The translations under genes and the position numbers were made by a program. Of a DNA stretch of 43,338 bases, positions 1 through 43,338 are shown in pieces. Position 1 is the first letter of the stretch; each line of letters opens with the position of its first letter. The notes below the pieces were generated by a model. That model saw nothing but the letters and a program-made list of their open reading frames with translations. It was not told the DNA's origin and did no database searches. The stretch is from Planctomycetota bacterium (GTDB lineage Bacteria; Planctomycetota; Phycisphaerae; Sedimentisphaerales; Anaerobacaceae), in NCBI GenBank assembly GCA_014384025.1, contig JACNGQ010000318.1, positions 1 through 43,338 of the forward strand, written 5' to 3'.

Positions 1-76
1 CCTATTGATGCAAATTGCCCAAGTTAACACATCGTTAAAAGTGCGAAAGTTCACAATTACCAAGGCGCTATTTTTT

Positions 77-691
77 TTAAAGGGGCTTGAGCAGCAGCTC
101 ACGGACAACAATCTTCATCGGCCCGAACTCGTCTCCCGGATGAACCTGGAAACCAATCTTGCCGGAATCAGTGGTATCATCATGCACATCAGCGACCTGA
201 TTACCGTTAATCCATACCTGAAGATGGTCACCCTCGGTACGAACCTTTATCGTATTCCAGCCTTCGCGGTCAACTATGCTTTTGTCTTCATTCATTGTCA
301 GGAACATCTTGCCGGGACAGTACAAAGTGCCCGAATAGCAAACCGGATTCTTATATTCGAGGATATCGGCCTGGTATGCCTTCTGCGGTGACTGGTAGCG
401 GAACCAGAGACCACTGTTACAGGGCCATTCAGCACGGTAAGTCAGTGTTACAAGAAAATCCCCATATGTTTCCGTTGTAAACAAATCTCCCGGCGCGTTA
501 ATAGCACCCTGTGTCCCCACAAGGTTGCCGTTTTCAACGAACCACTTTGCGTTTCCGCTCGTTTCCCAGCCGGTCAGGTCCCTTCCGTTAAACAGCTTTA
601 CAAACCCGGCCTTATTCTGGCTCAGTTCGCTACAACCAACTAATAACATCATTACTGCCAAACATAAAACAACCAACAATCTGCGCACCAT
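77..691 (-). CDS. DUF1080 (3-keto-disaccharide hydrolase-like) lipoprotein
   Basis: A 204-residue exported protein of the DUF1080 family (PF06439), whose members act on 3-keto-glycosides and have a concanavalin-like jelly-roll fold. The family hallmarks LFNGRDLTGW near residue 34 and the central NSGLWFRYQ strand are visible, and the C-terminus IVVRELLLKPL is the usual last strand. A type II signal peptide ends in the lipobox LVGC with Cys20, so it should be lipid-anchored. I chose the ATG at 691 over the in-frame ATG at 697 because AAGGAG lies six bases ahead of it and directly abuts the other. It is the last gene of a five-gene minus-strand cluster and a distant paralogue of the gene at 4275-4955. 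Family assignment is firm; the substrate is unknown. Confidence 0.85.
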   Translation of the reverse strand: MVRRLLVVLCLAVMMLLVGCSELSQNKAGFVKLFNGRDLTGWETSGNAKWFVENGNLVGTQGAINAPGDLFTTETYGDFLVTLTYRAEWPCNSGLWFRYQSPQKAYQADILEYKNPVCYSGTLYCPGKMFLTMNEDKSIVDREGWNTIKVRTEGDHLQVWINGNQVADVHDDTTDSGKIGFQVHPGDEFGPMKIVVRELLLKPL

Positions 692-729
692 AATCATCTC
701 CTTATACCATAATCTGTGTTATTGTTATT

Positions 730-2094
730 TCAATACAAAGTAAAATTGAATTCGGTTCCGAGCCGGACTGCCCCATTGCTCTTTTTCCCTTTCCTATTTA
801 TATAAATATAAACCTTCTCCGGAGTTACCATTATCACATCATGCACTCCATCACCCGTTACGTCCCCGATGAGCATACTCCGTTCCCCCTTGCTTTTACC
901 CAACAAACCACCTCCAGGCACAGCCAAAACACCAATACGCCTGCCATGATGGTCATAGATACACCCATTGTGGGCAACTAAGATTTCATCAATGCCATCA
1001 CCCGTCCAGTCCAGCAGGCAGTGATGTCGGCTGTAGTCTGTTACAATCCGGCCCAGAAGCTCACCTTTTTCATCCAACGTCCAAATCGGGCTATTACCAA
1101 GGGGTTGATGGTCAATATCAACAACGATTTGTTGCCCGCTTACACCGGGAAAGATTCTACCAACATCCACCGACTCAAAATGATATCCTGCAACTTCCCA
1201 GATGACAGAGCCGATCCCATTAATCATAGCTACATTGTTAGCCCCGCAGCAAGTCAGCACCAATCTAAATTCTTCCGGTTTGCGGCCCCGCTGAAAAATC
1301 CGAACGCAGTCAAGATGCCCGCGCGTCTGGTCAACAGTCTTCGACTTATACACCCATCGCACAGAACCATCTGCGTTCAGCATCGCATATCCTGCCATAA
1401 TCTCATCGCGTCCGTCACAGTCAATATCGATAGGCCGGGGCTGATGAGCCGTGCGATAGCCCCCAGGGTCCTTAACGGTCCAGAGAAGATTGCCCGCCTG
1501 GTCATAAGCCCAAATCTGATGGTATCGGTCTTTTACCAGCACATCACTCGGACGGCTGCCACCACTCAAATTGCAAAACACCAGACAATCCGTTGCATCA
1601 TCGGCAATGCGAATACGTCTCTTTTCTCGACCAGTAATCCCATCAAGCTCTACTAAGTATCCTTTCGTACAAAGCACAACCTCATTCAGGCCGTCACCGT
1701 CCCAGTCGTGAATCTGACAGGCCACATCGTGGTGCCAAATCTTACGGCCGATAGATGAATTGCCCCATTTCCATAAAACTGAGCCGTCCAGCTTCTGTGT
1801 CACAGCGGTACTGGTGTAATGAACGTCGCCTTTGTTCACATTCCTGGAGCTGACGATTTCAACCTGGCCGTCACTGTCCATGTCACTGGCCACAATCCAT
1901 TGCCCTGCGTATTCGGCATCCAGAGAGATGACCTTCCAGGGCTGAATCAAGGGCGCTTTATCTTTAGGTTCACCAACGTCTTTGACGTCATAATAGACCG
2001 GACTCTTCTGTTTCGCACAAAGCGCCGTGCAAAAGCCAAATACAACCAACAAACACAGAGTCATCAGCCGTACAGGTTCCTGTATTCTAATCAT
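730..2094 (-). CDS. Secreted FG-GAP/VCBS beta-propeller protein, PL11-like
   Basis: A 454-residue exported protein built of FG-GAP/VCBS-type blades. Calcium-loop motifs recur: DMDSDGQVEIV, DWDGDGLNEVV, DIDCDGRDEIM, DWTGDGIDEIL and DVTGDGVHDVI. This architecture occurs in rhamnogalacturonan lyases of family PL11 and in non-catalytic sugar-binding propellers; I cannot tell which from the sequence. The N-terminus MIRIQEPVRL followed by a hydrophobic stretch ending CTALCA is a signal peptide. The frame stays open upstream to 2184, overlapping the preceding gene, but the extension is not signal-like and the start at 2094 leaves a sensible 58-base gap. Its position between a PF01261 enzyme and a DUF1080 enzyme argues for a role in glycan binding or cleavage in the periplasm or at the cell surface. 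Confidence 0.75.
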   Translation of the reverse strand: MIRIQEPVRLMTLCLLVVFGFCTALCAKQKSPVYYDVKDVGEPKDKAPLIQPWKVISLDAEYAGQWIVASDMDSDGQVEIVSSRNVNKGDVHYTSTAVTQKLDGSVLWKWGNSSIGRKIWHHDVACQIHDWDGDGLNEVVLCTKGYLVELDGITGREKRRIRIADDATDCLVFCNLSGGSRPSDVLVKDRYHQIWAYDQAGNLLWTVKDPGGYRTAHQPRPIDIDCDGRDEIMAGYAMLNADGSVRWVYKSKTVDQTRGHLDCVRIFQRGRKPEEFRLVLTCCGANNVAMINGIGSVIWEVAGYHFESVDVGRIFPGVSGQQIVVDIDHQPLGNSPIWTLDEKGELLGRIVTDYSRHHCLLDWTGDGIDEILVAHNGCIYDHHGRRIGVLAVPGGGLLGKSKGERSMLIGDVTGDGVHDVIMVTPEKVYIYINRKGKKSNGAVRLGTEFNFTLY

Positions 2095-2152
2095 TGTATT
2101 CAAGCTCACTAATAATATCGCGGCTATATTATTAACACGTAGCCGATAGAAT

Positions 2153-3115
2153 TTATACTGGAAAAAGAATATCCAGCATCTCATCCAATTTCTGTTTGCC
2201 TACAATTGTCGCACGGTAGATATCCGGAATATTCCACAGGTCCAGCATAATCCACTTGTCGTAGCTTTGGTTTTTCAACTCACGCAGCGTCCCTAATAAA
2301 TCCACAGTCCCATCCCCCAGGGTCAGATGTTTGCTCGTCCCCTTGCCTCCACGGAGCGTGCCGTCGGTGTCGGTAAAGTGTACGTGACCCATTCTGCGGC
2401 GAAACTTTTTCAAAAAGACAAACGGGTCGCCTCCGCCAAGCACCGTCGAATGGCTCGGGTCAAATATCAGCCGGAAGTTCGGCGAACCGATTGAATCCAC
2501 CACCTGTTCCAATAGCTCCAGCGTATGAATCGCCATTACCGGTTCAGGCTCGGTAACTACATACATCCGGCGTTCTGTAGCGTATTGGGTTAGATGAAAC
2601 CACGTATCGGCGGTCCGTTTGCAGTATTCCTCGCTTCCGGGACCGGGCCGCCCGCCGGACCAAACGCCAATGAATTCGCACCCCCACGAGGCCAGCAAAT
2701 CAACCTGCCGCTTGAGATCTGACAGGTACTTCTGACGCAGGCTTTTTTCGGCACTGCCGCAACTGCCCTCGCGAGACATCCCCTGAAGTGACATTATCTG
2801 TAGTCCAATATCATCATACTGCTTTTTAAGTGTAAGGGCCTCTGTCGGCGTTTTGGGATACGGTTTTGGCCATGGAACCAGCTCAACACCTTCGTAACCA
2901 CAACTCTTGATAAGCTTCAAAACCTGAGTTATATCCATTTTGTAGCCGTACGACCTTCGAGATGACATAAAACCATTCAGTCCCACTGCCGTTCGCCACC
3001 GCTTTGAGCTAAAACCTGATTGGCCTGATGCAACACTGCCACTCAAAGCTGTAGCCCCTGCAGTGACGGCCCCTAAAACCTCAAGAAACTTTCTGCGATT
3101 CATTTGGTTATCCAT
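2153..3115 (-). CDS. Tat-exported sugar isomerase/hydratase-like TIM barrel (PF01261)
   Basis: A 320-residue xylose isomerase-like TIM-barrel protein (AP endonuclease 2 superfamily, PF01261). The N-terminus MNRRKFLEVLGA is a twin-arginine signal with a hydrophobic core ending ASG. Visible family elements are GYEGVELVPW on beta-strand 2, EPEPVMA and RLIFDPSH with likely metal-binding Glu and Asp/His residues, and MGHVHFTDTDG. Members beside DUF1080 proteins hydrate or isomerise keto-sugar intermediates, and periplasmic export here matches its lipoprotein neighbours. It starts four bases after the stop of the DUF2961 gene, and its AAGGA ribosome-binding site lies inside that gene's last codons, so the two are probably translationally coupled. 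The exact reaction is inferred from context. Confidence 0.85.
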   Translation of the reverse strand: MDNQMNRRKFLEVLGAVTAGATALSGSVASGQSGFSSKRWRTAVGLNGFMSSRRSYGYKMDITQVLKLIKSCGYEGVELVPWPKPYPKTPTEALTLKKQYDDIGLQIMSLQGMSREGSCGSAEKSLRQKYLSDLKRQVDLLASWGCEFIGVWSGGRPGPGSEEYCKRTADTWFHLTQYATERRMYVVTEPEPVMAIHTLELLEQVVDSIGSPNFRLIFDPSHSTVLGGGDPFVFLKKFRRRMGHVHFTDTDGTLRGGKGTSKHLTLGDGTVDLLGTLRELKNQSYDKWIMLDLWNIPDIYRATIVGKQKLDEMLDILFPV

Positions 3116-3118
3116 CCG

Positions 3119-4204
3119 CTAATCCTTCCAGATATCCGCTGTCCTCGCTTTTACATCCGGCATCCGGGGCAGCGTAGCGCTGGGGACAGGCTCATACCAG
3201 AACGTCGCACACGACCAGTCATCCTGCGTTTCGGCCAGGCCGTTTTTCCAGGCAATCTGCTGAATCGTTATCCGGCATTCCTCCCGCCACAAAATCGGGT
3301 CAGGCAGATGCCAGCGATACATCGAGACGAAGTTTTTCTCATCCAGGCTGCAGCCGTTATAAAGAAACGGCGTCTGCTGCATACCGTAGGACAGGCACAC
3401 ATAATCTTCGCTTCCTGTGCCGCAAATCGTAGGAAAGTCGGTGTCGCCGTCCATATAAATCTTTATCTCTCCTTCACCCCACCACTGGCCGGGTGTCAGG
3501 TTGCGTATGCCGATGAGCGCACCCATAAAGCGGCCTTTGTTCTTTCGCTGCGGCAGCATTACAAAATCCTTCTTTATCGTTGTCGGATTTTCCCTGCGGA
3601 ACAACACATGCAACCGGCCTACATCGGTCGGGTGCTTATCTGCGATTGTATAATCAATCTGATAAAACAACGGAACATCCTTTTCGCCGTCGTTGGTCAA
3701 TGTAATCTTCGCTCGTTTACTAAAAGGCATTGGCAGCCATATATTCATACCGGCATTTTGACCCAAAGAATGCACTGCTGAATGATACGGCATCACCTTT
3801 CCATGCGCAAATCCCATAAAATCACCAATCGGACATTCGACGCTCGGATGCTCCTGCCCGTCCCACCAGGCGCGAATCACCAGAGACCGCAGATTAAGGG
3901 GGCTTCTTTGTGTCGTCATCCAGATATGCCGAATCGTCCCCGGCCCCTCAATATCACAAAGCTGCACCTCCTGACCGGCTTTCAATGTTATCGCCGGAGC
4001 ACCCTTTCGCCCAGCGCCGAGTTTGCTCGCCGCCTTACCCCCCTGCCCCGGAGCACCTGTAGGATTCTCAAAACAAATCGAATGCGATACAAGGCCCGTA
4101 TCCAACAAATACGGCTCAGTGACGATGTCCACTGTTCGCTGACAGGATATGCATCCCAACATAATCACAAACAGTAAAATACAAGACACAATTTGCTTAG
4201 CCAT
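3119..4204 (-). CDS. DUF2961 (GH172-like) lipoprotein
   Basis: A 361-residue DUF2961 protein (PF11175), the family that contains the GH172 fructo- and arabinofuranosidases. Recognisable segments are the N-terminal IRHIWMTTQ strand, WWDGQEHPSVECPIGDFMG and the GTGSEDYVC motif, whose Glu is the conserved acidic residue of the family. The N-terminus MAKQIVSCILLFVIMLGC is a lipoprotein signal (lipobox MLGC, with a second Cys three residues on). I set the start at the ATG at 4204, with AAAGGAG eight bases ahead; a GTG at 4219 is part of that region rather than a start. It lies between a DUF1080 gene (70-base gap) and the PF01261 gene (overlapping signals). A glycosidase role on furanosides or a related sugar is plausible but not provable here. 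Confidence 0.83.
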   Translation of the reverse strand: MAKQIVSCILLFVIMLGCISCQRTVDIVTEPYLLDTGLVSHSICFENPTGAPGQGGKAASKLGAGRKGAPAITLKAGQEVQLCDIEGPGTIRHIWMTTQRSPLNLRSLVIRAWWDGQEHPSVECPIGDFMGFAHGKVMPYHSAVHSLGQNAGMNIWLPMPFSKRAKITLTNDGEKDVPLFYQIDYTIADKHPTDVGRLHVLFRRENPTTIKKDFVMLPQRKNKGRFMGALIGIRNLTPGQWWGEGEIKIYMDGDTDFPTICGTGSEDYVCLSYGMQQTPFLYNGCSLDEKNFVSMYRWHLPDPILWREECRITIQQIAWKNGLAETQDDWSCATFWYEPVPSATLPRMPDVKARTADIWKD

Positions 4205-4274
4205 TATCTCTCCTTTCACAAAGATAAGTTGGTATTATCAAACAGTTTCTTTTGCGGGCAAGGCCTGCTCGTTA

Positions 4275-4955
4275 TTAATCCAGCGGCTCAATATATATGT
4301 TTCTAAATTCAATCGGACCACCTTCGCTTTGCAGGCATATCCACCCGGAAGTATCCGAAGGATCGGTACCTATGTTCTGGAGAACACCATTGACATAACA
4401 GCGAATAACATCCTGGTCACAATCGATATCATAGCGGTTCCATTGTCCCGGCGTTTTTTCGCTGCTCTGCTGTTTCTTGGTTACACTAACGAATTGCCTG
4501 TTAACATCCTGCCTGTCCCGGCCGTCAACAGTAATACCGGTGCCGTTGATAAGGACGAAATCACCGGCACTGCCACCTTTTAACTGGCACTCTATGCATC
4601 GGGGCCAAACTTTATCCTCCCCACTGGAATGCAGCAGCACACCGCTGTTGGATGGTTCGCCCGTCCATCGCCATTCCAGGTGAAGCTTGTAGTTTTTATA
4701 TTCGGCTTTGGTCCGCATATAACCATTGGGCTTCCCTTCACAACGTACAACGCCGTTTCTTACCGACCAAATTTTGTTCACATCGATTGTTTCATCCGGA
4801 ATGAACAACTTCCAGCCGGCAAGGTCTTTGCCGTTGAAGAGCATTGTCTTTTTGCCCGGCTCAATCGGCCCGGCCACTCCCTGACAGCCCATAAATGTCG
4901 ACAAAATTACTACCAGAACACTCAATACCAACAATCTTCCTGCTACTCGCTTCAT
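4275..4955 (-). CDS. DUF1080 (3-keto-disaccharide hydrolase-like) lipoprotein, first gene of the cluster
   Basis: A 226-residue DUF1080 protein. Hallmarks are MLFNGKDLAGWKLF, the paired EWRWTGEPSNSGVLLH strand, WPRCIECQLKGG and a C-terminal IEFRNIYIEPLD; these match the family's usual boundaries. The signal peptide ends in a lipobox (FMGC, Cys24). The ATG at 4955 is supported by a strong GGAGG seven bases upstream; the frame continues 51 codons further upstream without another ribosome-binding site, so I read that part as leader DNA. The divergent lepB gene begins 215 bases away, and promoters for both directions must lie between. As the promoter-proximal gene of a five-gene cluster it is probably the key enzyme, perhaps acting on a 3-keto-glycoside made elsewhere in the genome. 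Confidence 0.85.
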   Translation of the reverse strand: MKRVAGRLLVLSVLVVILSTFMGCQGVAGPIEPGKKTMLFNGKDLAGWKLFIPDETIDVNKIWSVRNGVVRCEGKPNGYMRTKAEYKNYKLHLEWRWTGEPSNSGVLLHSSGEDKVWPRCIECQLKGGSAGDFVLINGTGITVDGRDRQDVNRQFVSVTKKQQSSEKTPGQWNRYDIDCDQDVIRCYVNGVLQNIGTDPSDTSGWICLQSEGGPIEFRNIYIEPLD

Positions 4956-5170
4956 GGTTTTGCCTCCAATAATCCATTTTTCAATCGAAATTTTCCCTTT
5001 GATGTACTTAGCCACGCAGCCAAGCCTCGATATCACACAAAAATACCAAATTCCCGCAACAAACGCAACCGTAACAAGAAACATATTCTCAAGCATAATA
5101 AAGAACAAGGCTTAAATTTTCACGTATAGTATTACACTCACCCTGTCGATAATATTTTATGGAGGTTAAA

Positions 5171-5872
5171 ATGAATAAACAAAAAGTTACAAGATTGATT
5201 TACAAGCTCTGGAAAGAATGGCGAGTGACCATTTTTTTCATAGTTTTTGTTATAGTACCTGCAAAATCAAGTTTAGCTGACTGGAATTGGGTCCCAACCG
5301 GCTCTATGAATCCCACCATACTGGAAGGTGATTTGATCTACGTGAATAAAATCGCCTATGATCTGCGTTTTCCTCTTACTCTGCATCGGCTCGCAAAATG
5401 GGCGAATCCACAAAGAGGTGACATAGTAGTTTGTTTTTCTCCCGATGAGGGAACTCGATTAGTCAAGAGAGTAGTAGGACAGCCTGGCGACATAATCGAA
5501 TTAAGAAACAATACGCTTTTTCTAAATGGAGAACCAGCCGGCTATACAAAAATCGACTCAAAATACAAAGAATATCTGCCCGGCAAGTTGAAAGAAAAGT
5601 GCACATTGGCGATGGAAGACCTGGATGGACTTTCTCACGCGGTAATGAGCATCCCTTCAATTACTGCTATCCGCAGCTTCGGACCAATCAAGATACCACA
5701 GAACAGCTACTTTGTTATGGGTGACAACAGGGACAATAGCAAGGATTCAAGATATTTCGGATTTGTGGAAAGAAAATTCATCATCGGAAAAGCAAAGGGA
5801 GTAATCACCTCATTCGATATTACCGACAAATATCAGCCCAGACTCAAGAGGTTCTTCGCCTCTTTGAAATAG
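5171..5872 (+). CDS. lepB: Signal peptidase I
   Basis: A 233-residue S26-family leader peptidase that removes type I signal peptides at the outer face of the inner membrane. One transmembrane helix (about residues 19-36) precedes the catalytic box VPTGSMNPTI with nucleophile Ser45. The general-base Lys99 is in RLVKRVVGQPGD, and the C-terminal signature MGDNRDNSKDSRYFG is complete. The ATG at 5171 has GGAGG five bases ahead and is preferred over an in-frame ATG at 5159. It stands alone, divergent from the sugar cluster and convergent with the small membrane gene at 5895. Nothing is missing from the catalytic core; it may be one of several paralogues, as is common in planctomycetes. Confidence 0.92.
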   Translation: MNKQKVTRLIYKLWKEWRVTIFFIVFVIVPAKSSLADWNWVPTGSMNPTILEGDLIYVNKIAYDLRFPLTLHRLAKWANPQRGDIVVCFSPDEGTRLVKRVVGQPGDIIELRNNTLFLNGEPAGYTKIDSKYKEYLPGKLKEKCTLAMEDLDGLSHAVMSIPSITAIRSFGPIKIPQNSYFVMGDNRDNSKDSRYFGFVERKFIIGKAKGVITSFDITDKYQPRLKRFFASLK

Positions 5873-5894
5873 CTTCTTCAAACCAGCCTATCTT

Positions 5895-6260
5895 TCAGTC
5901 TGAGTCTTTTGTGAATAATTTTGCCGTCTCGTCATTCAGCAAAACCCAGATAGTGTAAATACCAATCATTGTTCCAAATGGGATTTGGAATAAATCCAAA
6001 ACGGCAATTATCAGAACCAGAACCCTCGCCCAGCTCCTGTGTTTAAGAAGCCCGACACCACCGATAATCTCCGGCACAGATAATGTAATAAAAAATACAG
6101 CTATCGCAGTGGCAACAACCGAAGTGATAGCCATTGCCTCCGGGTCTCCTGAGATAACTCCCGCCCCGGCAATAACCACAAAAGCAAAACAGGCAATTAA
6201 TACTCCAATAATACCAAATCCGATATTTAGTGCTGCTACAAGAGTGACATGTTTTTCCAT
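5895..6260 (-). CDS. Small four-TM membrane protein, function unknown
   Basis: A 121-residue protein with four predicted membrane helices. The second half, with HRSWARVLVLIIAVL and the terminal IGIYTIWVLLNDETAKLF, is a pattern I recognise from many uncharacterised four-TM proteins of soil and sediment bacteria. The C-terminal DETAKLF segment is the most conserved part of such proteins. I set the start at the ATG at 6260 because the frame upstream (MRGKGRE) is the translated ribosome-binding region. It lies 36 bases downstream of the oligoendopeptidase gene on the same strand and may be co-transcribed with it. No function can be assigned. Confidence 0.7.
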   Translation of the reverse strand: MEKHVTLVAALNIGFGIIGVLIACFAFVVIAGAGVISGDPEAMAITSVVATAIAVFFITLSVPEIIGGVGLLKHRSWARVLVLIIAVLDLFQIPFGTMIGIYTIWVLLNDETAKLFTKDSD

Positions 6261-6296
6261 TTCTCTACCCTTTCCTCTCAAAATTTACATTTCAAA

Positions 6297-8183
6297 CTAT
6301 TTTCCCTTTTTATCTAAAATAGCCTCGATTTCGTCCATAGTGCGATTCATTGCTTCCATCGTTTTATTAAACGGCTCGGCGCTCGTCATATCCACCCCCG
6401 CCTTTTTCAAAAGATCAATCGGATAATCGCTGCCGCCGGATGATATAAATTCAACGAATTTTCCGACCGCGCCTTTTTCTCTGTCCAAAACCTTTTCCGC
6501 TAAAGCAGTAGAAGCAGTAAAAGATGTCGAATACTGATATACATAGAAATTATAATAAAAATGCGGGATGTATGCCCATTCAATCGCATACAGGTCATCG
6601 ATATGGCAGACTCCCTTATCATGGCCATAGTATTTCTTAAGAATCTCGCCGTATAATTCGCTCAGAACATCCCCCGTCAGCGGCTCACCACGTTCGGCCT
6701 TCTCGTGGATACGCAGCTCGAACTCCGCAAACTGGGTCTGCCGAAAAACCGTCCCTTTGATTCCATCTAAGTAATTCATCAGCAAAGATAAGCGTGTGTC
6801 ATCATCTTTTATTTCTTCGAGCATCTTGTGAATCAGCAGGGCCTCGTTAAAAGTGGAAGCCACTTCTGCGACAAAAATCGAATAGTCGGCTGTCGGATAG
6901 GGCTGATTCTTATTGGAATAATAACTGTGCATCGCATGACCCAGCTCATGAGCCAATGTACTTACATCATCATACTGGCCGTTATAATTCAAAAGGATGT
7001 AAGGATGAACATCGTAGGCGCTGCCGTTGCAATAACCGCCCGAGCGTTTGCCCGGCGTCGGATAAACATCAATCCATCGATCCTTGAAGGCCTTCTCTAC
7101 AACACGGCCATAGCTGCTTCCTAACGGTTTTACCGAATCAACTGCGAGCTTTTTTGCTTCATCGAATGTGTATTTCAAATCAAGGCCTTTAACAACCGGA
7201 GCATATATGTCCGAATACTTTAACGTCTCTACACCAAGCATTCGTTTTTTCAGATTCAGATAGCGATGGAATGAATCAAGATTATTGCTTACATTTTCGA
7301 TAAGTGCCAAATACACTTCTGTCGGAATGTTATTTTCGTCCAGCGAGCTGTGAAGCGAAGAATCATAGCCGCGCGTACGGGCGTAAAACATGTCCTTCTT
7401 CACATTCGCATAAAGCTGTGTGCCGAAAGTCCCTTTGAACTTTGTAAATGTGTCCCAGAACGCCTGAAATACGGTTTCGCGGTCCTCTCGATTGGGCGAG
7501 GCCCGATGCTGTGCATATCCGGCCTTGGTCAGCTTGGCCGTAGTGCCGTCACTTAACGTAATCTCAGGATAAGGCAGCTCCGCATTGCTGAAGACCGAAA
7601 AAATTGAGGATGGCCCGCCGGCCAACAAGCTCGCTTCGGCAAGTATCTTTTCTTCTTTATCTGATAACGTATGAGCCTTCGTCCGCTGTATGTCATATAA
7701 CGGCATCTTATAGATTTTCAGGCCGCGATCCTGCTCAATAAACTCATCGATTTTATCCTTATCCATTTCGGCAATTTCCGGCCTTATAAACGCAGCCTTC
7801 GAACTGTAATCAGTGCTAAGCTGCTGGATTTCCTGCTTCATTGCCAGATACTTAGAATTGCCAACATCCTCATCGGATTTCATATTAGCATAGCTGTACA
7901 GACGTCCAAAGTCTTTCGATACCCCGCTGTTAAACTCCAGGCAAGCTAATAATTCGGACGCAGAATTTGCTAATTTGCCTTTGTATCCGCTCACTTGGTC
8001 AAACTTAGCAACGAGCTCTCGCTTGGCCGTATTCCATGCCTCGACCGATGAGTAAAGGTCTTCCAGATTCCATTTGTATTTATCTGAAATTTCCGCTCTT
8101 TCACGAGTTTGAGCTAAAACCTGAGCCGGCGAAAATGTAATAACTGTCATCAATAAAATAATGACTTTTAGAGCTTTGTTCAT
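6297..8183 (-). CDS. pepF: Oligoendopeptidase F, exported form (M3 family)
   Basis: A 628-residue zinc metallopeptidase of family M3B. The zinc motif LAHELGHAMH lies around residue 412, followed by the third ligand in the VAEVASTFNEALL helix. The N-terminal helical region with YKWNLEDLYSSVEAW is the usual oligoendopeptidase F start. Unlike cytoplasmic PepF, this protein has a signal peptide (MNKALKVIILLMTVITF, ending VLAQ), so it probably degrades oligopeptides in the periplasm. A ribosome-binding GGGAAG precedes the ATG. The length matches the family. The small membrane gene at 5895 follows on the same strand; the upstream gene is an EamA transporter 130 bases away. Confidence 0.92.
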   Translation of the reverse strand: MNKALKVIILLMTVITFSPAQVLAQTRERAEISDKYKWNLEDLYSSVEAWNTAKRELVAKFDQVSGYKGKLANSASELLACLEFNSGVSKDFGRLYSYANMKSDEDVGNSKYLAMKQEIQQLSTDYSSKAAFIRPEIAEMDKDKIDEFIEQDRGLKIYKMPLYDIQRTKAHTLSDKEEKILAEASLLAGGPSSIFSVFSNAELPYPEITLSDGTTAKLTKAGYAQHRASPNREDRETVFQAFWDTFTKFKGTFGTQLYANVKKDMFYARTRGYDSSLHSSLDENNIPTEVYLALIENVSNNLDSFHRYLNLKKRMLGVETLKYSDIYAPVVKGLDLKYTFDEAKKLAVDSVKPLGSSYGRVVEKAFKDRWIDVYPTPGKRSGGYCNGSAYDVHPYILLNYNGQYDDVSTLAHELGHAMHSYYSNKNQPYPTADYSIFVAEVASTFNEALLIHKMLEEIKDDDTRLSLLMNYLDGIKGTVFRQTQFAEFELRIHEKAERGEPLTGDVLSELYGEILKKYYGHDKGVCHIDDLYAIEWAYIPHFYYNFYVYQYSTSFTASTALAEKVLDREKGAVGKFVEFISSGGSDYPIDLLKKAGVDMTSAEPFNKTMEAMNRTMDEIEAILDKKGK

Positions 8184-8313
8184 AATTGTCTTCCCGTTGA
8201 GTAAATTTCATTAAACATCTTTACCATTCTTAGTTGCTAAACCAGACAACATATCTTAATGGACCCGACAGATTATTTCAATCTTGCAACTTCAGAATTT
8301 CACAATCAGCCAA

Positions 8314-9240
8314 TTAAGATTCACGCTTGAGGTGCCCCTGTGCCCAGACAGCAAGTCCTGAGCCAATTAACAAAACAACTCCGAAAAGCAACTGAAGAAT
8401 ATTTAAAGATTCCTTGAAAACGACATAGGAAATCGCAAGGACGATAAACGGCTGCCCCAACATAATGAGCGCAGGGATTGTCGCCCCGATGCGTCTCATC
8501 GCCGAATAATACAGTGTATGGGATAATGCTATGGCCGTGGCCCCGGATATCACAACGCACGCCCATTGCCAGGGGCCCATTTTAACACAATCTCCCAGAT
8601 CACCGAACAACAGCCCAAGCACGAAAAGTCCCGCAACCGTATAAATGCTGATAACTGAAAAACCGTGACGGGAGTCAATATCTCTAAAGGCGATTCTCGC
8701 AGAAACTATATACACCGCCCACATAAACGCCATGGAAAGAGTAAGAACTATACCGGTTAAAGTCCCGGCTGCCGAGAAATCCTCCTTGAAACACATCACG
8801 CCGATTACTCCGGTCGCCGAAAGCACCAGCCCCGACCAGAAACGTTTGCTTCTGACTAATGCTCTTTCCTCGGTAAAGAATATCAAAGAAAAACCCGCTA
8901 TCCAAACAAGAGAAGATTTCGCCAACAGAACCATAAAGGCAGGTCCGATATAATAAAAAGCACAGGCAAACAAACTCTGCATAACAACATTTGCCACACC
9001 GGGCACAGCAGCTCTTCGCCAGACCCTTGCATTCACCCGGCCTTTCTTAATGGAAAAGATAAGAAACGGCATCCATAGCAGACATGCCACCGAATATCGC
9101 AGCAGGTTTTGGATCCAGGAATCCAGATACCCCGAAAGATATTTTATAAAAATCGGCCCTAATGACCAGAAAGTCAGGGCACCAATGCTGGCAAAGGTTG
9201 CTGATAAATCTACTTTTCGGATATTGCTACCATCACTCAC
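8314..9240 (-). CDS. EamA/DMT-family transporter
   Basis: A 308-residue inner-membrane protein of the drug/metabolite transporter superfamily, with ten predicted helices in two EamA repeats. The first repeat begins ALTFWSLGPIFIKYL and the second begins near GIVLTLSMAFMWAVY; the end of the second, IGATIPALIMLGQPFIVL, is typical. I prefer the GTG at 9240, which has GGAG seven bases upstream, over a GTG at 9276 that has no ribosome-binding site and sits in an inverted repeat. The longer version would add MPKSQLNRWSFF. Substrate unknown; such proteins often export amino acids or metabolites. Confidence 0.87.
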   Translation of the reverse strand: MSDGSNIRKVDLSATFASIGALTFWSLGPIFIKYLSGYLDSWIQNLLRYSVACLLWMPFLIFSIKKGRVNARVWRRAAVPGVANVVMQSLFACAFYYIGPAFMVLLAKSSLVWIAGFSLIFFTEERALVRSKRFWSGLVLSATGVIGVMCFKEDFSAAGTLTGIVLTLSMAFMWAVYIVSARIAFRDIDSRHGFSVISIYTVAGLFVLGLLFGDLGDCVKMGPWQWACVVISGATAIALSHTLYYSAMRRIGATIPALIMLGQPFIVLAISYVVFKESLNILQLLFGVVLLIGSGLAVWAQGHLKRES

Positions 9241-9271
9241 GAAGAAACTCCATCTATTCAGTTGGGATTTT

Positions 9272-9317
9272 GGCACAATATAAGCGTAAGGCCACGCCTA
9301 ATCAATCTTATTGTGCC
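9272..9317. repeat. Imperfect inverted repeat upstream of the EamA gene
   Basis: GGCACAATATAAG at 9272-9284 faces CTTATTGTGCC at 9307-9317; the arms pair over 11 bases with a two-base bulge. A small inner hairpin AGGC-CAC-GCCT lies between them. It covers the alternative GTG start of the EamA gene and lies in its upstream region. It could be a regulator site or a small mobile-repeat remnant; there is no T-run to make it a terminator. Confidence 0.35.
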
Positions 9318-9432
9318 TTAAGGCGGGATTCTATTTCAAAGTCCACCTGTTGTATTTCTATCCTTAAAAACTTGGAGGCTATAGAGGTGTAAGCTGAAAA
9401 TAGACAAAAAAAAGAAACTTTCTTAATAATTT

Positions 9433-9460
9433 TTGCATATGGTCATAAATAACTTATATT
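9433..9460 (+). promoter_or_regulatory. Candidate promoter for the small Cys-rich gene
   Basis: A -35-like TTGCAT at 9433-9438 and a -10-like TATATT at 9455-9460 are separated by 16 bases, about 85 bases before the ATG at 9545. The match is fair, but the DNA here is AT-rich and such matches arise by chance. Confidence 0.35.
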
Positions 9461-9544
9461 TTTTATAGATTGAGCTTAGCAAAGAGGGATTAAAAGCAGG
9501 AAAAACGACATAATTTACTTCAGTTGCGAGGGGATTATACCCAG

Positions 9545-9757
9545 ATGAAAACGACTAAAAGTCAGCACAAAAAAGTTAAAACCGACGATACTGACTCAAA
9601 AACAAGAAATCCCGGATGTGCAAACTTCGATTACCATTACGACAGTTGCTTATTCCGAGATGAGTGTTTAGTGCAAAAGGGTCAGCGATGCGAATATTTT
9701 GAGCGTGCTGTTTTGCCTACTATTACCGATAATACCGAGGATATGCCCTCTGATTAA
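9545..9757 (+). CDS. Small Cys-rich protein, possible metal-binding site
   Basis: A 70-residue protein with a lysine- and threonine-rich N-terminus and a compact motif CANFDYHYDSCLFRDECL followed by QRCEYFERAVLP. The four cysteines in C-x9-C-x5-C-x6-C order, with the trailing YFERAVLP, look like a small zinc or iron-sulphur site; I have seen similar Cys-YFE-AVLP motifs in short bacterial proteins of unknown role. The ATG at 9545 is preceded by GAGGGG eleven bases upstream. A TTG at 9524 would add seven residues. The gene stands alone between a divergent transporter gene and a convergent aminotransferase gene. No function assigned. Confidence 0.65.
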   Translation: MKTTKSQHKKVKTDDTDSKTRNPGCANFDYHYDSCLFRDECLVQKGQRCEYFERAVLPTITDNTEDMPSD

Positions 9758-9928
9758 ATGGCAATAAATCTACCTATCGGAGAATGGATTTTACCCCCAA
9801 CGATACGAGTTAGTCGATTATCCCAGCATAAAATCTCTTTTTTCCGCAGTCTTTCAATTCTCTTATCCATCCCGTTCGGTCGCTTGCATGGGCACCGTAA
9901 AGCCAATATGTCATACAAAAATAGAAGC

Positions 9929-11086
9929 TTATAAAATCTTTTTCAGACCACAAACAAGGCGGCCAATGCCCTCGGCGGCAGTTTCTTTCTGAAGTGCTCC
10001 ATAGGCAACCCGAAGGTAACATCTATCTTCCATTCCGAAAGTCGTACCTGGAACAACAGCTACTTTGTGCTCTTCAATCAGACGTTTGACAAGTTTCATC
10101 GAGTCAAGGTCTGTGTGTACTCGAAGGAGAAAATAGAATGCTCCATCGGCACGAGGAACGGTTACTAAATCTCTGATGCTGCTCAATTCATTAAGGAATA
10201 TCTCACGGACCTCAGTGGTCATACGCAGCTTTTGACGGCAGTAGCCAGCTCCGGCACGCATTGCTCCGACTGCGGCCCACTGTGAGATTACCGGTGGACA
10301 AATCAAAATCGTGTCCTGAATCTTCCTGATTGGCATATAAAGATGCTCAGGTATCACCATCCAGCCAATCCGCCAGCTTGCAAAGCCATAGGCCTTGGAA
10401 AGGGAAAACAGCGAGATAGTATGTTCTGCACCGCCCTCGATTGAACCGGGCGAAAAGTGCTCAACGCCATTATAGGTGAAATATTCATAGGCTTCATCGC
10501 TGATGTGGTATATACCCTTTTGCCTGCAAAGCTCATTGACCTGCCGAAGGTCCGATTCGCGATACACAGAACCGGTTGGATTGTTCGGTGAGATAGTAAC
10601 AATGGCGCGCGTTCGGTCGGTAATGGCAGCGGTAATTGAATCCAGCTGCAACTGGTAATCGTCATCGGTAGGCACGCAGACGGCCTTACAATCGGCAATA
10701 ACGATGGCCATTTCATGATTGAAGTAGTAAGGCAGTTGGATAATAATCTCATCGCCAGGGTCCGTAACGGCAAGAACCGCATTGACAAAGCCCATATTGG
10801 CGCCGGCGGTTACGACAATCCGACTGCCCTCTATGGATATGTCATTTTCTGTTTGAAGCTTCGCCTGAATGGTATTGAGTAGTTCCGGGATGCCCTGGAC
10901 AAGTTTGTACTTGTGGTTTTCCGGATCGGCAAGAAATGTTTCGATAGCTCCTGCGGCTTCAGGGGGCGGGCCGTAATAGGCAACTCCCTGGCCTAACGAA
11001 ATTGTGCCGGGATTACTACGAATCAGTTCACCGACTATAGGGATTATCGGCGACTGCACAGACTGCATCCGCAAACTTTCGGCCAC
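9929..11086 (-). CDS. PLP-dependent aminotransferase, class I/II
   Basis: A 385-residue cytoplasmic fold-type I aminotransferase. Key residues are visible: SLGQGVAYYGPP at the substrate entry, Asn169 in SPNNPTG, Asp197 in SDEAYE, the PLP Schiff-base Lys231 in SLFSLSKAYGF, and the WRIGW motif after it. It resembles the aspartate/aromatic aminotransferase group, but the amino acid specificity cannot be read off. The start is a GTG at 11086 with GGGAGGT five bases ahead. It is a single-gene unit with 336 bases of apparently empty DNA upstream. The length and motif order are normal. Confidence 0.9.
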   Translation of the reverse strand: MAESLRMQSVQSPIIPIVGELIRSNPGTISLGQGVAYYGPPPEAAGAIETFLADPENHKYKLVQGIPELLNTIQAKLQTENDISIEGSRIVVTAGANMGFVNAVLAVTDPGDEIIIQLPYYFNHEMAIVIADCKAVCVPTDDDYQLQLDSITAAITDRTRAIVTISPNNPTGSVYRESDLRQVNELCRQKGIYHISDEAYEYFTYNGVEHFSPGSIEGGAEHTISLFSLSKAYGFASWRIGWMVIPEHLYMPIRKIQDTILICPPVISQWAAVGAMRAGAGYCRQKLRMTTEVREIFLNELSSIRDLVTVPRADGAFYFLLRVHTDLDSMKLVKRLIEEHKVAVVPGTTFGMEDRCYLRVAYGALQKETAAEGIGRLVCGLKKIL

Positions 11087-11422
11087 TTAAACCTCCCAAT
11101 ATGTAATTTACAACCTGTTAAGACCTATGTTCCGGCCAATTTACGAAATCCATCGCTGATTGTCAACCGATTTGGGCTTCTAAGATAGTCTTTGGTGTCA
11201 TAAATGCTCGCTATAAGGATTCTCTATAGGAGCCTCTCAGAAAGGAAAAATATTTTCTCACAGCGCAAACAAAATTATGAACCAATCTTAAGAAAAATCG
11301 TAATTCTTATCAAAATTGTACATATTAGCGGTTACTAACAAAATATTGGGCTGTTTCAGACCTCGAACAATAAACATCTCTTGTGAAGCTTTGTTTTCGT
11401 ACTTTAATGGAAAGAATGTAGT
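11087..11422. other. Intergenic region with no recognised gene
   Basis: This AT-rich 336-base stretch separates the divergent aminotransferase gene and small acidic-protein gene. It must carry both promoters, but I see no convincing -35/-10 pair. A short CTATA...TATAG inverted match near 11212-11230 is too weak to call. Confidence 0.5.
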
Positions 11423-11605
11423 ATGTGGGACGAAGAAAAAGATTTCGAGATTTTAGACAAGGTGGAAGAGTACGACCCGGACGACGAAAGTACTGATGAT
11501 TTTCAGTACCCGGAATTGGACCCATCCGCCGACGAAGATGAAAATGAAAATAGTGATGTTTTTGAATACGAAAACGATTTTTACCACGACGAAGAAGACG
11601 AATAG
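11423..11605 (+). CDS. Very acidic 60-residue protein
   Basis: A 60-residue protein, nearly half of it Asp or Glu (for example KVEEYDPDDESTDDFQYPEL), with several Tyr and Phe and only three basic residues. It has no Cys and no membrane segment, and is probably disordered. A GGAAAG lies nine bases before the ATG. The opposite strand has two overlapping open frames, a by-product of the GAA/GAC repeats. Such mini-proteins can be charge-based partners of DNA-binding or basic proteins, but this is speculation. The acidic bias could also be a chance frame, so I keep confidence moderate. Confidence 0.55.
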   Translation: MWDEEKDFEILDKVEEYDPDDESTDDFQYPELDPSADEDENENSDVFEYENDFYHDEEDE

Positions 11606-11776
11606 TGGCCGTGTTTTCCATTCATTAACATAATATACAACAAATTGGCTGAGAATGCGTGCAACTATAGTTAACGCAGTCAAACATTTTCGCTTCCTCT
11701 TCTGACTATCATCCTGCTCAATTGAACTTCACAGCGAAAAACCCTTATGGGAAGTATCGGTCAATACTATTGTTTG

Positions 11777-12061
11777 CTATTCTTTGTTCTCAGGTTTGGC
11801 CCTTTTTATGACAAAGAAATATGCAATTGCCCCGACACAATAAAAACTAAGTGACAAAGCGATTCCAGCGGCCCATATTAATTTGTCATACTTACCTTCA
11901 TGAGTTATCGGATTATAAAACTTCGACGCCGGCCGCTTTAGACAATCGATGAGCATTATCACAGAAAAAATTACTCCCAGGACAGCCAATACACCCAACA
12001 GAGCCTCAAAGCCGAATATCGGCCTTATTGGCCAGAATGGAAATCTAAACCAGTTAAACAT
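11777..12061 (-). CDS. Two-TM small membrane protein resembling PLDc_N
   Basis: A 94-residue protein with two membrane helices: residues 18-40, ending IMLIDCLKRP, and residues about 62-84, ending AIAYFFVIKR. The layout of a first helix, a D-C-L-x-R-P turn, a loop ending KLIWAA and a final helix ending YFFVIKR resembles the PLDc_N domain (PF13396) found alone or at the start of cardiolipin synthases. AGGAG lies eight bases before the ATG, so the start is secure. It stands alone, with 343 bases of empty DNA upstream. The role is unknown; isolated PLDc_N proteins are common in Bacteroidota and planctomycetes. Confidence 0.7.
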   Translation of the reverse strand: MFNWFRFPFWPIRPIFGFEALLGVLAVLGVIFSVIMLIDCLKRPASKFYNPITHEGKYDKLIWAAGIALSLSFYCVGAIAYFFVIKRAKPENKE

Positions 12062-12405
12062 AACAGATATCTCCTAAAAAGATTCACATTAAGCTTCTCT
12101 ACACGCTCTGTACTTAGGGAAAATTCCAAAAAAGTTACACATCAATTAAAGATTTTTTGTGGGTTTATGATATATAAATCCACGTTAAAGAAAGATTATC
12201 CATCCGGAAAGAGTCTTCATTAATGCTGCAATAACCGCCGAATTTAATTAAATCTCCCCACTTTCTCATCCGATATAGTTTGTATATTGTTATTTTTTCT
12301 TATTGTGCACCAGGCATTATTCGCAGGTGCATGTAACGCCCAGGGAGCGAATTAAGAAACGCAAAATAATCGCCTTCTCTTTGTTTTTTATTAGGAGATA
12401 ACAGA
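12062..12405. other. Intergenic region with no recognised gene
   Basis: This AT-rich 344-base gap lies between the divergent genes at 11777-12061 and 12406-12639. It contains the AGGAG sites of both genes at its ends. I see no convincing promoter, hairpin or short reading frame in it. Confidence 0.5.
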
Positions 12406-12639
12406 ATGGCTGGAGAAACATGTATGTGCGCCGATGAAAAACATGCCTGTGACCGAAACGGAGTTCATGGAAAAGTTCATGGAACTTTGTCCGGATTTGC
12501 TAACATGTGGCATGAGTGTACCGACTGTGGTCTGATCTATTGTGACGATTGCGGCAGAAACTGCCTCTCAGGAAAAGCCAGCGTCACTGACCAAACGAGA
12601 GTCTGTCCGGAGTGTGGTTCTGCTACAAAGCTGTTTTAG
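12406..12639 (+). CDS. Small double zinc-ribbon protein
   Basis: A 77-residue protein with ten cysteines. It has an N-terminal CMC pair, then CTDCG and YCDDCG-x2-NC in the middle, and a C-terminal CPECG knuckle, which together could bind two zinc ions. Three His residues near the N-terminus (KHAC, GVHGKVHG) add possible ligands. AGGAG lies seven bases before the ATG. The gene is convergent with lpxB, with nine bases between the stops. Nothing around it explains its job. It could be a regulator or a metal-storage protein; I do not assign a function. Confidence 0.65.
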   Translation: MAGETCMCADEKHACDRNGVHGKVHGTLSGFANMWHECTDCGLIYCDDCGRNCLSGKASVTDQTRVCPECGSATKLF

Positions 12640-12648
12640 CGTTCAGGC

Positions 12649-13788
12649 CTAATCCAGCATTTCAAGAACTATCTTTGTTACCTCCTTGCAGGCTTTTTTC
12701 ACAGCTAACGGCTCAGCTAATTGTATCAGCTCACAGCTTATTTGAGTCAGTTTGTACTTGTCGTGCAAAAGCCCCTCAATGCTTTCGACAATCGGCTCAA
12801 CAGAGGTAAAATAAGGCATAAACTCCGGCACTAATTCCTTGTCCGCCAGGATATTGACTAAAGACAGATATTTCGTTTTAATCAGCCATCGACCCACCAA
12901 TTGCCATAGAATCCTGCTTGATTGATACATTATCACCATAGGACAGCCGGCCGCCGTAACCTCCAGCGTTGCACTGCCGCTTGTAACAATCGTAAAATCT
13001 ACAGCGCCGGCAGTCTCGTTAACTGAACCAATTTTGTATTCACACTCAAAACCGCTGATTTGCGTTTTTCTAAGCAACTGTTCTCGCTTATTATCCACGG
13101 CTACCGTAATAAAGCATGCTTGCGGGTATTGCCCCTTTAAGTGCAGAGCAATCTGCTGCATCGGGCCCCAGAGCGATTCGATCTCAGCTCTACGCGAACC
13201 CGGCATAAGGGCAAATCGGGCTTTTTCGGGCTCAAAATCCTCATATCTTTCATAATGGTCCGAACCAATCTCCAACTTATCAAATAATGGATTGCCCACA
13301 AAAACCACATCCATACCTCTTCGACCGAACCATTCCTGCTCGAAAGGAAGTATGCAGCAGAGTTTATCACAACATTTGCGAAGTTTATGAATTCGCCAGC
13401 TCGCCCAGGCCCAAAGCTGCGGAGCAACGTAAAAAAGCGTCTTTACACCGGCTCTTTTTGCGGCCTTTGCAATGTGAAAGTTAAATGCGGGGGAATCGCA
13501 GACGATAACCAAATCCACCTTATTGCTCTTGATATAATTGGTTAAGCGCTTTATCAATTTGTAATAACGCCAGATATGCGTGAAGGCCTTGTATATCATT
13601 ACGGCCTTGCCGACGGTGGCCTCCAGCAGCTCGCAGCCCGCCTCAGCCATTTTAGGGCCGCCCACACCGACAAACTCAATGTCATAACCGCTATCCTTCA
13701 AAGCAGTTATCAGGCCCGCACAATGGGCGTCAGCGCTTGGCTCGGCGGCACTGATAAAAATGCGATATTTTTTATTTTTGTCCGGCAT
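12649..13788 (-). CDS. lpxB: Lipid-A-disaccharide synthase
   Basis: A 379-residue inner-membrane-associated GT19 enzyme that joins UDP-2,3-diacylglucosamine and lipid X in lipid A synthesis. Family segments are IEFVGVGGPKMAEAG, the FYVAPQLWAWASWRI block, FVGNPLFD, FALMPGSRRAEI and the sugar-nucleotide site TSGSATLEVTAAGCPMVIMYQ. The N-terminal substrate loop, usually a GExSGD-type motif, reads AAEPSADAH, with both glycines replaced by alanine. No clear ribosome-binding site precedes the ATG at 13788. Its presence implies an LPS-bearing outer membrane. It is a single-gene unit divergent from the PLD-like gene. Confidence 0.92.
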   Translation of the reverse strand: MPDKNKKYRIFISAAEPSADAHCAGLITALKDSGYDIEFVGVGGPKMAEAGCELLEATVGKAVMIYKAFTHIWRYYKLIKRLTNYIKSNKVDLVIVCDSPAFNFHIAKAAKRAGVKTLFYVAPQLWAWASWRIHKLRKCCDKLCCILPFEQEWFGRRGMDVVFVGNPLFDKLEIGSDHYERYEDFEPEKARFALMPGSRRAEIESLWGPMQQIALHLKGQYPQACFITVAVDNKREQLLRKTQISGFECEYKIGSVNETAGAVDFTIVTSGSATLEVTAAGCPMVIMYQSSRILWQLVGRWLIKTKYLSLVNILADKELVPEFMPYFTSVEPIVESIEGLLHDKYKLTQISCELIQLAEPLAVKKACKEVTKIVLEMLD

Positions 13789-13908
13789 AGGCGTATTTGT
13801 TTAACAAGATTCGGCCAAAACATCAACCAGATAATAAATTTCGTATCCGGTATTTAATATATCGAATATAGTATGTCGAATTAAAGATATCGAGCTGAGA
13901 ATAAAGAA

Positions 13909-14433
13909 ATGCTTGAATTCATCATAGACAGGGACATATACGAAAAAGTTATTTGCGGGCCAATCGATAAAGCCCGCAGGTTCGTCTGGATAGCAACGTC
14001 CGATTTGAAAGACCTATATGTGGAAAAGCAGGGTCGGATGGTGCCTTTTCTCGAGATTTTGTCCGATCTGATCAAAAAAAACGTCGAAATAAGACTCCTC
14101 CATGCCAAAGAGCCCGGGCCGGCCTTTCGAAAGGATTTCGATAAATACCCGAACCTGATAGATGGGATGGAACGAATCCTATGCCCGAGAGTTCACCTTA
14201 AAGCCGTTATCATCGACGGCGGATTCGCTTACAGCGGCAGTGCAAATCTTACCGGCGCGGGTATGGGGGCCAAGAGCAAACACAAAAGGAATTTCGAGGC
14301 CGGTATTATCACTGACGATCAAATAATAGTCGGTAAAGTTATGGAGCAGTTTGATAATATCTGGAGGGGAACTCACTGTAGAACCTGCAAACGGAAACAA
14401 TTTTGCGCAGACTATAAAGACATTTTGGTTTGA
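13909..14433 (+). CDS. Phospholipase D-like protein with one HKD motif and a Cys cluster
   Basis: A 174-residue protein with one PLD active-site motif: His96, Lys98 and Asp103 in RVHLKAVIIDGG, followed by the usual YSGSANLTGAG turn and a Glu in RNFEAGI. Proteins with one HKD motif act as dimers; family roles are nuclease, phospholipase or phosphotransferase. The C-terminus carries three cysteines (HCRTCKRKQFC) plus another at residue 16, suggesting a metal site not typical of the family. No signal peptide, so it is probably cytoplasmic. It lies divergent to lpxB and 52 bases before the BASS transporter gene. Confidence 0.8.
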   Translation: MLEFIIDRDIYEKVICGPIDKARRFVWIATSDLKDLYVEKQGRMVPFLEILSDLIKKNVEIRLLHAKEPGPAFRKDFDKYPNLIDGMERILCPRVHLKAVIIDGGFAYSGSANLTGAGMGAKSKHKRNFEAGIITDDQIIVGKVMEQFDNIWRGTHCRTCKRKQFCADYKDILV

Positions 14434-14485
14434 TTGAAAATATTTTCCAATAATGAATGATTAGCAGGGATTTATACTTCTCGAT

Positions 14486-15493
14486 ATGTTGAAGAAGGTA
14501 TTAAATTTTTATACGAAGTATTTTGCGGTGTGGGTGGTTGCCTTTGGGGTGGTGGCGTATTTTTGGCCTGAAGCGTTTTTGACGCTTGAAGAGAAGATGA
14601 CCTGGTTCTTTGCGGCAACCATCGAACGCATTTTGCCTCGTGCCCTTCGACTGGAAAAGGGAATGAACTGGTTCTTCGCCCTCACGATGTTCGGTATAGG
14701 GGCGGTTCTTCATATCGAAGATTTCAAACGAATCGCAAAAAAGCCGGCTATCGTATTAATCGGCTCGGCTGCGCAGTTTAGTATTATGCCGTTGGGTTCG
14801 TTTGTTCTGGCTAAGCTGTTCGGGTTACCGCCTGAAATTGCAGTTGGATTAATACTGACCGGCTCGGCGCCAGGAGCGATGGCAAGCAATGTGATGAGTT
14901 ACATCGCCAAAGCGGATACGGCATATTCGGTCTCGCTGACAACCGTATCGACGCTGTTATGTCCGCTATTAACGCCGGGATTAACTTTCCTTTTGGCAGG
15001 GTCGAGGCTGGAAATTCCTTTCTGGCAAATGGTATTAAGTGTAATCAAAATGGTGATTCTGCCTTTGTTCATAGGATTTGGAGTAAGGCATTATTTAAAA
15101 GAAAAAATAGAAAAGGTACTACCGATATTCCCGGCAATATCGGTTACTTTTATCATTTTTATCTGCTCGATGGTAATAGCGCTTAATAAGAATCGCCTGG
15201 GACAGGTGACGGGATTTGTTTTGATAACGGCGGTGATACTGAATCTTTACGGAATGTTATGCGGTTACGGCGTAGGCTCTGCTTTTCGAATGGAGGTGCG
15301 TCGAAAACGGACACTGGCGATTGAGATTGGAATGCAGAATGCCGGCTTAGGGACGGTTTTAGCACTGGAACATTTCGGCGAACAGGCAGCCATACCGGCG
15401 GCGATTTTCGTTTTTATATGCATTATCACAGCATCCGTAATGGCGGAAATCTGGCAGAAAAAACCCGTAGAAACAGTAACAGCAGCAGAATAA
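14486..15493 (+). CDS. BASS-family (bile acid:sodium symporter-like) transporter
   Basis: A 335-residue inner-membrane protein with about ten helices. Segments of the family are TMFGIGAVLHIEDFKR, the crossover motif LTGSAPGAMASNVMSYIAK with its Na-site residues, and GMQNAGLGTVLAL in the second half. Bacterial members move small organic anions such as pantoate or pyruvate with sodium; the substrate here is unknown. An oddity is an N-terminal internal repeat: residues 33-46 (TLEEKMTWFFAATI) and 55-68 (RLEKGMNWFFALTM) are alike. The start is an ATG at 14486 with a weak upstream GCAGGGA. A hairpin follows the gene before asd. Confidence 0.88.
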   Translation: MLKKVLNFYTKYFAVWVVAFGVVAYFWPEAFLTLEEKMTWFFAATIERILPRALRLEKGMNWFFALTMFGIGAVLHIEDFKRIAKKPAIVLIGSAAQFSIMPLGSFVLAKLFGLPPEIAVGLILTGSAPGAMASNVMSYIAKADTAYSVSLTTVSTLLCPLLTPGLTFLLAGSRLEIPFWQMVLSVIKMVILPLFIGFGVRHYLKEKIEKVLPIFPAISVTFIIFICSMVIALNKNRLGQVTGFVLITAVILNLYGMLCGYGVGSAFRMEVRRKRTLAIEIGMQNAGLGTVLALEHFGEQAAIPAAIFVFICIITASVMAEIWQKKPVETVTAAE

Positions 15494-15578
15494 ATATTAT
15501 ATATTAGCGGAAGACTATTGCATTGTGCCGATATAAAGGTATAATCCGGCTTTAGTTTTGGTACAAGCAAGTTCGATG

Positions 15579-15600
15579 GGCAGCCGGTTCGGCTGCCTTT
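15579..15600 (+). terminator. Hairpin between the BASS gene and asd
   Basis: GGCAGCCG at 15579-15586 pairs perfectly with CGGCTGCC at 15590-15597 around a three-base GTT loop and is followed by TTT. The stem is strong, but the T-run is only three bases before AAG, so this is either a weak intrinsic terminator of the BASS gene or a structure in the asd leader. Confidence 0.5.
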
Positions 15601-15640
15601 AAGTTTGTCTGTAATAGAAGATTTTGTGGAGCATTAAGTT

Positions 15641-16642
15641 ATGGGTTGCAAACTGGCAATCGCAGGTGTGACCGGTGCGGTCGGTCAGGAATTTTTGAAA
15701 ATCCTTCAAGAGCGGGATTTCCCGTTTGATTCTTTGAAAATGTTGGCGTCCAGCCGGTCGGCAGGTAAGAAAATAGAATTCAAAGGCAAAGAATATACCG
15801 TTGAAGAATTAACAAAGAAGAGCTTTAACCGTGTTAATATTGCTTTGTTTAGTGCCGGTGCCTCGCGAAGTAAAGAATTTGGGCCTGCAGCAGTTGAAGC
15901 TGGTGCAGTCGTTGTGGATAACTCCTCGGCGTTCAGGATGGACCCGAATGTTCCTTTAGTTATACCTGAAATAAACCCGCAGGCAATCAAGGAGCATAAA
16001 GGCATAATCGCCAATCCGAACTGCTCAACGATTATCGGTATTGTACCGGTCTGGCCGCTGCATAAAGCAAATCCAGTCAAACGAATGGTCGTAAGTACAT
16101 ACCAGGCCGCCAGCGGTGCGGGACATTCGGCGATGGTCGAGCTGCAAGAGCAAACGCAGGAAATCCTCGACGGAAAAAAACCGACCTGCAAAGCATTCCC
16201 GTACCAAATAGCGTTTAATTGCTTCAGCCATAACGCAGCGCTCGGGCCGAACGGATACAACCAGGAAGAGATGAAAATGGTCCACGAGACCAGGAAGATT
16301 TTTGGCTGTGCTGAGATTGCAATTACCTGTACCTGTATTCGTATCCCGGTATTACGCGCTCATTGCGAGAGTATTAATCTTGAGTTCACCGAGGCGATTA
16401 CGCCAGACCAGGTCAGGGACCTTTTGAGCACGGCGCCGGGCGTTTCGCTATTGGATGACCGTGAACACAACCGCTTCCCGATGCCAATCGACGCCTCCGG
16501 TAAAGATAACATTTTCGTCGGCAGAATTAGGCAGGATGAGTCCATACCTGAGAATCGCGGTATAAATATTTGGGTCGCCGGCGACCAGTTACGAAAAGGT
16601 GCGGCTCTAAACGCCATTCAGATTGCGGAAAAGTTGCTCTAA
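15641..16642 (+). CDS. asd: Aspartate-semialdehyde dehydrogenase
   Basis: A 333-residue cytoplasmic enzyme that makes aspartate semialdehyde from aspartyl phosphate with NADPH, the branch point to lysine/diaminopimelate, threonine and methionine. The nucleotide-binding GVTGAVGQEF opens the protein. Catalytic Cys128 is in NPNCSTI, the substrate-binding QAASGAG follows, and the conserved His of the family lies in the later IPVLRAHCESINLEF segment. The start ATG at 15641 has GTGGAG ten bases upstream. truA begins nine bases after the stop, so they are very likely one operon. Length and motifs are complete. Confidence 0.95.
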   Translation: MGCKLAIAGVTGAVGQEFLKILQERDFPFDSLKMLASSRSAGKKIEFKGKEYTVEELTKKSFNRVNIALFSAGASRSKEFGPAAVEAGAVVVDNSSAFRMDPNVPLVIPEINPQAIKEHKGIIANPNCSTIIGIVPVWPLHKANPVKRMVVSTYQAASGAGHSAMVELQEQTQEILDGKKPTCKAFPYQIAFNCFSHNAALGPNGYNQEEMKMVHETRKIFGCAEIAITCTCIRIPVLRAHCESINLEFTEAITPDQVRDLLSTAPGVSLLDDREHNRFPMPIDASGKDNIFVGRIRQDESIPENRGINIWVAGDQLRKGAALNAIQIAEKLL

Positions 16643-16651
16643 TCGGTAATA

Positions 16652-17404
16652 ATGGCCGTTCGCAATATAAAACTTACAATTGCCTACGACGGCACCGAAT
16701 ATCACGGTTGGCAAATTCAGCCGGGACAAAGAACAATCCAGGGAGTGATTACCGAAGCAATACAGGACCTGCTCGGCTCTGAGATAAGACTGTTCGGAGC
16801 GAGCAGAACCGATGCTGGTGTAAGCGCTTTGGGGCAGGTTGGTCTTATTCAAATCGATTCGCCAATACCAACGGAAAATCTGGCCAGGGCAATTACGGGC
16901 AGACTCCCCGCAGACATCGCGGTTACCGAAGCGGTGGAAGTCCCACAGGGCTTTGATTTGATGGGCGCGGTAACAAACAAGTTATACCGTTATACAATCT
17001 TTACAGGGCAGGTTCGGCCGGTTTTGAAAATCAGACACTGCTGGCATCTGCCCGCTAAACTCGATATTACAGCTATGACTGAAGCAGCGAAACTTGTGGT
17101 CGGCAAAAAAGATTTCAAATCCTTCGCATCCGCAGCGGATAAAAGAGAAAGCTCCGTTCGAACAATTTTTCGCTGTGATGTTGATATTAGTAAAGAGGAA
17201 GAAAAAGGCTGGATATATGTTGATGTAGAGGGGGACGGCTTTTTGTATAATATGGTCAGGAATATCGTTGGTACCCTGGTCGATGTGGGCACCGGCAGAT
17301 GGAGACCTGAAAAGATAAATGAGATTCTCGAAGCAAAAGACCGTACCGCAGCAGGACAGCTCGCCCCGCCTCAGGGATTGTGCCTGATGTGGATTAAATA
17401 TTGA
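16652..17404 (+). CDS. truA: tRNA pseudouridine(38-40) synthase
   Basis: A 250-residue TruA that isomerises uridines 38-40 of the tRNA anticodon arm. The catalytic Asp54 is in FGASRTDAGVSALGQV, preceded by YDGTEYHGWQIQPGQRTIQG, and the C-terminal GDGFLYNMVRNIVGTLV is complete. The gene follows asd by nine bases. The last ten codons (QGLCLMWIKY then TGA) are found again at 18356-18388, encoding the same residues with different codons, just ahead of the glycosyltransferase gene. This implies that this truA end, with the CPBP gene behind it, entered beside or replaced part of a resident truA. The protein itself appears intact. Confidence 0.95.
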   Translation: MAVRNIKLTIAYDGTEYHGWQIQPGQRTIQGVITEAIQDLLGSEIRLFGASRTDAGVSALGQVGLIQIDSPIPTENLARAITGRLPADIAVTEAVEVPQGFDLMGAVTNKLYRYTIFTGQVRPVLKIRHCWHLPAKLDITAMTEAAKLVVGKKDFKSFASAADKRESSVRTIFRCDVDISKEEEKGWIYVDVEGDGFLYNMVRNIVGTLVDVGTGRWRPEKINEILEAKDRTAAGQLAPPQGLCLMWIKY

Positions 17405-17512
17405 TTTCAAAACAAAGATTGCATTATAAAAATTTATACATATATTTGGAGACCATATAAGCTGTAGTTAGATAGCCTAATTGAAAGTATCGTCTAATCG
17501 GAAAGAAACGAG

Positions 17513-18328
17513 ATGACGAATATCAATCAACAAACTCAGTATAACTCTATGCTTGCACGCTATCCTAGACCGGCAATTGCGCTAACAGCTGTCACCTACC
17601 TTCTGCTGGGTTATTTGGAGGCTCTACCGGGAACTATTATTCCGTCTTTGTTTTACTTCTTTGCACTGGCTATACTGGCTCTGTATCTTATGCCTCGCGT
17701 TCTGGGGCTGCCTAATGGCCGCAAGTCGCTTCGAGACTACTGCCGGGACATTCGCCTGTTGCCGGTGAGGCCTCTGGGGCGGAACGTATTCATTGGCTTG
17801 TTGATGGCCGCACTTACATTGTCCGGTATTCTGTTGGCATCGCTGCTGACAAGGCACTTTATACTTGACTGGAGTACCGTACATGCATCACGGTTGATAA
17901 AAGGTCTCACACGTGGTATCTGGGAGGAGGTTTTTTTTCGCGGCATCATCTTGGTGTTATTTATGAGAGTATTTTCAAAGCGCAAAGCGATATTCTTTTC
18001 GTCCTTTTTGTTTGCAATGGCTCACCTGAGGTCAATAGCTTTAACTCTGGAAATGATAGTCGATTTGGTCAGTATTTTCTTTATGGGATTGCTTTTCATC
18101 TATATTGTACTCAAAACGGGTTCTCTTCTCCCGGCGATTGTCTTTCACTATATACACGACATTTTTGTGCTGTTTGTTCAAAATACACCGGGGGCAGATA
18201 AAGTGCTCGCCACAACATTCTTGTATTCGTTTCTTTGGATTGCTCTTGTTGTCGGGGCGGTACTCACGAAATATATTGTTGAACGCGGGTCCATGAAGGA
18301 GTCGAAAATATTAATATCTCAGACGTAG
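17513..18328 (+). CDS. CPBP-family intramembrane metalloprotease
   Basis: A 271-residue inner-membrane protein of the CPBP/CAAX-protease (ABI) family. The EExxxR motif is Glu138, Glu139 and Arg143 in GIWEEVFFRGI. The second motif is His171 in FAMAHL and the third is FHYIHD with His212 and Asp216. About seven membrane helices are predicted. Bacterial members process prenylated or bacteriocin-like peptides or regulate membrane-protein quality; the role here is unknown. The gene sits between the complete truA and a relic of a second truA end, so it is probably a cargo gene that interrupted a truA-glycosyltransferase operon. The 108-base gap before it is unusually long for this operon. Confidence 0.87.
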   Translation: MTNINQQTQYNSMLARYPRPAIALTAVTYLLLGYLEALPGTIIPSLFYFFALAILALYLMPRVLGLPNGRKSLRDYCRDIRLLPVRPLGRNVFIGLLMAALTLSGILLASLLTRHFILDWSTVHASRLIKGLTRGIWEEVFFRGIILVLFMRVFSKRKAIFFSSFLFAMAHLRSIALTLEMIVDLVSIFFMGLLFIYIVLKTGSLLPAIVFHYIHDIFVLFVQNTPGADKVLATTFLYSFLWIALVVGAVLTKYIVERGSMKESKILISQT

Positions 18329-18340
18329 GACATTTAGTGT

Positions 18341-18388
18341 TGCCCGACACCGGCTCAGGGCCTTTGTCTTATGTGGATTAAATATTGA
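18341..18388 (+). pseudogene. truA: Relic of a second truA 3' end
   Basis: Read in frame, this stretch ends PTPAQGLCLMWIKY-stop, against LAPPQGLCLMWIKY-stop in the intact truA. Over the last 33 bases there are five differences, all synonymous (GGA/GGC, TTG/CTT, TGC/TGT, CTG/CTT), which shows that both copies evolved as coding sequence. Upstream of about 18341 the resemblance stops. It is the leftover tail of a resident truA and ends in TGA overlapping the TTG start of the next gene. Confidence 0.75.
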
Positions 18389-19563
18389 AGATTGTTCATA
18401 TTATAACCAGGTTGATTTTAGGTGGTGCGCAGGAAAATACGCTTATCACCTGTAAGCTTCTTGCCCAAAGGGGGCATGATGTCACCCTTATTACAGGGCC
18501 TGCTATCGGGCCGGAGGGCGAGCTTTTTAATCAGACTAAGCAGCAGAATTATGAAGTAATAGTCGTCGATAAGCTTCGCCGGGCTATAAATCCTTTTAAC
18601 GATACTATCAGTTACTTCCGGATAAAGAAATTACTTAACAAATTACAGCCGGACATTGTTCACACTCATTCGGCAAAGGCGGGTATATTAGGCAGGTTTG
18701 CCGGTCATAGCTTAAAAGGAAAATGGGCGGAGAACCTGCCGGCAGTCGTACACGGAATACACGGACTGGCTTTCCATCCGTACCAAAGCCAGTGGCTCAA
18801 CAGGTTTTATATCGCTGCCGAGAAGTCCGCCGCAAAGCGAACGGACTTTTTTATCAGCGTCGCTGATGCAATGACCCGAAAGACAACGGATGCAGGTATC
18901 GGCAGGGGTGAGCGGTTTGTTACCGCTTATTCGGCTATCGAAGAGGATGATTTCTTAGAGCCAATATCGCAGGAACGCAAAAAGGATTTCCGACGAAAGT
19001 ATGAAATCGATGAAGATTCGATTGTGCTGGTATCAATCGCACGATTATTTATGCTCAAAGGACATAAATATATTATCGAATCAGCCAAAGAACTCTCAAA
19101 ACGGTTTGAAAAGTGCGTTTGGCTGTTTGTCGGGGACGGGAACCTGTCCGACCATTTCAAACAACAGGTTCTTCAGCTCGGATTAACCGAAAAGGTCAAA
19201 TTCACAGGCCTATTGCCGCCGGGCCAAATTCCCCTTGCCATACAATCATCTGACATACTCGTTCACTGCTCGTTGAGGGAAGGACTTGCGCGTACTCTGC
19301 CGCAGGCAATGCTTTGCGGCAGACCGGCCATATCCTTCGACGTTGACGGCGCAAAAGAAGTTGTAAATGAAAACACCGGCCGGCTTATTGAGCCTGAAAA
19401 CATAGAGCAATTAACAAAGGCCTGTGCCGAATTGATTGAAGATGAGAACTTAAGAAAGAAACTCGGCGAAAACGGCAGAAATTCCGTAAAAGAAAAATTC
19501 GCTCCGGAAACGATGGTCGATACCATCGAGGCGGTGTATGAGAAATTGTTGAATCAGAAATAA
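18385..19563 (+). CDS. GT4-family glycosyltransferase
   Basis: A 392-residue GT-B glycosyltransferase, probably at the inner face of the membrane, transferring a sugar from a nucleotide donor. The N-terminal LILGGAQENTLITCKLLAQ and VHTHSAKAGILGRFAG match acceptor-domain motifs of family GT4. The C-terminal half has SIARLFMLKGHKYIIES, LFVGDGNL, and the donor-site ExxxxxxxE-type region SLREGLARTLPQAMLCGRP. The start is the TTG at 18385, whose bases overlap the TGA of the truA relic (TTGA); such four-base overlap suggests that the gene was translationally coupled to the resident truA. Donor and acceptor are unknown; cell-surface polysaccharide is likely. Confidence 0.9.
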   Translation: MKIVHIITRLILGGAQENTLITCKLLAQRGHDVTLITGPAIGPEGELFNQTKQQNYEVIVVDKLRRAINPFNDTISYFRIKKLLNKLQPDIVHTHSAKAGILGRFAGHSLKGKWAENLPAVVHGIHGLAFHPYQSQWLNRFYIAAEKSAAKRTDFFISVADAMTRKTTDAGIGRGERFVTAYSAIEEDDFLEPISQERKKDFRRKYEIDEDSIVLVSIARLFMLKGHKYIIESAKELSKRFEKCVWLFVGDGNLSDHFKQQVLQLGLTEKVKFTGLLPPGQIPLAIQSSDILVHCSLREGLARTLPQAMLCGRPAISFDVDGAKEVVNENTGRLIEPENIEQLTKACAELIEDENLRKKLGENGRNSVKEKFAPETMVDTIEAVYEKLLNQK

Positions 19564-19587
19564 TTCCACCTAAACGGCGAGAGAAAA

Positions 19588-19947
19588 ATGAACGAGACAA
19601 TTAGTTATTGCGGTCTGAATTGCCAAGGCTGCCCGATCTATCTGGCAGCGAGGGAAAAGGACGAAGAGAAACAATATAAAATGAGAGTTGAAATTGCTCA
19701 ACAAATCAAAGAGCTTTACGGCCAGGAATTAAAGCCGGAGGATATCACCGACTGCGATGGCTGTAAGGCAGACAGCGGAATACTATTCTCAGGAAGCCAC
19801 AACTGCTATATGAGAAAGTGTGCAGGTCAAAAGCGTATCGAAAATTGTGCATATTGCCAGGATTATCCCTGCCAGGAGCTCGAGAAGCTGTTTACCACTG
19901 ACCCGGATGCCAGGAAACGATTAGATACCATAAAAACCAGGCTTTAG
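19588..19947 (+). CDS. DUF3795 Cys-rich protein
   Basis: A 119-residue DUF3795 protein (PF12675). The first cluster is YCGLNCQGCPIY near residue 8, the second CDGCKA, then CYMRKC and a final CAYCQDYPCQELEKL. The cysteines in this family are thought to bind metal; no enzyme activity is known to me. It lies 24 bases after the glycosyltransferase stop and has GAGAG upstream, so it may be the last gene of the asd operon. Length fits the family. Confidence 0.85.
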   Translation: MNETISYCGLNCQGCPIYLAAREKDEEKQYKMRVEIAQQIKELYGQELKPEDITDCDGCKADSGILFSGSHNCYMRKCAGQKRIENCAYCQDYPCQELEKLFTTDPDARKRLDTIKTRL

Positions 19948-20109
19948 CTCTATTTAGACTCAAAAAAAGAAAATTTGTTAAAATATTTCAACTTTTTTCA
20001 CGAATACAGTATTGCCCATAAACACTTATTATATAAGCTCTTGTGGCGCAGAAAAGCCACGAAGAATCTGACATTTCTTAAAATAATCAAAAGATTGATG
20101 AAACAAAAC

Positions 20110-20155
20110 TTGATATCCAGGCGTCTATATTATAGATTAGTTTGTGTTACAAACT
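20110..20155 (+). promoter_or_regulatory. Promoter with a 17-bp palindromic operator
   Basis: A -35-like TTGATA at 20110-20115 and a -10-like TAGATT at 20133-20138 are separated by 17 bases. Immediately after them is a perfect inverted repeat AGTTTGT-GTT-ACAAACT at 20139-20155, covering the expected transcription start. The first gene begins at 20196. A palindrome at this place is where a repressor such as the winged-helix protein at 21992 would bind. The binding is inferred, not shown. Confidence 0.55.
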
Positions 20156-20195
20156 GATATGCACGACAAATTAGCTCTTATTAGGATTATTAATT

Positions 20196-20804
20196 ATGGA
20201 ATCAAAAATCAATTTGAAAGAAATCGAACAGAAGACCTTCAGAGAAAGCAATCAGGACGGACTTCTGGAGCTTGTGATGGGCATATGTATGGCCGCTATA
20301 TCCACACGTCTTATTTCGCGAGTTCTGGTCGTTATGCTGGTTCTTCCTGTGATTCTCTTCGGTCCGGTACTTGTTACCTTGAGGAAGCGATATACATATC
20401 CGCGGATAGGCTATGTTAAACTCATTCCCGATAAGCCGAAAGAAGTTATTGGAGCCATTTTTCTCATAACTCTTATCGTGGTTGTAATTATAGCCGTCAT
20501 CTTTGTCCTTTTCGGGGATGTGCGAGATTTCAACCTCTGGATGAAATGGATTCCAGTCTGGGGGGGAGTTGTGCTGGCGGGCATGTTTAGTTCATTCGGC
20601 TCCAAATCCTGTTGCATACGATATTATATTTTTGCCATATGGTCATTAATTAGCGGGCTTGTTCTGTCGGTCCTCCGCTTCGAAACTGTTGAAACCGGCA
20701 CATTGCTGTACTTTCTTGCTATGGGTGCCCTGCTGATTCCATGGGGACTGGTCACATTCATCCGTTTCCTGCGAAAATACTCCAGGCTTTCAGAGGAGGT
20801 ATAA
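20196..20804 (+). CDS. Multi-TM membrane protein, first of three tandem paralogues
   Basis: A 202-residue inner-membrane protein with about six helices. Its layout is shared with the next two proteins: an amphipathic N-terminus ending SNQDGLLELVMG, two helices, a short basic loop with RYTYPRIGYVK, four helices and a C-terminal FIRFLRKYSR. I do not recognise the family. This copy is the most divergent of the three. An AGGA lies ahead of the ATG, and the promoter-operator at 20110-20155 is 41 bases upstream. The next gene begins two bases after the stop. It is probably part of a membrane complex with its neighbours; no activity can be given. Confidence 0.75.
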   Translation: MESKINLKEIEQKTFRESNQDGLLELVMGICMAAISTRLISRVLVVMLVLPVILFGPVLVTLRKRYTYPRIGYVKLIPDKPKEVIGAIFLITLIVVVIIAVIFVLFGDVRDFNLWMKWIPVWGGVVLAGMFSSFGSKSCCIRYYIFAIWSLISGLVLSVLRFETVETGTLLYFLAMGALLIPWGLVTFIRFLRKYSRLSEEV

Positions 20805-20805
20805 A

Positions 20806-21414
20806 ATGGTCTTTTCAATCGACATCAGAAGAATTAAACAAGATTCGTATCGCATCATTCGACAGGACGGGCTGTCCGATATCTGTGCCGGACTTATGCT
20901 CGGAATAATGGCAGTGTTTTTCCTTGATTTCAAATATGCAGGTGCATTGATTGTCGGCTGTGCAATGCAGACAATCATCCTGCCTGTCTGCAGAAAAAAA
21001 TTTACTTATCCGCGCATCGGCTACGCTAAGTTTCCCGGGCGAGCAGACATTAAAAGCCTGATAGTTTGGGATATTGCATTACCACTTATTATAGTCGCAT
21101 TGATTATATGTGTTGGTATATGGGTATGGTTCTTACTGCCTCTTTGTCTGGGTATATTTCTGGGCGGGCTTGCTTTAGTCGGCGCTCGTATTACCGGATA
21201 CGTTCTCGATTACATACTTGCTGCAGTGCTTCTGGCAAGCGGTCTTATCGGTTTACTACTCATACAGCTCGGCTATGCCCCGGGAGTCGCTACGGCATAT
21301 CAGCTATGGGGTTTGTCCGGTATTTTTATCCCGGTGGGATTGGTTCAGTTAATCCGTTTCCTGCAGAAATACCCCCAACCTGAAATGGAGGTATCCAATG
21401 ACGATGAAAATTGA
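20806..21414 (+). CDS. Multi-TM membrane protein, second of three tandem paralogues
   Basis: A 202-residue inner-membrane protein of the same family as its neighbours. It has an N-terminal RIIRQDGLSDICAGLMLG, a GIMAVFFLDF helix, the loop RKKFTYPRIGYAKF, four further helices and a C-terminal IRFLQKYPQPEME. It is closest to the third copy: GIMAVFFLDF and GIMAIFFLDF align without gaps. GGAGG lies ahead of the ATG at 20806. Its final 17 bases overlap the start of the third gene, which argues for coupled translation and a fixed ratio of subunits. No catalytic motif is visible. Confidence 0.77.
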   Translation: MVFSIDIRRIKQDSYRIIRQDGLSDICAGLMLGIMAVFFLDFKYAGALIVGCAMQTIILPVCRKKFTYPRIGYAKFPGRADIKSLIVWDIALPLIIVALIICVGIWVWFLLPLCLGIFLGGLALVGARITGYVLDYILAAVLLASGLIGLLLIQLGYAPGVATAYQLWGLSGIFIPVGLVQLIRFLQKYPQPEMEVSNDDEN

Positions 21415-21982
21415 TCTGCAAGATATCGAAATAAAAACCCGCATGGCCCTTCATCAAGATGGATTGGATGAAATTTTGGTTGGGCTTTCGCTGGGTATCA
21501 TGGCAATCTTCTTTCTTGATTTCAGACTTTCGATAGCGATGATCGCCGGCTGTGCGATACAGATTCTCTTGAAACCGGCCTGCCGCAGGCGAATAACATA
21601 TCCGCGAGTGGGGTACGCAAAGCTGGCAGAATCAAAGGATAAAGTTACAAGTCGAAAAATATTCGTCCTTGCCATAGTGCTTATTTTAATCGGTGCTGGC
21701 TTATTTTTTGTTTCGCAGCTTCGATGGTTGCTGCCGCCCTACCTTGGGATAGTGCTGGCCGGTATAACCTTAGCCCAGGTTTGGCGGGCCGCACACACTT
21801 ACGATTATTTTATTATCAGTTTGTTTTTGGCCAGTGGTTTAGCGGGGCTTCTGCTAATATCGCTTGATTACGAACCCAGGATAGCTACCGCTATACAAGG
21901 CTGGGCCCTAGCCGGGCTTTTAATACCTATTGGCATAATCAGGCTTAATCTTTTCCTGCGCAAATATCCTAAGCCAGCATAG
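21398..21982 (+). CDS. Multi-TM membrane protein, third of three tandem paralogues
   Basis: A 194-residue inner-membrane protein with the same order of parts as the two before it: HQDGLDEILVGLSLG, GIMAIFFLDF, the loop RRRITYPRVGYAKL, four helices, and LFLRKYPKPA at the end. It starts inside the second gene (ATG at 21398 with GGAGG upstream in that gene) and is followed nine bases later by the winged-helix regulator. The conserved QDGL, TYPR(I/V)GY and RKYP segments across the three are probably functional sites on the cytoplasmic face. Confidence 0.77.
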   Translation: MTMKIDLQDIEIKTRMALHQDGLDEILVGLSLGIMAIFFLDFRLSIAMIAGCAIQILLKPACRRRITYPRVGYAKLAESKDKVTSRKIFVLAIVLILIGAGLFFVSQLRWLLPPYLGIVLAGITLAQVWRAAHTYDYFIISLFLASGLAGLLLISLDYEPRIATAIQGWALAGLLIPIGIIRLNLFLRKYPKPA

Positions 21983-21991
21983 GAGTTAATA

Positions 21992-22321
21992 GTGACAAAG
22001 AATGAAATAGATAAAGAAAACCTCCAGCCGCTGGCAGAAATCGACAGGGTAATTCATGAGCCGGCCAGGCTGTTAATCCTGGCGTATCTGTCCGTGGTTG
22101 AAAGTGCGGATTTTCTCTTTCTGATGAACCAGACTCACCTTACACGGGGAAACCTTTCTGCGCATTTGAGTAAGCTGGAAGCCACCGGTTACGTGGAGAT
22201 TAAAAAGGAGTTTGTGGAAAAGATACCCCGGACGCTTCTGAGCCTTACTGAAGAAGGCAGGAAGGCATTTCAGGAATACAGACGCAGCATGAGGCAGGTT
22301 CTCGATAGTCTGGCTGAATGA
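21992..22321 (+). CDS. Winged-helix transcriptional regulator (PF13601-type)
   Basis: A 109-residue DNA-binding protein of the HTH_34/ArsR-like winged-helix group. The core IDRVIHEPARLLILAYLS, the recognition helix TRGNLSAHLSKLEATGYV and the wing EFVEKIPRTLLSLTEEG are complete. There are no metal-binding cysteines, so it is unlikely to be a metal sensor. It starts with a GTG at 21992 with AGGAG upstream and closes the three-gene membrane operon. In this family such regulators often control the operon that encodes them; the palindrome at 20139-20155 is the obvious candidate site. The signal might come from the membrane proteins. Confidence 0.85.
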   Translation: MTKNEIDKENLQPLAEIDRVIHEPARLLILAYLSVVESADFLFLMNQTHLTRGNLSAHLSKLEATGYVEIKKEFVEKIPRTLLSLTEEGRKAFQEYRRSMRQVLDSLAE

Positions 22322-22550
22322 TGGGAGAGAAAATTATGACTCGTATAGGAAAAAAATAGTGTTTATCTCGGCAAAGGTCTTTTGTTGATTACGTCAGGCC
22401 CCGGCTCACCCGCACTTCCTTTGAAATTTTCAAATCTGAAAACTGGTTAATATTACCTGCTCATCATGAACCTGCCTCCTATAGCTTAGCGGCTTGCTTT
22501 ATATCGTTAATGAATCTATAATTGCCGCATCTATACAGGAGATTCTTATT

Positions 22551-22967
22551 ATGAAGACATTGACAAAAGAAATCTGGATGGACATACCGCAGCGGCGAGC
22601 GATTGTATCTATCCATAATGAAGTAGAACGGCTTGTAGATAAAAGCGGCGTTCAGGATGGCCTTGTACTTATTAACGCAATGCACATAACAGCATCTGTA
22701 TTTATCAACGACAACGAATCGGGTCTTCATCACGATTACGAGCTCTGGCTTGAAAAACTCGCTCCGGAAAAACCACACAGCCAATACCAACATAATGGGT
22801 ATGAGGACAACGCAGATGCTCATCTGAAACGGCAAATAATGGGACGTGAGGTCGTGGTCGCAATTACGGAAGGAAAGCTTCATCTCGGGCCGTGGGAGCA
22901 CATCTTCTACTTCGAGTTTGACGGCAAACGCAAAAAACGTCTGTTAGTAAAAATCTTCGGCGAATAA
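22551..22967 (+). CDS. YjbQ/UPF0047 family protein
   Basis: A 138-residue UPF0047 (PF01894) protein; E. coli YjbQ of this family has weak thiamine phosphate synthase activity. The family signature is complete: [23 protein letters not shown], then [13 protein letters not shown] and the C-terminal [18 protein letters not shown]. The ATG at 22551 with AGGAG ahead is preferred to an upstream ATG at 22494. It is a soluble protein, apparently first in a small unit with the LysE gene, which begins ten or so bases after the stop. Confidence 0.9.
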
Positions 22968-22976
22968 ATTGGTGAC

Positions 22977-23603
22977 CTGCTGGAACTGATACTTTTTTTA
23001 ATTGAGGTTGTTGTAATATCGCTATCCGGCGTAATGGCGCCGGGTCCGGTGACGGCCGCGGCGATTGGGATGGGGACACGTTCGCGCTACGCCGGTATGC
23101 TTTTAGCCATTGGGCACGGCATCGTCGAATTTCCGCTGATGGTGCTGATTGTGTTGGGTTTGGGCAGAATATTAAAACTGCCCATCGCACAAATTATCAT
23201 CGGTTTGGCCGGCGGAGCGTTTTTGCTGATAATGGCAATTCAAATGCTCAAGAGTCTGCGAGTAACAGAAGAACAGCAAACCAAAACCACCAAAAGCACA
23301 CCGGTGTTTACAGGGATAATACTGTCGGCAAGTAATCCGTATTTTCTTGTCTGGTGGGCGACCGTCGGATTAACTCTTGCAACCACTGCTACCGGAATTG
23401 GGATATCGGCCTTTGTGATATTCGCAATCGTTCATTGGCTGTGCGACCTTATCTGGCTCAGTGCTTTGTCGTGGGCGAGTTTCAAGGGCTCGGTATTGCT
23501 TGGCCCGCAAGGAATGCGAATAGTGCTTATGATTTGTGCGATAGCTCTATTTTTCTTCGGCCTGTTCTTTATTTACAATGCCATCATGATTTTGTTTAAG
23601 TAA
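22977..23603 (+). CDS. LysE-family exporter, probable CTG start
   Basis: An inner-membrane exporter of the LysE/RhtB superfamily, about 208 residues and six helices. The family N-terminus VVVISLSGVMAPGPVTAAAIG is obvious, but the only ATG in frame (23034) lies inside it and would remove most of helix 1. Between the upstream stop at 22965-22967 and 23034 there is no ATG, GTG or TTG in frame; CTG codons occur at 22977, 22980 and 22986, and GGTGA at 22971 could serve as a ribosome-binding site for the last. I therefore give a CTG start, exact codon uncertain. The 3' end overlaps the convergent YihY gene by 57 bases. Substrate unknown. Confidence 0.8.
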   Translation: MLELILFLIEVVVISLSGVMAPGPVTAAAIGMGTRSRYAGMLLAIGHGIVEFPLMVLIVLGLGRILKLPIAQIIIGLAGGAFLLIMAIQMLKSLRVTEEQQTKTTKSTPVFTGIILSASNPYFLVWWATVGLTLATTATGIGISAFVIFAIVHWLCDLIWLSALSWASFKGSVLLGPQGMRIVLMICAIALFFFGLFFIYNAIMILFK

Positions 23604-24938
23604 TTTTTCACTATCTCGTGTGACATCGAGTATTTGTTTCAGGCTGTACTGAGCCAGGATGTTTCGCTGTGATTGATTTATCTGCTCAAGAGCCTGCGAC
23701 TGATCGGGTGTTGACTGTGCAAAGCCCGCTACAGATACGGCCTCGGCAATATCGGACAACCTGATATTTGCCGGGTCTTTTACAGGCAGAAAACCCACTT
23801 TAGGCTCGGAGGTTTTGGCTATCAATCCTCTCCTGACGAGATGGTCGAGAATCTTGTCTCCGAACTCAGGAGGGATATCTAATTTACTGCATATAACCTC
23901 CGGCGAAACCGGTGCCCGATTCTTCACAAAGGCAAGGGCTATCTCTCTGACGATGTTTATGGCGGTAATGTCGTTTGCTATGAAATATTCTTCGTTTTCC
24001 TTGGCGGCGGCAATCTCAGCAGCGTCGAGACTGCTAAGATGCTGAGTAGTAAACGTCAACTGCAGGCCGAACAGCACCGTCAGCCAGGTAATATAAATCC
24101 AGAACACCGTCATCGGAACCAGGGCCATTACACCATATACCGTGGTGTACAGCTTTAATTCCGTGATACCGTACCCGAAGGCACTTTTGGCGGCTATCCA
24201 GACCAAAGCGCCTACCGCTGCACCCCAAATGGCGGCTTTTGTCTTAACCTTTGTATTCGGCAAAACAAAATAGAGCAAAAAGAAGGCAACGGCGGCTACG
24301 ATATAAGACAAGAGGATTGGCGCGATATCTGCAAGAAAAGTTTTCTGAAACCACGCAATAGTAGTATATGGATTGGCTATATATATGCCGGCCCCAAGAA
24401 GCAAAGGCCCAAGAGTCAGCAGCGCCCAGTAGCTGAAAATTCGATGCAGAAAATTTCTGCCCCTCGGAACGTGCCAGATACTATTAAATGCTTTTTCTAT
24501 TGTCGCCAACAGAGATAAAGCCGCCCAAACAACAATTACCACGCTAAACAGGGTGATAGAGCCTTTGTTTACACCGGAAAAAAACTCACTGACTATGTCA
24601 TTGAGATATTCCGTGATCTTTATTATCTCTTCCGGCTTCTCTTTATCAGGTGTTATTTCGATAGTTGACAGGTTAAGCTGCTCATAAACAAGACTCTTCA
24701 AATTTTCACCAACATTACTATAAGCCGGGAATGACTGGAATATCAAAAGAGTTACGATAGCCAGGGGCACAATCCCGAAAACCGTATGATACGACAGGGC
24801 GGCCGCCTGGCGGCCTGCATGGTTTTTCTCCAGCAGTCTGATACAATGAGACCACAGTTTAATCTGAAAGACCGCAAACCACCCGGCTTTGCCAAGCTGA
24901 GTCGTCGGCGTTGATAAAAGCTTTGTAAGCGATAACAT
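23547..24938 (-). CDS. YihY/BrkB (UPF0761) family membrane protein with C-terminal winged-helix-like region
   Basis: A 463-residue protein of the YihY/virulence factor BrkB family (PF03631). The hallmark RQAAALSYHTVFGIVPLAI is at residues 43-61, and about six helices extend to near residue 300, ending WIYITWLTVLFGLQLTF. The remaining 150 residues look like a soluble winged-helix module (VREIALAFVKNRAPVSPE, KLDIPPEFGDKILDHLVRRGLI), as seen in some family members. The family was once mis-named ribonuclease BN; its real function is unsettled. Its last 57 bases overlap the end of the LysE gene on the other strand. Confidence 0.88.
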   Translation of the reverse strand: MLSLTKLLSTPTTQLGKAGWFAVFQIKLWSHCIRLLEKNHAGRQAAALSYHTVFGIVPLAIVTLLIFQSFPAYSNVGENLKSLVYEQLNLSTIEITPDKEKPEEIIKITEYLNDIVSEFFSGVNKGSITLFSVVIVVWAALSLLATIEKAFNSIWHVPRGRNFLHRIFSYWALLTLGPLLLGAGIYIANPYTTIAWFQKTFLADIAPILLSYIVAAVAFFLLYFVLPNTKVKTKAAIWGAAVGALVWIAAKSAFGYGITELKLYTTVYGVMALVPMTVFWIYITWLTVLFGLQLTFTTQHLSSLDAAEIAAAKENEEYFIANDITAINIVREIALAFVKNRAPVSPEVICSKLDIPPEFGDKILDHLVRRGLIAKTSEPKVGFLPVKDPANIRLSDIAEAVSVAGFAQSTPDQSQALEQINQSQRNILAQYSLKQILDVTRDSEKLLKQNHDGIVNKEQAEEK

Positions 24939-25061
24939 CTCTATACCCTTTCAATTCAAGCTTATATCGGCAAATTCAGGTGGGAACCTGCGGGAAAACA
25001 ACAGGCTAAATAAAGAATATTGGCCACAATGGAATTGATAAGATTTACAGGTCTATCTATG

Positions 25062-28000
25062 CTATTTCAATAATTGTTCAAGAAGATTTGGCAATTGCTC
25101 CTCCAGTTGCTGCAGTAACTGGCCCTCAAGGAGTTTACCAATATCAAGTTCGGGCATATCGACAGTACCCCTGAGTGATACCTTAATCCTTTTGCTGGTT
25201 GTTTCCTGACCGACTCGTACTGTTCTGCCATCTGCGGTGTAAGGTAAAGTTACGGTCATATCCAGGCTCTTATCCAGACCGATAACACCTTTGAAATTGA
25301 CGGGATTGTCACCGATATCCATCTGCATATCATCATATCTGAGAAATCCATCCCGCAAAACGAACTTCGTAGGATGGATAGTAATAACCGCACCGCGGGC
25401 ACTGGTACCGCCCGCTGAAAAAATCGTGCTGAGTAAACCTGAGGCCTGCAAGCGCACCTGGTCCATTGAAACCGTACCAACAACTTCAGCTTGATTTTGG
25501 GCGGCAGCATCAAGCGGAATAGTGAGCTGCTCACAGCTAAAAGAAGCAATGCCGCTGGCGTTGACGGCGTCTGCGAAAATTGGATTGAGGTACATCAGAA
25601 GCTTTTTGGTCGTCTGGTCATTGATTTTGATATTCTTCATTAGCTGGAGAGGTTCGGCCATTTTCAATTGAGCTGGTTTTTGGTTGAAATCCACCTGGCC
25701 GACAAAATTAAATAGGCCTTTGTTGACAGTAGTCTCAAACGGTACAATTTTGAGCAGGCCGTTACGGATTTGAATATCTACGTCGGTCGGGCCAAAATCC
25801 AATCCCATATAGCCAGCCTGTTCAAATCCCAGTTTGGCATCGGCGGTAAGATTAGACATGAGTTTGTCCGACTCCCCGGAAGGATATTCACTGAGGAAAT
25901 TAATAGAGTCTTTTCTCTGACCCTTAAGAGTCAGACCTTCCGGAAGAAATGGAGCAGCGAAAGTACTGACCGCCAACCAGTCATACTCCAACTCCGCTTG
26001 TCCGGTTAATTTAGTCTTGCCAGAATTATTAAGCTTGTTAAATTCGCCTTTGCGAATTTTTATTTGCGGGCTGTCCAGTTGTAATTTTTTAATATTAACA
26101 GTTTTTTCTTCGGGATTTATCTCAGCATCAAAAACAAGCAATACTTCATTCGGCTCAAAAGGCTCCTCGCCGGGATAAGTGAGTTTTAGAGCTTTAATTT
26201 TTGTCGAGTCGGTTTTTACTTTGTAGATGTTTTTATCCGAGCTTATGGAGATTGTTGATTCGGCGATACCTGCAAGCTGGGTTTCTTTAGGTAAAGAAGC
26301 AAATAAAACAGCAAATGGCTTCACTTTTTCAAGGTCAATATTCTTGGCGACAATATCCATGCTTACAGGTACTTGCGTATTTCCACCTATTGGAAGAACG
26401 GCCTGGTTTATATTGATTTGGCCCAGGCTCGCATTGGCTTCAATAGAATTAAAGGTCAGTACGTTAGTTTTTCTGTCCACAGCAAAAGCAAACTTAATAT
26501 CTGCCCCCGGCTCTTGCGCAGAGATACCATCTGAAATTATGCGAAGGTTTTTAACCTGCGATGCACCTCTGCCCGTAATCTCGCTTTTATTAACCGACAA
26601 AGTACCCTGCTCAACAATCTCGCCGGCTATCTCGTATTTACCTAAATCCACGAACTGTCCGAATTCCGATTGCAGTTTTTTCAGGTCAACATAACCATCA
26701 TATTTAAGTTGTTCAAGAAGCCCGCCGGCATTAATTCTCGCAAACGAAGCTGTTACATTAAGCTCATCAAAACGTATTTTTTTCTTATCCGTTGAAATCT
26801 GAAGCTTGCCTGTAACCGGTTGGGAAAGAGCAAGCTTTTTGTCTTCGAAGGTGCCTGTCAATTCGTCGAGATTTACCTCGCCATTAAGCTTGCCGCGATT
26901 TGCCGTAATATTTCCACTCAATTTACCTGAGGTGACCTTCATTTTCTCTTTGATGCCGAATGTTTGCGGCATTTGAGAAAGAACTGCGGCAGCATCAAGC
27001 TCGAAATCGGCATTCAAGCTCACATCCGACTCGGATGTTAAAAAGTCTGACCATGAACTAAATGTAGTGGGAACCATTCCGCCGATTTGCCCCACAAGCC
27101 AGTCACTGTCGAACTGAAATTGTTCGATGTTTATCAATTTCTGTTGGCTTGTAAGCTTCACAGCTACATTCAACAGGCTCGTTTTCAGATTGTCGCCATT
27201 TAGCGCCGATCCGGTTATATCCAGATTCTTTGCTTTGATTGAGCCGTTCAAATTCTCGAAGTTGCCATCTTTAATTACGGCATTTAAATCAGCAGAAACC
27301 AGTCCTTTGGCTTGAACATCTATTTTAGCCAATTCCAGAATCGAACCCAAAGATTCGAGATCCAGGTCATTAACTTCTACAATCAAATCGCCGGTAGTAC
27401 CTTTGAGAGACCAGCCTCTTATCGCCTTATCACGTTTAATTTTGCCCTCCGCGTGAATCTGTGCTTTCTCAGCCTTACTGTTAACCACAGCCAGATTGAT
27501 ATCAAAATCTGTACGCCTGCCCGGCGGCCGCAGACTCAGTTTTGAGTTTATCTCCGAGAGTTCAACGGTTTTTGCCTTCGAATCTGTCAATTTAAAATTG
27601 CCGTCGTTAACGACTACATCCATAACAAGGGCAAGATATCCGGCTTTGGTGGGAATCGGCTCGGACACACTCACAGATTCCTGCCTGCTCTCAGGTTGAT
27701 TATTGAGATTTACGCTTATCTTAGGCTGGTCAATTGTCGTCTGTCCGAATGACAGGTTGCCTGTTAAAATTGAACCATAGCGGGGCTTCGTGGTGATTTG
27801 CCTAACCTGGACGGAAATCGTGTCTGCATTATCGGCGAAACTAAGCCCTGCAATACTTATTCCTTTGAACCAGCCCATTGAAAGATCGGCGAAATCTATT
27901 TGGCCGTCAATTGAATTGTTGATTTTACCTGATACGAAACGATTGCCCTTATTGGATGAAATGAATGCAGGTACAAAAAAGAATACCAGCACAATCACAA

Positions 28001-28085
28001 TAACGATAAATATCAAAATCAGCTTGATTATCTTCGTAGCGGATTTTTTGGGCGGCTTAGCTTTTGATATCTTTTCAACCGACAT
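25062..28085 (-). CDS. AsmA-like inner-membrane-anchored periplasmic protein
   Basis: A 1007-residue protein with one N-terminal helix (residues about 18-41, VIVIVLVFFFVPAFI) and a long periplasmic part with repeated beta-rich segments such as KPRYGSILTGNLSFGQTTID, ISVNLN and GVIGLDKSLDMTVTLPY. This is the AsmA/TamB-like architecture (AsmA_2-type C-terminus), whose members bridge the envelope and carry lipids toward the outer membrane. The ATG at 28085 has GGGGGA eight bases upstream; an earlier in-frame start is not supported. It follows frr by about 94 bases on the same strand, so it may ride on the rpsB-tsf-pyrH-frr transcript. The lipid-transfer role is inferred from the family. Confidence 0.8.
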   Translation of the reverse strand: MSVEKISKAKPPKKSATKIIKLILIFIVIVIVLVFFFVPAFISSNKGNRFVSGKINNSIDGQIDFADLSMGWFKGISIAGLSFADNADTISVQVRQITTKPRYGSILTGNLSFGQTTIDQPKISVNLNNQPESRQESVSVSEPIPTKAGYLALVMDVVVNDGNFKLTDSKAKTVELSEINSKLSLRPPGRRTDFDINLAVVNSKAEKAQIHAEGKIKRDKAIRGWSLKGTTGDLIVEVNDLDLESLGSILELAKIDVQAKGLVSADLNAVIKDGNFENLNGSIKAKNLDITGSALNGDNLKTSLLNVAVKLTSQQKLINIEQFQFDSDWLVGQIGGMVPTTFSSWSDFLTSESDVSLNADFELDAAAVLSQMPQTFGIKEKMKVTSGKLSGNITANRGKLNGEVNLDELTGTFEDKKLALSQPVTGKLQISTDKKKIRFDELNVTASFARINAGGLLEQLKYDGYVDLKKLQSEFGQFVDLGKYEIAGEIVEQGTLSVNKSEITGRGASQVKNLRIISDGISAQEPGADIKFAFAVDRKTNVLTFNSIEANASLGQININQAVLPIGGNTQVPVSMDIVAKNIDLEKVKPFAVLFASLPKETQLAGIAESTISISSDKNIYKVKTDSTKIKALKLTYPGEEPFEPNEVLLVFDAEINPEEKTVNIKKLQLDSPQIKIRKGEFNKLNNSGKTKLTGQAELEYDWLAVSTFAAPFLPEGLTLKGQRKDSINFLSEYPSGESDKLMSNLTADAKLGFEQAGYMGLDFGPTDVDIQIRNGLLKIVPFETTVNKGLFNFVGQVDFNQKPAQLKMAEPLQLMKNIKINDQTTKKLLMYLNPIFADAVNASGIASFSCEQLTIPLDAAAQNQAEVVGTVSMDQVRLQASGLLSTIFSAGGTSARGAVITIHPTKFVLRDGFLRYDDMQMDIGDNPVNFKGVIGLDKSLDMTVTLPYTADGRTVRVGQETTSKRIKVSLRGTVDMPELDIGKLLEGQLLQQLEEQLPNLLEQLLK

Positions 28086-28178
28086 CACTATGATCCCCCA
28101 AAATATGGTTCGTACACATAAACACAAGGCCCTTCAACAAAACCTCGCGCCGTTATGAGGTGTGCACTTTTACCAAAA

Positions 28179-28739
28179 CTAATCGAGTATTATTTCATCC
28201 GATTTACTTTTGATGAGTACGTCAACATTGTCGGAGTATTTCTTGGTAATATCATCAGCCTGCTTCTTGCCGTTTTTAAGGTCATCTTCTGTGATGAGTT
28301 TATCTTTCTGCTGTTTTTCGAGATGTTTAATGGCGTCTCTTCGTATGTTTCGAATCCCAACTTTTGTCTGCTCACCTGCTTGTTTGGCCTGCTGAACAAG
28401 CTGTTTTCTTCTTTCCCCGCTAAGTGCCGGGATATTAAGTCTGATTACCTTGCCATCGACAATAGGCGCGATGCTGAGGTCGCTGGCTTTGATTGCTTTT
28501 TCAATTTCTTTAATCGAACCAGGGTCGAACGGTTTAATTACAATCATATCGACCTGTGGTGCTGCAAGCGTTGCCATCTGTTTCAATGGTGTCGGCGTTC
28601 CATAGAAATCGGCCTTTATGTTTTCAACCAGTCCGGTAGAAGCCATTCCGCTGCGAACGGTTTTTAGCTCATCATGGAGCACTTCTACGGCCTTTTTCAT
28701 TTTGGATTCGCTGTCAGAGAGTATCTCATTAACGGACAT
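28179..28739 (-). CDS. frr: Ribosome recycling factor
   Basis: A 186-residue RRF that splits post-termination ribosomes with EF-G. The N-terminal helix KMKKAVEVLHDELKTVRSG, the ISNPFD-type hinge (here VIKPFDPGSIKEIEKAI) and the C-terminal helical bundle with QQKDKLITEDDLKNG are all standard. Length is exactly normal. GAGGAAAG lies seven bases before the ATG. It is 29 bases downstream of pyrH, in the widespread rpsB-tsf-pyrH-frr order. Confidence 0.96.
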   Translation of the reverse strand: MSVNEILSDSESKMKKAVEVLHDELKTVRSGMASTGLVENIKADFYGTPTPLKQMATLAAPQVDMIVIKPFDPGSIKEIEKAIKASDLSIAPIVDGKVIRLNIPALSGERRKQLVQQAKQAGEQTKVGIRNIRRDAIKHLEKQQKDKLITEDDLKNGKKQADDITKKYSDNVDVLIKSKSDEIILD

Positions 28740-28768
28740 CTTCTTTCCTCACCTGGTATTTCAATTCG

Positions 28769-29494
28769 CTATTGTTGCATCATTATTTTAGTGCCGACCG
28801 GCTCGCCACAAATGGCCTTTGTTATGTCGCCCTTTTCGAAAATATTTAAAACAATTATCGGAATATTGTTGTCACGGCAGAGAGTTATTGCCGAATGGTC
28901 CATCACTCTGAGTTTCTTCTCCAATACCTGGTCGTAAGTCAATTGTTCAAAAAGCTGAGCATCCGGATTCTTCTCGGGGTCATCACTGTAAACGCCCTGG
29001 ACTTTTGTTGCTTTTATGAGCAGGTCCACATCAAGCTCCGAAGATCTCAAAGCAGCACAGGTATCGGTAGTAAAAAAAGGATTTCCAGTTCCGCCGGCCA
29101 GTATCGTAACTCTTCCGCGTTCAAGGTGCCGAATGGCCCTTCTGCGAATAAAGCACTCGCACATCGCGGGAACCTCTATTGCACTGAGCACCCTCGTTGG
29201 CTGACCAAGCTTCTCAAGCGTCTCCTGCAGCGCACAGGCATTAATAATGGTTGCCAACATCCCCATATAATCTGCTGTATTTCGCGGGATGTGACTGGCC
29301 TTTGAGAAAGTCTCCCCCCGAAGAAAATTACCGGCACCCACCACGACGGCGACCTGAGGGCCATTTTTGCAAATCTGTGATATCCTCTCGGCAATTGACT
29401 CAAGTGAAGGGCCGTCAATTCCGAATTCACCGGGCCTGCAAAAACTCTGGCCGGAAAGTTTCAGCAATATGCGACTATATTTGCTCGCTGCCAT
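28769..29494 (-). CDS. pyrH: UMP kinase
   Basis: A 241-residue hexameric UMP kinase of the amino acid kinase fold, converting UMP to UDP with ATP. The N-terminal ILLKLSGQSF, the VVGAGNFLRG loop, NADYMGMLAT-type helix (here TADYMGMLATIINA), AGGTGNPFFTTDTCAALR and KVQGVYSDDP are present. The start is an ATG with AAGGA six bases ahead. Gene order tsf-pyrH-frr is conserved in bacteria; the gap to tsf is 85 bases. Confidence 0.96.
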   Translation of the reverse strand: MAASKYSRILLKLSGQSFCRPGEFGIDGPSLESIAERISQICKNGPQVAVVVGAGNFLRGETFSKASHIPRNTADYMGMLATIINACALQETLEKLGQPTRVLSAIEVPAMCECFIRRRAIRHLERGRVTILAGGTGNPFFTTDTCAALRSSELDVDLLIKATKVQGVYSDDPEKNPDAQLFEQLTYDQVLEKKLRVMDHSAITLCRDNNIPIIVLNIFEKGDITKAICGEPVGTKIMMQQ

Positions 29495-29579
29495 TTATTC
29501 CTTATCTCCCGTCTGGACAGAAGCGGACTTGCGAGTTTCGTCGTGCACATCCTATATCACGGCTCACAAAGAACGTTTC

Positions 29580-30446
29580 TTAACCAACCTCAAATCGGAC
29601 ACATCTTTTTATTGTAGCCTCGCCTCCAGCCTGTTTGGCGGCTTCGGCAAGGACCTGTTCAACCGACTTGCTGTCGTCTTTAACGAAAAGCTGGTCGAGA
29701 AGACAATTCTCAGCAAAGAACTTCCTCATCTTGCCTTCGACGATTTTGTCTGTGATGTTGGCCGGTTTATTTTTAACCTGCTCGGCAAAAATATTTTTCT
29801 CACGCTCGATGATCTCAGAGTCAATCTCGTCCTTATTTAATGCCAGCGGTTTTGTTGCAGTAATGTGCATCGCTATGTCGCAAGCCGTCTGCTTTAGCAC
29901 ATCTGCGGCTGCTACATTGTCATCGCTGGTCTCAATTTGAACCATTGTGCCTACTTTTTCGTTGAAGTGTATGTAAGTGCTGATAAGACCCGGGCCGTCA
30001 AGCTGATATCTTGCGTAATCCCCCACCTGTGTTTTTTCGCCGGTCTTACTGACGGTTTCGGTTAAAACGTCACTGAATTTTTTGCCGTCAACAACAGTTT
30101 CAAGGATATTTTCTGCACCCTCTTCGGCCGGGCACACCAGGGCATAGTCGGACAGAGTTTTCGCTGCTGCCACAAATCCATCACTCTTGGCCACGAAATC
30201 AGTCTCGCAACAAAGCGTTGCAAGAACTGCAGTTTTGCCGTCCTGGCTGCTTTTACAGACAACCAGACCTTCAGTAGTGTCTCGTTCGGCGCGTTTGGCC
30301 AAAGTGGCGAGACCTTTTTTCCTAAGTGAATCCATAGCCTGCTCGATATCACCATCAGCCTCCTGAAGGGCCTTTTTGCAATCCATCATTCCCTGTCCGC
30401 TCATCTTTCTCAGCTTCATCACCATTGCTGCTGAAATTGCCGCCAT
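29580..30446 (-). CDS. tsf: Elongation factor Ts
   Basis: A 288-residue nucleotide-exchange factor for EF-Tu. The UBA-like N-terminus has VMKLRKMSGQGMMDCKKALQ, and the core has VLATLCCETDFVAKSDGF, the family's signature for contacting EF-Tu. The C-terminal helices with IVEGKMRKFFAENCLLDQ are standard. AGGAG lies seven bases before the ATG at 30446. It is the second gene of the rpsB-tsf-pyrH-frr unit, with 140 bases between it and rpsB. Confidence 0.96.
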   Translation of the reverse strand: MAAISAAMVMKLRKMSGQGMMDCKKALQEADGDIEQAMDSLRKKGLATLAKRAERDTTEGLVVCKSSQDGKTAVLATLCCETDFVAKSDGFVAAAKTLSDYALVCPAEEGAENILETVVDGKKFSDVLTETVSKTGEKTQVGDYARYQLDGPGLISTYIHFNEKVGTMVQIETSDDNVAAADVLKQTACDIAMHITATKPLALNKDEIDSEIIEREKNIFAEQVKNKPANITDKIVEGKMRKFFAENCLLDQLFVKDDSKSVEQVLAEAAKQAGGEATIKRCVRFEVG

Positions 30447-30586
30447 ATTAAAACTCCTATTCTTGTACTGCTTCTATTGTGTTAAAGGAAATCTCTCTAT
30501 TTGGAATTTGAAATTTATACAACGTCGGCCGGAAAAAATATCGCCGGCTGAATACTATAAGTTATCTATCGCAGACTTGTGCCTTG

Positions 30587-31444
30587 TTAATTAGACTCCT
30601 GTTGTTCGGTTTGCGCTTGCTGGGAGGCAGTATCAACATTCTGCGTTGGTTTTTGCTCAACAATTGGCAATGCTTGAGGTCCTTCTTCGCGAGCACGGGC
30701 CAGAACCGGTCTTTTGGAGCGGACGCGTCTGGGTCTTTGAGCCGGTTCCTGTCGAACAGAAACCATTGTTTTGCCAATCGCTACGGCGTCCGCCAATTCG
30801 TTAAGTATCAATTCAATCGCTCTGATAGAATCGTCATTAGCAGGAATCGCCACATCTACTGTGTCAGGGTCCGAATCGGTATCGAGAAATCCGACAGTTA
30901 CAATATTCAGTTTTCTGGCTTCCATCAGAGCAAGATATTCTTTTTTAGCATCGATCACAACAACAACGCCGGGCAAACGAGACATATTCCGAACACCCTG
31001 GAGATTAGTTTTTATCTTTCGCATCTCCCGCTTGAGTCTCGATGCCTGCTTTTTGCTTTCTCTTTCAAGGGTTCCATCTTCGACCATAGCTTCCAACTGC
31101 TCCAATCTCTGCAGCCGCGAGCGTACGGTTCGAAAGTTTGTAAGCATCCCGCCAAGCCATCGCTGCGAGACATAGTGCATTCCACACTTCTCAGCGACAG
31201 CTTCAACGGCTTTTTGGGCCTGCCGTTTCGTGCCTACAAAAACAACATCTTTTCCTGAAGAGACCACTTCAGCAAGAAGCTTTTTTGCAATCAATAATCC
31301 CTTTAAGGTTTTTTTGACATCAATAATATGAATATTACCGCGTTTTGCGAAAATAAACTGATCCATTTTGGGATTCCATCGGCTCACGCCATGTCCAAAA
31401 TGTACACCTGCATTTATTAGTTTCCGAGCCAGCTCTTTAGCCAC
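30587..31444 (-). CDS. rpsB: 30S ribosomal protein S2
   Basis: A 285-residue S2. Standard segments are LINAGVHFGHGVSRWNPKMDQFIF, the helix after SSGKDVVFVGTKRQAQKAV, YVSQRWLGGMLTNF and the final VDVAIPANDDSIRAIELIL. The start is a GTG at 31444 with a good GGAGG eight bases upstream. The C-terminus carries about 50 extra residues rich in Arg, Pro and Gln (from PRRVRSKRPVLA on) beyond the usual end; this tail is probably disordered. It heads the translation-factor operon. Confidence 0.96.
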   Translation of the reverse strand: MAKELARKLINAGVHFGHGVSRWNPKMDQFIFAKRGNIHIIDVKKTLKGLLIAKKLLAEVVSSGKDVVFVGTKRQAQKAVEAVAEKCGMHYVSQRWLGGMLTNFRTVRSRLQRLEQLEAMVEDGTLERESKKQASRLKREMRKIKTNLQGVRNMSRLPGVVVVIDAKKEYLALMEARKLNIVTVGFLDTDSDPDTVDVAIPANDDSIRAIELILNELADAVAIGKTMVSVRQEPAQRPRRVRSKRPVLARAREEGPQALPIVEQKPTQNVDTASQQAQTEQQESN

Positions 31445-31798
31445 AAAAAACCTCCAAACAATCTATCAAAACAAGTCTCATTTACTATATACAAACAGAT
31501 AAACCAAGCAAACTAATAGAAATTGTATTATATGTCAAGAAATTATATCAAGATTTTTTATGCGTCGCTGGTTAATTTTTCCGGTCAGCCGCAGTATGGA
31601 TGTCCTGTCATACCGTCAAACAACAGAACATTTACTCGGTGCATAGAATTATAAAATTGCCTGTTTTGATATGCAAACAACCATTTCCGCCGAAATAGCA
31701 GAGTGTTGAAAAAGCTTATTCATTGAAAAATGCAGACAGAGACCCCTAATCCCACCTGCAAACATAGCATCACTCGTGATAATTCTCAGACAGCTTAT
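31445..31798. other. Intergenic region upstream of rpsB
   Basis: A 354-base AT-rich region between rpsB and the gene at 31799, both on the minus strand. Its rpsB-proximal part holds the likely operon promoter. I see no further gene; a GTTGAAAAAGC motif near 31703 also occurs in reverse near 42926-42936 but is too short to call a repeat. Confidence 0.5.
31528..31539 (-). promoter_or_regulatory. rpsB: Candidate promoter elements for rpsB
   Basis: On the minus strand TTGACA (31534-31539) is directly followed by TATAAT (31528-31533), 84 bases before the GTG start. They are consensus boxes but lie side by side, so they cannot be a -35/-10 pair of one promoter. Either TATAAT is a -10 with a poor -35, or TTGACA is a -35 with a poor -10. 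Leader regulation by S2 is possible but not visible. Confidence 0.35.
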
Positions 31799-32212
31799 TT
31801 AATACCAGACTGAAATAATAATGTTCGGGTCGGTCTTTTTAGCCTGGATCTCACCTGTTATGATGTTTGTTCGTTTTATGACAATTTCAGGATTTTCTGC
31901 AAGCCATTTGGTGATTTGTTCATCAAGGAAATTTATTGCACCGGGATGCAGTTTTGTAAAAAAGGTCTTTATGCCCGTTATTCTATCGCTTGAGGCTGCT
32001 TTTTCTGCCGGCTTTTGTGCAACAGGCTTGGGGACCTGAATCTTAGGTATTTCCACAGGACTGCTGCCGCCCAAATCCAGGGGCGCATGTGAAATACTAC
32101 CTCCTCCGATACCGATCTCTTCTAAAGGAATAGGTTTGTCGAGGTCTTGGTCAAGCGGGATAGGATCGTTGATATTTTGCCCACTAAAACCACTGCCGTT
32201 GAAATTATCCAT
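31799..32212 (-). CDS. Conserved-looking hypothetical protein with disordered N-terminus
   Basis: A 137-residue protein in two parts. Residues 1-75 are low-complexity and disordered, with NDPIPLDQDLDKPIPLEE and many Pro and Gly. Residues about 78-137 form a compact domain, ITGIKTFFTKLHPGAINFLD, a helix LDEQITKWLAENPE and strands ending NIIISVWY. I recall similar C-terminal domains in planctomycete hypothetical proteins but know no function. It has no signal peptide. It follows the secretin gene by 126 bases on the same strand and may be co-transcribed with it. Confidence 0.7.
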   Translation of the reverse strand: MDNFNGSGFSGQNINDPIPLDQDLDKPIPLEEIGIGGGSISHAPLDLGGSSPVEIPKIQVPKPVAQKPAEKAASSDRITGIKTFFTKLHPGAINFLDEQITKWLAENPEIVIKRTNIITGEIQAKKTDPNIIISVWY

Positions 32213-32338
32213 AGACTGTTCCCCTTTAATATAAAAAATAGTTCTCCTAATGGCATATGGGAATTAAACGACTTGCCGCTAAATGAAAAATGGCATATTT
32301 AGCCGGATATCTCATTTGTCTTGTGTGCTTTAGTTTTA

Positions 32339-34000
32339 TTAGGCTTCAGGTTTTGTGTTATCTTTTTTGTCTTTTGTCTTTTCAGACTCAGCTTCTTGTT
32401 GTGCTTTTTCGGCCGCCTTGGCCTTTGCTTCAGCCTCGGCCATAATGTTCTTCGCTTCAGCCATTAGCTCCTCGGCATCGGCTTTGGTTTTTGCTGCATC
32501 GGATGTTGCTTTTTGAGCTTCGGCAGTAAGACGCTCGGCCCGAGCTTCTGACTCACGAGCAGTGCTTCTGACTTCCACCTTTTCCGCCTCAGCCTCGAGA
32601 CGAGAATGCTCAGCTTCAACGTCACGTCGTTGCTGCTCTTCTGAAGACTTATCTCCAAAGAAATCTGTAATAGCTTCCTGCAAAGCGGTTGGAGAAGCCG
32701 GTGCATGCTTTTTTCTGATTTCTCCCATTATTTCCTGTTTTGGTCTGCCGCCGGTCGAATAGGTAGGAGTCAGTATGAACACAGTCTCGACTGCCCGCTT
32801 TTCGGTATCTTCGCCGGAGAACAAAAAGCCAATCAGAGGTATATCTTTTAGTATCGGGACACCGCGGACAACACCAAACTCTAAGGTCTTTCTAATTCCG
32901 CCGACTATGAGACTTTCACCCGGACGAATGCGAGTTTCTTTGCTCGTGATTTCCCTTTTGGTAACGATTGGAACCTGCTTTACACCATCAGGAGTATTTC
33001 TTGCACCAAGCAGGATGTCGGTTTCAAGGGCGATGGTACCATCGGCAAAAACGTGGGGAGTGATTTCAAGCGAGTCAATGACATCCATATATTGTATTTC
33101 AGTTTGGGGAAGGTAATTAGTCAGACCAGGTATGAACTTAGTTACCGTTTGCAGCGGTATATGTTCAGTTGACTTAATTACTGCTGTTTTACCGTTGATG
33201 GTCTCGAGTACCGGGTTCATCAGGATTTTCATATAACCCCGTGATTCAAGCAGGTCCACCAGGGCCGTAAATTTGTGGGCTGCGCTCAAATATCCGATAT
33301 TAAGACCCATTCTGGCGCGAATAAGTTCCCTCAATGAAGCTCCCGGAAATGCAGGAGGGACTTCACCTCCTTCGCTTATGAAATCCTGAACGCTGGACCC
33401 GAAGGGCATACCACCAGGTTTCATCGCAATATCCTCACCGAACAGCTCAAGAATTTCAATAGTAGTTTCCCGGTCGAATGTAAAATCTGAATAAATCTCT
33501 GATATCAGGCAGTCTATCTTGATCTGAATCGGAGGGACATCCACCGCTTCCAGGAGTTCAAGTACAGCATCGACGTCTTCGCGAAGCGGGCATCTTACTA
33601 TCAACTGGTTGGTAGCAGGGTTACTACTGACGTTATAATCTGAGACGTTAGTTGATTTACCTTTTTCGTCAAAAAGTTGTGTTGCAAATTGCTCGTGGAC
33701 AATTTTCTTAAGCTCATCGGATGTATGTTGCTTGCAAAAGTAGAATAGCTTGAACTCCGCTTTTCCCCCAACTATTTGCTCGACGATTTTGGGTGGTGTC
33801 TTGTAGATTTCAGGAATTGGTATATTTGGATCATTAATAGAAGTGTCGATTTGTAAATCGTTAATAGCTTTCTCGGCGTTGTGTTCGGTATTTGTCTGGG
33901 CAAAAAGGGTACAAATACCCCCCACACAAACCACTAACCCTACAGTCAAAGCTGTGATTAGCCATCGACTGCGGCTGATATTTTGGCCGCTGTTGGTCAT
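32339..34000 (-). CDS. Type II/III secretin-like protein with charged helical tail
   Basis: A 553-residue outer-membrane pore protein of the secretin family. A signal sequence ends CTLFAQ; a short N-domain has NPATNQLIVRCPLREDVDAV (secretin_N-like), and the beta-barrel domain runs to VPILKDIPLIGFLFSG and ETVFILTPTY, the classical secretin end. After that, residues about 430-553 are a run of Ala, Glu and Lys (EEQQRRDVEAEHSRLEAEAE and on), a long coiled coil absent from standard GspD or PilQ. There is no other type II or type IV system gene around it. Orphan secretins are common in planctomycetes. Start ATG at 34000. Confidence 0.85.
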   Translation of the reverse strand: MTNSGQNISRSRWLITALTVGLVVCVGGICTLFAQTNTEHNAEKAINDLQIDTSINDPNIPIPEIYKTPPKIVEQIVGGKAEFKLFYFCKQHTSDELKKIVHEQFATQLFDEKGKSTNVSDYNVSSNPATNQLIVRCPLREDVDAVLELLEAVDVPPIQIKIDCLISEIYSDFTFDRETTIEILELFGEDIAMKPGGMPFGSSVQDFISEGGEVPPAFPGASLRELIRARMGLNIGYLSAAHKFTALVDLLESRGYMKILMNPVLETINGKTAVIKSTEHIPLQTVTKFIPGLTNYLPQTEIQYMDVIDSLEITPHVFADGTIALETDILLGARNTPDGVKQVPIVTKREITSKETRIRPGESLIVGGIRKTLEFGVVRGVPILKDIPLIGFLFSGEDTEKRAVETVFILTPTYSTGGRPKQEIMGEIRKKHAPASPTALQEAITDFFGDKSSEEQQRRDVEAEHSRLEAEAEKVEVRSTARESEARAERLTAEAQKATSDAAKTKADAEELMAEAKNIMAEAEAKAKAAEKAQQEAESEKTKDKKDNTKPEA

Positions 34001-34225
34001 AATTCTATACCCGTCTTCATAATCCCGAGTCCAACTAAACGATGTTTCCCACTCTCCTGAGGTTCAAACCCGGAATTTGACGGAACCTTAAAAAATATTC
34101 TATTGCATATATCATTTATCGTCAAGTATATTCTGAAAGAATGAGTAAAAATAATTTCCCCTCCAGGCTTACCTAAATTAAAAATATTAGACTAAACCAT
34201 TCTTTTTTGCTATTTTTTGCAGGTT

Positions 34226-35566
34226 ATGAAGAGAAAAAAACAAAAAGTCACGGTTGGCTTTATATCATTGGGTTGTCCAAAAAACTCTGTTGACAGCGAA
34301 AGAATGTTGGCAGAAATCGCCGAGGCCGGTTTTTTAATAACAGCCGACCCTGATACCGCCGATGTCGTTGTCATCAACACCTGTGGTTTTATTGCCCCGG
34401 CCAAAGCCGAATCGCTCGAAGCAATTAGGCACACCTTAGAACATAAACTCAGCGGCGCCGTAAAAAAAGTTATTGTCGCCGGCTGCCTGCCGGAAAGAGA
34501 AGGAGAGCAATTGTTTAGCCAGGCCGAAGGTATCGATGCCGTTGTCGGTCTTGGCCAGCGAGATAATATTGCCGGGATAATAAAAAAAACGCTTTCTCGT
34601 CGGCATCCGGCAGCTTATTTGAATCAATCGGCACAGACAATATTAGACGACAGAACCAGGCTGCTTATTACACCGGGACATTGGGCGTACCTGCGAATCA
34701 GCGAAGGCTGTAACCACCGCTGCTCTTTTTGCACAATACCGGCAATCAGAGGGCGATTCCGAAGCAAACCCCCGGAACTCGTTCTGTCTGAGGCGGGCGA
34801 ATTAGTTTCATCAGGCACAGTCGAGCTTAATATAATCGCACAGGACAGTACATCCTATGGCCGGGATTTGAAAATTAAAAACTCTCTGGCCGCCCTTATC
34901 AGCGAACTTGAAAAGATTACCGGCCTGTCATGGATTCGGTTAATGTATCTATACCCGACAGAAATCTATGACACACTAATCGATACTATCACAAAAAGTG
35001 AAAAAATCGTTCACTATCTGGACATCCCAATCCAGCACGTAAATAACACAATCCTAAAAGCCATGCGTCGCCCTGATTCCAAAGACCAGTTAATACGACT
35101 GATTGAAAAGCTCCGAAAAGCTATGCCCGATATTATACTGCGGACAACAGTGATAGTCGGCTTCCCCGGCGAGACCGAACATCAGTTCACCGAGCTTCTG
35201 GATTTCATCAAATGGGCAAAATTCGATGCACTGGGTTGTTTTAGTTTCTATCCTGAATCCGGGACCGCCGCTGAGAAAATGCCGAACCATGTCTCCGAGA
35301 AAATAAAACAGCAGCGCCTCGAAGAGCTGATGCTCACTCAGCAGGAAATCGCCTTTACCAAAAACAAAAACAGAATCGGCAGCCAGCTTACCTGCCTGGT
35401 CGATGCCGTTGACAGTGAAAACGAAGGACGGGGACGCTTCTATGGCCAGGCCCCCGATATCGACAGCATCTGTATAATAAAGAAATGTCAAGCCCGGCCC
35501 GGTAAATTTATCAATACGAAAGTCATCGGCACAAAAGATTACGATTTGATCGTCGAGCAAATTTAG
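34226..35566 (+). CDS. rimO: Ribosomal protein S12 methylthiotransferase
   Basis: A 446-residue radical-SAM MTTase that methylthiolates Asp89 of S12. The N-terminal cluster ligands are Cys17, Cys53 and Cys87, in FISLGCPKN, NTCGFI and AGCLPE. The radical-SAM triad Cys162, Cys166 and Cys169 is in SEGCNHRCSFCTIPAIRG. The C-terminus is a TRAM domain. The GCPKNSVDSE string is that of RimO, not MiaB. I chose the ATG at 34226 over a TTG at 34217. A monocistronic gene, convergent with the permease hybrid. Confidence 0.94.
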   Translation: MKRKKQKVTVGFISLGCPKNSVDSERMLAEIAEAGFLITADPDTADVVVINTCGFIAPAKAESLEAIRHTLEHKLSGAVKKVIVAGCLPEREGEQLFSQAEGIDAVVGLGQRDNIAGIIKKTLSRRHPAAYLNQSAQTILDDRTRLLITPGHWAYLRISEGCNHRCSFCTIPAIRGRFRSKPPELVLSEAGELVSSGTVELNIIAQDSTSYGRDLKIKNSLAALISELEKITGLSWIRLMYLYPTEIYDTLIDTITKSEKIVHYLDIPIQHVNNTILKAMRRPDSKDQLIRLIEKLRKAMPDIILRTTVIVGFPGETEHQFTELLDFIKWAKFDALGCFSFYPESGTAAEKMPNHVSEKIKQQRLEELMLTQQEIAFTKNKNRIGSQLTCLVDAVDSENEGRGRFYGQAPDIDSICIIKKCQARPGKFINTKVIGTKDYDLIVEQI

Positions 35567-35700
35567 TCCGTGGTTAAACTGTGTTCATCTAACAAATTCA
35601 AGGAATCCTATCGGTATAAGGTAAGTAAGAAGCCTTTAGCCTTATATCTCCAATGATTGAGGTCATCTCCACAAGATTTGTCCAGAAAATCCACCGCTTT

Positions 35701-37938
35701 TTATTCGACGGTGGTCTCTTCCTCATGGATTGTCGAGATTTCATCAACCAGTTCCACCCTATTGAGAATCCTCCAGGCCGGCGGTGTTAGGTCCTGCATG
35801 TGCCAATCACTTTTGCAGTTGTAGCATTTAGGTATATCCGGCCTTCGTGGTCTGCCGCAATTTTGACAGGTTACTAAAGTAATCTTCGGTCGAGTCAGCC
35901 GGTAAGCAATATAGGCAATTAAGCCAAAGGTTAGTATCCCCAGCAGCCAAATTCGCCTGGAGTTACGCGACAAACCAATTAGTAGAGCATCTCTCACAAC
36001 AAGCCAACTAAGAAAACATGCAAACAGAATCGCAGGAATCATAATCAACAGAGCAATCAAGAATGTAATCAAGATACTACCCTGACGGTCTCTTAACAAA
36101 GCTACAAAGGAGTTGGGCATAAAGAACAGCGCCCTATGAGTTGAGTTTGCCTCAAAGCTATGAGCTGTGAAGAAAGATGCCAACGTCAAAACTGGAGGGT
36201 GAAGGCACTCCAACAGGTACTTCATGATGGTCATCTCAGGGCCCAGAGGGACATCAAATAGAACAGCCTTCGCAGATGGAATGCGTGGAGTATATGGTCC
36301 TGTCCCCGAGACACGTACATCATAGGGTACCGCTCTTGTTTGCGTAGTCCTGACTTGTTTACCATCCATATCGAAGACGGCGAGAGACATCGATGTACCC
36401 TGACGTGAAACACTTGCAGCTATCATTCCAAAATACTTATATTCTCTTTGGTCCATCGTCGAGACAATCTCGATATCATAGGCCAAAAGATCTTTCGGTT
36501 TTCGAGAGCCCCAACCAATGAGTGTTTGAGGACGGGGTAAGACACCAGCATATCTAACGAGTTCCAATTTTTCTGGATCCAGCAAATCAATACGTCCCGA
36601 CTCATCCAGCACCGGCAAATAATCGCCAGTTTGATACACTACTTGTTCCAATGCACCGAAAGGTCGAGTGAAATATACAGAACAGGCTTTTGATCTATAA
36701 ACATCAATAATCTCAACAGGACGACGTGTCAGATCCTGTAGCACAGGACCCTTTCGAATAGTCTGGTTCTTAAGGTCAAGTACAAAAAAACATCTATAGT
36801 ACATATCGTAAACAATCCCTTTACCTATGATTGGAGAATGAAATCTTCCGAGACCTGTGTCTGGAGTAGTCGACATACCTTTAGGGCCAATGTAGAGTAT
36901 ATACCTGCTGTCACTGCTGTTACGGTCGACAAGTAGTCCTTTTATTTTATCAAAATATGGACTCCGAGAAGTACCAAGGTCACCTAAGCGAATGCGTTGG
37001 CCGAGTGGCCCTCTGGATTTGAGATAGTCGAGTATACCCAAGGACCTCAAGATGTAATGGACTTCACGGCGACGCGTCGGTAAGGCAAAACTGTCAATAC
37101 TAGCATTAGCAATTAAGTGGGAAGGGGAGTCTGGATAAAATCTATATGTGAAGAGTGGTAGGCCAGAAGGATTGATTTCGACACCCAGCACTGTTCTCTG
37201 CATATTTGCCACAAATACGACATCGCACAAGTAACGTGCCCAGTAACAGGGAATAGAAAGCAAAACCAGAACTATTAATCCCGTGGCGAGAAATGTGATA
37301 GGGTTATCTCTAGAGGTTTTAATCAAGCTTAATAAAGAAGCAGCAATAAATAGCAAGGTTATTACAATTAGAGTTAATCCGAAGCCTTTAACAATAATTA
37401 GTGAAATAAAGATCATTACTAACGGTAGGGTACACATAGCACCTGTAAATGTCTGGGCTTTACAGGCCACATAAAGACCGAAACAATAGCAAGCAAATCC
37501 TGTTAGGAACATCCCTATAAACAAGTAATAAAGGCCATCTGGTAAAAGCGATTCGGGCCACAAAAGAAGACCTGATAGTATGCCACCTGTAATAGCTAAT
37601 GCCAAGAGGGACATAACAGTCAAAGTAATCAGTATGCCGGTGATAAAACGCATCAGGAAAATCTGACTCCGTTTAACAGGTAAAACCGACAAGAACGCTG
37701 AAATCCCATTCTTTCGGTCAAGGTGCGTTTGTGCCACCCCTAAAGAAAAAAAGCAAATACTAATGAGAGCAGGTAGAGAAATAAGAAGAACGATCATTTG
37801 TAACAGAAGGTCACGGGGATAAATGAAAGCAAGGGAACCGAGTATAAGAACTATAATCCCTGAGGCAACTAGGGCGGAGACAAAGAATGGCGCATCGTCA
37901 ACTATCTGTCTTTTAATGAGGATGGATAATACACGCAC
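35701..37938 (-). CDS. ABC-2-type permease hybrid with extracytoplasmic domain and zinc ribbon
   Basis: A 745-residue inner-membrane protein. Residues 1-250 are an ABC-2-like permease with about six helices, including VLPVKRSQIFLMRFITGILI as coupling region. Residues about 260-590 are a large soluble, probably periplasmic, beta-rich domain (for example YILYIGPKGMS and YDVRVSGTGPYTPRIPSAK). Two or three more helices follow (FLIALLIMIPAILFACFLS), then a zinc ribbon CQNCGRPRRPDIPKCYNC near residues 689-706 and an acidic tail. No ATPase gene is next to it. Start GTG at 37938 with AAGGA seven bases before; the stop of a broken upstream gene overlaps this signal. Substrate unknown. Confidence 0.8.
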   Translation of the reverse strand: MRVLSILIKRQIVDDAPFFVSALVASGIIVLILGSLAFIYPRDLLLQMIVLLISLPALISICFFSLGVAQTHLDRKNGISAFLSVLPVKRSQIFLMRFITGILITLTVMSLLALAITGGILSGLLLWPESLLPDGLYYLFIGMFLTGFACYCFGLYVACKAQTFTGAMCTLPLVMIFISLIIVKGFGLTLIVITLLFIAASLLSLIKTSRDNPITFLATGLIVLVLLSIPCYWARYLCDVVFVANMQRTVLGVEINPSGLPLFTYRFYPDSPSHLIANASIDSFALPTRRREVHYILRSLGILDYLKSRGPLGQRIRLGDLGTSRSPYFDKIKGLLVDRNSSDSRYILYIGPKGMSTTPDTGLGRFHSPIIGKGIVYDMYYRCFFVLDLKNQTIRKGPVLQDLTRRPVEIIDVYRSKACSVYFTRPFGALEQVVYQTGDYLPVLDESGRIDLLDPEKLELVRYAGVLPRPQTLIGWGSRKPKDLLAYDIEIVSTMDQREYKYFGMIAASVSRQGTSMSLAVFDMDGKQVRTTQTRAVPYDVRVSGTGPYTPRIPSAKAVLFDVPLGPEMTIMKYLLECLHPPVLTLASFFTAHSFEANSTHRALFFMPNSFVALLRDRQGSILITFLIALLIMIPAILFACFLSWLVVRDALLIGLSRNSRRIWLLGILTFGLIAYIAYRLTRPKITLVTCQNCGRPRRPDIPKCYNCKSDWHMQDLTPPAWRILNRVELVDEISTIHEEETTVE

Positions 37939-37941
37939 AGT

Positions 37942-38197
37942 TCATCCTTTTCTATAAAGCTCTATCTGTAAATAACTCTTCAAACCAGTAGCGTCAGCTC
38001 TGGTTGTCACAATAGTAATGAATCGAATAAAGCTATCCTTATAAATCTTTAAAAGGTACTGTCCAGAATTCTCCCGATTGACATAGACATGAAGTCTTAC
38101 GTTTTCATGATATATCTCCCTAAAATGCTTCGCGAAGTTCGCTATTTCATATTTATTGAACTATAAAATATCTTTTACAAATCAAAAGGTCAAGCAT
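37942..38197 (-). pseudogene. Small gene with an apparent frameshift, upstream of the ABC-2 hybrid
   Basis: Reading the minus strand from 38160 to 37942 gives a 72-codon open frame ending KSYLQIELYRKG-stop, with a plausible protein text (HENVRLHVYVNRENSGQY, LLKIYKDSFIRFITIV) but no start codon before it. An ATG at 38197 with a perfect AAGGAG ahead gives MLDLLICKRYFIVQ-stop in another frame; a one-base shift near 38155-38162 would join the two. The stop overlaps the ribosome-binding region of the permease gene, which suggests former translational coupling. I recognise no family. It could be a genuine frameshift in the cell, a sequencing error or a chance frame. Confidence 0.45.
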
Positions 38198-38544
38198 GTT
38201 CTCCTTAAATGGTGAAGCCTCATTCGAGCCCAAAATCGTATAATCGTAATTACAAACTTCAAAATATTAGTATTTGACGAGTATTCTATACTTTTGTGAT
38301 CCAATGATAGCTTTTGGCAGCACTACTGTAATACCCCAGGCCGAGCCAGAGACGATTTATTGTATTGTTGAGAGTTACATTTCTGATTGGGCAGATCATC
38401 AGATGAACGTAGATGCTTTCTGTAGTTTTTCTTGTTGTGTTACAATATAGTTGCCAATTACATCGTTTCGCCGTAAGAAATTTTCTCTTTTTTGGAAATA
38501 TTATTTCTTGTTATGGAATTTCTAAAGGGGTAAACTTCCTTATT
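38198..38544. other. Intergenic region before pgsA
   Basis: This 347-base region holds the divergent start regions of the broken gene and pgsA. The minus strand has a 75-codon open frame (38286-38510) without a ribosome-binding site, which I do not count as a gene. No terminator or repeat is seen; the promoter for pgsA must be here, but no good match stands out. Confidence 0.45.
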
Positions 38545-39174
38545 ATGCTGAATCTTATCCCGAATATTTTAACTTTTGGTCGGCTTGTTTTAACCATTGT
38601 CTTTCTGGTTATGCTTTTTTTGGCTCCGCCATATTACGCCGATGGCGAAGTGCCGTTTCCCGGTTTTCTCGACATCGCTTTCATTATCTTTGTTACCGCC
38701 GGCCTGACCGATATGGTTGACGGCCTGGCCGCTCGCAGGCTGAACGTCGCCAGCAAGTTCGGCCGAATGATGGACCCGCTGGCGGACAAAATTCTGGTCT
38801 GCGGCACTTTTATTTGCTTTGCAATAATCGGTCAGCCGAAGCTTTTCAGCTTAAGCCCGGATGCGTTGTCGGTTATCCATTGGTCGGTAGCGGGTATTTT
38901 AATTGCACGAGAAGCTTATGTAACAATACTCCGCCACGTCGCAGAGGCCCGCGGTGTCAACTTCGCCGCGACAGTATCCGGCAAGATTAAAATGTTCCTG
39001 CAGTCCTTTGCCATCGGTACAGTGGTTATAAAAATGGCCCATATCCAGACCGCAACGTGGGGATATTGGTTCACCACTATCGCGTATTTAATTATGCTGG
39101 TGGCCACGGTTATTTCAGGCTTATTGGCAACCCGGCGAAGTAGTTGGAAAGAAGCATCTCCGGAAAATAAATAA
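38545..39174 (+). CDS. pgsA: CDP-diacylglycerol-glycerol-3-phosphate 3-phosphatidyltransferase
   Basis: A 209-residue inner-membrane enzyme that makes phosphatidylglycerol phosphate from CDP-diacylglycerol and glycerol 3-phosphate. The CDP-alcohol phosphotransferase signature is complete: Asp56, Asp59-Gly60, Ala63-Arg64, Gly73, Asp77 and Asp81 in DMVDGLAARRLNVASK and GRMMDPLADK. The N-terminus LNLIPNILTFGRL is standard. I start at the ATG at 38545; an upstream in-frame ATG at 38413 would add 44 residues not seen in the family. The GH16-GH29 gene starts 50 bases after it. Confidence 0.9.
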   Translation: MLNLIPNILTFGRLVLTIVFLVMLFLAPPYYADGEVPFPGFLDIAFIIFVTAGLTDMVDGLAARRLNVASKFGRMMDPLADKILVCGTFICFAIIGQPKLFSLSPDALSVIHWSVAGILIAREAYVTILRHVAEARGVNFAATVSGKIKMFLQSFAIGTVVIKMAHIQTATWGYWFTTIAYLIMLVATVISGLLATRRSSWKEASPENK

Positions 39175-39224
39175 TCAGCAACCGGCCATATACTGAGTAT
39201 CATCGAAATTACGAGGAGCGAAAT

Positions 39225-41534
39225 ATGAAACATCAATCATCCAATATTATGAAGCTGGCAATTCTTTGTGCTGGCATTTTTGCTTTGGTAAGTGTGGTTT
39301 CCAAAACACAGGCACAGGTTCGAGAAGAATTTATGCCCCCTGCCGGCGATGGAAAGACCTGGAAACTCACCTGGAGTGATGAATTCGACGGGACAAAGAT
39401 TGATACGTCCAAATGGGAAATCATCGGCGACTCGAAGCGGCGTGACGGCTACTGGGTAAAAGAGGATTCCTATCTGGACGGTAAGGGTAATTTGCTCATC
39501 CGCACGAAAAAAGACGGCCAGCGATATACCAGCGGAGCAGTGCGAACCAGGAACAAATTCGAGCATAAGTTCGGATACTGGGTGTGCCGGTGTAAATTTC
39601 CCGAACAGGTCGGTCACTGGCCGGCGTTTTGGCTTTATATCGGCAGCGTCGGTAAAGTCGGAAACGAAGGCAGAGACGGCACAGAAATAGACATAATGGA
39701 AAAGCCCTGGCTCGAAGATAAGATAACGCAGAACCTGCACTGGGACGGCTATGGCGCCGCCCACAAAAACGCAGGAGGCAAACTCAGTATGATACCTGGT
39801 ATCAGTAAGGGCTTCCATACGTTCGGCCTGCACTGGAAAGCCGATGAATATGTTTTCTACGTCGATGGCAAAGAAACCTGGCGCACCAGCGCAGGTGGCG
39901 TCTCGCAGGTGCCGGAGTATATGAAACTGACCGAAGAAATCGGTGATTGGGGTGGTGATATTAAAAAAGCAAAGCTTCCAGATTACTTCGTGGTCGATTA
40001 CGTGCGGGTATATGACGAGGTCGAGCAAAGCACAACAATCGGACAGAAAGAGCTGATTCGCAAGGCGGCAAATGTTAAACCTTCGCCGCGGCAGCTTGCC
40101 TGGCAGAAAGGTGAGTTCATCGGTTTTATCCATTTTGGCGTTAATACGTTCACCGCCCGCGAATGGGGCACGGGTATGGAAGATCCGAAAATCTTCAATC
40201 CGGAGAATCTGGATACTGACCAGTGGTGCCGGATGATGAAGGCGGCCGGGATGAACCAGGCGATTCTTACTGCCAAGCACCACGATGGTTTCTGCCTGTG
40301 GCAGACGCGTTATACAAATCACTCGGTGGCTTCGAGCTTGTGGCGCAATGGCAAGGGCGACGTGCTGCGCGATTTGGTTAAATCCTGCAAAAAGTACGGG
40401 CTGAAGGTCGGAGTGTATTTGTCTCCTGCAGATTTGTATCAAATCGAAAATCCGGAAGGCCTGTACGGTAATCTGAGCAAATATTCCGAGCGGGTCATAC
40501 CGAAACCTGTGCCGGGCCGTCCGTTCCGGGACAGGCGAACTTTTAAATATGTCGTTGACGATTACAATGAATATTTCCTTAACCAGTTGTTCGAGCTTCT
40601 GACCGAGTACGGGCCAATCCATGAGGTCTGGTTTGACGGAGCACATCCCAAACGCAAAGGCGGGCAGACATACACATATACCCAGTGGTATGAAATGATT
40701 CGCGAGCTGGCGCCGCAGGCGGTGATATTCGGTAAAGGGCCGGATTTAAGGTGGTGCGGCAATGAGGCCGGGAATACAAGAGCGGCCGAGTGGAGCGTTA
40801 TTCCCATAGATGCGCCGGTGGACAAATTTACCTGGCCGGATATGACCGCGCGGGATTTGGGTAGTCTGGATAAACTTCGTGAAGTTCTCAATAAAGGCGG
40901 ATACCTGCATTGGTACCCTGCCGAGACCGATACATCAATCAGGCATGGCTGGTTCTGGCGAGACGAAAAGCAGCAAGTCAAAACAACAGAGCATATTCTC
41001 GATATCTGGTATCGCTCAATCGGCGGCAATACTGTGCTTCTGCTGAACATCCCGCCTAATCGGGATGGGCTTTTTGCAGAGCGCGACTGCAAGGTACTAA
41101 CAGAAGTCGGGCAAAACCTCCGCGAAACTTTCAAGACCAACCTTGCCGAGGGAGCCACTGCAATCGCCTCAGCCGGACGCGGGATGGGCTTTGAAGAGGC
41201 CAATGCTCTCGACGGCGACACTGCGACTTGCTGGATGGGGCCCGACTGGACTACGCAGGCCGAATTAGTAGTTACATTGGATGGAGCAAAGAGATTCAAT
41301 TGCATAGTGTTCCAGGAACAAATCCGCGATTATGGTCAGCGAATTGCCGAATTTGCCGTTGATGTTTTTATAGACGGTAAATGGCAACAAGTTGCCGAGG
41401 GCAAAACGGTCGGCTATAGGCGAATTTGCCGGATACCCAGTGTTACTACGGACAAGGTACGAATCAGGATTTTAGATTCCCGTGTTTGCCCGACTATTTC
41501 CGATTTCGGGTTATACTATGGGCCGGGGCTTTGA
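39225..41534 (+). CDS. Secreted GH16-GH29 fusion enzyme with C-terminal F5/8C domain
   Basis: A 769-residue exported enzyme with three modules. After a signal peptide (cut near TQAQ, residue 31), residues about 45-265 are a GH16 domain: catalytic Glu154, Asp156 and Glu159 in GTEIDIMEKPW, and WSDEFDGTKIDTSKWE. Residues about 285-625 are a GH29 alpha-L-fucosidase domain: GFIHFGVNTFT, AKHHDGFCLW and nucleophile Asp471 in EVWFDGAHP. Residues 640-769 resemble an F5/8C/CBM32 sugar-binding domain. GH16 enzymes cut beta-glucans, agar, porphyran or carrageenan, and GH29 removes alpha-fucose, so a fucosylated algal or host galactan is a fair guess. AGGAG lies six bases before the ATG. The two catalytic domains in one chain are unusual. 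Confidence 0.9.
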   Translation: MKHQSSNIMKLAILCAGIFALVSVVSKTQAQVREEFMPPAGDGKTWKLTWSDEFDGTKIDTSKWEIIGDSKRRDGYWVKEDSYLDGKGNLLIRTKKDGQRYTSGAVRTRNKFEHKFGYWVCRCKFPEQVGHWPAFWLYIGSVGKVGNEGRDGTEIDIMEKPWLEDKITQNLHWDGYGAAHKNAGGKLSMIPGISKGFHTFGLHWKADEYVFYVDGKETWRTSAGGVSQVPEYMKLTEEIGDWGGDIKKAKLPDYFVVDYVRVYDEVEQSTTIGQKELIRKAANVKPSPRQLAWQKGEFIGFIHFGVNTFTAREWGTGMEDPKIFNPENLDTDQWCRMMKAAGMNQAILTAKHHDGFCLWQTRYTNHSVASSLWRNGKGDVLRDLVKSCKKYGLKVGVYLSPADLYQIENPEGLYGNLSKYSERVIPKPVPGRPFRDRRTFKYVVDDYNEYFLNQLFELLTEYGPIHEVWFDGAHPKRKGGQTYTYTQWYEMIRELAPQAVIFGKGPDLRWCGNEAGNTRAAEWSVIPIDAPVDKFTWPDMTARDLGSLDKLREVLNKGGYLHWYPAETDTSIRHGWFWRDEKQQVKTTEHILDIWYRSIGGNTVLLLNIPPNRDGLFAERDCKVLTEVGQNLRETFKTNLAEGATAIASAGRGMGFEEANALDGDTATCWMGPDWTTQAELVVTLDGAKRFNCIVFQEQIRDYGQRIAEFAVDVFIDGKWQQVAEGKTVGYRRICRIPSVTTDKVRIRILDSRVCPTISDFGLYYGPGL

Positions 41535-41554
41535 ACGATTATCCGGACAGGCTC

Positions 41555-42208
41555 TCAGTTCGAATCGATAAAACCGTCCGTAATATCGAGGGGATTTTGG
41601 CCTATTTTGTCGAATATTTCTTTTTCCATTTTATAGATTAACGGGTCAACTTTAGCAATGATAGCCGGTCTTTGGGACTGTGATTCATCAAAGAGAGCAT
41701 TTCTTTTATGACCTTCGGTGAGTCTTTCCTCCAGCGGCACAATTTTATCGTGCATAACTCTCTTGTCCGCATAATAGACCAGCTTTTCTTCCCACGTAAT
41801 CGGCTTTTCCTTTTCGTCAAGCAAGGCCGTGTATCTGTGTTTTTTAATGGTTAGAGCGAGGGCAGGATACTTTTCCTTTAAGATATCATAAGCGGCCTCT
41901 TCGTGAGGAATTTGTTCGTACTTTTTCTGCAACTGGTGCCATTTTTCTTTATCTTCGGCCGTGACGGGGCGTCCAATCCTGCTGTAATCCAGTTCCTTAA
42001 TATCACAAACTCGTACAATATCGTGCAGTAAACAGGCGCTTTCGACAAGATTGAGGTTTACATTTTCGCCTTTTTCTTTTAGTTTTCGCGCCAGAAAAAC
42101 CGCTAATTTGGCAACGACCATACTGTGATTTACGATGTGCGGCGGAACGTGATGGGCCTCTATTATGGCCAGGCACTCTTTATGTGTTGGAAGATTGTTT
42201 TTATTCAT
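41555..42208 (-). CDS. HD-domain phosphohydrolase-like protein
   Basis: A 217-residue cytoplasmic protein with an HD domain (PF01966). The metal-binding His28 is in IVNHSMVVAKLAVFLA, and the His62-Asp63 pair is in ESACLLHDIVRV. The rest is helical, with IPHEEAAYDILKEKYPALAL and a basic region typical of short HD hydrolases. Substrates of such proteins are phosphomonoesters or nucleotides; this one is not assigned. The start is an ATG at 42208 without a strong ribosome-binding site. It is convergent with the GH16-GH29 gene (20 bases between stops). Confidence 0.82.
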   Translation of the reverse strand: MNKNNLPTHKECLAIIEAHHVPPHIVNHSMVVAKLAVFLARKLKEKGENVNLNLVESACLLHDIVRVCDIKELDYSRIGRPVTAEDKEKWHQLQKKYEQIPHEEAAYDILKEKYPALALTIKKHRYTALLDEKEKPITWEEKLVYYADKRVMHDKIVPLEERLTEGHKRNALFDESQSQRPAIIAKVDPLIYKMEKEIFDKIGQNPLDITDGFIDSN

Positions 42209-42339
42209 TTTATCAGTTCAGCAATTTTTCCGGATTTCAGCGTCCGGCCAAAGACCATACTTATTCTCGGCGGTTGGCACAAGGATTTTTACTGTTTTGC
42301 TCATAAACATTTGTTCGCTACCTCGATGGCAAGAGTAGA

Positions 42340-42425
42340 AATTGGGTTTGAATTGGCTTTGAATTGGGTTAAATTGGGTTTGTTTTGGGTTAAATTGGGT
42401 TTGAATTGGGTTTGAATTGGCTTTG
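42340..42425. repeat. Tandem array of an 11-base unit AATTGGGTTTG
   Basis: About eight degenerate copies of AATTGGGTTTG (variants AATTGGCTTTG, AATTGGGTTA and TTTTGGGTTA) run head to tail; a further copy is at 42505-42515. On the minus strand they read as repeats of QTQFNP/KPN. I have seen ORF-like blocks of this style scattered in Phycisphaerae genomes; that is recollection, not a search. Confidence 0.8.
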
Positions 42426-42531
42426 TTTTTTGACACCCCCAGCGGGTCAAATTCTTTGTAATTGCTTGTCGTATCTATATTTATGTTCATTTTATCATTT
42501 CTAAAATTGGGTTTGTTTTGCATAATTTGCT

Positions 42532-42602
42532 TATAAATTCGTACGTAAGAATTCGTAGAATTTATATAGCACAAATTCGAAATCCGAAGTTCGAAATCCG
42601 AA
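42532..42602. repeat. Inverted repeat and 14-base tandem duplication
   Basis: TATAAATTC at 42532-42540 faces GAATTTATA at 42558-42566 with a 17-base spacer. Next to it TTCGAAATCCGAAG at 42576-42589 is repeated at once as TTCGAAATCCGAA at 42590-42602. Both belong to the same repeat block; no gene or operator role is evident. Confidence 0.7.
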
Positions 42603-42694
42603 ACAAATTCAAATATCGAAATATAAAGGTTCAAAACAAACATCGATTCTCGAAGCTGAATACTCGATTACTGTGATCGGCTAAATGTTAAATT

Positions 42695-42753
42695 GGGCAA
42701 TCTTGCCCTGTGGGCTGGGCCTGCTGGCGTGCTACGTTAGGTTTCTACCTAAC
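42695..42753. repeat. Two perfect hairpins in the repeat block
   Basis: GGGCAA-TC-TTGCCC lies at 42695-42708 and GTTAGGT-TTCT-ACCTAAC at 42736-42753. Between them is a GC-rich stretch that differs from the AT-rich surroundings. Neither has a T-run on either side that would make it a normal terminator; they may be part of a small structured repeat linked to the RAYT gene. Confidence 0.5.
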
Positions 42754-42966
42754 AATTGCGTATTATACCATATTTTAATCGAAAAATCAAGGATATTCGA
42801 TAAAAATGTCCATGACTTGACACTGTATGCCTGTCGCCCGAATAATGAAATATGCTGGTTATTAATTGTCAGGGCTGGAAATAATCAGTAGTCGATGGCT
42901 GTCCATTGCTAAAATCATGGGATGGCTTTTTCAACAGCACCATGCACCCTATTTTTTGTCTTATTG

Positions 42967-43338
42967 TTAAGATTTTTTCGGTCGGCCACGAGGTAACGGT
43001 CGAAGGCGACGACCTAAAAGGATCTCCAGTTTAGCCACGAATTTGTCACTGCCCAGCGGTCGACCCCGGCTGGTACAAAGACGAAGCCGGGCCATCTGCT
43101 GCTCATCATCGGCCAAAGTCAATAGGTTGCGCCAGCGTTCCGTATCCATCTGCTTGCGCCACCCAGATATGTCGATTAGATCCGTTGGATCTGTGTAACC
43201 GCAGTGTGCAGCAGCACTGCTCCAGGGCCAGCGCCATGCCTTACGACACAAACGGACACGTACAGGGTTTCGCTCTATATACACTAACGCCCGCCAGAAG
43301 TGTATTTCGTCCAGAGTACACGAAAAAAATCGGTCCTG
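42967..43338 (-). CDS. REP-associated tyrosine transposase (RAYT), C-terminal part
   Basis: The C-terminal 123 residues of an IS200-like REP-associated transposase (Y1_Tnp group). The frame enters the window at 43338 without a start, reading DRFFSCTLDEIHFWRALVYI and then ERNPVRVRLCRKAWRWPWSS, the conserved end of the Y1_Tnp domain. The tail CTSRGRPLGSDKFVAKLE and RRLRPLPRGRPKKS is that of RAYT proteins. A GTG at 43284 is internal. RAYTs copy or move small palindromic REP elements; the hairpins at 42695-42753 lie just downstream. The catalytic HUH and Tyr residues lie outside the window, so activity cannot be judged. Confidence 0.87.
   Translation of the reverse strand, partial: QDRFFSCTLDEIHFWRALVYIERNPVRVRLCRKAWRWPWSSAAAHCGYTDPTDLIDISGWRKQMDTERWRNLLTLADDEQQMARLRLCTSRGRPLGSDKFVAKLEILLGRRLRPLPRGRPKKS

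Follow-up and report, generated by a model that had tools for sequence, protein, structure and literature searches.

The DNA analysed here, referred to as the window, is a stretch of 43,338 nucleotides (contig JACNGQ010000318.1, positions 1–43,338 of the forward strand, assembly GCA_014384025.1) from a member of the Planctomycetota. It contains a set of four genes on the same strand that encode three small paralogous membrane proteins, here called M1, M2 and M3, and a winged-helix regulator, here called R (Table 1). The initial annotation had described this locus as three tandem paralogous membrane genes followed by a winged-helix regulator, a description that holds for all four open reading frames, and the paralogy is far above chance (Smith-Waterman z-scores of 21.5, 31 and 56 against shuffled sequences). 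The proposed motifs QDGL and TYPR(I/V)GY and a C-terminal FL-x-KY segment were recovered in the alignment of the three proteins, which are 27–43% identical in pairwise comparisons. The 17-base overlap between M2 and M3 was correctly read, whereas the gap between M1 and M2 is 1 base rather than the 2 bases reported, and position 20110, which had been taken as the start of the operon, belongs to the -35 region of a probable promoter.

There are no further copies of M in the 6.7-Mb genome. All M and R genes tested evolve under purifying selection, with pN/pS values of 0.14–0.29 against the relatives L004 and L006, the L006-based ratios being rough since dS is saturated in that comparison. Upstream of the operon, with two unrelated genes in between, lies a gene for a CAAX-like (Rce1/CPBP) protease of the PF02517 family (17513–18328, plus strand). 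Its proximity is probably a coincidence, although PF02517 genes are also found inside the M-R operons of an Asgard clade that we refer to as Lokiarchaeum-like, a name that is our own guess.

Table 1. Features of the M-R operon and its upstream region in the window.
Feature	Position	Strand	Basis and remarks
Probable sigma-70-type promoter: TTGATA 20110–20115; -10-like TATAGA 20131–20136 or TAGATT 20133–20138	20110–20138	+	Sequence reading
Putative operator AGTTTG-TGTTA-CAAACT	20139–20155 (palindrome core 20140–20154)		Overlaps the -10 box or lies just downstream of it
M1, six-TM membrane protein, 202 aa	20196–20804	+	ORF; of the kind seen in single-M operons
M2, six-TM paralogue of M1, 202 aa	20806–21414	+	ORF, clear Shine-Dalgarno
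M3, six-TM paralogue, 194 aa	21398–21982	+	ORF, clear Shine-Dalgarno
R, PF13601 winged-helix regulator, 109 aa, GTG start	21992–22321	+	ORF, clear Shine-Dalgarno
Segment with M2 and M3, 1186 bases, missing in the close relative L004	20811–21996		Colinearity

The membrane protein family and its regulator

Searches with the window proteins and 33 aligned relatives yielded only scattered, weak matches in Pfam, NCBIfam, PHROGs and PADLOC, none of them consistent or convincing. The best Pfam match for the M proteins of this operon was DUF2244, with 16.5 bits against a cut-off of 27, and natural sequences in the PDB gave no match. A named family for M was rejected on the basis of these four profile libraries and the PDB sequences, and so was a role as an anti-phage defence system, as no PADLOC model matched M. 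No paper on M was found among the open papers searched, and M is thus an unnamed membrane-protein family without a curated entry, in agreement with the initial annotation, to which no named system of this make-up was known. It had also allowed for the alternative that M belongs to a characterised transporter or protease family; the profile searches identified none.

The AlphaFold2 model of M1, based on 33 sequences, is confident (pLDDT 87, pTM 0.81) and consists of one N-terminal amphipathic helix and six transmembrane helices, the latter in the number first noted for all three proteins. A Foldseek search with this model gave nothing significant (best E-value 0.79), and a second structure aligner retrieved SatP (Z 6.6) and UreI (Z 5.9) at an rmsd of 7.3, with scores in the background range of helical bundles. 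The conserved residues are mainly found in the N-terminal segment, in loop 2 and at the C-terminus, and include the invariant or nearly invariant D21 and G22, T67, P69, R70, G72 and Y73, G184 and F191. Since loop 2 is strongly positive (mean net charge +4.2), we infer from the positive-inside rule that the conserved parts (QDGL, RxRxTYPRIGY and FLRKYP) face the cytosol. The M proteins would then be inner-membrane proteins with their most conserved motifs exposed on the cytosolic side.

The assignment of R to PF13601 (HTH_34) was confirmed by a profile match of 95.2 bits against a gathering cut-off of 27 (E = 2.7e-27), and a relative is present in the PDB (1ub9, PH1061; E = 4.5e-8). The recognition helix of R is LTRGNLSAHLSKLE. 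Comparison with PADLOC revealed weak winged-helix similarity to Csa3/LmuC only, and the open papers searched on PF13601, HTH_34 and PH1061 contained no mention of PF13601 and no role for PH1061. R-type regulators in the Cloacimonadota (above 123 bits) always adjoin M where the contig reaches far enough, and PF13601 proteins with lower scores are located next to other genes. In the genome studied here, a second PF13601 regulator is encoded directly downstream of a 187-aa membrane protein without matches (L147, 4290–5158, minus strand; G000 contig C278), and similar pairs, unrelated to M, were observed in the Cloacimonadota (L173, L179 and L180). These pairs resemble the M-R arrangement in that a membrane protein of about 190–200 aa lies directly upstream of the regulator, but the membrane partner belongs to another family that is not caught by the M profile, which suggests a wider habit of pairing small membrane proteins with PF13601 regulators.

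A putative palindromic operator and its recognition code

The spacing of the promoter elements in front of M1 is only roughly canonical, and the same layout is seen in the relative L004. The putative operator is a palindrome in the core promoter with the pattern (C/G)TTTG-N5-CAAA(G/C), in which the outer bases are paired. It was found in perfect form in 41 of 84 homologous upstream regions, against none in base-composition shuffles, and in near-perfect form (score of at least 9.5) in 52 of the 84, where 0.25 would be expected from such shuffles.

The outer base pair varies in step with the third position of the LTxGNLS motif in the recognition helix of R, without exception. Arginine or lysine at this position goes with G..C (20/20), and tryptophan, phenylalanine or aspartate with C..G (31/31). 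Eleven more C..G cases with aspartate, asparagine or tryptophan from the Lokiarchaeum-like operons bring the latter class to 42/42, so that residue and base agree in all 62 cases, which are related sequences rather than 62 independent events and among which the cross-domain cases weigh most. The code does not simply reflect a split between bacteria and archaea, as judged from the sequences of two Planctomycetota loci (L044 and L046) and one from the Acidimicrobiia (L083), which combine tryptophan with C..G, and from a 3.9-kb contig labelled Bathyarchaeota (L007), which combines arginine with G..C. The M, R and operator of this contig are all of the bacterial type, and it may have been mis-binned or have received the module by transfer.

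In bacteria the operator lies in or directly after the promoter, and in archaea its right half extends into a TATA box that resembles TTTAAATA or TTTATATA, positions that both fit repression. Given the perfect covariation of the outer base with the recognition-helix residue and the location of the site in the core promoter, R almost certainly binds the palindrome and is predicted to repress its own operon. The operator in the window is the sole exact copy in the 6.7-Mb genome, and matches with one mismatch are no more common there than those of a reversed control pattern. A wider regulon in this genome was therefore rejected, which leaves R with its own operon as predicted regulon.

Distribution, paralogue number and the Asgard operons

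A profile search identified relatives of M in 22 public contigs, of which one (L025) has a short match only, from the Planctomycetota, Sumerlaeota, Cloacimonadota, WOR-3, Acidimicrobiia, Sabulitectum, Bathy-, Thor- and Hodarchaeota, a Thermoplasmatales archaeon and the Methanofastidiosia. Genome surveys recovered M in 77/227 genomes of the Asgard phylum, 17/125 of the Cloacimonadota, 10/392 of the Planctomycetota (four through weak matches), 7/250 of the Bathyarchaeal phylum and 5/346 of the Actinomycetota, where the matches are mostly weak. The combination of M and R is common in Asgard archaea and sporadic in the Planctomycetota, Cloacimonadota, WOR-3, Acidimicrobiia, Bathyarchaeia and Methanofastidiosia. 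None of the relatives was found in viral contigs or plasmids, and the idea that the genes are cargo of mobile elements or viruses was rejected for this reason.

Of the 93 loci that extend far enough, 92 have R directly 3' of M and in the same orientation (88/88 in the main set and 4/4 further loci from the Bathyarchaeal phylum, L187–L190, with L174 as the exception), across two domains of life. Together with the conserved operator and its matching code, this strongly supports the link to the regulator for which the initial annotation had suggested a neighbourhood check, and the comparison shows that M and R form one conserved module. The same annotation had named genes that mostly occur singly and without the regulator as evidence against a system: a single M is indeed what most loci contain, but the regulator is there.

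A single M is thus the commonest state, and tandem sets of two to four also occur. The view of three paralogues as a system can be kept insofar as such sets are recurrent, but not as the defining state. At least three M matches were obtained in 23 of the 77 positive Asgard genomes, and the loci that were fetched from these contain tandem triplets followed by R. In the phylogenetic tree, M has expanded separately in the Planctomycetota, in WOR-3, in the Thorarchaeota, in the Lokiarchaeum-like clade, which has three positional orthologues, and in another Asgard group; the position at which L098 joins was flagged as a long branch and was not relied on. Two M domains are fused in one open reading frame in L085 and L098 from the Cloacimonadota, and these fusions, together with the repeated tandem expansions, favor the formation of M-M complexes. 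A locus from this phylum (L156, 4000–6371, plus strand) has an M-M fusion, R and a second long M-like open reading frame, which places R between two fused copies. In a WOR-3 locus, a gene for an erythromycin-esterase-like protein (PF05139, E = 2.6e-54) is placed between the second and the third M (L022, 3640–4998, plus strand). A comparable amplification of small membrane proteins is seen in another planctomycete, in which five to six genes for SdpI-domain proteins lie in tandem (L210, G086 contig C46).

M1 of the window is most similar to the single-copy proteins of L004 (84% identity), L028 and L005, and the orthologues of M2 and M3 in L006 are 70% and 66% identical, respectively. L004 is colinear with the window over positions 19905–25865, with 84% identity up to the end of M1 and 92.6% from R onward, and has a join between the M1 stop and the R start in place of the 1186-base segment. 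From this change in identity, the join appears to be a recombination or replacement boundary within the operon. As L004 misses exactly M2 and M3, the number of paralogues changes through clean gains or losses within the operon.

In Asgard loci, the module is found beside genes for an ABC ATPase and a permease of about 550–575 aa, in co-directional, divergent and downstream layouts. The ATPase was confirmed by Pfam, and the permease had a weak ABC-2 match in one case and was unmatched in the others. The Lokiarchaeum-like operon starts further upstream with genes for small transmembrane proteins, to which several genomes add a PF02517 CAAX-like protease. In these loci the operator is absent before the first M and present where the longer operon begins, a region examined after the site had proved missing in front of M, where it is perfect in 11/15. 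This position ties R to the control of the exporter. Four Asgard loci (L201–L204) have three operator sites about 50 bases apart at the operon head, which are weaker in L202–L204. The bacterial, Bathyarchaeal and Methanofastidiosal loci examined had no recognisable ABC genes next to the module. This speaks against the very improbable reading that M is an accessory membrane part of an ABC-2 transporter and that bacterial stand-alone copies pair with transporters encoded elsewhere, despite the ABC ATPase and permease that lie beside M-R in several Asgard layouts and have the operator in common with it.

Proposed function and relation to known systems

Taken together, the M-R module is a genuine cross-domain membrane module for which the sequences provide a well-supported regulatory circuit, and protection of the membrane against a toxic compound is its most likely role. 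The hypothesis that we favor, with a probability of roughly 45%, is that M-R is an autorepressed immunity or efflux device that resembles SdpI-SdpR in its working but is unrelated to it in sequence. According to this hypothesis, R would repress its own operon by occupying the -10 region of bacterial promoters or the BRE/TATA region of archaeal ones, and the M proteins would assemble as oligomers. The arrival of a membrane-active toxic compound, for example a peptide, would lift the repression, either through retention of R at the membrane by loaded M or through direct binding of the compound to R, and the M proteins then made would provide immunity or efflux. In the Lokiarchaeum-like Asgards, the same switch would also control the ABC-2 exporter and the CAAX-like protease. 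These Asgard partners are typical of peptide-immunity loci and support the immunity reading, whereas the bacterial copies, including that in the window, stand alone without ABC or protease genes, which counts against it. Further points against it are that no toxin gene lies next to the module, that M shows neither similarity to SdpI nor a significant fold match, and that the relative L004 manages with M1 alone.

A mixed M1-M2-M3 complex in the source organism is plausible from the sequences and would be specific to its lineage, and R may respond to the state of a membrane complex, as was first suggested for this locus. A more elaborate version, which we regard as tentative and rather unlikely, is that M1-M2-M3 form a hetero-oligomeric receptor that sequesters R when the compound is encountered, with the number of paralogues tuning specificity and with the Asgards controlling an ABC/protease resistance operon in this way.

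The commonest layout for small winged-helix regulators beside membrane genes is that of a ligand-sensing repressor. Accordingly, R could be a MarR/PadR-like repressor with a small molecule as its direct ligand, and M a small homo- or hetero-oligomeric channel or exporter for that molecule, without crosstalk between R and M. We consider this explanation possible but doubtful. The operator at the promoter and the co-regulated ABC-2 exporter in Asgards are in line with it, and M resembles the oligomeric channels SatP and UreI in size (six helices, about 200 aa), albeit with a weak fold match. However, M matches no transporter family, no conserved charged residue in a transmembrane helix marks a transport path, and the most conserved residues are predicted to be cytosolic. 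The conserved cytosolic face and the constancy of R as partner would also suit a sensor of membrane state (fluidity, potential or lipid damage) with no protective role of its own, which holds or releases R to tune its own expression and, in Asgards, that of the ABC and protease genes. This we find improbable, as the sole predicted target in the genome of the window is the operon itself, and a sensor without an output would be odd.

What is new here is the palindromic operator with a residue-base code for R, next to the unnamed family M. The results describe this family and a compact regulatory module common to bacteria and Asgard archaea, whose predicted operator and recognition code of one residue and one base are immediately testable. 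Few pairs of regulator and operator are known from the Asgard archaea, for which the module offers an entry point to the study of gene control and of defence at the membrane, and more generally to the question of why cells retain several diverged copies of small membrane proteins under one switch.

Compared with known systems, R is a PF13601 member by profile and a relative of PH1061, but differs from the family in general in belonging to a separate subfamily that is linked to M and to a defined operator. The Asgard operon resembles ABC-2 exporter and PF02517 immunity loci in having an ABC ATPase, an ABC-2-like permease, a PF02517 protease and small transmembrane proteins, but no precursor peptide or modification enzyme was identified, and around the module in the window the ABC and protease partner genes are absent.

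The closest parallel in working is SdpI-SdpR (sdpRI) of Bacillus subtilis, likewise a polytopic membrane protein and a small winged-helix regulator in one operon (PMC1626106, PMC6818787), in which the immunity protein sequesters its autorepressor on meeting the toxin (PMC1626106). The mechanism in which loaded M would hold R at the membrane follows this logic, and the immunity or sensor role considered for M is modelled on it. Homology of M to SdpI was rejected, since the SdpI domain (PF13630) had no match in 33 M members at E ≤ 0.1 and a profile-profile comparison of M with six SdpI-domain proteins (hhalign) gave a probability of 0.3%. We therefore classify the module as SdpI-SdpR-like in working and not as a member of that system. 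It further differs in gene order (M-R rather than R-I), in a regulator that belongs to PF13601, in that no toxin gene lies beside it, in the frequent tandem sets of M, and in a distribution mainly in Asgard archaea, Cloacimonadota and Planctomycetota.
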